From positions 1 to 31,291 of IMG/VR virus record IMGVR_UViG_3300027852_000129: a stretch of DNA of 31,291 bases. The stretch is one strand, 5' to 3'. Origin of the DNA: a virus. Positions 1 to 31,291 of this stretch are shown here, one piece after another; position 1 is the first letter of the stretch, and each line of letters starts with the position of its first letter. The notes under the pieces are model-generated. The model searched no databases, had not been told where the DNA came from, and saw nothing but the letters and a program-made list of their open reading frames with translations. The translations under genes and the position numbers were made by a program.

Positions 1-41
1 CCTTTGACGAGGGTGCACCAGTTGGTATGATAGTACTTTAA
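1..41 (+). CDS. C-terminal end of an upstream rightward gene (partial)
   Basis: The third forward frame is open from the window edge and reads FDEGAPVGMIVL before a TAA at 39-41. A strong rho-independent terminator follows nine bases later, which supports this being the true end of a gene. Only twelve residues are visible, so no function can be assigned. A rightward gene here suggests that a rightward block, perhaps the structural genes, ends at the window edge and the leftward arm begins. Confidence 0.6.
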   Translation, partial: FDEGAPVGMIVL

Positions 42-49
42 AAAGCAGG

Positions 50-76
50 GCCGCGCCGTAACAAGCGCGGCTTTTT
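50..76 (+). terminator. Rho-independent terminator of the rightward block
   Basis: A 7-bp GC stem (GCCGCGC at 50-56 with GCGCGGC at 65-71) and an 8-base loop are followed at once by five T on the plus strand. It sits just after the stop of the rightward gene ending at 41. It is the clearest intrinsic terminator in the window. Confidence 0.9.
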
Positions 77-139
77 GCTGGAGAGACGTGAGGACCGAGA
101 GAGAGACCGGGCGTCTTCTTCCTCTTCCGATGGACGGTA

Positions 140-247
140 TCGGCGAATTTTGAATCCGACAGACTGACTCGGCGAATTTGGATGACGAAAACGAAGATTG
201 ATATGCTCCGGACGATACCCTCTCGGATAACGACCGTCGGCGATTTT
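140..247. repeat. Iterated TCGGCGATTTT motif, cluster 1
   Basis: Three copies of TCGGCGA(A)TTT occur in the gene-free stretch 77-258: at 140-151, 169-180 and 237-247. Two more lie at 1504-1514 and 1557-1567 beside the terminase-like gene. All are in the same orientation. The rest of 77-258 contains a purine-rich run (about 80-113) and no ORF that I can support. The role is unknown; a protein-binding site is possible. Confidence 0.5.
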
Positions 248-258
248 CTACTTAGGGA

Positions 259-573
259 TTAATCCCCGGGATTTTGTAGCAGATGGATAACATCTTGTAC
301 TTTCTCACAGTACACACCATCGTGATACTCTGCCTCTTCTAAGGCAGTGCTTTCCCAATCCAGATACGGTGAGCCCCCATCCCAGACAAGAAATTCAGCG
401 TTGTTATCGTCCCAAGCGCAAAGCGTTGCTAGGCCGTGAACTTCGCCAGTTTGTGCGAGAAGAGCATAGGTGCGGCCATTGTGGTTGACGACTACCGGTG
501 GAGCGAATTGTAGTGCAGGAGCCTCTTTATTAAGAGCCTGCATTAAATCGAGAAACTGTTGTGGGTGTGACAT
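259..573 (-). CDS. Hypothetical protein, 104 aa
   Basis: I do not recognise this family. The 104-residue product is soluble and acidic, with no signal peptide or membrane segment. It has many aromatic and acidic residues in its C-terminal half (LVWDGGSPYLDWES, about residues 62-75). The ATG at 573 follows AAGGATAACTCA, a usable ribosome binding site. The promoter-operator at 607-647 lies immediately upstream, so it is the first gene of its own short unit. Its leader carries the CTACCACA block shared with several other units. This looks like an accessory gene in a promoter cassette. Confidence 0.7.
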   Translation of the reverse strand: MSHPQQFLDLMQALNKEAPALQFAPPVVVNHNGRTYALLAQTGEVHGLATLCAWDDNNAEFLVWDGGSPYLDWESTALEEAEYHDGVYCEKVQDVIHLLQNPGD

Positions 574-606
574 TGAGTTATCCTTTGTGGTAGCTTGTTA
601 CACCCT

Positions 607-647
607 AATGTAGCATCTGACTTGGGTTAAGGCAAACTCTACTTATC
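607..647 (-). promoter_or_regulatory. Promoter with 17-bp operator, copy 1
   Basis: The operator half-palindrome GGCAAACTCTACTTATC is at 631-647. On the minus strand it runs into a -35 box TTGCCT, then a 17-bp spacer and the -10 box TACATT (607-612). The gene start is at 573. Confidence 0.7.
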
Positions 648-677
648 TTCAAAGGACAATTTATTTCCAGTTATTTC

Positions 678-866
678 CTAAAATTCGGTAATGTTGTGGT
701 ATGTGCAGAAACCCTCTTCTATATGCAAAGTACCGATAAATGGGCCTGTGGAATACCAGCCAACAAGAGTATTTCCAGATTCTTCAATGATATTCACTTC
801 TGGATCATCCCCGTCCCATTGTTCTATCTCTACGTCAAATTTTCTCGCTATGTCGCTCAGTTTCAT
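678..866 (-). CDS. Hypothetical small acidic protein, 62 aa
   Basis: I do not recognise this 62-residue product. It is acidic, with alternating hydrophobic and charged stretches (DVEIEQWDGDDPEVNIIEES, about residues 11-30) that suggest a small beta-rich fold. The start at 866 is preceded by AAGGGATTAGTTTA, a usable ribosome binding site, and by the CTACCACA leader block. The promoter at 898-938 is directly upstream, so this is a one-gene cassette like the 104-aa gene downstream. Confidence 0.6.
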   Translation of the reverse strand: MKLSDIARKFDVEIEQWDGDDPEVNIIEESGNTLVGWYSTGPFIGTLHIEEGFCTYHNITEF

Positions 867-897
867 TAAACTAATCCCTTGTGGTAGTTACATACAC

Positions 898-938
898 AAT
901 ATGCGCGTAAGGGCAACTTAAGACCAGTTCTATTTATC
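898..938 (-). promoter_or_regulatory. Promoter with 17-bp operator, copy 2
   Basis: The operator GACCAGTTCTATTTATC is at 922-938. The minus strand gives a -35 box TGGTCT, a 17-bp spacer and a -10 box CATATT (898-903). It serves the gene starting at 866. Confidence 0.65.
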
Positions 939-952
939 TCCGCGAGGAGGGA

Positions 953-1207
953 TCACTCCCTCGCCGCTTCCCTGAGGCCGAGCATCGTGGCGAAGAGGAT
1001 AACTGCCTGCTCTGGCGTCTGCTTATCTCTTAGAAGACACATGCACTCTATGTTGTCGGAGTAGATCTCCAGCTTATCGTCTTCCCTGTCGCCAATCCAA
1101 AATGAGTTGTCTGCTCGCTCTTCATGCACGAATTGATCAAACGTGACAGGTTCCTTGTACTCCGTCACATCGTTGCTTGCCGGGTGATAAAAGTAAAGAA
1201 TTCCCAT
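953..1207 (-). CDS. Hypothetical protein, 84 aa
   Basis: The family is unknown to me. The 84-residue product starts MGILYFYHPASNDVTEY and has a C-terminal helix rich in Ala and Leu (about residues 62-84). There is no signal peptide or membrane segment. Its ATG at 1207 overlaps the TGA of the 31-aa gene upstream (TGATG), so the two are probably translationally coupled and share the promoter at 1342-1382. Confidence 0.65.
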   Translation of the reverse strand: MGILYFYHPASNDVTEYKEPVTFDQFVHEERADNSFWIGDREDDKLEIYSDNIECMCLLRDKQTPEQAVILFATMLGLREAARE

Positions 1208-1302
1208 CAGCTGATCCTCCGGTCGGTGGTCTGGTAAACAGTAATCTTGCCTCCTCGGGCAAGGTAGTCTGCAACCAGTGCGTCTATCATTGCTTGTGTC
1301 AT
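1207..1302 (-). CDS. 31-aa microprotein
   Basis: This very short gene reads MTQAMIDALVADYLARGG, then KITVYQTTDRRIS. Three points support it: the ATG at 1302 follows the CGAGGCTACCACAA leader found before other starts; its TGA overlaps the next ATG (TGATG); and a promoter-operator lies 40 bp upstream. The pattern 'helix, then YLARGGKITVY' resembles short phage proteins ending in a conserved 'GGKI/VT' strand, recalled from memory. Function unknown. Confidence 0.65.
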   Translation of the reverse strand: MTQAMIDALVADYLARGGKITVYQTTDRRIS

Positions 1303-1341
1303 TTGTGGTAGCCTCGCGGGTTAGTGTTAAGTTGTACCATC

Positions 1342-1382
1342 AGAGTAGCGTGTGGCTCGGAGTGTGACAAACTCTATTTATC
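1342..1382 (-). promoter_or_regulatory. Promoter with 17-bp operator, copy 3
   Basis: The operator GACAAACTCTATTTATC is at 1366-1382. It provides a -35 box TTGTCA, followed by 17 bp and a -10 box TACTCT (1342-1347). It drives the 31-aa and 84-aa genes. Confidence 0.75.
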
Positions 1383-1503
1383 TCCAGGATGAGCATTTAT
1401 TTCCATCTCGGGTTATTCCCCGATCTCAGAGATCTCAACGATCTATATGGATGAAGAGGACGAAGAGGACATTTCCTGTCGACTTTCAATCGGATCGTCC
1501 TTG

Positions 1504-1567
1504 TCGGCGATTTTTGAAAGATGGAGACTCTTGGAGACCTCGTCTGATTGATCGTATCGGCGATTTT
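1504..1567. repeat. Iterated TCGGCGATTTT motif, cluster 2
   Basis: Two exact copies of TCGGCGATTTT lie at 1504-1514 and 1557-1567, the second touching the stop codon of the terminase-like gene. The gene-free stretch 1383-1565 holds these copies and GA-rich runs. I see no further ORF there. Confidence 0.5.
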
Positions 1568-2192
1568 AGTCTTCGTCCTCTTCTATCTCTAAGATCGGAG
1601 GAGTTATGTCCTTGGATTTCCCAAAGCGCTTCTCCCAATCATCCACACTGTCCATTTCTGCAGGAGCGAGCAATACTCCACCAGAGACATTGTGCTTGAC
1701 TTCACGTTTATCTCGGTATCCCTCGTCATGCTTCTTCAGTTCCAGCTCGATGAGGCGAATAGGATAGATTGTCTCTTCGGAGACTAATGCACCAGTGCGA
1801 TCGTAGCTCTTCTTTGTCGTCCCATTGAACAGTAGGTTTTGATGATGCCCAATGAGCTTGTCTTGGTACTCGGTCTCCTGCAGAAGAAAGGCCTCAGCGA
1901 AGTCTTCATCTTCTTCCATGTGGTGTCGTACTGTTTGAGGAGAAACTCCAGCCGCAGCAGCAGACTCTCCCATTCTTCCCCACTTAGCATATTCCCGTAG
2001 GAAGATCTCTTTGGCGTTGTCATCAAATTTATTTCGAGACATACGGATCACTGTGCGCCACTCTCCAGTGACCTCATCCATTATATCCAGTTTTATTGGC
2101 TTTGATCCACGAGATACGAGAGACCGAGGACGAACTCGTTGTCTGAACTCTTCATCGTACTTCTGTGCGTAATCTTCAATGTCGTCGGTCAT
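1566..2192 (-). CDS. terS: Putative terminase small subunit
   Basis: Small terminase subunits recognise phage DNA and load the large subunit for packaging. This 208-residue protein has a helix-turn-helix of the kind seen in that family at about residues 60-100: a leading helix, then GESAAAAGVSPQTVRHHMEE, then an acidic, aromatic helix (FAEAFLLQETEYQDKL). The C-terminus is highly acidic (EIEEDED), as expected for a tail that contacts the large subunit. I chose the ATG at 2192 because GAGGAAAACG precedes it; an upstream ATG at 2267 lacks such a site. No large subunit is in the window. A general DNA-binding protein is the alternative. Confidence 0.55.
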   Translation of the reverse strand: MTDDIEDYAQKYDEEFRQRVRPRSLVSRGSKPIKLDIMDEVTGEWRTVIRMSRNKFDDNAKEIFLREYAKWGRMGESAAAAGVSPQTVRHHMEEDEDFAEAFLLQETEYQDKLIGHHQNLLFNGTTKKSYDRTGALVSEETIYPIRLIELELKKHDEGYRDKREVKHNVSGGVLLAPAEMDSVDDWEKRFGKSKDITPPILEIEEDED

Positions 2193-2574
2193 CGTTTTCC
2201 TCATCAGTGTGCGTGCGAAGGTAGATCTCAGAGATCCCTCCTTTAATATTAGCACCACGAAGCCCAAGAAAGCAAGCCAGTTTATGTCCAGACTGGTCAG
2301 AAGTATTTCAGTAGAGTCAGCGGCGAAGCCGCCAAACGGTCCAACCTCCTGTTTTTATTACTTCTTTTATATTATTATAAATAATAAATAGTAGTATACT
2401 TCACTACTCTACCACCCTCCAGCCAGCTACTCCCACCTCCTTGGGCATTTACCCTGCAACTTCCGTAAGCCAATTTGAGAAGTACCAATGTATTTATCTC
2501 CAAGCACTTATTAAGCCTTTACAGACACTTACCCATAATATATCTTTCACCTTATATACAACCGAGGAAATGAC
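2193..2574. other. Divergent intergenic region, AT-rich
   Basis: About 380 bp separate the leftward terminase-like gene from the rightward gene at 2575. A small GC hairpin (GCGGC-GAA-GCCGC, about 2320-2333) is followed by a strongly AT-rich run with TATTAT and TATAAATAATAA (about 2355-2395). That run could hold promoters in both directions. I found no copy of the shared 17-bp operator here and no convincing ORF. Confidence 0.5.
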
Positions 2575-3237
2575 ATGCATAGACATAACCAGTTTTTACC
2601 AACAAGACCCAATACCATTGGAGACGACCAAGAACCATTGGATTATCGTACACATATCGACGACCCTCGTTCAACCTACAATCTGTATGACCCAAAGAAC
2701 ATGAAGGCTCAGCTGATCCTTTACTGGTGGTGCAGAACGGACTTTGTTAATTTCGTGCCGATGGCTGACCTTCATGCGGTTTTATTTCCACGATACCCGG
2801 AAGTTACCAAGAGACAGATGGGGCGGACTATTCTGCTAGCAACAACCTATGATCCACGTAAGATGAAGGGCGTGACGAAAGATAACCCGAAGGCAACCAT
2901 GTGCTATTTCTGGCAGCATAGAGAAGAGCTGCAATACGGATTGGAGTGGATGCTGTCAATGTGGATTTGGCGGTTGGAGAATGAGTGGAAAGATATACAG
3001 GACAATTCACCAGAACAGCACGTTAAAATGGTGACCAACATTTTTGATGATTTGGCTGCGTGTTCGGAGGCAGATATGAGAAGCCTGTATGCCGACGAGA
3101 CCAGCAGCAGTCACGTTTTTGGACTTAATGAGCGTGTGGAGTGGAAGGCCCTTTGGGCTAAATATGAAATGACCAAGGAAGGGAGAATAGGGACATCGGT
3201 CTCGAAGGCACCTGTTACTCTGAGGAGTTTCTCCTGA
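2575..3237 (+). CDS. Isolated rightward gene, hypothetical protein 220 aa
   Basis: This is the only complete rightward gene I can support. The 220-residue product is Trp- and Met-rich (AQLILYWWCRTDF about residues 45-57; LEWMLSMWIWRLENEW about 123-138). It has no signal peptide and no clear enzyme motif, and I do not recognise it. The ATG at 2575 is preceded by GAGGAAATGAC, a good ribosome binding site. Its 3' end overlaps the end of the leftward gene at 3215-3427 tail to tail. It lies outside the shared operator system, so it is probably controlled separately. Confidence 0.65.
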   Translation: MHRHNQFLPTRPNTIGDDQEPLDYRTHIDDPRSTYNLYDPKNMKAQLILYWWCRTDFVNFVPMADLHAVLFPRYPEVTKRQMGRTILLATTYDPRKMKGVTKDNPKATMCYFWQHREELQYGLEWMLSMWIWRLENEWKDIQDNSPEQHVKMVTNIFDDLAACSEADMRSLYADETSSSHVFGLNERVEWKALWAKYEMTKEGRIGTSVSKAPVTLRSFS

Positions 3238-3427
3238 GGATAGGTCTTATTGAGCTTGAAAGGATGCTTGTCTGGCGACAATGAAAGGACCATCCTTCTT
3301 GCAACAGATTCGGATTAGCATACTCGGCGATTTCCTGTCCACATTCGATGGGATCAGTGAACTGATTTAACGGTACAAATGTTTCGCCTCCTGGAGACAA
3401 GGCTATTAAGAGGATGATCGGTTTCAT
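3215..3427 (-). CDS. Hypothetical protein, 70 aa
   Basis: Unknown family. The 70-residue product begins MKPIILLIALSPGG, a hydrophobic start too short and uncharged to call a signal peptide confidently. It contains two Cys (ECGQE and FHCRQ). The start at 3427 follows GGAGTCGCTCCA. It is the last gene of the operon that begins at the promoter 5101-5141, and it overlaps the convergent rightward gene by 23 bp. Confidence 0.5.
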   Translation of the reverse strand: MKPIILLIALSPGGETFVPLNQFTDPIECGQEIAEYANPNLLQEGWSFHCRQTSILSSSIRPILRRNSSE

Positions 3428-3440
3428 TGGAGCGACTCCA

Positions 3441-3656
3441 TCAATGAGTTATGGTTTCTCCCTGTATCTCCAGCGAGCGACGTTTTCTGAAAGCGGCCTT
3501 CAGCTCCGAAACGATATAATCGATGCGTTCCTCACACTGAGCTGCTTCTACAGCTCTACCTTCAACGAGCAGTTCCATCTGCAGATGTTCCCAACGAAAG
3601 CTGAGTTCACTTTGCAAAACACCAACCTTCTCCCGTAGATCACATAGCTCACACAC
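3441..3656 (-). CDS. Hypothetical coiled-coil protein, 71 aa
   Basis: The start is a GTG at 3656 with AAAGG eight bases upstream. The product opens with a CxxC pair (MCELCDLREK) and continues as a charged amphipathic helix, likely a coiled coil, to about residue 60. The Cys pair could bind a metal, but only two Cys are close together. Function unknown. It belongs to the 5101-5141 operon. Confidence 0.55.
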   Translation of the reverse strand: MCELCDLREKVGVLQSELSFRWEHLQMELLVEGRAVEAAQCEERIDYIVSELKAAFRKRRSLEIQGETITH

Positions 3657-3669
3657 GTTGTATGCCTTT

Positions 3670-4002
3670 CTAGGAGCCCTCTGGCCCTGTTGCTGGTATG
3701 GTTGCCCGCGCCGCTGTATCCACCGCGTCCACAGCGGCGTCTGAGGCGTCCTTAGCCATCTGTTCTAGTGGTATGTGCGGTGTATACCCATTAAAACACC
3801 TTTCTAAACCGCTGATCATTCCCTTACAGAACATACGAAGATTTTCACTCTTACGACGCAGAGCTCCAATTTCGATAGTCTGTTCATTGATCAATTCTAT
3901 GGCATTCGTCAAGACATCAGAAGGCTCTAGTCTAACTGCCGATTCTGGGTATCCATCACGCAACCTCGCAAGAGCTTGACATATTTCGCTTGGGTTTCTC
4001 AT
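3670..4002 (-). CDS. Hypothetical helical protein, 110 aa (paralogue of next gene)
   Basis: The 110-residue product is mostly helical. Its middle (EIGALRRKSENLRMFCKGM, about residues 41-59) matches the gene upstream (ARRKYENLRMSMKKL), so the two look like diverged tandem duplicates. The C-terminal 40 residues are extra: an Ala- and Asp-rich helix followed by TIPATGPEGS. Its ATG overlaps the TAG of the upstream gene (3999-4002), indicating translational coupling. I do not recognise the family. Confidence 0.65.
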   Translation of the reverse strand: MRNPSEICQALARLRDGYPESAVRLEPSDVLTNAIELINEQTIEIGALRRKSENLRMFCKGMISGLERCFNGYTPHIPLEQMAKDASDAAVDAVDTAARATIPATGPEGS

Positions 4003-4268
4003 TCTAACTGCTCCATGACTTTATTAGTAAGTTTCTTCATGGACATACGAAGATTTTCGTATTTACGACGTGCGTTCTCTTCATCCATCACAAGCTGTGC
4101 GATACCAACCATTATACCGTTGACCACTGTTACTCTATCGTCGGTTGGACCATCTCTAAGCTTTCTTAATTCTGCTAGCAGCTCATGCCTTGGTGTGACA
4201 TTTTTGTCCCATAATTCCAAGGCTGCGGCGATATCTTGAGGAGATCGTCCCATGTATGTTATAGACAT
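3999..4268 (-). CDS. Hypothetical helical protein, 89 aa (paralogue of downstream gene)
   Basis: This 89-residue helical protein shares RRKxENLRM, followed by a Lys-rich helix, with the 110-aa gene downstream. At DNA level the block ACATACGAAGATTTTC is identical in both (about 3831-3846 and 4043-4058), which supports a recent duplication. Its ATG at 4268 overlaps the TGA of the 58-aa membrane gene (TGATG). Function unknown. Confidence 0.65.
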   Translation of the reverse strand: MSITYMGRSPQDIAAALELWDKNVTPRHELLAELRKLRDGPTDDRVTVVNGIMVGIAQLVMDEENARRKYENLRMSMKKLTNKVMEQLE

Positions 4269-4444
4269 CAGCTATATTCCTTGAACTTCGCCCATAGGAA
4301 ATCACCCAACAGGAATAAAAGAACAACGTCAATGAAGGCCAAGAAGAGACCCTCATCACACCAGTCCTTCCAGATAACTATAGGTGCGACAATACATGTC
4401 GTCGCCATAGCGAGTAGTACCAGTACAAATCTAACTTTCCACAT
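4268..4444 (-). CDS. Small two-pass membrane protein, 58 aa
   Basis: This gene is shorter than 60 codons but well supported. The ATG at 4444 follows GGAGAAATAACAA, and its TGA overlaps the next ATG. The product begins MWKVRFVLVLLAMATTCIVA (first membrane segment, about residues 4-24), has a short loop (WKDWCDEG), then a second segment (LFLAFIDVVLLFLLGDFLW, about 33-51) and a charged tail (AKFKEYS). It overlaps the end of the upstream gene by 14 bp. Holins have this size and topology, but so do many phage membrane proteins, so no function is claimed. Confidence 0.65.
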   Translation of the reverse strand: MWKVRFVLVLLAMATTCIVAPIVIWKDWCDEGLFLAFIDVVLLFLLGDFLWAKFKEYS

Positions 4445-4790
4445 TTGTTATTTCTCCGGTTGATTGCAGGGTTGTCCAGGAAGTGTATACTTCAACTTCG
4501 GTGCGCATGAGTTTAACAGAACCCCATTCGCCTTCTCCATCTGAACCCAAGAAGAGGCCACAGCCGACAAAAGCCACACCATTTAATTTCCAGACTGGAC
4601 GTCCAAGCTTGAGAGCCGCTTCCTCGTCCACCAGAAGGTTATCTCCATTGGGAAGAACGCATCCAATCTGAACGATCTCGACCTTATGGTCCAGCCATCT
4701 CATGGCATCATACACCGAGGTGATATCGTTCTTCCTGACGATTACTTCTTCTACCGTCCGGATATATGGATTGACCAGAATTCCACGCAT
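4431..4790 (-). CDS. DUF3846-like hypothetical protein, 119 aa
   Basis: The N-terminus MRGILVNPYIRTVEEVIV, followed about 45 residues on by NLLVDEEAALK, resembles DUF3846 phage proteins. These open with 'I-L-I-D-P-x-x-R-T-V-x-E-V' and carry a later 'VDEEG' stretch. The C-terminal part is beta-rich with several Gly (AFVGCGLFLGSDGEGEWG, about 73-90). Function of the family is unknown to me. Its ATG is joined to the stop of the 92-aa gene (TAATG), so the two are co-translated. The family call rests on motif memory, not a search. Confidence 0.5.
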   Translation of the reverse strand: MRGILVNPYIRTVEEVIVRKNDITSVYDAMRWLDHKVEIVQIGCVLPNGDNLLVDEEAALKLGRPVWKLNGVAFVGCGLFLGSDGEGEWGSVKLMRTEVEVYTSWTTLQSTGEITNVES

Positions 4791-5068
4791 TAGAAGTTAT
4801 CCTGTCTCATTAGAAGTTCACCATTATCACCAAACTGTTCGATCTCGAACGTTGCGTTCGGCCATGGACCGTTATTTTTCCAACCGCTCATCTGATCCAT
4901 AGCGGCACGGAATTGTGTATCAGGATCAAGAGTTGATCCATCTTCAATTCTGTTCCACCACGGCATTGTCTTGAACTTATCGCCTGAGCGAATGGTGCAG
5001 ATCAGACGCTTATCGGTTGATTTCTCTGGGTCTTCGACCACGTAGAGTTTTGTCACGTTGTAATTCAT
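4790..5068 (-). CDS. Hypothetical protein, 92 aa, operon leader gene
   Basis: Unknown family. The 92-residue soluble product starts MNYNVTKLYVVEDPEKS. It is the first gene of the operon from the promoter at 5101-5141. The ATG at 5068 is preceded by AGGAGGCTACCACA, a near-ideal ribosome binding site that occurs almost word for word before the genes at 1302 and 7879. Confidence 0.65.
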   Translation of the reverse strand: MNYNVTKLYVVEDPEKSTDKRLICTIRSGDKFKTMPWWNRIEDGSTLDPDTQFRAAMDQMSGWKNNGPWPNATFEIEQFGDNGELLMRQDNF

Positions 5069-5100
5069 TGTGGTAGCCTCCTAAATTAACTTGTACTCTG

Positions 5101-5141
5101 ATAATAACACGGCAGGCAGGGCAGGACAAACTCTATTTATC
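5101..5141 (-). promoter_or_regulatory. Promoter with 17-bp operator, copy 4
   Basis: The operator GACAAACTCTATTTATC is at 5125-5141. It overlaps a -35 box TTGTCC, with a 17-bp GC-rich spacer and a near-consensus -10 box TATTAT (5101-5106). It drives the operon 5068 to 3215. Confidence 0.8.
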
Positions 5142-5154
5142 CCGCCCTGACAAG

Positions 5155-5721
5155 TTATTGGGTATTCAATGAGACGGTTGCCTCACCAGCAGCATGGACT
5201 CTATTTGTCTCGTAGTCAACACGCTGAGGTCCAGGGTAGACCGTCACCTTGCTTTCAACATAACGAGGCTCGATCCGGCCACTGTCACCCAAACAGAAGA
5301 CCCAAGTAGCGGACGTATTTTTCGACGCGAAGATGCCATTGGGTTCTGGCTGTTCTACCACCGCATAGTTTCGATGGGAAGGACCAGCATCTGCACCAAC
5401 TCCAAAGAGACGTTGGCTCTGCACCAGAGGGTTCGTCAACGATGTGTCATACGGCATACCGAAGCCCATTGAACGACAGTCACCTTCGATTACACTAGTA
5501 TCACCGCGCCAGACAGAGTGCGTAGTGACTGTCTGGTTCCGCACATTATAGAGCTGAATGAGCAGGTCTCGCTCCAGCGAATAGTCGTAAGCCGGAACAG
5601 GTTGTGCGATGAGCATCTGTCCTTGCTGTTGCTCGACTGCTTTTGCTTCTTTGTCCGTGGACGTCTGTTCGTAACAGGCTGCAAGCACGAGCAGTGGGAT
5701 CAGTATCAGAAGTTTCTTCAT
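5155..5721 (-). CDS. Phage lipoprotein, 188 aa
   Basis: The product opens with a textbook lipoprotein signal: MKK, a Leu/Ile core, then the lipobox LAAC with the lipidated Cys at residue 16. The start at 5721 was chosen for this and for GGAGAACTGAT just upstream; an in-frame ATG 105 bp further up would bury the signal. The mature part (about 172 residues) should sit in the outer membrane or periplasm and has further Cys (EGDCRSMGFG, WVFCLGDSG). It is co-transcribed with the membrane coiled-coil gene whose TGA is one base upstream. It could act in lysis (outer-membrane spanin partner), though it is longer than typical o-spanins, or in superinfection exclusion. Confidence 0.75.
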   Translation of the reverse strand: MKKLLILIPLLVLAACYEQTSTDKEAKAVEQQQGQMLIAQPVPAYDYSLERDLLIQLYNVRNQTVTTHSVWRGDTSVIEGDCRSMGFGMPYDTSLTNPLVQSQRLFGVGADAGPSHRNYAVVEQPEPNGIFASKNTSATWVFCLGDSGRIEPRYVESKVTVYPGPQRVDYETNRVHAAGEATVSLNTQ

Positions 5722-5722
5722 A

Positions 5723-6028
5723 TCAGTTCTCCAAGGAGTTGATCTGGATGCGGATTGCAGCCAGTTGCGCTTCATAATCAGCACGGGTTGCGGAACTGAG
5801 ATCACCGCGTCGTAACTGCGATTCAATCTCTGCCTTTGAAGCGAGGAAGGTATTCAGCTTCGCCTGATCACCAGCTTGACGCTGATAACTCTGCTCGAAA
5901 ACCTTTCGCTCAATGTATGTCTGTCCAACAAGACCGGCATAACGAAGTCCACTAAATACGGTAATGCTGATGATCAACAACATCAAGATCCACATCCACC
6001 ATCCAGCGAATTCTCTCTTTTCTCCCAT
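5723..6028 (-). CDS. Membrane-anchored coiled-coil protein, 101 aa
   Basis: A short charged N-terminus (MGEKREFAGWW) is followed by one membrane segment (about residues 11-34) and a long Gln/Ala/Arg-rich coiled coil to the end (IRIQINSLEN). With its N-terminus inside, the coiled coil would lie in the periplasm. That is the topology of an inner-membrane spanin, and the next gene encodes a lipoprotein, the expected partner. This is inference from topology and order only; no sequence match to Rz is claimed. Confidence 0.65.
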   Translation of the reverse strand: MGEKREFAGWWMWILMLLIISITVFSGLRYAGLVGQTYIERKVFEQSYQRQAGDQAKLNTFLASKAEIESQLRRGDLSSATRADYEAQLAAIRIQINSLEN

Positions 6029-6087
6029 CTTATCTCTCCGTGTTATGTTAAGTTAAGATCGGCGGACCACCCGCCACTCTCTTTATC

Positions 6088-6306
6088 TTACGACTGTGTT
6101 TCGATATCGAACTGGCTAGGCCAGTGGTACATCTCTTCAGTGTGTTTCGACACAGGTGTACTACATATCACCGTCGGACCATAGATCATCGCTCGTCGGA
6201 TCGTTTCATCATCCGCACTATAGTTCCGCATGAACTCTACCATTTTCGGTATCTTATTAGTCTTACGAGGGAGAATGTGTTTCTCGAGGGCTTCGAGATC
6301 TACCAT
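6088..6306 (-). CDS. Hypothetical protein, 72 aa
   Basis: Unknown 72-residue soluble protein beginning MVDLEALEKHILPRKTNK. It lies 14 bp downstream of the 111-aa gene with only a weak ribosome binding site, so coupling to the upstream gene is likely. The space to the next gene (6029-6087) contains a GGCGG-ACCAC-CCGCC hairpin and a degraded copy of the shared operator (about 6071-6087). Confidence 0.55.
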   Translation of the reverse strand: MVDLEALEKHILPRKTNKIPKMVEFMRNYSADDETIRRAMIYGPTVICSTPVSKHTEEMYHWPSQFDIETQS

Positions 6307-6320
6307 AGACAGATGATTGA

Positions 6321-6656
6321 TTATCTGTGCATGGAAGTCACGAAGCCCCCCGTAAAATCCGCAGTCACAGTGCCTTTAGGCACACCATTCTTGAACCGTT
6401 CGGCCAGAGCAATTGGATCCATGTCCTCTAATTCTTTCATCCGACGCTTTATCTTCTTGGCTCGGTGCTTGTGATTGCGCTTCGCAGATTTCAGTTCATT
6501 AGCATGGCGCTTCTTGATCGCTACCAGTGAAGCATCACGGTCCTGATCTTGCTTCGCCATCGCGATATCAGCCTGATCAGCCAATTCATTGAGAATATCT
6601 TTATTCCCATTAACGATTAGTGCGCGACCCTTCGCCGCGTTTGGTATGTGACCCAT
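6321..6656 (-). CDS. Hypothetical basic helical protein, 111 aa
   Basis: The 111-residue product has a highly basic central helix (IKKRHANELKSAKRNHKHRA, about residues 48-67) that could bind nucleic acid or form a coiled coil, then a Gly/Thr-rich C-terminal tail. The start at 6656 follows an excellent ribosome binding site (AAGGAGATAACAA). Family unknown. It lies within the operon from the promoter at 7905-7945. Confidence 0.6.
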   Translation of the reverse strand: MGHIPNAAKGRALIVNGNKDILNELADQADIAMAKQDQDRDASLVAIKKRHANELKSAKRNHKHRAKKIKRRMKELEDMDPIALAERFKNGVPKGTVTADFTGGFVTSMHR

Positions 6657-6659
6657 TTG

Positions 6660-6914
6660 TTATCTCCTTAAATTGCCACGACGGATACGATCCATCACTG
6701 ATTTTTCGTTCTGGTCTTTAATGTGTTTGGTCTCAAGCTGTAGATCGAGCTGATCATCAACAAGTTGGTGGATTTTAACACGAATTTCTTCCTGCTTGAT
6801 CATATCCTCAGCTTCGATAGAAGCATCAAATTCAAGCATGGAGATACGCATCTGAGAGCTGATAGCTTCGGCTCGCTTTGAGATCTTCAGTAGATTTTCG
6901 ATTAGTTCTTGCAT
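6660..6914 (-). CDS. Hypothetical coiled-coil protein, 84 aa
   Basis: Almost the entire 84-residue sequence is predicted helix with heptad-like spacing (MQELIENLLKISKRAEAISS at the start, then repeated charged heptads) and a basic end (MDRIRRGNLRR). The start at 6914 follows AAAGGTAATTAA. Function unknown. Its leader (6915-7038) contains two long hairpins, listed separately. Confidence 0.6.
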   Translation of the reverse strand: MQELIENLLKISKRAEAISSQMRISMLEFDASIEAEDMIKQEEIRVKIHQLVDDQLDLQLETKHIKDQNEKSVMDRIRRGNLRR

Positions 6915-6940
6915 TTAATTACCTTTGGCAGTTGGTTGGG

Positions 6941-6972
6941 TGGGGCGTACACACGGACATATATACGCCCCA
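6941..6972 (-). other. Hairpin in an untranslated leader
   Basis: TGGGGCGTA (6941-6949) pairs perfectly with TACGCCCCA (6964-6972) across a 14-base loop. It sits 27 bases upstream of the start at 6914 in a gene-free stretch (6915-7038). No T-run follows in either direction, so it is not an ordinary terminator; an RNA-stability or regulatory element is possible. Confidence 0.5.
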
Positions 6973-7031
6973 CTAGACGTCACCCCGCATTGGCATAAGC
7001 TACCACACCCGCCAGCGCAAAGGGACCGCCA

Positions 7032-7053
7032 CGGACCACTATATAGCGGTCCG
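7032..7053 (-). other. Hairpin spanning a stop codon
   Basis: CGGACC (7032-7037) pairs with GGTCCG (7048-7053). The loop contains the TAG of the 67-aa gene. No T-run follows, so a processing or pausing element is as likely as a terminator. Confidence 0.4.
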
Positions 7054-7242
7054 TATAAGCGACGCTCTGTATTCCGCAGGACAGAAACGCCGCCTGTTCA
7101 GTGGAGAAAGGGTCATGTAATCTACTTGCTTCCATATCACATTACCATTTCTTAGATATTTTCGTTGCACTTCACCAGATGGGAGAAGTCTTATGGTCTT
7201 GGGCCTATTATATTTGATACGGCTCCTAAACCATGTCTTCAT
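7039..7242 (-). CDS. Hypothetical basic protein, 67 aa
   Basis: This small protein is very basic (MKTWFRSRIKYNRPKTIRLL; LNRRRFCPAEYRASLIR). The ATG at 7242 has AAAGG about ten bases upstream, an acceptable but not strong site. It lies between two hairpins (7032-7053 and 7265-7291). Basicity suggests nucleic-acid binding, but no known domain is visible and the ORF could be fortuitous. Confidence 0.4.
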   Translation of the reverse strand: MKTWFRSRIKYNRPKTIRLLPSGEVQRKYLRNGNVIWKQVDYMTLSPLNRRRFCPAEYRASLIRTAI

Positions 7243-7264
7243 CTAATAAAACCTTTTATTACTA

Positions 7265-7291
7265 GGGCCAACCTAAGCTATAGGCTGGCCC
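7265..7291 (-). terminator. Stem-loop after the secreted-protein gene, possible terminator
   Basis: GGGCCA-A-CCTA / TAGG-C-TGGCCC forms a 10-bp stem with a one-base mismatch and a 5-base loop. It lies 14 bases past the TAA of the 131-aa gene. No T-run follows on the minus strand, so termination would be weak or Rho-assisted. Confidence 0.5.
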
Positions 7292-7305
7292 GTGACCACT
7301 TTAGT

Positions 7306-7701
7306 TTATCGGCGGCCTTTGTCTTCATTCTTGGATCCATCCCGATCTTTGCCACCACGACCATCATTTCCACCGCGACCATTATGCTCTGAAGCATTGT
7401 CGTTATCACGATCTGGTTCGCAGTCGTCGCCATCGCCATCGCCATCGCCATCGCCATCTGGTTCTTCAACCTCAATTTCCGGATCAGTGATCTCAGGTTC
7501 TGGACGATCCCGTTCAGGCTCGTCGTCGCTGTCAACGTGATCATCATTATAGCCATTACCGCAGGGCAGCAGCCCAAAGAGAATGCGACACTTTGGGCCA
7601 ATGACGATAGGGTCTTCAACTGCTGGATTAAACGAACCGGCGTTGCCCATAGAAGCGGACAGCGTGATCGTCAGTGCTGATGTCAAAAGTAGTTTCTTCA
7701 T
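7306..7701 (-). CDS. Secreted acidic Asp/Gly-repeat protein, 131 aa
   Basis: The N-terminus is a classical signal peptide (MKKLLLTSALTITLSASMG, cut near NAG, residues 20-22). The mature part has two Cys (KCRILFGLLPCG), then a very acidic low-complexity region (DDEPERDRPEPEITDPEIE), a (DG)n run encoded by five GCCATC repeats (7429-7458), and an Asn/Gly/Arg/Lys-rich tail ending KGRR. Asp-Gly repeats often bind calcium. The protein should be exported to the periplasm or beyond. I do not recognise a family. It lies between the 55-aa membrane gene and a stem-loop. Confidence 0.7.
   Translation of the reverse strand: MKKLLLTSALTITLSASMGNAGSFNPAVEDPIVIGPKCRILFGLLPCGNGYNDDHVDSDDEPERDRPEPEITDPEIEVEEPDGDGDGDGDGDDCEPDRDNDNASEHNGRGGNDGRGGKDRDGSKNEDKGRR
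7429..7458. repeat. Hexanucleotide tandem repeat (GCCATC)x5
   Basis: Five perfect copies of GCCATC lie inside the secreted-protein gene and encode alternating Asp and Gly. Copy-number change adds or removes DG pairs without a frameshift. Confidence 0.9.
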
Positions 7702-7711
7702 TGTAGTTTCC

Positions 7712-7879
7712 TTACGGGTTGATCGTAAAAACGATAATTAATAGTGAAATTAGCGAAGCCACAATTAATGCACTAATTGAAAATCCACGCGGTACTTTTC
7801 GCCCAGACACAGTAGCCATCGTGATGAAACATACAAACACGACAACCGACATTAGATAATAATCGTAGAATATTTCCAT
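7712..7879 (-). CDS. Small two-pass membrane protein, 55 aa
   Basis: This gene is too short for most ORF filters but well supported: the ATG at 7879 follows AGGAGGCTACCATA and the promoter at 7905-7945 is directly upstream. The product has two hydrophobic segments (about residues 9-24 and 34-52) separated by a basic loop (SGRKVPRGF). Both ends therefore probably lie on the same side of the membrane. The TAA is followed by GGAAACTACA and the ATG of the secreted protein. Function unknown. Confidence 0.65.
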   Translation of the reverse strand: MEIFYDYYLMSVVVFVCFITMATVSGRKVPRGFSISALIVASLISLLIIVFTINP

Positions 7880-7904
7880 TATGGTAGCCTCCTAACATAC
7901 AAAT

Positions 7905-7945
7905 ACTATGCCATAGGAAAAAAGCTATGACAAATTCTATTTATC
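7905..7945 (-). promoter_or_regulatory. Promoter with 17-bp operator, copy 5
   Basis: The operator GACAAATTCTATTTATC is at 7929-7945 and overlaps the TAA of the upstream gene (7941-7943). It gives a -35 box TTGTCA, a 17-bp spacer and a -10 box CATAGT (7905-7910). It drives the unit from 7879 down to about 6088. Confidence 0.75.
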
Positions 7946-8237
7946 CGGTCGCTGAGTCCCAGTCCTCATACTCGAACATCTCTGGAATATAGGATTCTAG
8001 GATAAGGATTGTTTCTAGACGTTGCTTTCGCCCAAGATCAGATCTAAATAAAACACCGACACGAAACTTAACAGTTCCTTCGATTAATTCCTGTTCACCA
8101 CGCCATCCTGGAAGTTGATCACCCAAGGAGGGACCAGTGTAGATGCCAACGCAATCGAATGGTGTATTACCCCACTTAGGAGAAGGGTTCCAGAAACCTA
8201 CTCGTATTCCTGCTGATATATGCACGTAATCCACCAT
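7941..8237 (-). CDS. Hypothetical protein, 98 aa
   Basis: Unknown 98-residue soluble protein (MVDYVHISAGIRVGFWNPSP). It is beta-rich, with Gly and aromatic residues in the first half and an acidic C-terminus (FEYEDWDSATG). Its stop codon lies inside the operator at 7929-7945. No ribosome binding site precedes the ATG at 8237. Instead, a hairpin and possible promoter boxes lie within 40 bases, so it may be translated from a very short leader. Confidence 0.6.
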   Translation of the reverse strand: MVDYVHISAGIRVGFWNPSPKWGNTPFDCVGIYTGPSLGDQLPGWRGEQELIEGTVKFRVGVLFRSDLGRKQRLETILILESYIPEMFEYEDWDSATG

Positions 8238-8246
8238 GTTGGGATG

Positions 8247-8276
8247 ATAGTATCACCCGCTTATAACGGGTGACAA
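8247..8276 (-). promoter_or_regulatory. Stem-loop between possible -35 and -10 boxes
   Basis: TCACCCG (8253-8259) pairs with CGGGTGA (8267-8273). On the minus strand TTGTCA (8271-8276) and TACTAT (8247-8252) flank it with an 18-bp spacer, as -35 and -10 boxes would. A transcript from it would start almost at the ATG at 8237. It could instead be a weak terminator after the 101-aa gene. Confidence 0.35.
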
Positions 8277-8292
8277 TATCTTTTGTTTATGA

Positions 8293-8598
8293 TTAATCTT
8301 TGAAGCCCATGTCAAGCCCACGCAAGAACTCTTCGATAGCATCGACCCTGCGAGAAATTGAGGAGCTACTGTTGCCACGAGGTACGCGAATTTCACCAAA
8401 CATTTCTTTACGGACACGAGACACAGAAGCGGAAGAACATTCAACGATATCTGCAATGCGTAAATCAGACCACGAGCCATCGTAGATCCATATATCCCCA
8501 TTCTCTTTGAGATGCTCCTTCAATAGTCCCTGAATAGCAAATATCTGCTTTAGTGTGGCGACGGTGCGGGTTGTTTTCCGTCCTTTATCAATAGTCAT
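8293..8598 (-). CDS. Probable DNA-binding helix-turn-helix protein, 101 aa
   Basis: After a basic start (MTIDKGRKTTRTVATLKQ) the middle reads WSDLRIADIVECSSASVSRV (about residues 43-62). This fits a helix-turn-helix: 'IADIVECSSASVSRVRKEMFGEIR' has the Ala/Ser turn and basic recognition helix. The C-terminal third is an acidic helix. It could be a small transcriptional regulator and is one of two candidates to read the repeated operator. It overlaps the upstream gene by 11 bp. Confidence 0.5.
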   Translation of the reverse strand: MTIDKGRKTTRTVATLKQIFAIQGLLKEHLKENGDIWIYDGSWSDLRIADIVECSSASVSRVRKEMFGEIRVPRGNSSSSISRRVDAIEEFLRGLDMGFKD

Positions 8599-8935
8599 AG
8601 TCTATCTCCTGTTCTGCGGCCCATTCATAGGCGTTATTGATCACATCTGAGCCGCCATAAAAGAATGTGATAAATTGTGTTTCTGTTAGGATCAGTGAAA
8701 TCATAGCTTTAGTTCTGTTCTCTCCATGAGGAATATCAGTAAGCCTGATTTCAGATATTTCAAATTGGGCTGGTGAGCCTGGATCACCAGGATCGTTCAA
8801 TGAAGGCATGACCATCGGTTCTGGAAGTTCTGTCATGGTGAGATCTACCTCACATAACGCAGACTTCCAGATAGAGTACCCGCCATTAGTTTCTTCCAGA
8901 ATATTGAAGTCTTCTAATTCAAAAGTTAATGTCAT
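8588..8935 (-). CDS. Hypothetical acidic protein, 115 aa
   Basis: Unknown 115-residue acidic protein. The first half is beta-rich (MTLTFELEDFNILEETNGG) and the C-terminus is EWAAEQEIDYDY. The loop LNDPGDPGSPAQF (about residues 46-58) is Pro/Gly-rich. Its ATG overlaps the TGA of the gene upstream (8932-8935), so the two are coupled. No membrane segment or known motif is visible. Confidence 0.6.
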   Translation of the reverse strand: MTLTFELEDFNILEETNGGYSIWKSALCEVDLTMTELPEPMVMPSLNDPGDPGSPAQFEISEIRLTDIPHGENRTKAMISLILTETQFITFFYGGSDVINNAYEWAAEQEIDYDY

Positions 8936-9144
8936 TGGAAATTCTCTTTTAGGAAATCAGTTATATCTTCAGCCGCTATCTCCAACTCACTGATCTTATA
9001 CTTCTTACCTGTGATTTCACCAGCAGCATCAGCAGCCTTACGCTTTGTCATACCGCGTTGCGTCATACCAGCACCAAGGAGGCGGCAAGTGCCTCTTACT
9101 TGGGCTATTCGGAAGCGTGAATATTGTTCTGGTGTTGTTATCAC
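8932..9144 (-). CDS. Hypothetical small basic protein, 70 aa, GTG start
   Basis: I place the start at the GTG at 9144 because AAGGAGACTACC precedes it directly. The longer frame opening at 9195 would start inside a leader hairpin (CCGGGG 9164-9169 with CCCCGG 9186-9191). The product reads MITTPEQYSRFRIAQVRGTC and has a basic middle (TQRGMTKRKAADAAGE). It is first in the operon from 9242-9283. Function unknown. Confidence 0.55.
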   Translation of the reverse strand: MITTPEQYSRFRIAQVRGTCRLLGAGMTQRGMTKRKAADAAGEITGKKYKISELEIAAEDITDFLKENFQ

Positions 9145-9241
9145 GGTAGTCTCCTTAAATAATCCGGGGAATGCGAAGTCCCGTGCCCCGGTCACGACTC
9201 AAAGGTAAAAAGTGCAAAAACCCTGCCTCGCTTATATATTA

Positions 9242-9283
9242 AGTATAGCCGTAGTAAAGTAGTTGTGACAAATTCTATTTGTC
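9242..9283 (-). promoter_or_regulatory. Promoter with perfect 17-bp palindromic operator, copy 6
   Basis: GACAAATTCTATTTGTC at 9267-9283 is the best copy: GACAAA and TTTGTC are perfect inverted arms around TTCTA. The TAG of the upstream gene lies inside it. The -35 box is TTGTCA and TATACT (9242-9247) the -10 box, spaced 18 bp. Confidence 0.8.
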
Positions 9284-9529
9284 ATTCATTCCATCAGTTG
9301 GTAATTCGTTTGGATTGACTTGCATAAAGCGAGCAATCTCGAAGAACTCTCGACAAGGACGAGTCCAAGTAGGAGAAGACATTGGACCATCGCATCTGTA
9401 AACCACGACAGGTGTCATCGTTGCTTCTTCGATAGCGAATGCAATTATCTCATATCGCTGATTAGTTTTCTTATGTTTCCACCAACCGAACTTTGGTTGA
9501 TACTGACTACTTGGATCTGCGATTGTCAT
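9275..9529 (-). CDS. DUF1653-like protein, 84 aa
   Basis: The sequence pattern (GWWKHKKTNQRYEIIAFAIE, residues 15-34, then VVVYRC, then WTRPCREFFE) matches DUF1653. Those are small beta-barrel proteins with 'G-x-Y-x-H-x-K-x-x-x-Y-x-V', 'VVYR' and 'WVRP-x-x-x-F'. Their role is not established; they are common in phages and bacteria. The protein ends MNDK with its stop inside the operator at 9267-9283. Its ATG overlaps the TGA of the next gene upstream. Confidence 0.6.
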   Translation of the reverse strand: MTIADPSSQYQPKFGWWKHKKTNQRYEIIAFAIEEATMTPVVVYRCDGPMSSPTWTRPCREFFEIARFMQVNPNELPTDGMNDK

Positions 9530-9717
9530 GGTTTTCCCCTATCTACTTCTTTAAGCATTTCTTGAGCAACAGCATCAGATATTTTCCATCTAACCGGTTC
9601 CATAGCCATTCTCTCATAGCTTAGATACCATTGATTGGAGTTATCTAGTTCTAACCGTAAATTACGCCATGTATTTCTGGGATCATCTCTACTTCTTAGA
9701 AATCCAACATAACTCAA
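9526..9717 (-). CDS. Hypothetical protein, 63 aa, TTG start
   Basis: The only start that fits is the TTG at 9717. It overlaps the upstream TGA (TTGA), exactly as the ATGA junctions do elsewhere here, and GAGGATATACCGTT precedes it. The 63-residue product is soluble and aromatic-rich (MSYVGFLRSRDDPRNTWRNL) and ends in a basic helix. Unknown family. It is coupled to the ATPase-like gene upstream and to the DUF1653-like gene downstream. Confidence 0.55.
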   Translation of the reverse strand: MSYVGFLRSRDDPRNTWRNLRLELDNSNQWYLSYERMAMEPVRWKISDAVAQEMLKEVDRGKP

Positions 9718-10757
9718 AACGGTATATCCTCTTCACTAAGTGCTTCTTTGCAGGCTTCAATGATATCATCTTGATCGATGTTCTCTATCAACCATCTGAT
9801 CTGTTTCTCAGTCAGACTGACATCAATCTGTTCTTTCCGTTCTTCGACCGTGGTGAGGTTCCGGTACATAGTGCGGACACGCTTTGGGAGAACTCCTCCA
9901 TCAGTGTTAGCTCGGTATCCCATGGAAGCAAAGAATGGAGTAGACGGAGCAATATGTGGTTGATCGAACGGAAGACTACCCTCATAGAAGGCATCTTCAT
10001 CGGCATCCAGTACCTTATCAATGATATCTTGGTTAGCTGTTGCCATAATGGCTTCCATGATGCGACACCCGTCGCTGTAGGGCCATTTAGAAGTTCGATC
10101 CTCGGTTAAGGTGACACCAAGATTGAAGTCATAGGTATACAGCGAAGGCTTGTTCAGGTCGGTGACCCGCAATCCACGGAAGAAGATATAATTAGAAGGA
10201 CCATCGTAGATACTAAGCGGACCAATCTCTAGTACCAGTTCCTTCTCTGGTGGTAGGAATATCTCTTCATTTAGGTAAGCTTCTTCCATTTCTGGGCAGT
10301 CAATCACAATGACAGTTCTACCTTCTCCGATATGACCATGCTCCCGCAGAAACAGACTGACCTCTTTGCCAGTGTCTTCAATGATAAAGCTATTACCGGC
10401 CTCATCACGGGTGTTACTCTCCAGCTCACGGACAGCCATCCACGGCTCCCAATGCTTTCCTAGCTCAGTCGTATAGCCGAGCTTCTCCTTCTTCCACTTG
10501 TTAAGGAAACCTTTGCGTCGGCGAACACGGATCATACCGAACTCAGTGCCACGGAAGTCTTCCTGATCTGTGTAGAATTCATATTCAGTTTCGCCCAAGA
10601 AGAGACGAAAGGTCCCACCAAGGCGAAGGCATACAGCGATCGCGTATTTGAGACCAGTTCCGAAGAAACCAATCGGGTTTTCTCCTAACTTAACATTGAT
10701 ACCGAAAGTAGTCGCCGCCGCCAGCGGCATCAGTCCATCATTTTGAAAACAAAACAT
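9714..10757 (-). CDS. GHKL-type ATPase-like protein, 347 aa
   Basis: The N-terminal region (ENPIGFFGTGLKYAIAVCLR, residues 26-45) has the Gly-rich 'G-x-F-G-x-G-L-K' lid typical of the ATP-binding fold of gyrase, Hsp90, histidine kinases and MutL. A helix and beta-sheet region follow. Similar proteins with 'NPIGFFGTGLKYAIA' occur in phages and prophages without an assigned role. I see no clear catalytic Glu/Asn in the first 20 residues (FQNDGLMPLAAATTFG may supply the Asn). The C-terminal third is highly charged. It is the longest gene of the 11981-12021 operon. Confidence 0.5.
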   Translation of the reverse strand: MFCFQNDGLMPLAAATTFGINVKLGENPIGFFGTGLKYAIAVCLRLGGTFRLFLGETEYEFYTDQEDFRGTEFGMIRVRRRKGFLNKWKKEKLGYTTELGKHWEPWMAVRELESNTRDEAGNSFIIEDTGKEVSLFLREHGHIGEGRTVIVIDCPEMEEAYLNEEIFLPPEKELVLEIGPLSIYDGPSNYIFFRGLRVTDLNKPSLYTYDFNLGVTLTEDRTSKWPYSDGCRIMEAIMATANQDIIDKVLDADEDAFYEGSLPFDQPHIAPSTPFFASMGYRANTDGGVLPKRVRTMYRNLTTVEERKEQIDVSLTEKQIRWLIENIDQDDIIEACKEALSEEDIPF

Positions 10758-10777
10758 TAGGTAGATATTCCTTTTAT

Positions 10778-11113
10778 CTAAGCACGAGAACCACGCAGCC
10801 GAGTGAACTTGATATTCAATTGACGACTATGTTCTCTTTCAGTACGACGTTTAATCGCACGAAGGACCTGACGGGTCGGCTCGCGCTTGATCACTGGGAT
10901 CTTGGCGTTAGCTTTCTTCTTGGCTGTGTCGCGATCAATCGCACGGTAAAGGCCAGCTCTAGCAGGCTCGGGGAACTTGAACGAGATGTTCCAGTTGTTG
11001 GTGATCAACCGCTCTGCTGCTGTCATGGTGTGCGACCGGTTGTCGTAGTAGTTAGTGTTTTTCTTGCGGAAGCGGCGGCGTATTTTCTTAGCGATACGTG
11101 ACATTAGTGACAT
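10778..11113 (-). CDS. Hypothetical highly basic protein, 111 aa
   Basis: The 111-residue product is strongly basic at both ends (IAKKIRRRFRKKNTN; IKRRTEREHSRQ...LRGSRA), suggesting nucleic-acid binding. The ATG at 11113 overlaps the upstream TAA (TAATG) and AAAGGATTTCATA serves as ribosome binding site. A second ATG nine bases in is the alternative start. No known domain is visible. Confidence 0.6.
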   Translation of the reverse strand: MSLMSRIAKKIRRRFRKKNTNYYDNRSHTMTAAERLITNNWNISFKFPEPARAGLYRAIDRDTAKKKANAKIPVIKREPTRQVLRAIKRRTEREHSRQLNIKFTRLRGSRA

Positions 11114-11832
11114 TATGAAATCCTTTTCACATTTGACTGTTGACGTTGAATTGGACGACTAAGATTGACTCTGTTACCAGCGGCCTGACCTTGACTATAG
11201 GCACTGAGATTCATATTGACGCCAGATCTGCGTGATTTCTTAAGCTTCACATCTGGCAGCATACTCTCCATACCTTGTTCAATCAGTGCTGTCTTGACTT
11301 CAACTAGATCATTACCAGTGCTGTCGGAAACCACAGTGCGAGCCTCTATCAGCTCTTTTAACCGTCCGTTTACGCGCTCTGCAAATCCTATCATGAATGA
11401 CCAGTATTGAGTGTGGCGCGACTCGTCTGATTTAGCGTTAGTTGATAGGAATTCCTTCCATCCTCGATCCATGCTGTCGTGGATCAACCCAAGAAGAAAC
11501 TCGGCCATCTCAACATCGTTTATCAAGCCGAACATCTTTAGATGCTTCTTTCTGGGTTCCGCGTATGATGTCCAGGCTTTTATTCCACAAAACTTCCCAA
11601 TGGTGGTCGCGCAGTATTTCTGGGAAGGATGGATCGCCTTCTGGCGCTGCGTGAACTCCCCCGAGCGCATATCGCGCTTGAACTCAACAGCTTTAAGATC
11701 AGCCTCGGTAATACCGTGCTTCTCCATTAGCTTTTCGGCAATGGACAACGCTGCCATTGCTTCATCTTCAGTCGCACCGTTCTCAGGGATCTTAGCCTTG
11801 AGCGCAGCAATCTTTTCAATCATATCTTTCAT
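11113..11832 (-). CDS. DUF2786-family protein, 239 aa
   Basis: The first 45 residues (IAALKAKIPENGATEDEAMA, then AEKLMEKHGITEADL) match DUF2786: 'I-x-x-L-L-x-x-x-x-x-x-G-A-T-x-x-E-A-x-x-A-x-x-x-A-x-x-L-M-x-K-H-G-I'. The region behind it resembles the DUF7168 domain that commonly follows. These proteins are widespread in phages and their function is unknown to me. The C-terminus is basic and Gln/Asn-rich (QGQAAGNRVNLSRPIQRQQS). The 38-aa gene lies upstream. Confidence 0.7.
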   Translation of the reverse strand: MKDMIEKIAALKAKIPENGATEDEAMAALSIAEKLMEKHGITEADLKAVEFKRDMRSGEFTQRQKAIHPSQKYCATTIGKFCGIKAWTSYAEPRKKHLKMFGLINDVEMAEFLLGLIHDSMDRGWKEFLSTNAKSDESRHTQYWSFMIGFAERVNGRLKELIEARTVVSDSTGNDLVEVKTALIEQGMESMLPDVKLKKSRRSGVNMNLSAYSQGQAAGNRVNLSRPIQRQQSNVKRIS

Positions 11833-11838
11833 GGTAGT

Positions 11839-11955
11839 CTACTCTTCTGGTTGTTGCTCGAGCATACCTTCCAAATAATGGTTGGGTGCGATAGAGTATC
11901 CCAATTGAATGAGAGCGTCTGCCGCCCATGCTCGTGCAAAGTTGATTAGGTACAT
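11839..11955 (-). CDS. 38-aa microprotein, operon leader
   Basis: It reads MYLINFARAWAADALIQLGY then SIAPNHYLEGMLEQQPEE. The ATG at 11955 follows AAGGATAACCA, and the promoter with the perfect -10 TATAAT is directly upstream. Its TAG lies six bases before the ATG of the DUF2786 gene. It may be a real microprotein or an upstream leader peptide. Confidence 0.5.
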   Translation of the reverse strand: MYLINFARAWAADALIQLGYSIAPNHYLEGMLEQQPEE

Positions 11956-11980
11956 TGGTTATCCTTATTTATTATTATTA

Positions 11981-12021
11981 ATTATAGCTCAAGGATAACC
12001 TCGAGACCAGTTCTACTGTTC
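11981..12021 (-). promoter_or_regulatory. Promoter with 17-bp operator, copy 7 (consensus -10)
   Basis: The operator variant GACCAGTTCTACTGTTC is at 12005-12021. The -35 box is TGGTCT, the spacer is 17 bp, and the -10 box is the exact consensus TATAAT (11981-11986). It drives the operon 11955 to 9275. Confidence 0.8.
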
Positions 12022-12672
12022 GCCAAATGTTACGAACGTAGCGGGGATTTTCATCCACTTAGATTTGTTCTCACGTGGAGACAAACACTTACTGTCAATC
12101 GTTGTAACGCGCCAGATCACACCCGAGTTAATCTCCAGCATCACATCGCCCTTAACGACTTGACCCTTCTTAGAGATCACGTGTATACTTTTAGACTTTG
12201 GACCAGATGGATCCATACCGAGCATTGTGAGTTCAACAGTGTGTGGTGTCACGATCTCGATCGCATCCTCTGTGAAGCCGACACATGCGCCATTTTCACC
12301 CTTCATTTCTAGGACCATCTGCCCCAGAGAATTCTTAGTGAGGAACGTGCCGTAGCGAACAGGATCTTCCTTGGTTTGATATAGAGTAGGTTTTGTCATA
12401 ATTAATTCTTCCTCTGGTTGGTTGCGATAGAATTGAAAGTCCTCTGCTTCACGCCACTTTCTGTCGTGTTTAGTGTAATGCGTAGAACTCTGGTAAGTGA
12501 AACGAATATACCATCCAGGTGTTGGAATGTATCTGCGTTCCGAAGATCCCCATCTGTGCTTCGCATAATAAGGCGGTCTCTCTAGGTGGTAATCAACTTC
12601 CAATACAATAATCTTAGACGTACCGGTCTTCAACCGTACCTCATCTCCTGTCTTGAAAGGTGGTTCAAACAT
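12013..12672 (-). CDS. Hypothetical protein, 219 aa
   Basis: I do not recognise this 219-residue protein. The N-terminal half resembles small beta-barrel (SH3-like) segments: FKTGDEVRLKTGTSKIIVLE about residues 6-25, then YTKHDRKWREAEDFQFY. A second region (about 90-219) is also beta-rich, with KKGQVVKGDVMLE. The start at 12672 follows AGGAAAGAGAT. It is last in the unit from 13826-13866, downstream of the tRNA-like region. Confidence 0.6.
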   Translation of the reverse strand: MFEPPFKTGDEVRLKTGTSKIIVLEVDYHLERPPYYAKHRWGSSERRYIPTPGWYIRFTYQSSTHYTKHDRKWREAEDFQFYRNQPEEELIMTKPTLYQTKEDPVRYGTFLTKNSLGQMVLEMKGENGACVGFTEDAIEIVTPHTVELTMLGMDPSGPKSKSIHVISKKGQVVKGDVMLEINSGVIWRVTTIDSKCLSPRENKSKWMKIPATFVTFGEQ

Positions 12673-12690
12673 ATCTCTTTCCTAGCAGGC

Positions 12691-12722
12691 GGGGTCGACA
12701 GAAGTTCCTATCCATCGACCCC
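12691..12722 (-). other. Stem-loop between the tRNA-like region and the next gene
   Basis: GGGGTCGA (12691-12698) pairs perfectly with TCGACCCC (12715-12722), loop 16 bases. There is no T-run. It lies just before the ribosome binding site of the gene starting at 12672 and may separate the RNA from the mRNA. Confidence 0.5.
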
Positions 12723-12792
12723 TATTGCTTTGATTAAACATCAAGTGCTCATCTAAGAGCAGCACCCGATCAACTTTTAGACCACTGAGGTC

Positions 12793-13045
12793 ATATCATT
12801 CTTATCAACGCGCTCTACCACTGAGCTACCCGCCTTCAGTTCAATAAAAGGTTTTGGTAAGCGGGACTGGATTCGAACCAGTGACTTCATTTTAAAAACG
12901 ACCTCTTGTCTTCCAGTTACTTCGTTTCTCACACTGAGGGGCATAAATCTCTCAAGTATGAGTCACGGACATTGTTTGCAAACTCAGTTTGTTTCCGTTC
13001 CGTGTAGGTTAGTCTCAGTCTCAGTCTATCCCCTATGGGATCAGT
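12793..13045 (-). other. Structured flanks of the tRNA-like halves
   Basis: Beyond the halves, AAGAATGAT (12795-12803) can pair with GTCGTTTTT (12895-12903), nine pairs with three G-U. This extends the presumed anticodon stem between the two ends. Further up, 12904-13045 holds several small stem-loops (ATCCC-ATA-GGGAT; CACGGA with TCCGTG; CTCA-TACT-TGAG) and a GACTGAGACTGAGACTA tract. GAGACTA followed by ACGG recalls part of a group I intron core, but I could not find a matching TAGTC strand or a P1 helix. No ORF is supported here. Confidence 0.35.
12807..12892 (-). tRNA. Candidate circularly permuted tRNA (3' half before 5' half)
   Basis: Reading the minus strand, the 3' half comes first. 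It has a variable loop AAGTC (12884-12888), a T-arm ACTGGTTCGAATCCAGT (12867-12883), acceptor strand CCCGCTT (12860-12866), discriminator A and encoded CCA (12856-12858). After a 20-base spacer comes the 5' half: acceptor strand AGGCGGG (12829-12835), TA, and a canonical D-arm GCTCAGTGGTAGAGC (12812-12826). The two acceptor strands pair over all seven positions (one G-U). CGTT (12807-12810) pairs with AATG (12889-12892) where the anticodon stem should be. Neither half has its normal partner on its other side. The anticodon cannot be read with confidence. The alternative is two degraded adjacent tRNAs. Confidence 0.55.
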
Positions 13046-13789
13046 TTAGCCTTGGATATATCCGAAGATCTCCTTGGCAATGCTTAGATCTTTGACGTCG
13101 ACGGTATTCGCACGTTGGCGAGCCTTCTTGACAGCAGAGATCATTTTGTCACACCGTCGCAGCATAGCAGATTTCTCGTGCGGCGTAATCATGCTTGACG
13201 TATGTACAGTTTCAATTCGGGCGACTGGAACATCTTCGTTCCATTTCTCCACCTGAGCTGGATGCTGGGCAGTTGCCTCAGCGACAGTCAAGAACTTGAG
13301 CGTCTTCTCACCCTTCATCGCAACGGTCGGTTCAGACCGATAAACTCCAGAACCGAGATTGGCGTCTTCAGACCACTTGATCGACATCTCAAGTGTTGGA
13401 ATAACCATAATCATTTCTCGGACAGATTTAAGGCGGCTCTCCATACCCAAGAGGAAAGTTGCCGGAACATCTTTCAAGATAGTGGTTCCATCTACGACCA
13501 AATCTGCTCGAGCGCGGCCATTGGCTTCTTCAAGTTGCAGAAGCGCATCGTAATGACGTCCAATGCTTTTGAAAGCGTGATCAAGCTTATCAGAGACTGT
13601 GGTCACCATCTGCTTGCTTTCAGCCGTGTTTTCACCTTCTCGCCCACTGTCAAAGAAAGCTACGGTCTTTGATGATCCACGAAAGTGATCCGCTTTCTTA
13701 CCAAAGACTGCACTAGTCTCGTTGGTCACCGCCTGCGCGGTGTTGGTTGTGTCGGCCATGACCGCCAGCAACTCGTGAAGTTTAGCCAT
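13046..13789 (-). CDS. DUF7873-like conserved protein, 247 aa
   Basis: The 247-residue sequence follows the pattern of a conserved phage and bacterial family that I know as DUF7873. It opens MAKLHELLAVMADTTNTAQA, continues 'FGK', 'ADLVVDGTTILKDVPATFLL' (about residues 98-117), and a region around ITPHEKSAMLRRCDKMISA near the C-terminus. The function is not established. It is first in the unit from 13826-13866, and the tRNA-like RNA follows its stop within about 140 bases. The start follows TGGAGATATACAA. Confidence 0.6.
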   Translation of the reverse strand: MAKLHELLAVMADTTNTAQAVTNETSAVFGKKADHFRGSSKTVAFFDSGREGENTAESKQMVTTVSDKLDHAFKSIGRHYDALLQLEEANGRARADLVVDGTTILKDVPATFLLGMESRLKSVREMIMVIPTLEMSIKWSEDANLGSGVYRSEPTVAMKGEKTLKFLTVAEATAQHPAQVEKWNEDVPVARIETVHTSSMITPHEKSAMLRRCDKMISAVKKARQRANTVDVKDLSIAKEIFGYIQG

Positions 13790-13825
13790 TTGTATATCTC
13801 CAGTATTTGTTATTCTGATATATAT

Positions 13826-13866
13826 AACTTACGCGCAGGTGCAAGGTAAGACAACTTCTACTTGTC
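13826..13866 (-). promoter_or_regulatory. Promoter with palindromic operator, copy 8
   Basis: GACAACTTCTACTTGTC at 13850-13866 is an imperfect palindrome containing the stop codon of the upstream gene. The -35 box is TTGTCT, the spacer 17 bp, the -10 box TAAGTT (13826-13831), followed by a TATATATA run. It drives the gene at 13789, the tRNA-like RNA and the 219-aa gene. Confidence 0.75.
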
Positions 13867-14127
13867 TATCTGAGTGCCTTTTAATCCACCTATTGGTCTT
13901 CTTGGTTTATAGATTTCTATGGTTAGGCCGTTAACACTGTCCCAGCATTCCAGATCTGGATGATCCTCTGCCCATTTCTCTATTCGGAGGTCTTTTATCC
14001 AGTCCCAATTCATAAAGAAACAATGACCTTTACTTTGTTGAAAGTGACCCCATGTCTCTCTAGCCTGGAACGGTACTTTTCCACCCATAGATTTGAGCAG
14101 TTTTTCCTTCAGTTCTTCGTGAGTCAT
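13858..14127 (-). CDS. Hypothetical protein, 89 aa
   Basis: Unknown 89-residue protein (MTHEELKEKLLKSMGGKVPF). It has Trp and His residues in the middle (ARETWGHFQQSKGHCFFMNW) and a basic C-terminus ending KGTQIDK. I chose the ATG at 14127 because GGGAGAACACG precedes it; an upstream TTG at 14154 has no such site. Its TAG is inside the operator at 13850-13866. It is co-transcribed with the DNA ligase. Confidence 0.6.
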   Translation of the reverse strand: MTHEELKEKLLKSMGGKVPFQARETWGHFQQSKGHCFFMNWDWIKDLRIEKWAEDHPDLECWDSVNGLTIEIYKPRRPIGGLKGTQIDK

Positions 14128-14159
14128 CGTGTTCTCCCACAGATCGAAAATCAATATTA

Positions 14160-15119
14160 CTATGTCGGCGAAAACAGATCCAGCTGCTCTGTATCCATGT
14201 CGTCTGGGTCACGGAAGCCCAAGAAGGTTGGAAATCTCGGCTTGTCTTTTATACCGACATTGAAATACTTCATTTTTACGATTTTATCAATATAGTCTTG
14301 TCGGCGATCCCACACTTTTTGGCGGATCTCGTCGTCTAGTCCTGTTCCAACTCTGCACGTGAAAGGAGTTCCGTCCTCGAAGCTTCCACTAACTTCAAGA
14401 GCGCCGAGAGTGTCCTTGCCGATAAGGTTCTCTTTATGCCCTGAGCGTTCCGTGTGACCGAGATTATCAAGCGTGGCTTCATTGGCATTGTGCATCTGTT
14501 CGTGGAAGTCGAGGATTTTGCATTCTGTGTCAATCCAGCCACCTTCTTTCATTTTTATGCATTCGCACTTCACAGGTGAGCCGCGTCCATATTTGTAATA
14601 AGCCTGCGGATCTCGGAGGATGATACCCTCCTGCCCTTGGGCAATCATTTCCTCATGAAACTCGTTCACGTCTTCCATGGTCTCCAATAACCTAGTTTCT
14701 GCGGCTTCCATACGAGGTTGATCATGACTACTCATAGTCCATTGTCCAGCCACAGACTCAACCATATCGAAACGCCGTTCAAATATATCTGGTTCGTCCC
14801 ATTTATCAAATACATAGAATGTGAACATATCCAGTTTATCATAACTCATTACAAAGCTACTAGTTCTCTGGAAGCATCCTTCTGCTGTTGGGTCCCCGCA
14901 GATTATTTCCCCATCCATACCTTCTAAGAAATCTTTATTCCAGGAAACCCACGATTGGACCTCAGCTGATCGAACAGGTTTGATACTACGAGTCCACGCA
15001 ATACCGTCACGAATAAATACGCGAATTCCGTCATACTTGAGTTGGCCCAAGAGAGGACCTTCCTCCAGCTTCTTCGCTACTTTAGTTGCGTCGTACTTGC
15101 CCGCTAGCATTGGTTTCAT
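14160..15119 (-). CDS. ATP-dependent DNA ligase with clamp-binding tail, 319 aa
   Basis: This is a small single-subunit ligase that seals nicks, for example between Okazaki fragments. The nucleotidyl-transfer motif KYDG gives the adenylated Lys at residue 28. Further motifs are visible: DGEI (about 69-72), FTFYVFD, EGIILRD (about 170) and KCECIKMKEGGW. A C-terminal OB-fold follows. The last residues read EQLDLFSPT; QLDLF (312-316) fits the bacterial sliding-clamp binding motif QL(S/D)LF. It is first in the unit from the promoter at 15146-15186. Length fits T7-like minimal ligases (about 300-360 aa). Confidence 0.9.
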   Translation of the reverse strand: MKPMLAGKYDATKVAKKLEEGPLLGQLKYDGIRVFIRDGIAWTRSIKPVRSAEVQSWVSWNKDFLEGMDGEIICGDPTAEGCFQRTSSFVMSYDKLDMFTFYVFDKWDEPDIFERRFDMVESVAGQWTMSSHDQPRMEAAETRLLETMEDVNEFHEEMIAQGQEGIILRDPQAYYKYGRGSPVKCECIKMKEGGWIDTECKILDFHEQMHNANEATLDNLGHTERSGHKENLIGKDTLGALEVSGSFEDGTPFTCRVGTGLDDEIRQKVWDRRQDYIDKIVKMKYFNVGIKDKPRFPTFLGFRDPDDMDTEQLDLFSPT

Positions 15120-15145
15120 GTGATATATCCTAATTCTATGGTTTT

Positions 15146-15186
15146 ATTGTACCAAATAACCAGCAGCTTGACCAAACCTTTATATC
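15146..15186 (-). promoter_or_regulatory. Promoter with 17-bp operator, copy 9 (variant)
   Basis: GACCAAACCTTTATATC at 15170-15186 is a diverged copy. The minus strand still gives a -35 box TGGTCA, a 17-bp spacer and a -10 box TACAAT (15146-15151). It precedes the ligase gene. Confidence 0.65.
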
Positions 15187-15197
15187 CACGCTTCCGG

Positions 15198-15298
15198 AGG
15201 CCGCATATGGCAGGGCAGGGCATAGGGTGCGGCCTGTGGTGGTGCTGGTGGTACGGTAGGGCGCTAACGCGCCTCTAGCGCGTCTACAGCGTGTCTAG
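15198..15298. other. Hairpin-rich gene-free stretch
   Basis: Between the ligase promoter and the ctrA partner gene lie an 8-bp inverted repeat (AGGCCGCA 15198-15205 with TGCGGCCT 15228-15235) and a GGCGC-TAAC-GCGCC hairpin (15260-15273). Near-repeats of TAGACRCGCT follow. No T-run, no ORF. It is more GC-rich than the ctrA region next to it. Confidence 0.45.
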
Positions 15299-15585
15299 TT
15301 TTGGTATATTTCCACCATCACGGTCGAAATTATCTTTAATATTGGTCTTATGGACCTCGCGCTTATATTCTGAGCTTTCCCTATTGATTCTACTGTTTTA
15401 TTGTTCATAGAAGATATCAGAAACCTAGTTCCAAATTCTCCAATATGCCTACTGATTTCTTTTTCTTTTTCAGTTGGATTTTTCACGTTAGAAAAGAATC
15501 TGGTCAAAGCATCTAACTCTTCAAAAGAGAAAGAGACACTATAAGGTCTTTCTGACATTAATGCAGGAATAATTGAATTTTTCAT
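15295..15585 (-). CDS. Hypothetical protein coupled to ctrA, 96 aa
   Basis: The 96-residue, mostly helical protein ([20 protein letters not shown]) is translated with ctrA through an ATGA overlap (15582-15585), which suggests a linked role. It has no HTH that I can defend and no match to the CtrA partner SciP. The DNA is AT-rich like ctrA and unlike the stretch downstream, suggesting that the pair was acquired together. It could modulate the regulator, but that is inference from position. Confidence 0.6.
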
Positions 15586-16259
15586 TCTGGATCACGGAGT
15601 ACGTATCCCCGTCCCCATACTGTCTCGATATAGTTTTCGCCACCTGTGGCTGATTTTATTTTGTTACGCAACTTGCATATGAATACGTCTATTATTTTGA
15701 GTTCTGGTTCGTCCATGCCGCCGTATAGGTTATTTAGGAAAACTTCTTTGGTCAATATCGTATTTTTACGCAAGGAAAGTAATTCCAACATTTGGTATTC
15801 TTTACCTGTTAGTGGTACTATCTTGTTTCCTGAACTAACAGTTTTTTCATCCAGGTTTACATCAATAGAACCAGTCGTAATGATAGATTGTGGGTGTCCA
15901 TTGGAACGACGGACGATTGCCTGGATGCGAGCCGCCAGTTCTTCGCGATGAAAAGGTTTGGTCAAATAGTCATCAGCCCCGAACCCAAACCCCTTAATTT
16001 TACTTTCTGTGTCATCATCAGAGGTTAAGAACATTATAGGAGTTGAGAGGCCAGCAGATCTGATCTGACGCAAGACTTCATAACCACTGATGTCAAATAA
16101 ACTAGTATCCAACAAAATTAGATCATAATCATAAATTGTCGCTAACTCAACACACTGTTCCCCTGAATCAGTTGTGAAAGTTTTAAATCCAGCGTGAGTT
16201 AGCATTAGATCAACACTATTCGAGGTTGTTTCATCTTCTTGGGCAATTAGAACTATCAT
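15582..16259 (-). CDS. ctrA: CtrA-type response regulator, 225 aa
   Basis: Receiver domain (about residues 1-120) plus OmpR/PhoB-type winged helix (about 125-225). The sequence follows alphaproteobacterial CtrA closely: YDYDLILLD with phosphoacceptor Asp51, ADDYLTKPF, and the near-invariant stretches [16 protein letters not shown] and [14 protein letters not shown]. Differences lie in the receiver: E8-D9 in place of D8-D9, and LTSDDD in place of the usual Ser/Gly loop. I start at the ATG at 16259, after AGGAGAAAGTTA; upstream codons lack a site and do not fit CtrA. CtrA binds TTAA-N7-TTAA and controls replication and division in the host. A phage copy could redirect the host cell cycle or phage transcription. 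The DNA is AT-rich. Confidence 0.92.
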
Positions 16260-16286
16260 TAACTTTCTCCTGTTATGCTTATATTT

Positions 16287-16324
16287 ATAATAACACACTA
16301 GTTGGCAAAGACTAGCTATTTAAT
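16287..16324 (-). promoter_or_regulatory. Promoter with diverged operator, copy 10 (ctrA)
   Basis: The core CTATTT of the operator is retained in AAGACTAGCTATTTAAT (16308-16324), overlapping the TAG of the upstream gene. The -35 box is TAGTCT, spacer 16 bp, -10 box TATTAT (16287-16292). It serves ctrA. Confidence 0.55.
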
Positions 16325-16623
16325 TCTCTGTGATGACTAATAAATTCCCACGGTCCTATGAAATAATCTTTCCAGTTAGATTTTAGTGTTTCCACAGATT
16401 CTCCTAATTCTGAAAATGGATCGAGATAATCATGAGTTCCGTTAGCGAGCATTTGTATTTGACCGAAACAGATATCGTTCTGCTCTTCGCAAATCACATG
16501 CTTAAATCCACCGTCCTCTGTAAAGTGAGTGAATACCAAATCAAATATATCAATGTCGGCGATTTTTAATTTTTCCGCGTCTCTTAGGTACGGACAATCA
16601 AAACAAGGTGATTCACAAGCCAT
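16312..16623 (-). CDS. Cys-rich CxxCP protein, 103 aa
   Basis: The N-terminus [15 protein letters not shown] and a later [11 protein letters not shown] give five Cys in a spacing seen in small phage proteins with 'PCxxCPFR ... CAG', probably a metal site. The start at 16623 overlaps the TAA of the primase gene (TAATG), with AAAGG upstream; in-frame codons further up lie inside the primase gene and are unlikely. The C-terminus ends in the operator of ctrA. Function unknown; a Zn-binding accessory replication protein is possible from position only. Confidence 0.6.
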
Positions 16624-19025
16624 TAAAAGGGAACCTTTATTTCTCCGAGTTCTAATTCCACAGGAGACGGCCATTCTCGTTCACCATATAATTTATCCCA
16701 TGTTTTACGACACTGCTCTAAGGTCCCGAGATCATAATGGTAAAGTCTTTTCTTAACTCTGTGAGACTGACCTGTCTCTTGATCATACTCTTCAACGGAA
16801 ACCCGTTTTTGCATTTTGTTTATATGTGGAACCACCCTGTTTAGAAAGCGACCCAAGAGAGTCGCGTTCCCTCTTCGAGCAAACTTCCATTTGTCAGCAT
16901 AGTTTGTATAGTCTTTTTCTAGAAGTTCAGTTTGAACATCACGTTGCCAGCTATCATGACCTTCAAGAATATATCCATCCCATAGCTTGTGATACCACCA
17001 TTCCTCTTCAACGCCCATTGACATAAGTTTCTGCTCTTGTAGTGCATCTGTCTGTGGTACGTTGCGAACTTCAAATCCCTCTAAGTCGACGTTTTGAAGA
17101 TGGTATAGAAGTGCTTCATATCCACCATTTTCCATTTGGGCTGTTAGTGATTTAAAGAACTTTGAGTCTTGCTTACGGTTCTCGCCCATATCTAGGACGA
17201 AGTAACGTCTTTCATCTCCAGTTGCTCTAATGACATGTGGATCGTTGGAAGCCATGATGAGGTGAACATAGTTGGGATAGGGTTCGGTGTCGATGCCCTT
17301 GGCTTCAATTGGAATACTGTCCTCAGTAATAAGCATCTTGAGAACACTTTCATGTCGCTTATCACCAGCGAAAAAAGCCTCATCCGCAAACAAAGATATG
17401 ACATCTCGTAAGTGAGCGTTGAAGTTTCCGACAAGGTGTGAAGGATTAGCAACGTGTAGATGGTGTCTGCCAAAGAGCCGCCCGAAGGTTCGTGCGAAAT
17501 AGCCTTTACCAGTACCCTTACCTCCTCGGAGGACAATCGCAACTTCTCCTGGACTTGCAGGCGTTTGAACAACTCTTGCCATCCACTTAATGAGGTAGTC
17601 ATAATGTTCCTCGTTTCCACTACATACGTTTTCTTTCAGATGTTCTAAGTATATAGAACAATCTCCAGGGATTGGTTCCACATTAAATCCTCTCCATAGA
17701 TTATAAACTCCAGGCTGATCACCCTGTGGCATGAACTTCATCGTATCATATTGCCTGCGCATACGATGATTAATCCAGTATTTACCCAATGGGACGTTCA
17801 CTGGTTCACCTTTGTCAGTGGAGCCAATATTCACTTGGATATTTCCATACCGATTACGGATATCGTCGAAACTTGACATGGTGATGCGACTGCGGTGGAG
17901 TACGTCATCCTCGATCTCCTCAATGACACGACACTTTCCTCCGATGTTACCAATAATCGCATGTCTATCATTCATCTTGGTGAGGTTAGGATCCTCGCTA
18001 TATTCTTTGGCCCGTTTAATCTGGCGGATAGCATATTTCTCGGCTCCACCCTTGAGCTCCACGACACTGCTTGCGATCCCCCATTCAGGATCTGTTAAAA
18101 TAGCAAATATTACTCCGTCTGGAACATTGCAGCGAGCAAGAGCACATACGCAGTCAAACAACCAAGCTGATCTAGAGTTGTCTCCCTCCTTCGGTTGATC
18201 AGGATGCTGTCCTTGGGCAATGATAACCTTAACTCTATCAGGGACATCCCAGACATCAAGTTCACTAAGATCTGCGATTTTCTCTACATTTCCAGGGATA
18301 TCAACTTTTACACCGTATTCTCCACCATCGTGGCGTCCCGGACCAGTAGTCTGAACCGATTGTGCTTTTTTGAAGTCTTCTAATGGATAGACATTTTTCT
18401 TATCAAATTCCAGTAACTTAGCAAGTTCCTTAGTGCGACCTTTCTTTAGTTTCTTGGCATCTGGTACATTTACCGTTCCAGGAAGGCGCATGATGCGATC
18501 TACGTTATGACAATGGTCGCCTCCGAAGATCTGTTCTAATCGTTTGTTATAGAGTTCGAACTCTAACCACGCTGCTTCTGTCCCATCTATCCTGACAGGC
18601 TTATCTATTTTCCAGAAAGCTTGATAACCACCGCCCGAGAATATAATTACAGTGGGTTTCGGAATTCCTTTTGGTAGACGGTCAGTTAGTATACCCAAGG
18701 CGCGTTCTCGTTCCTCGGTTAGGTCTTGCCCCTCTGCTGGGTCTATGTCAATATGCAGCCAATGGGCTTCGAACATATCCTCTTTGTTTGGCTTCTTAAC
18801 TTTATTTGATTTTAGAAAAGCGAGGTTCGGCTGGTTCACTGTAAAGTAAATGTTCCGTTCGCCGTTATACTTGTCCAACCAAAAGAGACATTCCTCAATG
18901 GAATTTGGACCGAAAGGCTTTGTGTCAATGGCCTTCCTGTCTGTCTGAATTGCAGTAAGTAACCACGGACCCTTCGGATAAAATTTCTTTAGGAAATCAA
19001 CTGATCGTTGAGACTCACCCTTCAT
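16623..19025 (-). CDS. Primase-helicase (PrimPol plus SF3-like helicase), 800 aa
   Basis: The N-terminal third has the primase-polymerase pattern: HIDIDP (91-96), SGGGYQAFWKI (130-140) and DRIMRLPGT (176-184). The C-terminal part is a superfamily 3-type AAA+ helicase: Walker A GGKGTGKG (501-508), acidic Walker B region FADEA (546-550), sensor LIMASND (589-595) and GDERRYF (603-609) with the arginines. This architecture matches the large NrS-1-like phage primase-polymerases with a DUF5906-type helicase. It would lay primers and unwind DNA at the fork. It overlaps the HTH gene upstream by 11 bp; AGGAG precedes its ATG. Confidence 0.85.
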   Translation of the reverse strand: MKGESQRSVDFLKKFYPKGPWLLTAIQTDRKAIDTKPFGPNSIEECLFWLDKYNGERNIYFTVNQPNLAFLKSNKVKKPNKEDMFEAHWLHIDIDPAEGQDLTEERERALGILTDRLPKGIPKPTVIIFSGGGYQAFWKIDKPVRIDGTEAAWLEFELYNKRLEQIFGGDHCHNVDRIMRLPGTVNVPDAKKLKKGRTKELAKLLEFDKKNVYPLEDFKKAQSVQTTGPGRHDGGEYGVKVDIPGNVEKIADLSELDVWDVPDRVKVIIAQGQHPDQPKEGDNSRSAWLFDCVCALARCNVPDGVIFAILTDPEWGIASSVVELKGGAEKYAIRQIKRAKEYSEDPNLTKMNDRHAIIGNIGGKCRVIEEIEDDVLHRSRITMSSFDDIRNRYGNIQVNIGSTDKGEPVNVPLGKYWINHRMRRQYDTMKFMPQGDQPGVYNLWRGFNVEPIPGDCSIYLEHLKENVCSGNEEHYDYLIKWMARVVQTPASPGEVAIVLRGGKGTGKGYFARTFGRLFGRHHLHVANPSHLVGNFNAHLRDVISLFADEAFFAGDKRHESVLKMLITEDSIPIEAKGIDTEPYPNYVHLIMASNDPHVIRATGDERRYFVLDMGENRKQDSKFFKSLTAQMENGGYEALLYHLQNVDLEGFEVRNVPQTDALQEQKLMSMGVEEEWWYHKLWDGYILEGHDSWQRDVQTELLEKDYTNYADKWKFARRGNATLLGRFLNRVVPHINKMQKRVSVEEYDQETGQSHRVKKRLYHYDLGTLEQCRKTWDKLYGEREWPSPVELELGEIKVPF

Positions 19026-19413
19026 GCCAGAACTCCTCTAGCTTATGAGAAGGCGCTTTCCCATTCTCCATGAGATTGTACCAATAGCGAGTGATATCCA
19101 TAAGATCGGCGCATTCCTGCTGCGTCCAACCAGATCGGCGACGCCAGATCATACATTTCTCATGTGGTTCCAACGGTAATATCGAGAACATGAACGGAAG
19201 GAACTCCAGTGTATCATCAGCTTCTCTGATGCTGTACTCTCTTCTCCTTAGCTTAAATGACTTACACATTACCTTCTGACTGATACCAAGTCGTCGGCGG
19301 TAAATTAACGCGCGTTCTCCCGAAGATAGCTCAGTAATTTCTCCGTCTCTAGACCGTTCGGGAAATACAGTTCCGCATTCTTTATCATTTCCGGCCTCGT
19401 CATGTTGTCCCAT
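19015..19413 (-). CDS. Tandem helix-turn-helix protein, 132 aa
   Basis: Two Xre-like helix-turn-helix units are visible: ALIYRRRLGISQKVMCKSFK (about residues 34-53) and CMIWRRRSGWTQQECADLMD (about 85-104). They share the 'R-R-R-x-G-(I/W)-(S/T)-Q' start. The start at 19413 follows AGGAAGAGAAGTT; the in-frame codon at 19455 lacks a site. The gene overlaps the nuclease gene by about 109 bp, which is unusual, yet both frames keep family features. Dimerising HTH proteins bind palindromes, so it is a candidate reader of the repeated operator. Confidence 0.6.
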   Translation of the reverse strand: MGQHDEAGNDKECGTVFPERSRDGEITELSSGERALIYRRRLGISQKVMCKSFKLRRREYSIREADDTLEFLPFMFSILPLEPHEKCMIWRRRSGWTQQECADLMDITRYWYNLMENGKAPSHKLEEFWHEG

Positions 19414-19727
19414 AACTTCTCTTCCTTGATTTTCTTCCCCGACCAAAAGAACCATGACTTGCTAACTTGCGCACAGACTAGGGCCAAGCCGCCCCTGTGT
19501 TCTCGTCTCCAAAGCCAGACCTGCTGCTGCTGTGATAAGGGGTGTCCGAATTTCACTGGCTTGACATCTGCTGTCTTGGGCCAGTACTTCATCCACTTGC
19601 ATTCAATCCACCCGCCTATAAAATTAATATCCGGTATTCCAAGTCCAGTAGACGGGCTTTCGATAGCCACTGCGTCAAGTGGTTTAAGCTTCTTAACCAA
19701 ATTGGAACGTGAACTTGCTTCGGACAT
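19305..19727 (-). CDS. PD-(D/E)XK nuclease (VRR-NUC-like), 140 aa
   Basis: The core pattern is intact: Glu23 in AIESPS, Asp33 in GIPDIN, then GGWIECK with Glu42 and Lys44. These are the D-x(n)-E-x-K catalytic residues of PD-(D/E)XK nucleases, here of VRR-NUC or resolvase type. A Trp/Arg-rich segment follows (QQQQVWLWRREHRGG). I place the start at the ATG at 19727. The longer frame begins with a TTG inside the promoter at 19741-19781, and an AAGGG site lies ahead of 19727. It probably processes branched or recombination intermediates next to the primase. Confidence 0.75.
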   Translation of the reverse strand: MSEASSRSNLVKKLKPLDAVAIESPSTGLGIPDINFIGGWIECKWMKYWPKTADVKPVKFGHPLSQQQQVWLWRREHRGGLALVCAQVSKSWFFWSGKKIKEEKLWDNMTRPEMIKNAELYFPNGLETEKLLSYLRENAR

Positions 19728-19740
19728 ATCGTGAACCCTT

Positions 19741-19781
19741 ATATTAGGCGGCAGAGGGGCATTTGACAAGTTCTACTTATC
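19741..19781 (-). promoter_or_regulatory. Promoter with 17-bp operator, copy 11
   Basis: GACAAGTTCTACTTATC at 19765-19781 overlaps the TAA of the dCMP deaminase gene. The -35 box is TTGTCA, spacer 17 bp, -10 box TAATAT (19741-19746). It drives the nuclease, HTH, primase and Cys-rich genes. Confidence 0.8.
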
Positions 19782-20232
19782 GGGGAATTACCTCTAATTC
19801 TACCCCTGCTTCGTTGAACATAGATTTGGAGATTTCAATCTCTTTTGCCCACCGTTCGGCGTAATCACTAGCCAAATCCTGAGACACGACCTTCTTGATG
19901 CCGTGCTGAATAATCAGTCCACAGCAAGCGCAACAAGGGAACTCAGTGGTGTAGAGAGTGGCGTCCTCGAACCCAAGGAGAGGTCTTTCTAGCTGCATCC
20001 TTCTCGCACCTGCGACCAGTGCGTTGGCCTCGGCATGGATCACCCTTGGATACTTCTGGGCACGATCTTTCCATCGATCTGTATAATTATGCACACCTGT
20101 CGGAAATTGGTTCCAGCCAGTGGAGAACACCATGCCCTCAAGAACAATCACCGATCCCACCTTCGTTGAGGGATCAAGGCTATTTCTGCTGGCTTTAACA
20201 GCATGTCCCATGAACATGTCATGAATGCTCAT
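19777..20232 (-). CDS. Deoxycytidylate (dCMP) deaminase, 151 aa
   Basis: Zinc-dependent deaminase that turns dCMP into dUMP, the substrate of thymidylate synthase. The catalytic motif HAEAN gives His66 and Glu68. The second motif PCCAC gives Cys100 and Cys103, completing the zinc site. The length (151 aa) fits the family. It shares the operon with the thymidylate-synthase homologue, so the two steps are linked. Its ATG overlaps the exonuclease stop (20229-20232). Confidence 0.88.
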   Translation of the reverse strand: MSIHDMFMGHAVKASRNSLDPSTKVGSVIVLEGMVFSTGWNQFPTGVHNYTDRWKDRAQKYPRVIHAEANALVAGARRMQLERPLLGFEDATLYTTEFPCCACCGLIIQHGIKKVVSQDLASDYAERWAKEIEISKSMFNEAGVELEVIPR

Positions 20233-20768
20233 CGTTTTTCCACCTTGTCGATCATTAGATAAGACTTATATACGCAGCGGACTTGATGCTTGCAATCGTC
20301 CAAAGCGTAATGATAGATACCCTTCCGAGCAAGACTCTTGGTATTAAAACCTGCCGCATCATAGATTGTTCTAGTGTCACGGGTCTTATAGAACTGCCAC
20401 GGCGGTTTAACCCCAACAAACTTGCAAGTCGCTTCCCATAGAACAGTGTCAAAGTTCGCACCTTGGGACCAAACAAACTGCAGACGGTTTTCTTTCCAGA
20501 AATTATTGAAACCGTTAACAACGGTTTTCAGATCCATCTGGTTAGTTTCAAGGACTTCTTTTGCAGACTTGCCTTGCCTTTCCCACCATTTAATTGTGTT
20601 GGGATCTTTGAAAGCTCCGTAGTCTATTTGATCATCTTCAGTGATATTCTTGTAGAATTCTTTGCCCAAGGAAGGAGTTCTTGGATCAAATGCAACTGCT
20701 CCGATTGAGCGGATGACGCAGCCCGCGCCAGTGCCGAATGTTTCCAGGTCTAACATACAGTGTTTCAA
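20229..20768 (-). CDS. DEDD-type 3'-5' exonuclease (Rv2179c-like), 179 aa
   Basis: The N-terminus MKHCMLDLETFG carries the first motif, Asp7 and Glu9. The central SQGANFDTVLW supplies the second Asp (exo II), and YHYALDDCKHQVR the third motif with His and Asp. This matches the small Rv2179c-like (DUF5051) exonucleases of phages, which trim RNA or DNA 3' ends. It sits in the nucleotide operon next to dCMP deaminase. Confidence 0.8.
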   Translation of the reverse strand: MKHCMLDLETFGTGAGCVIRSIGAVAFDPRTPSLGKEFYKNITEDDQIDYGAFKDPNTIKWWERQGKSAKEVLETNQMDLKTVVNGFNNFWKENRLQFVWSQGANFDTVLWEATCKFVGVKPPWQFYKTRDTRTIYDAAGFNTKSLARKGIYHYALDDCKHQVRCVYKSYLMIDKVEKR

Positions 20769-20769
20769 G

Positions 20770-21069
20770 TTATGTTCCTTCTACATGTTGGTGGGAACCG
20801 TCTGAGGCAATTGCCCATTCACGTTTCCGATTGATGACAAGTTTCTCGGCAACCTCTTTCATGAGGTCGAAGCCGTTCTTTTCACAAATTTGGATCAGGA
20901 AGAAGGCCACGTCGGCACATTCTTCACCGATTGACTTCTTATCCATACCGTTGACAATGGTAGAAACCAGTTCTGCCATCTCTTTGTTTCCTCGAATGGC
21001 GATGTTGAGTTCAGAATTTATGCCGAACTCACCTTCTGCCCAATCCAGGACCTCTTTCTGCAAACTCAT
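20770..21069 (-). CDS. MazG-like (DUF550) nucleotide pyrophosphohydrolase, 99 aa
   Basis: All-alpha NTP pyrophosphohydrolase: GNKEMAELVS, then GEECADVAFFLIQICEKNGF (the metal-binding E-E-x-x-D) and KLVINRKREW, the tail typical of DUF550. Relatives cleave dATP or dGTP to the monophosphate. I start at the ATG at 21069 after GGGGAAAAGCT; the longer frame from 21123 has a basic, poorly supported lead. It lies between the polymerase and the exonuclease and is likely to adjust dNTP pools. Confidence 0.7.
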   Translation of the reverse strand: MSLQKEVLDWAEGEFGINSELNIAIRGNKEMAELVSTIVNGMDKKSIGEECADVAFFLIQICEKNGFDLMKEVAEKLVINRKREWAIASDGSHQHVEGT

Positions 21070-21132
21070 AGCTTTTCCCCTTTTGATTACTAATCCAGAT
21101 CTAACATGACGCGAGCGCCGCAAATTTTGGTA

Positions 21133-23190
21133 TTATTTTATTTCTCCCCAGCTAGGACCACATTCGGTATCGACTTTGAACGGCACAAGTGGCTTACACC
21201 GCTTAAGAACGCAGTCGCGCATAATATCACCAACCGCCACGGCTTCTGCGACTGAACCATAGCTACCGTCTGTTTCATCATGAACCTGCAATTGCAGGTA
21301 GGCATCTGTTTTATCGATTTCGACCAGAGCCAATTTTGTTTGGTCGGCTGATGAACCTTGAATTATCCTATTTAATGCTTTGTGAGTATAGTCATAAGAA
21401 CCGTCGTCACGCTGCTCAAAGTGCAAATGTCTATTAAATATTGTCTTTACAAATCCCCTTGCTTCAGCTCTAGCTGTAGCCGCTTTCGCCAATGCCCCGA
21501 CAAATGGTGCTTCCCGGTCAAACTTGTCGAGAATTTCTTGACCTTCTTCGCCAGCCATCTCCTTGTAATAACCTGTTCCAGCTTCCATTCGTGCAGCCAT
21601 CGCGTCTTGCTTGCTATCGTGGAACTCAATGCGACGTTTCCGACCCCATCCTGATATATGTGCCCAGCGAGTAGATTTACCGATGTCCACACAGAGTTTG
21701 GCTCCACCTTCTCCGTAACATAACCCAAGGTAGATCGCCTTGGAGAACCCTCGCTCTAACTTGAATTGCTTTGGTTTGTTCTTCATCCATTCGTCAACCG
21801 CTGCGTCACCGTTAACAATACGTGTCATCATTTCATGGTTATCTGTACTTGGATCGTCTCGGTAACGCTTGGCTGCTTCCTTGGCTTTTGGAAAGTCCAT
21901 CAGTGCTGCAAAGTGTGTCGTCCAACGAGGTTCCTGCTGAGAGTAGTCATTACAGCCCCAGATTGCGCCCTCTTCTGGAATGAAGATCTTTCTCCAGTCT
22001 CCTGCGATTATTGGATCTCGGTCAGGACTCGGCTGCTGTTGCAGGTTAGGGTCAATTGCTGATAATCTGCCGTACCTGACACCTTTCTGCACACCGCTTT
22101 CTGTCTCAGCTGCTATCTGTTTAAATGAACAATGGATTTTACCATTGACAGCATACTTATGGATGGAAGCGGCGAAGGTAGTTCTAATCTTATTGACTTT
22201 ACGAGCATGTAGAATTGCAGTAGGTACTGAATGTTCCTGACTTCCGAGCAAAGCCTTATCAATTTGTGGTGCTCCAGTAGATGTCTTATTTAGACGCATT
22301 CCGATCTCTTCGAGTGCTGGTGCTATCACCTTGGGTTTCCAGATATTATCTAGCCCAATGGAAACACCTGTCTCTCGTTTGACGAGATCAATAGCCTGTT
22401 GTTCTTCATCCATAGCCCATTTCTCAATGGACGCCAACTTTTCAAAATCAATTCGCACACCACGGCGACGCATTCTCACTAATACCGGAAGGACATCCGT
22501 TTCGAGATCCCATATTTCCTGAAGACCAGCTTTCCCGATCTTCTCTTCTTGTATCTTGAGAATTTCGAGTGGCGATGTGACATCTTGTTCCCCGTAGGCA
22601 CCAACGAACCTCGCAGGTAAGCGCCAGAGACCTTTCTTAGCGTCAAGTCCATGGGCTTTTGCAGCTTCCACCAAAAGGGTTTCATCTTTAGCTTCGACGC
22701 CACATCTCTCGCCGATATTCTTAAGTGAATAGGACCAGTGCAGTTCGTTGAGTAAGGGATCAGCGATCTGAATGTCTCTAAATTTTGCATCTCGATGCCA
22801 TTCAAACCCATCGTTGTATCCATAGTCGACATCATACGCGAGATTAGCACCGACATAGTCTCCGGTGAATGTCTTGATGTTAGACCGTAGGTAATTGAGG
22901 ACTCCCTCTTCATCCATGTTATCGCCGCCCTCATGACGAATGGGGAGGTAGTGTTTCGGACCTCCGTCAATAGCGAAGGCCCACCCAACTGTATACCCAT
23001 CTCGTAGCTGACCTGTCCCCAATCCATTTCCGATTGAAGGATCTCTGGTTTCAGCATCAATAGCGATGCGCTTTGCCCCAGCCCAAGAGGGAAGATCAGA
23101 GAGGGACGGTGGTCTCCAGTCTGTCTTTGGCATGAAGAATGACATCTGGAGAGCACCGCCTTTGTTTGGATCACTTTTAGTCCGCCTCAT
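21133..23190 (-). CDS. polA: Family A DNA polymerase with 3'-5' exonuclease, 685 aa
   Basis: Proofreading domain: Asp45 and Glu47 (IDAET), Asp120 (ANLAYD), Tyr199 and Asp203 (YGEQD), all intact. There is no 5' nuclease. Polymerase motifs: A at DYSQQEPR (415-422, catalytic Asp415), B at ERGFSKAIYLGLCYGEGG (479-496) and C at LQVHDE (634-639, catalytic Asp638). In motif B the position matching E. coli Phe762 is Leu488. Leu762-type polymerases are common in marine viruses. The ATG at 23190 overlaps the TGA of the cupin gene; a second ATG 45 bp in, preceded by AAGGCGG, is also possible. It is the replicative polymerase. Confidence 0.92.
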   Translation of the reverse strand: MRRTKSDPNKGGALQMSFFMPKTDWRPPSLSDLPSWAGAKRIAIDAETRDPSIGNGLGTGQLRDGYTVGWAFAIDGGPKHYLPIRHEGGDNMDEEGVLNYLRSNIKTFTGDYVGANLAYDVDYGYNDGFEWHRDAKFRDIQIADPLLNELHWSYSLKNIGERCGVEAKDETLLVEAAKAHGLDAKKGLWRLPARFVGAYGEQDVTSPLEILKIQEEKIGKAGLQEIWDLETDVLPVLVRMRRRGVRIDFEKLASIEKWAMDEEQQAIDLVKRETGVSIGLDNIWKPKVIAPALEEIGMRLNKTSTGAPQIDKALLGSQEHSVPTAILHARKVNKIRTTFAASIHKYAVNGKIHCSFKQIAAETESGVQKGVRYGRLSAIDPNLQQQPSPDRDPIIAGDWRKIFIPEEGAIWGCNDYSQQEPRWTTHFAALMDFPKAKEAAKRYRDDPSTDNHEMMTRIVNGDAAVDEWMKNKPKQFKLERGFSKAIYLGLCYGEGGAKLCVDIGKSTRWAHISGWGRKRRIEFHDSKQDAMAARMEAGTGYYKEMAGEEGQEILDKFDREAPFVGALAKAATARAEARGFVKTIFNRHLHFEQRDDGSYDYTHKALNRIIQGSSADQTKLALVEIDKTDAYLQLQVHDETDGSYGSVAEAVAVGDIMRDCVLKRCKPLVPFKVDTECGPSWGEIK

Positions 23191-23708
23191 TCCATCTCAC
23201 CACAGCCTCGCCCCGGATTGCCAGGATTGTATTTGTCAACGAAGTCAAACCACTTCACGAAACCCTTCGGACAATGAAAGCCCCACGTCCTCACCTTTGG
23301 GCCAGTAATGAACATGGTCCACGCATCACCATTCGGCAGTTCGAGACGGTGAGTGTACTTGTTGTTCCGCCACTTCCACTGACCTTTGCTGATGTGATGG
23401 ACACGCCACCAGCGATCGTCTTCGGCCAGCATCGCTGTCGTATCATAGTTGAAGTTATCGATAAGCTGGTGTTCAGTGATATCACCATCAAGGCAGAGCG
23501 ACAGGCTCCACCATGGATGATCATGTGGTGCGCGGTCGTCATCATCGTGCCGCATGTGGTGTAGATATATGTTGAACCAGTTGTTGCGAGGGATAACCCA
23601 CCATCGACGCATGTACGGATCTTCAGGGGTTGACCCGATGAGAAAGTCTGGTTCTCTGTTTGGAGTGATCAACCATTTGACGAATGTTGCAAGTGTTCTC
23701 ATCTTCAT
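23187..23708 (-). CDS. Cupin-like phage protein, 173 aa
   Basis: The pattern MRRWWVIPRNNWFNIYLHHM (about residues 33-52), APHDHPWWSLSL (about 60-71) and THRLELP...ITGPKVRTWGFHC (about 119-145) fits a double-stranded beta-helix (cupin) with a His-rich metal site. Phage proteins with 'HDHPW...W...G...W' patterns are known, but their role is unclear to me. It lies between the DUF3310 gene and DNA polymerase in the operon. The ATG at 23708 touches the TGA of the upstream gene. Confidence 0.65.
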   Translation of the reverse strand: MKMRTLATFVKWLITPNREPDFLIGSTPEDPYMRRWWVIPRNNWFNIYLHHMRHDDDDRAPHDHPWWSLSLCLDGDITEHQLIDNFNYDTTAMLAEDDRWWRVHHISKGQWKWRNNKYTHRLELPNGDAWTMFITGPKVRTWGFHCPKGFVKWFDFVDKYNPGNPGRGCGEME

Positions 23709-24304
23709 TAACCATCTCCTTGATAGCCGAATGGCTCCACCATTCCATCTCTATCGACCAAATCCGCCGCATAGTCATGCGCCTCGGGGTTGTTGCTGCC
23801 AATAACCGCGCCAAATGTGGCCAAGCCGGACCCCTGCGCTGCGCCTGTGGCCTTTGTAGGGGTTGCGGGTGGTACTGGCCAGCCTTTAACCTCACCGGCC
23901 TCTACGGACGTAATAAACGCTCGCAGCCTGTCAATGATACCGGACAAATCAATATCATTTTTCCAGTTGCAGATACCCATGGTGAGTTCTATCTCAGGCA
24001 TGGTGAAATGTTCGTTCGCATGGAGGAAGCGGTTAAGGCATATAAGTCCTTCTTGCTGGTTGGTTGGAGTGCTGCGGAAGAATGAACGGTTGGTGTAGAC
24101 ACCAGTTAGAAACCCTTCCTTAGCCTTCATCAGATAGTGAACTGACTTCTCCAAATCCTGGAGACCAGCCTTGTCTCGCCATCGTGAGATGTACTTGGTT
24201 GAGCATCCCTCGAGATAACCGAGTTGTGTGTCTGACACTAAGTCCCAATGCTGATAGTCTTTGCGGTAGTGATCGCCGCCGACCTGCATATCATTTGCTT
24301 TCAT
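23708..24304 (-). CDS. DUF3310-containing protein, 198 aa
   Basis: The N-terminus MQVGGDHYRKDYQHWDLV and the later 'YLEGCSTKYISRWRDKAGLQ' / 'DLEKSVHYL' (about residues 26-57) are diagnostic of DUF3310, a small phage domain of unknown function. A second half (about 90-198) adds an uncharacterised acidic region and a Pro/Ala-rich linker (VPPATPTKATGAAQG). The start at 24304 overlaps the upstream TGA (ATGA) and TTGGAGACAAAG precedes it. Confidence 0.75.
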   Translation of the reverse strand: MKANDMQVGGDHYRKDYQHWDLVSDTQLGYLEGCSTKYISRWRDKAGLQDLEKSVHYLMKAKEGFLTGVYTNRSFFRSTPTNQQEGLICLNRFLHANEHFTMPEIELTMGICNWKNDIDLSGIIDRLRAFITSVEAGEVKGWPVPPATPTKATGAAQGSGLATFGAVIGSNNPEAHDYAADLVDRDGMVEPFGYQGDG

Positions 24305-24861
24305 GTCTTTGTCTCCAAGTCTGGCATCATCGACCATGTGTCGTCTTTCACCCGCCAGAACAAATTCAATATTATACTGTCGTACTGATGAGCGTTCTTC
24401 TTGACATAGTTTTCGATGCGACGTTCCATTGTAGTCAGGTTCTGGTTGCCAAGCTGGATCTGATCTTTGCAGAACATATACAACTCCGTGATATCGAGAC
24501 CGTGGAGGATCTTCGCTTCCTCTTGGGTCAACAACGACATAGAGTCATCACCGAAGATCTCAGAGTTGATGTCGTGTTCCATCTGAGTGAGGTTATTCTT
24601 GTCAATAACCCCGTACCACTTGGTCGGAGATGGGATATCACCAGTCAGACGTTCAGGAATATCGTGTTCAATGATAGCCCAAATGAGGTTCCGACTGGCC
24701 TCTGGAAAAAGGATCCGAAGCATAGCCAGCATGTTGAAAGTATGCTGACCGACGGGATACTCACCGAGGATCTTCAAGCTATGGCAACGGCTGACTTCGG
24801 CAGCTTCACGACAAAACTTAATCTTGTCGACAACTGAATTAGTTTCATATACCCTGCTCAT
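24301..24861 (-). CDS. HD-domain phosphohydrolase (YfbR-like), 186 aa
   Basis: Metal-dependent phosphohydrolase. The HD pattern is complete: His27 (RCHS), His40 (VGQH), His66-Asp67 (IIEHD), Glu70 and GDIPSPTK (74-81). This matches YfbR-like deoxynucleotidases, which release dNMP phosphate, and the related dATP triphosphohydrolases. Substrate cannot be told from sequence. I start at 24861, where ATG overlaps the TGA of the thymidylate-synthase gene (ATGA). It probably removes unwanted nucleotides for DNA modification or salvage. Confidence 0.75.
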   Translation of the reverse strand: MSRVYETNSVVDKIKFCREAAEVSRCHSLKILGEYPVGQHTFNMLAMLRILFPEASRNLIWAIIEHDIPERLTGDIPSPTKWYGVIDKNNLTQMEHDINSEIFGDDSMSLLTQEEAKILHGLDITELYMFCKDQIQLGNQNLTTMERRIENYVKKNAHQYDSIILNLFWRVKDDTWSMMPDLETKT

Positions 24862-25865
24862 GCTCGGCGCTCCAGCCATTCAACACAGGCTTTACGCCAG
24901 TCTGTCGCAGCGATGCGCTCGGCACTGTCGATAGCGTTGGCGACACGATCTGGATTACCTTTGTCCTTCCAGATTCTCCATGTCAGTAACATAGGGACCG
25001 CAACCTTTTTGAAGAATGGATCTGTAAAGCCGATAGCTGGACCTTCCGACATAAACATATCAAGTTCACTGAACCACGTAGAGATTGGGGTGTTGACGAT
25101 TGGATAGGGTTTCACCCTTCCTAGTTCGTAGTCGGTGAACCCTGCTGACTTTTCCATCAACGGCATTACTTTCTCGAGTGTATCGATATAAGCGTGGAAA
25201 TTTGTACTAATCTGCCAGTAGTTGCCGACAGGGATGCCGATCCAGGAAGCCATAACTTCTTGCAGGAATGACATATGAACAGCGTTCGCACCGTAAGCAC
25301 CCCAGACCATATCATTACTCCGATTGAACACAGTCATATCAAGATGGCCGTTAGGGTTCACACGAAATGTAATAATCAGGTTACAGGGAAAGTCCTTGCC
25401 TTCCAAGCCTAGATCATCTGGTGCCGACCACATCTGGAGAACCGTGCGCCGATCATCTGGATTATTCTTGAGCAGGTTGGCAATAGTAGCAAGTTGATCA
25501 ATGGCATGAGTGCCGATGTTGCTGGTCTCAGAGAAGTGGTTCCGCCAACGATAACCATAGGCACCATGGAAGGTAACTCCGTCATCTGAATAGTTATTGA
25601 TATTTGAAGAGAACTGACTAATCCATTCTACATCATTATGACCAGCCATCATCCAGAGACATTCCATAAAGTGGAAGAATGGATTGCAGTCACGTTCAGG
25701 AAGGAACATGACTCTTTCTGTTGGTTCGCTGTATCTGGTTGTCATTGGCATAGGCATGACTTTTACAGGACCATTACGACTATCTCGCTGAACCCCTTCC
25801 GAGACTATGCGATTGACGCCCAAGAGGAGAGCTTCCTCTACGTTTCTCACTGACAAATAATGCAT
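24858..25865 (-). CDS. Thymidylate synthase / dUMP hydroxymethylase homologue, 335 aa
   Basis: Thymidylate-synthase fold. Arg pair DDRRTVLQMW (137-146), catalytic Cys161 in FPCNLI, and RSNDMVWGAYGAN (182-194). Asn194 matches the Asn that recognises uracil; dCMP hydroxymethylases carry Asp there, so dUMP is the likely substrate. The usual 'LGLPFN' is replaced by 'WGAYGAN', so this is a diverged clade. It could make dTMP or 5-hydroxymethyl-dUMP, the first step of thymidine hypermodification. The glycosyltransferase and hypermodification-type genes next to it favour the latter. The ATG at 25865 abuts the upstream TAA. Confidence 0.75.
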   Translation of the reverse strand: MHYLSVRNVEEALLLGVNRIVSEGVQRDSRNGPVKVMPMPMTTRYSEPTERVMFLPERDCNPFFHFMECLWMMAGHNDVEWISQFSSNINNYSDDGVTFHGAYGYRWRNHFSETSNIGTHAIDQLATIANLLKNNPDDRRTVLQMWSAPDDLGLEGKDFPCNLIITFRVNPNGHLDMTVFNRSNDMVWGAYGANAVHMSFLQEVMASWIGIPVGNYWQISTNFHAYIDTLEKVMPLMEKSAGFTDYELGRVKPYPIVNTPISTWFSELDMFMSEGPAIGFTDPFFKKVAVPMLLTWRIWKDKGNPDRVANAIDSAERIAATDWRKACVEWLERRA

Positions 25866-27137
25866 TTACAGTAGTACTCCAAAATGGTCGAATAATTTAT
25901 CTTCGACTTTTGATTTCATTGCGTCGGTGGCAGTTCCTTGGATACCCTCGACATCTATCTCACCGTGCGCCAAATCAATGACACGCTGCGCTATAGTCTT
26001 TCGGTCAAACATTGGTAAAATTTCACGGTTCGCATCAATCATGCGATCCGCTGTCTTTTCAGAAATACCGCTGGCATAATGAAGGAGATCAGCATACTCC
26101 TGAGCATCTGCATTCTCTGGAATGGCTATATAATGTTCACCAGCTTGAAACAGTTCTGAACCCATCCCTTTCTGTCTGGCTAAGACACAACAGCCGCGCA
26201 TCATCGCATCCACGGCTACACGGTTAAAATGACCACCAACTTTGGAATAGTTGTTGGACCATGACGGATCGACCAAGACACGGGCTTCGTTGAGATAGTT
26301 ATCAACTTGTTCCTTGTTCCAATAATCATGGTGTGTCATACCGTTGTCCAGGGCGGCGTCCCAGAACTTTGTCCCATCAGCGTGGAAGTAGGCGTCCTTG
26401 CACTTATCCTCACTAGTCATGTAGCGGTATTCAATGCCCAAGCCAGCAACCTCGCGTAACTCGTCGGCTCCACGGGGTTCCATATAGTGAACCGCTTCCA
26501 CCAACTCATGGACATGCTTCCACGCCTTGAAGGTCTGCATGTTTACAAATCCAGGAGATTTCTGTTCCCACTTAGTGTATTGACGTATAGGGTCCTTCTG
26601 TGGGTTGACAACCATTGCACGAGGGACGTCGGCAAATGCAGCACCGTTGAGGGCGCAGGGATGCACACAAGCTAGACCATCTAGGTGTTCTTGAATTGCC
26701 AGTATGTGGCCTGCTCCCTTTACGGCGTTACCGTCATGGATAAAGGCAATCTGCTTAATGCGATCTGGAAGGTCATATAAATCTGGCCAGTTATCATTAC
26801 CTAGATTATCTTTATTCTTACTCGGAACAGGCATTGTCCATATAATCAGATCGTACTGTTCCAGGATTCGCTTCGCCCCGTTTAAAGCGGCACTACCACG
26901 ATAAGGAATGCGATCCCTCCGATCAAAGTTCCAGCCTTTGCCTTGATTATGGGGAATACCACTAGGACCGATAGTCCAATCTGCGGTTTTGCGTTGAGCT
27001 GGTGCATTGAATGACCATACCAGTTCTTTAAGCTGAACATTGTGTCCGATATCTTGTAGACCACCGATTAGCTGTTCTGTGTGGTCTATAATTCCACCGA
27101 GGTCCATGCATTTATGAAGGGCGATTAGTATCTTCAT
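25866..27137 (-). CDS. GT-B-fold glycosyltransferase, 423 aa
   Basis: The N-terminus MKILIALHKCMDLGGIIDHT is a Rossmann-type acceptor domain with the Gly-rich loop. The second domain has the family pattern: ARVLVDPSWSNNYSKVGGHF and VAVDAMMRGCCVLAR (about residues 295-330), equivalent to 'P-S-x-x-E-x-x-G-x-x-x-x-E-A-M-A-x-G-x-P-V' of GT4-type enzymes. It would transfer a sugar from a nucleotide sugar. Its place directly upstream of the thymidylate-synthase homologue suggests DNA base glycosylation rather than a surface polysaccharide. It is first in the nucleotide operon from 27166-27206. TTGGAGATGACCCA precedes its ATG. Confidence 0.7.
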   Translation of the reverse strand: MKILIALHKCMDLGGIIDHTEQLIGGLQDIGHNVQLKELVWSFNAPAQRKTADWTIGPSGIPHNQGKGWNFDRRDRIPYRGSAALNGAKRILEQYDLIIWTMPVPSKNKDNLGNDNWPDLYDLPDRIKQIAFIHDGNAVKGAGHILAIQEHLDGLACVHPCALNGAAFADVPRAMVVNPQKDPIRQYTKWEQKSPGFVNMQTFKAWKHVHELVEAVHYMEPRGADELREVAGLGIEYRYMTSEDKCKDAYFHADGTKFWDAALDNGMTHHDYWNKEQVDNYLNEARVLVDPSWSNNYSKVGGHFNRVAVDAMMRGCCVLARQKGMGSELFQAGEHYIAIPENADAQEYADLLHYASGISEKTADRMIDANREILPMFDRKTIAQRVIDLAHGEIDVEGIQGTATDAMKSKVEDKLFDHFGVLL

Positions 27138-27165
27138 TGGGTCATCTCCAATAGGTTATTAGCTA

Positions 27166-27206
27166 ACCATAGTAACGGAGGGCGCAAAAGACAAGTGCTA
27201 TTTGTC
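27166..27206 (-). promoter_or_regulatory. Promoter with palindromic operator, copy 12
   Basis: GACAAGTGCTATTTGTC at 27190-27206 is a good palindrome. The -35 box is TTGTCT, spacer 17 bp, -10 box TATGGT (27166-27171). It drives about nine genes from the glycosyltransferase to dCMP deaminase. Confidence 0.75.
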
Positions 27207-27219
27207 ACCCTCCTCTAGA

Positions 27220-28131
27220 TTACTTCGGCGCTTTGTAGCGAGACCGTGGTCTTCCTTGACCCAAGCGAACCCGTTCATACTTATCGAACTCACAAAGTTG
27301 GAACTGGATATCATGAGGGGCAAGACTATCCCACTCATCAGGTAGGAACAGATCTTGTTGTACCATTAGATCATCGATAATATTACCGGCATCTTCTTCC
27401 TTTAGCGGCTTGGCTTCGTCGTCACCGCTGACCCGTGCTGCACCACGTCGCGCTCCTGGACCAATGGGTGTCCAGCTATCCCAGTCCATCGGAAAGCTAA
27501 AAATTCCATCCTTAGGATGATTAATCCAATTATCCCAGAAGGAAGTGTAGGTAGTATCCAGCAAGATTTCCTTAGTCATGAAACCAGACCCTCCGAAACC
27601 TTGGATCTTCCTCATCTCAGTAGCGACATCTTCCCACGATTCGGTTGCGATAGTCAGATCACGCAAGTCCTCAGCTTGTTTCTGTAGAGCCTTGAGGAAG
27701 TATTCCACGACAACTTCCTGTTTAGGAGCAGATATTCCTTGGTTCGTAATAACATAGGCTCCCGTAAAGACGCGCTCCTTGTTAGCCAGTCGGTCCTCGG
27801 CAACTTCTTTCACATGTTCCCAATGATTATTGTCCATATCTTCAAAATGAGTCCAACCAATAGCCTCTGCGAATTCGTATGTCCCAAAGTAGCGGAAGGT
27901 AGCTGCATTCATCAGGATTGTTTTCTTGTCCGCATGGAAGTTCGGAGTATAGAACAACCCACGGAGAACACGACTTGTCCGATCGTGATGACGGTGAACG
28001 TTGGTGAATTTATAGTCCCTGAGGATCTGATCTTTAGTCCAAGGATATGGCAAATCCGCCTCCTTTCGGAGACGGATCTGTTCACGTTCCTCAACAAAGC
28101 TGAAGAACGCATTGGCTCTTGACAGAACCAT
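27220..28131 (-). CDS. Putative DNA base hypermodification protein, 303 aa
   Basis: The N-terminus reads FVEEREQIRLRKEADLPYPW then TKDQILRDYKFTNVHRHHDR (about residues 12-51). This 'R-x-x-I-x-x-x-R ... PWT-x-D-x-I-L-x-x-Y-x-F-T-N-V-x-R-x-x-D-R' pattern is the signature, as I recall it, of the helical family that includes alpha-glutamyl/putrescinyl-thymine pyrophosphorylases and the helical domain of 5-hmdU DNA kinases. A later PIGPGARRGAAR (about 222-233) fits its helix-hairpin-helix-like part. These enzymes build hypermodified thymines on DNA. There is no P-loop kinase domain. Its ATG follows the upstream stop (TAATG). Confidence 0.65.
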   Translation of the reverse strand: MVLSRANAFFSFVEEREQIRLRKEADLPYPWTKDQILRDYKFTNVHRHHDRTSRVLRGLFYTPNFHADKKTILMNAATFRYFGTYEFAEAIGWTHFEDMDNNHWEHVKEVAEDRLANKERVFTGAYVITNQGISAPKQEVVVEYFLKALQKQAEDLRDLTIATESWEDVATEMRKIQGFGGSGFMTKEILLDTTYTSFWDNWINHPKDGIFSFPMDWDSWTPIGPGARRGAARVSGDDEAKPLKEEDAGNIIDDLMVQQDLFLPDEWDSLAPHDIQFQLCEFDKYERVRLGQGRPRSRYKAPK

Positions 28132-28853
28132 TACTCGGCAGCGGCTTTCGCAGCAGCTTTGTCGGCAGCGGCCTTCTCTTTGGCGGCTTTAGCTTCGGCA
28201 CGTTCTTTTGCCTTGGCTTCCTTCGCAGCTTCACGCTCGGCTTTCTTAGCAGCAGCAGCTTCTTCACGCTCAGCTTTCGCCTTGGCGCGTTCTTCAGCTT
28301 TCTGCACTTTTGCTGCCTCTGGGTCTGTGAGACCATGCTTCTTGTACCAAGCAGCCTTGCGAGTAACGTACTCATCAGGAGTTGGTTCAGTGATAGTCAT
28401 GATGCCTTGGTTAGTCCAGAAATAAGCGTCCCACGGCTCAGTACCTTCTGTCTCGATGATGTCAACAATCGTCATGCCGTCTTTGTAGTTCGGCCAGCGA
28501 TGGGCGCGGCCCTGAGTACCGTCGTGCTCACCAGTTTTCTTAATAGTCGAGAACATCTTCGCATTTGGACGCTTGACTGTTTTTGCTTCCGCTGATTTGG
28601 CCAGACCGCGCTCTTTAGGTGGAGCCTTCGGCTTCTTGGCTTTGGCTTCCTTCGCAGGTACTTCTGCCGCCTTAGCATGGCGTTGCAACGCTTTCCAGGT
28701 CTGAGTAGCACCAGCGGCCTGATCTTTGAACCCATTGACTTCCGCAACTTTGAGGCTAACTGCCACTTCGTTACGCAGAGACAGAAGATCGTCCACGGAC
28801 ATTTTGGCCAACCCGGCCTCGTTATATTCAGTGTCATTGAAGGTAATATTCAT
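28131..28853 (-). CDS. Protein with Lys/Ala-rich C-terminal tail, 240 aa
   Basis: The start at 28853 (ATG, after GGAGTAAGTG) is preferred to the GTG three bases upstream. The product has a short acidic N-terminal domain (MNITFNDTEYNEAGLAKMSV), a Lys/Ala-rich linker, a central folded part (about residues 100-180; RWPNYKDGMTIVDIIETEG, TPDEYVTRKAAWYKKHGL), and a C-terminal run of about 60 residues of Ala, Lys, Glu and Arg only (AEREEAAAAKKAERE type), a long charged helix. Such tails occur in histone-like and DNA-condensing proteins. I do not recognise the core. It is co-transcribed with the hypermodification-type gene. Confidence 0.6.
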   Translation of the reverse strand: MNITFNDTEYNEAGLAKMSVDDLLSLRNEVAVSLKVAEVNGFKDQAAGATQTWKALQRHAKAAEVPAKEAKAKKPKAPPKERGLAKSAEAKTVKRPNAKMFSTIKKTGEHDGTQGRAHRWPNYKDGMTIVDIIETEGTEPWDAYFWTNQGIMTITEPTPDEYVTRKAAWYKKHGLTDPEAAKVQKAEERAKAKAEREEAAAAKKAEREAAKEAKAKERAEAKAAKEKAAADKAAAKAAAE

Positions 28854-28906
28854 CACTTACTCCGTTTCTGTGATATTCAGTATCGCCTCGGATTAAGGCA
28901 TATTTG

Positions 28907-28947
28907 ACCCTACCTTGTTCTGATATCCGAGGCAATAGCTATTTGTC
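28907..28947 (-). promoter_or_regulatory. Promoter with 17-bp operator, copy 13
   Basis: GGCAATAGCTATTTGTC at 28931-28947. The -35 box is TTGCCT, spacer 17 bp, and the -10 box TAGGGT (28907-28912) is weak. It serves the genes starting at 28853 and 28131. Confidence 0.65.
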
Positions 28948-28962
28948 TTTGTGAGATAACTT

Positions 28963-30834
28963 TTAGTCTGCACATGCTCCAGTCTTGCGGCCGAACTCAT
29001 CCAAGGTACAGGCTCCTCCGAAATCATCCTCTTTTTGCAGTTCCGCGACCTTGATAATCTCAGCATCAGCTTCCTCATCGCCATCTGCGGCTTTGATTGG
29101 CTCGTCGTAGTTACCAGCAGGACGATAAGTAGTCAGTCCTTTCGCGCCGTTTTCCCATGCTGACATATAGATGTTCTTAAAGTCTTCGTATGAGAAGTCT
29201 GCAGGAACGTTGCATGTTTTCGAGACCGCGCTGTCACTCCACCTTTGAGCAGTGCAAAGAACAGCGACGTGTTCATCAGCAGTGATGTTTCCGTCAGTAA
29301 CGGTGCGACCCTCATGCCCAAGAACGGCGACACCATAGTCAGGAATTAGAACAGTCTCTACACCAGACTTCATGATGACATTGCGCTTCTGCTTGTATGC
29401 GATGACTGGCTCAATGCCAGACGATACGTTATCAGCATAGAGGGAGATAGTGCCAGTCGGCGCGACACTGGTTAAGTGACTATTACGGATACCGTGCTTC
29501 TTGATCAATTTGATCGTGTCTTCCCATAGACCTCCGACGAACTTAGATGCAAGGTAGCGTGTCTCGTCATACAGTGGAAACGAGCCCTTTTCAGCAGCCA
29601 GTAGAGCTGATGCTTGGTAGCAGTGATTAGTGATGAACTCACCAAGTCTGTCCTGAAACTCTATGAATTTCGGTGTACCGTAAGGAAATCCCATTGCTTC
29701 AAGAGCATTGGCTAGACCCGTGATGCCGAGACCCATGCGCCGCTTTCTTTGGGCTTCCATCTTCTGTTGAGGAAGAGGGTAACGGCTCCGATCGATGACA
29801 TTATCCATAGCGCGTACTACGCTAGGAATATCTTTTTCCAATTGCGCCCAATTGAAACGCCATTCGGGTCCTTCTGATGCATCCTTGTAGAGGTACTTCA
29901 CAACGTTAAATGAGCCCAAGAGGCAGGCACCGTAGGGAGGAAGAGGCTGTTCGCCACAAGGATTAGTTGCTGCAATCTGTTCGCAGTAGTAGAGATTATT
30001 CATCTCGTTAATGCGGTCGATGAACAGGACTCCCGGTTCGGCCCAATCGTACGTTCCACGCATGATCATATCCCACAGAGCGCGGGCGCTGACTTCACGG
30101 TAATCAACACCGCCAAATTTCAGCATGAACATTCCGTCTGCTTTTACAGCTTCCATCAGTTCATCGGTCACTGCGACTGACATATTGAAACCGCGCAGAG
30201 GACGATATTCCCATGGAATATTTTCATCTGTGACTTGTTTGGCGCGGATGAACTCCTCAATATCAGGGTGATCACATCGCATGACCATCATCTGTGCGCC
30301 GCGCCTGTTGCCTGCGCTGCTAGTTGCGCGGCATACCATGTCAAAAATACCAGCGAACACCAGCGGACCGTCTGTGGTACTGTCAACGCCCTTTATAATG
30401 TCACCTGATGGGCGCAAGGTGCTGAAATCATAACCCACGCCACCACCTTGTCGCATAGTCGTTGCAGCCAGCTTAGCTACGTCCATGATACTTTCGGAAG
30501 GGTGCTGAAGTGCGGTCGTACACATAAGGCGCTCGGCCTCGGTAGGACCATCGACAAAACTGTCGTGAATAGTAGGCATAACAAAGCAATTATAAAGTGT
30601 GACATTCTTCAGGGAACCAGCGCCAGCTTGGACACGTCCTGGAGGCATGAACCGTTGATCCATGGTACATTCTCGAAATGCCATGTAGTGTTCATGGGAG
30701 TCTTGAAGAAATCCCGCCACCCGATTACTCGCCTCTCGATGGTCTTCGTTTTTGCCTCGGTATTTCTCCGCGCCGATAGCATCGCAGTGTGGATTTTGTG
30801 GACCAGTCATCCGCCGCTTCTCCTGATTTCTCAT
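28963..30834 (-). CDS. nrdJ: Class II (B12-dependent) ribonucleotide reductase, 623 aa
   Basis: Reduces ribonucleotides to deoxynucleotides using adenosylcobalamin. The barrel core has Cys83 (LYNCFV), GGGVGYDFS (130-138), the loop NPCGEQPL (291-298) with the thiyl-radical Cys293, and GACLLGSFN with a further Cys304. A late block SVAPTGTISLYADNVSSGIEP matches the family. The C-terminus has Cys in CTLDEFGRKTGACAD, likely the shuttle pair that re-reduces the active site. It lacks an ATP-cone, so allosteric activity control is probably absent. The ATG at 30834 follows AGGAAACAACTT. Class II enzymes need no oxygen, suiting anaerobic or B12-rich hosts. Confidence 0.9.
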   Translation of the reverse strand: MRNQEKRRMTGPQNPHCDAIGAEKYRGKNEDHREASNRVAGFLQDSHEHYMAFRECTMDQRFMPPGRVQAGAGSLKNVTLYNCFVMPTIHDSFVDGPTEAERLMCTTALQHPSESIMDVAKLAATTMRQGGGVGYDFSTLRPSGDIIKGVDSTTDGPLVFAGIFDMVCRATSSAGNRRGAQMMVMRCDHPDIEEFIRAKQVTDENIPWEYRPLRGFNMSVAVTDELMEAVKADGMFMLKFGGVDYREVSARALWDMIMRGTYDWAEPGVLFIDRINEMNNLYYCEQIAATNPCGEQPLPPYGACLLGSFNVVKYLYKDASEGPEWRFNWAQLEKDIPSVVRAMDNVIDRSRYPLPQQKMEAQRKRRMGLGITGLANALEAMGFPYGTPKFIEFQDRLGEFITNHCYQASALLAAEKGSFPLYDETRYLASKFVGGLWEDTIKLIKKHGIRNSHLTSVAPTGTISLYADNVSSGIEPVIAYKQKRNVIMKSGVETVLIPDYGVAVLGHEGRTVTDGNITADEHVAVLCTAQRWSDSAVSKTCNVPADFSYEDFKNIYMSAWENGAKGLTTYRPAGNYDEPIKAADGDEEADAEIIKVAELQKEDDFGGACTLDEFGRKTGACAD

Positions 30835-30845
30835 AAGTTGTTTCC

Positions 30846-31291
30846 TTACATTCTAACGACGGTGACATTGTCAGCCGCTCTGGTTATTGCAGTGTAGAGC
30901 CACCGCCATTTATCTTTACGGAAGCAGAAACTTTCGTCGAAAACACAAACGCTACGCCATTGTGACCCTTGGGCCTTGTGACACGTCAGTCCATATCCAA
31001 ATGCAAATTCCTGAGCCTCGCGTTTTTCATACCATCCGAGATGCTCTTCCGTTCCAAGGAAATGGTGTTCGTGAGCAGATAATTCAATAGAAGCCATGCT
31101 ATCTTCTGGGTGTATAGACATGAACACTTTTTGGTCCATGACTCCTGTGATATCAGACACTTCGAAGATTGCCCCGTTCAACAAACCTAGCTCACTATTG
31201 TTTCTAAGGCAAACTAATCTGTCTCCGACAACAGGGAATGGATCCATGATACCTTTCAATTTGCGAAGTTTACTGATGGTTGCTCGCCGTG
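30846..31291 (-). CDS. RecD/Dda-like helicase, C-terminal part (runs off the window)
   Basis: The reading frame stays open to the end of the window, so only the C-terminal part is visible. FPVVGDRLVCLRNN leads into a loop-rich domain, and AFGYGLTCHKAQGSQWRSVC then WLYTAITRAADNVTVVRM matches the last motifs of superfamily 1 helicases of the RecD/Dda type (UvrD_C_2-like; motif V 'T-x-H-K-x-Q-G', motif VI 'Y-T-A-I-T-R-A'). Walker A must lie beyond 31291. It would unwind DNA in replication or recombination. It ends 11 bp before the reductase gene. Confidence 0.75.
   Translation of the reverse strand, partial: RRATISKLRKLKGIMDPFPVVGDRLVCLRNNSELGLLNGAIFEVSDITGVMDQKVFMSIHPEDSMASIELSAHEHHFLGTEEHLGWYEKREAQEFAFGYGLTCHKAQGSQWRSVCVFDESFCFRKDKWRWLYTAITRAADNVTVVRM

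Follow-up and report, generated by a model that had tools for sequence, protein, structure and literature searches.

Gene content and layout of the locus

The DNA analyzed here (the window) is a stretch of 31,291 nucleotides from the virus record IMGVR_UViG_3300027852_000129, and it is itself a fragment. An initial annotation had pointed to three candidate genes for DNA base hypermodification within 3.3 kb, and all three open reading frames, between positions 24858 and 28131, were found to be intact. The three genes lie on the minus strand and encode, in the order of transcription, a PF18723 protein (HEL), a glycosyltransferase (GT), and a thymidylate synthase (TS) homologue. The features of the region are listed below.

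28963..30834, minus strand: ribonucleotide reductase (RNR) large subunit (PF02867, 353.7 bits)
28131..28856, minus strand: Lys/Ala-rich protein, 241 aa, between RNR and HEL (evidence from BLAST comparison of relatives with the proteins of the window and of M6)
27220..28131, minus strand: HEL, 303 aa (PF18723 HMUDK_hel, aGPT-PPlase clade 1; M6 gp55 orthologue)
27138..27219, minus strand: spacer between HEL and GT, in which an inverted repeat around GACAA..TTGTC is conserved
25866..27137, minus strand: GT, 423 aa (GT-B fold, GT4/AGT type; PF00534)
24858..25865, minus strand: TS homologue, 335 aa (dUMP-hydroxymethyltransferase type; PF00303)
24301..24879, minus strand: HD-domain 5'-deoxynucleotidase-like protein, 192 aa (PF12917, 30.3 bits; equivalent of M6 gp59)
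21133..23190, minus strand: family A DNA polymerase (PolA), 685 aa (PF00476, 124 bits)
19777..20232, minus strand: dCMP deaminase, 151 aa (PF00383, 70.5 bits; phrog_174)

The order HEL-GT-TS was found again in independent records, and the arrangement is therefore not due to chance. The RNR large subunit forms the upstream boundary of the block, likewise in Pseudomonas phage M6. The 241-aa protein had no match in a Pfam search; it is kept across the GT lineage and is related to M6 gp49 by BLAST. Orthologues of the HD-domain protein matched M6 gp59, and an inferred role is that this protein may limit dTTP. The spacer between HEL and GT had a predicted folding energy of -26.9 kcal/mol (z -3.09), and the core of its inverted repeat was nearly identical in the window, L004, L030, and L032. 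A regulatory hairpin is possible, with the function inferred. A sigma-54 reading of the spacer was rejected by eye because the spacing was off.

Comparison with phage M6

The block shares with the 5-NedU pathway region of M6 the order RNR-gp49-gp55 (HEL)-TS-HD-PolA-dCMP deaminase-primase, including a dUMP hydroxymethyltransferase and the HEL orthologue. In this otherwise syntenic block, M6 gp51 to gp54 are replaced by the GT. ADDT, PALP, radical SAM, P-loop 5-hmdU (5-hydroxymethyl-deoxyuridine) kinase, and Nmad5 genes occur in M6, whereas the window lineage has the GT instead. A sequence preference for TG/TC has been reported for the 5-hmdU kinase. Neither the P-loop 5-hmdU kinase families PF18748 and PF18747 nor the amino acid:DNA transferase PF18724 was detected in any of the seven cassette records, while the M6 control was positive for PF18748 and PF18724 and negative for PF18747. 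No stop-to-stop reading frame of at least 80 aa in the window contained the motif [AG]xxxxGK[ST]. The statement of the initial annotation that no P-loop 5-hmdU kinase was visible thus held, and because no kinase is present, the chemistry is likely to be unlike that of M6.

Partner genes in HEL clusters

We surveyed HEL clusters with a TS gene within 7 kb (n = 168); 3 of 242 clusters were left out since the HEL envelope was missing or shorter than 220 residues. Partner labels were assigned with profiles built and iterated in this analysis under strict cut-offs (kinase, 100 bits; GT4, 100 bits; TAGT, 80 bits), which superseded looser first labels and excluded weak kinase matches of 28 to 92 bits. 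A GT was the partner in 88 clusters (62 TAGT and 26 window type), a kinase in 45, and neither by the profiles used in 35; no cluster contained both. The one cluster with both partners, L269, has no TS within 7 kb. Of the 35 clusters with neither partner, 18 carry a small Walker A protein, indicating that some kinases were missed. Walker A proteins of 140 to 330 aa occurred within 7 kb in 41/45 kinase clusters, 0/26 window-type GT clusters, and 5/62 TAGT clusters. ADDT was found in 29/45 kinase clusters and 0/88 GT clusters, a difference that was not significant by independent pairs (median p 0.25).

On the HEL tree, the kinase label changed at least 13 times, and at least 8 of these changes were forced by supported branches. 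Kinase and GT were compared in 11 independent pairs, and in none of them did the GT run the same way (median p 0.03). Safer examples of a swap are L052 (kinase) versus L048 (window-type GT) at 63% and L046 (TAGT) versus L042 (window-type GT) at 62%. The HEL proteins of L347 (TAGT label) and L320 (kinase label) are 90% identical; this pair was set aside as a showcase because the GT of L347 had no Pfam or PHROG match and was related to TAGT only by hhalign (87%). Three kinase genes checked by Pfam, one in L052 and two in L320, were below the PF18748 cut-off.

Fold and conservation of HEL

HEL matched PF18723 HMUDK_hel with 116.9 bits (cut-off, 25) over profile positions 5 to 276 of 281, in agreement with the helical signature of thymine hypermodification that had been noted for this 303-aa protein. 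The family was present in 8/8 records (the seven cassette records and M6). HEL is not an amino-acid transferase; its orthologue in M6 is gp55, which accompanies the kinase and has no P-loop. M6 gp55 is filed as the helical part of a 5-hmdU DNA kinase. The structure-based search proposed for HEL gave a divided result with the AlphaFold2 model (pLDDT, 95.3). In VIA, the best match was the PUGT of PaMx11, gp46 (Z 10.9 over 220 residues), followed by DUF2419 and HhH glycosylases; Foldseek returned no match under E 0.001. A search of the HEL profile against PDB sequences gave no match at E 1. HhH glycosylases made up most VIA rows with Z > 5, and a Z of 10.9 can be reached by chance for helical models. 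From the model, the fold may be HhH DNA-glycosylase-like, of the base-flipping type.

Eighteen HEL positions were conserved across all partner groups, and the conserved polar residues (R16, N44, R47, D50, R80, D192, E281, and K284) are pocket-like. Because of the possible glycosylase-like fold and because the same residues are kept with any partner, we infer that HEL presents 5-hmdU to the partner enzyme; the chances that it serves as an adaptor for the GT are about even. Alternatively, HEL could itself be a PUGT-related catalyst whose reaction attaches a group to the base or sugar, or changes one already there, with the GT performing a separate step. The PUGT match and the resemblance of the polar residues to a pocket would fit such a catalyst, but the profile comparison of HEL with M6 ADDT was empty (probability 0.2), a kinase that could provide an activated 5-phosphomethyl base is lacking in the GT lineage, and the residues are identical with kinase and GT partners. 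We regard a catalytic HEL as unlikely, although it is the alternative that survives best.

Fold and proposed acceptor of the GT

The protein encoded directly upstream of the TS homologue had been called a glycosyltransferase, and this was borne out by a PF00534 Glycos_transf_1 match (36.2 bits; cut-off, 26.4) and an AGT-type fold. With the AlphaFold2 model (pLDDT, 93.4), the first five VIA ranks were the five entries of T4 AGT (Z 26.3 to 27.3; 334 to 343 residues aligned), and the best superposition had a Z of 27.3 and an rmsd of 3.6 over 334 residues; identity to AGT over the structural alignment was 11 to 13%. The residues H134-D135 were invariant in 25 sequences and aligned with H114-D115 of AGT (probability, 71), which we take to be the catalytic pair of that enzyme. 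Cellular GT4 enzymes followed just below AGT in VIA (6eji, Z 26.1; HepE, 25.9) and ranked ahead of it in Foldseek. Searches by sequence gave no match at E 0.01 among 50,697 phage records with names, none to PHROGs, and none with PF20691 (TAGT) at E 1. Against PDB sequences, a 6-sequence profile gave a single weak match, HepE, and a 25-sequence profile gave 41 matches with HepE first and AGT absent. Since cellular GT4 folds are close and AGT is unlike the GT by sequence, the fold alone is no proof of a DNA acceptor. The 423-aa GT is of the GT-B class with an AGT-type fold, and we propose that it acts on 5-hmdU in DNA, the acceptor being inferred.

If the GT instead decorated the host surface or another acceptor, the DNA would hold plain 5-hmdU. 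Its sequence similarity is to PF00534 GT4 enzymes, most of which act on surface polysaccharides, and the cellular folds lie within about 1 Z unit of AGT. However, all five top VIA ranks belong to AGT, and the GT was on the strand of HEL and TS in 26/26 window-type clusters and between them in 20. In addition, TAGT, a recognised phage DNA-GT family (PF20691), is the partner at the same place in other HEL loci, and no GT occurred together with a kinase in clusters with TS within 7 kb. An acceptor other than DNA is thus improbable.

Kinase complement and the TS homologue

A route as in M6 could also operate here if the kinase came from the host or from a gene at another place, as HEL adjoins the kinase in M6 and the window is incomplete. 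The check for a kinase elsewhere was answered by a pair of relatives that carry terminal repeats (127 bp in 63,560 b and 91 bp in 62,764 b). Neither contained a kinase family, and their Walker A motifs were confined to terminase- or helicase-like proteins and three short ORFs of 92 to 155 aa, with no small Walker A kinase. Together with the absence of ADDT, this makes the M6 route very unlikely.

The TS homologue matched PF00303 Thymidylat_synt (96.6 bits; cut-off, 24.3) and phrog_5131 (412 bits), and it was 51% identical, over 100%, to M6-type phage enzymes. Asn194 aligned with the Asp of CMP hydroxymethylase (PDB 5b6d) and with the Asn of TS, and Cys161 aligned with the catalytic Cys; the uracil-type Asn described for this diverged homologue is therefore genuine. 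By sequence, the 335-aa protein is a TS homologue of the dUMP-hydroxymethyltransferase type, with 5-hmdUMP as its inferred product. That it is a plain thymidylate synthase in a coincidental neighbourhood is hardly credible: the Asn and Cys of TS are retained, but similarity to cellular TS is weak against that to the hydroxymethyltransferase-type enzymes, and Asn replaces the His after the catalytic Cys in 26/26 window-type and 45/45 kinase-linked enzymes.

Proposed pathway

In the proposed pathway, dCMP deaminase would convert dCMP to dUMP, and the TS homologue, judging from close homology and its active site, would convert dUMP to 5-hmdUMP. Kinases not identified here would produce 5-hmdUTP, which the phage PolA is inferred to incorporate. 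HEL would recognise 5-hmdU in DNA and present it to its partner, which is the P-loop kinase in M6 and the GT in the window. Given its fold, catalytic pair, and linkage, the AGT-fold GT is inferred to use a nucleotide sugar as donor and to place its sugar directly on the 5-hydroxymethyl group, presumably for resistance to host nucleases. Without biochemistry, we are highly confident in the inference that the phage makes 5-hmdU, and its decoration with a sugar, inferred from genomics and structure, is quite likely. Comparative genomics and fold prediction thus favour the hedged proposal of the initial annotation that a TS homologue supplies 5-hmdU for decoration with a sugar. We give a probability of roughly 0.7 to the reading that the cassette makes glycosylated 5-hmdU in phage DNA, with HEL presenting 5-hmdU to exchangeable enzymes; its chemistry remains inferred because no nucleoside analysis exists.

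More tentatively, and with slightly less than even odds, HMUDK_hel may be misnamed. It would serve as an adaptor for 5-hmdU DNA in general, flipping the base out or presenting it, while the docked enzyme has been swapped repeatedly between P-loop kinases, leading to amino-acid decorations, and two structurally unrelated GTs (AGT-like GT-B and TAGT GT-A). In some lineages, additional enzymes that tailor the sugar (radical SAM/SPASM, FkbM methyltransferase, epimerase, and NTP transferase) would be part of the system.

Related systems

T4 AGT, the closest solved fold to the window GT by VIA, shares the aligned His-Asp pair and acts on a hydroxymethylpyrimidine in DNA, the T4 acceptor being 5-hmC. 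We know of no HEL partner for AGT. Because AGT functions in T4 without HEL, the GT need not require HEL. The closest loci in print are those of HTVC023P-type pelagiphages, with TS, aG/PT-PPlase1, and a beta-glucosyl-HMC-alpha-glucosyltransferase (PMC9599517). According to the available part of that paper, they share with the window a 5-hmdU-type TS, the HEL-family aGPT-PPlase1, and a DNA-type GT near PolA. The name of the pelagiphage GT is that of phrog_842, which is paired here with TAGT (PF20691) and not with the window GT. The authors treat the GT of the aGPT-PPlase1 locus as an extra function, and kinase loss or partner exchange is not described in the part available (PMC9599517). Bacillus phage SP-15 likewise carries a sugar on a hypermodified thymine in its DNA (glucosylated dihydroxypentyluracil) and has a TS-type hydroxymethyluridylate synthase and glycosyltransferases. 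It differs in having a ten-gene cluster resembling teichuronic acid synthesis and in glucuronolactone phosphate, and HEL is not mentioned in the accessible portion of the source (PMC5977210). Among cultured phages, Microbacterium phage GreenIvy has a HEL-GT-TS block of the TAGT type; its TS carries Asp, so that 5-hmC chemistry is possible in this phage. It cannot be excluded that HEL-GT loci without a kinase have been described before (Lee 2018, Lee 2021, Iyer 2013, Wen 2024, Hutinet 2021).

Altogether, the analysis predicts that 5-hmdU in many uncultivated phages is decorated by sugars and not only by amino-acid derivatives, and it would reassign a protein family named after a kinase to a partner-independent role. 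Both the sugar decoration and the role of HEL are relevant to the question of which host defences these phages escape, and to the development of tools with which modified DNA could be labelled.

Gene block of the window and its relatives

In the window (31,291 bases of a virus record), the genes of interest are transcribed from the minus strand in the following order.

Ribonucleotide reductase (RNR), minus strand, first of the block
Lys/Ala-rich protein, minus strand, between RNR and HEL
27220-28131, minus strand, HEL (303 aa, PF18723)
25866-27137, minus strand, glycosyltransferase (GT)
24858-25865, minus strand, thymidylate synthase (TS) homologue
HD nucleotidase, DUF3310 protein, cupin (23187-23708; match to phrog_4786 'cysteine dioxygenase'), and DNA polymerase A (PolA), minus strand, after the TS homologue in that order
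dCMP deaminase and primase, minus strand, farther along, beyond PolA

The initial annotation had marked 24858-28131 as a candidate hypermodified-base (5-hmdU) pathway. Its ends coincide exactly with the outer boundaries of the HEL, GT, and TS genes taken together, and comparative genomics and fold prediction support this reading, with no chemistry measured. The HEL-GT spacer (27138-27219, minus strand) is predicted to fold stably (z = -3.09) and contains an inverted repeat whose core is almost identical among four relatives. In the nearest relative, the DUF3310 gene directly abuts PolA, with no cupin gene between the two. An OmpR-type response regulator (PF00072 and PF00486; 15582-16298, minus strand) lies inside the replication-gene block.

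The order in phage M6 is RNR, gp49, gp51 (amino acid:DNA transferase, ADDT), gp52 (PALP), gp53 (radical SAM), gp54 (P-loop 5-hmdU kinase), and gp55 (HEL), followed by gp56 (Nmad5), gp58 (TS), gp59 (HD), and gp62 (PolA). As far as each contig extends, the window and six related contigs share with M6 the RNR, a gp49 relative, HEL, TS, HD, and PolA. However, they carry a glycosyltransferase between HEL and TS and lack gp51 to gp54 there. Whole-record searches of these seven sequences for PF18748 and PF18747 (5-hmdU kinases) and PF18724 (ADDT) gave no matches (0/7); the M6 control was positive for PF18748 and PF18724 but not for PF18747. In two relatives with terminal direct repeats of 127 bp (63,560 bases) and 91 bp (62,764 bases), the motif [AG]xxxxGK[ST] occurred only in terminase-like and helicase-like proteins, as we read the motif context, and in three short ORFs (92, 97, and 155 aa). 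M6 gp54 (L002:5716-6279) and a PAKlein3 gene (L025:5435-6004) are both annotated 'terminase small subunit'; gp54 matched PF18748 above the cut-off, and its PAKlein3 counterpart below it.

HEL travels with alternative partners

Four alignment-based scans of viral contigs yielded 314 loci (80, then 78, 77, and 79 new). Each scan retained the best 80 of 426 to 573 confirmed relatives, and the sample is therefore weighted toward the four starting points. Adding the window and nine named phages gave 324 HEL loci, which formed 242 clusters at 95% identity; 239 of these clusters passed the length filter. Partners were labeled among genes within 7 kb of HEL, using profiles built in this analysis at strict cut-offs. 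The labels were the phage DNA glycosyltransferase TAGT in 67 clusters, kinase in 48, window-type GT in 26, kinase with TAGT in 1 (L269), and none in 97. Among the 168 clusters with TS within 7 kb, the counts were 62 for TAGT, 26 for window-type GT, 45 for kinase, and 35 for none; kinase and glycosyltransferase never co-occurred, against 23.6 clusters expected by our arithmetic under independence. ADDT lay beside 29/45 kinase, 0/88 glycosyltransferase, and 1/35 unlabeled clusters. The new element is that HEL, supposedly a kinase subunit, is accompanied either by a kinase or by one of two glycosyltransferase types unrelated to each other.

Small Walker A proteins were nearby in 41/45 kinase, 0/26 window-type GT, 5/62 TAGT, and 18/35 unlabeled clusters, the last indicating that the labels missed some kinases. 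By eye, four of the five in TAGT clusters were thymidylate kinase-like; that of Microbacterium phage GreenIvy matched phrog_4121. TAGT labels were confirmed in 4/4 genes tried by Pfam and 4/4 by PHROG. Confirmation was poorer for genes checked later, at the set's far end: 1/3 by PHROG and 0/1 by Pfam.

On a HEL tree of 141 labeled proteins (quick search, some long branches), label changes numbered 13 for kinase (supported branches force at least 8 of them), 9 for window-type GT (8), and 14 for TAGT (10). In each of 11 independent pairs, the glycosyltransferase label either stayed the same or changed in the direction contrary to the kinase label (median p = 0.03). HEL, partner, and TS shared one strand in all window-type (26/26), TAGT (62/62), and kinase (45/45) clusters. 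The glycosyltransferase sat between HEL and TS in 20/26 window-type and 49/62 TAGT clusters; a kinase did so in 6/45.

A metagenome bin titled Cytophagaceae and another titled Flavobacteriaceae contained the same HEL-GT-TS block, probably on phage contigs. At locus L104, HEL is present twice, once on each strand, with about 4 kb between the two genes and no TS found within 7 kb. In TAGT-labeled L045 (11633-13588), APH-like kinase and MobA-like NTP transferase genes, both below cut-off, lie between HEL and TS, and a phospho-linked decoration of the sugar is possible. An FkbM methyltransferase with a radical SAM/SPASM protein and an NDP-sugar epimerase adjoin HEL-GT-TS at L041:10930-12650 and L044:10895-11845; the SPASM protein cluster is present in nine loci.

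Predicted functions of the three proteins

For the GT model (pLDDT 93.4), VIA structure comparison ranked five entries of T4 DNA alpha-glucosyltransferase (AGT) first to fifth (Z = 26.3 to 27.3, 334 to 343 residues). Other GT-B enzymes followed at Z = 26.1 and lower, so the lead of AGT is small, and Foldseek did not place AGT on top: cellular GT4 enzymes ranked above it, and the first AGT entry was 15th. H134-D135 is invariant among 25 relatives and was paired in a profile comparison (probability 71) with AGT H114-D115, the catalytic pair of that enzyme.

The TS homologue showed 51% full-length identity to its counterparts in M6-like Pseudomonas phages, and some of these enzymes bear the annotation deoxyuridylate hydroxymethyltransferase. 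By alignment, Cys161 corresponds to the TS catalytic Cys and Asn194 to the uracil-type Asn, a position occupied by Asp in the CMP hydroxymethylase structure PDB 5b6d. HEL-adjacent homologues carried this Asn in 26/26 window-type, 44/45 kinase (the other has a gap), 57/62 TAGT, and 29/33 unlabeled clusters. The five TAGT exceptions form the GreenIvy group, with Asp. GreenIvy itself has HEL, two TAGT genes, and such a TS homologue, which may, on residue identity alone, represent a 5-hmC version of the system.

In VIA, the HEL model (pLDDT 95.3) best matched PaMx11 gp46, a 5-phosphomethyl-dU glycinyltransferase (Z = 10.9), then the queuine-salvage protein DUF2419 and a series of HhH DNA glycosylases. 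Because such Z values can occur by chance in helical proteins, the predicted DNA-glycosylase-like fold is probable rather than proven. Descent of the family from DNA glycosylases was reportedly proposed computationally by Iyer in 2013. Eighteen HEL positions were at least 90% identical across all three partner groups, and position-by-position comparison found none separating kinase from window-type GT clusters. Together with partner exchange, this pattern would be expected of an adaptor whose substrate stays fixed while its partner enzymes can be swapped. A conserved catalyst would give the same picture, and that reading remains a rival to the adaptor.

Sugar as the probable decoration

A sugar is very likely the decoration on the base in the window phage DNA, as inferred from these data rather than measured. 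Sugars on hypermodified thymine exist in phage SP-15 (PMC5977210). The 5-hmdU kinase is sequence-selective for TG or TC (PMC6449724 and PMC7653180); if HEL is shared with the kinase systems, the sugar would therefore be expected in the same TG/TC context. In addition, a 2026 paper (PMC13216743) counts a solitary TAGT of unknown role in 288 of 753 phage genomes, and HEL-TAGT-TS loci may account for part of these 288 phages.
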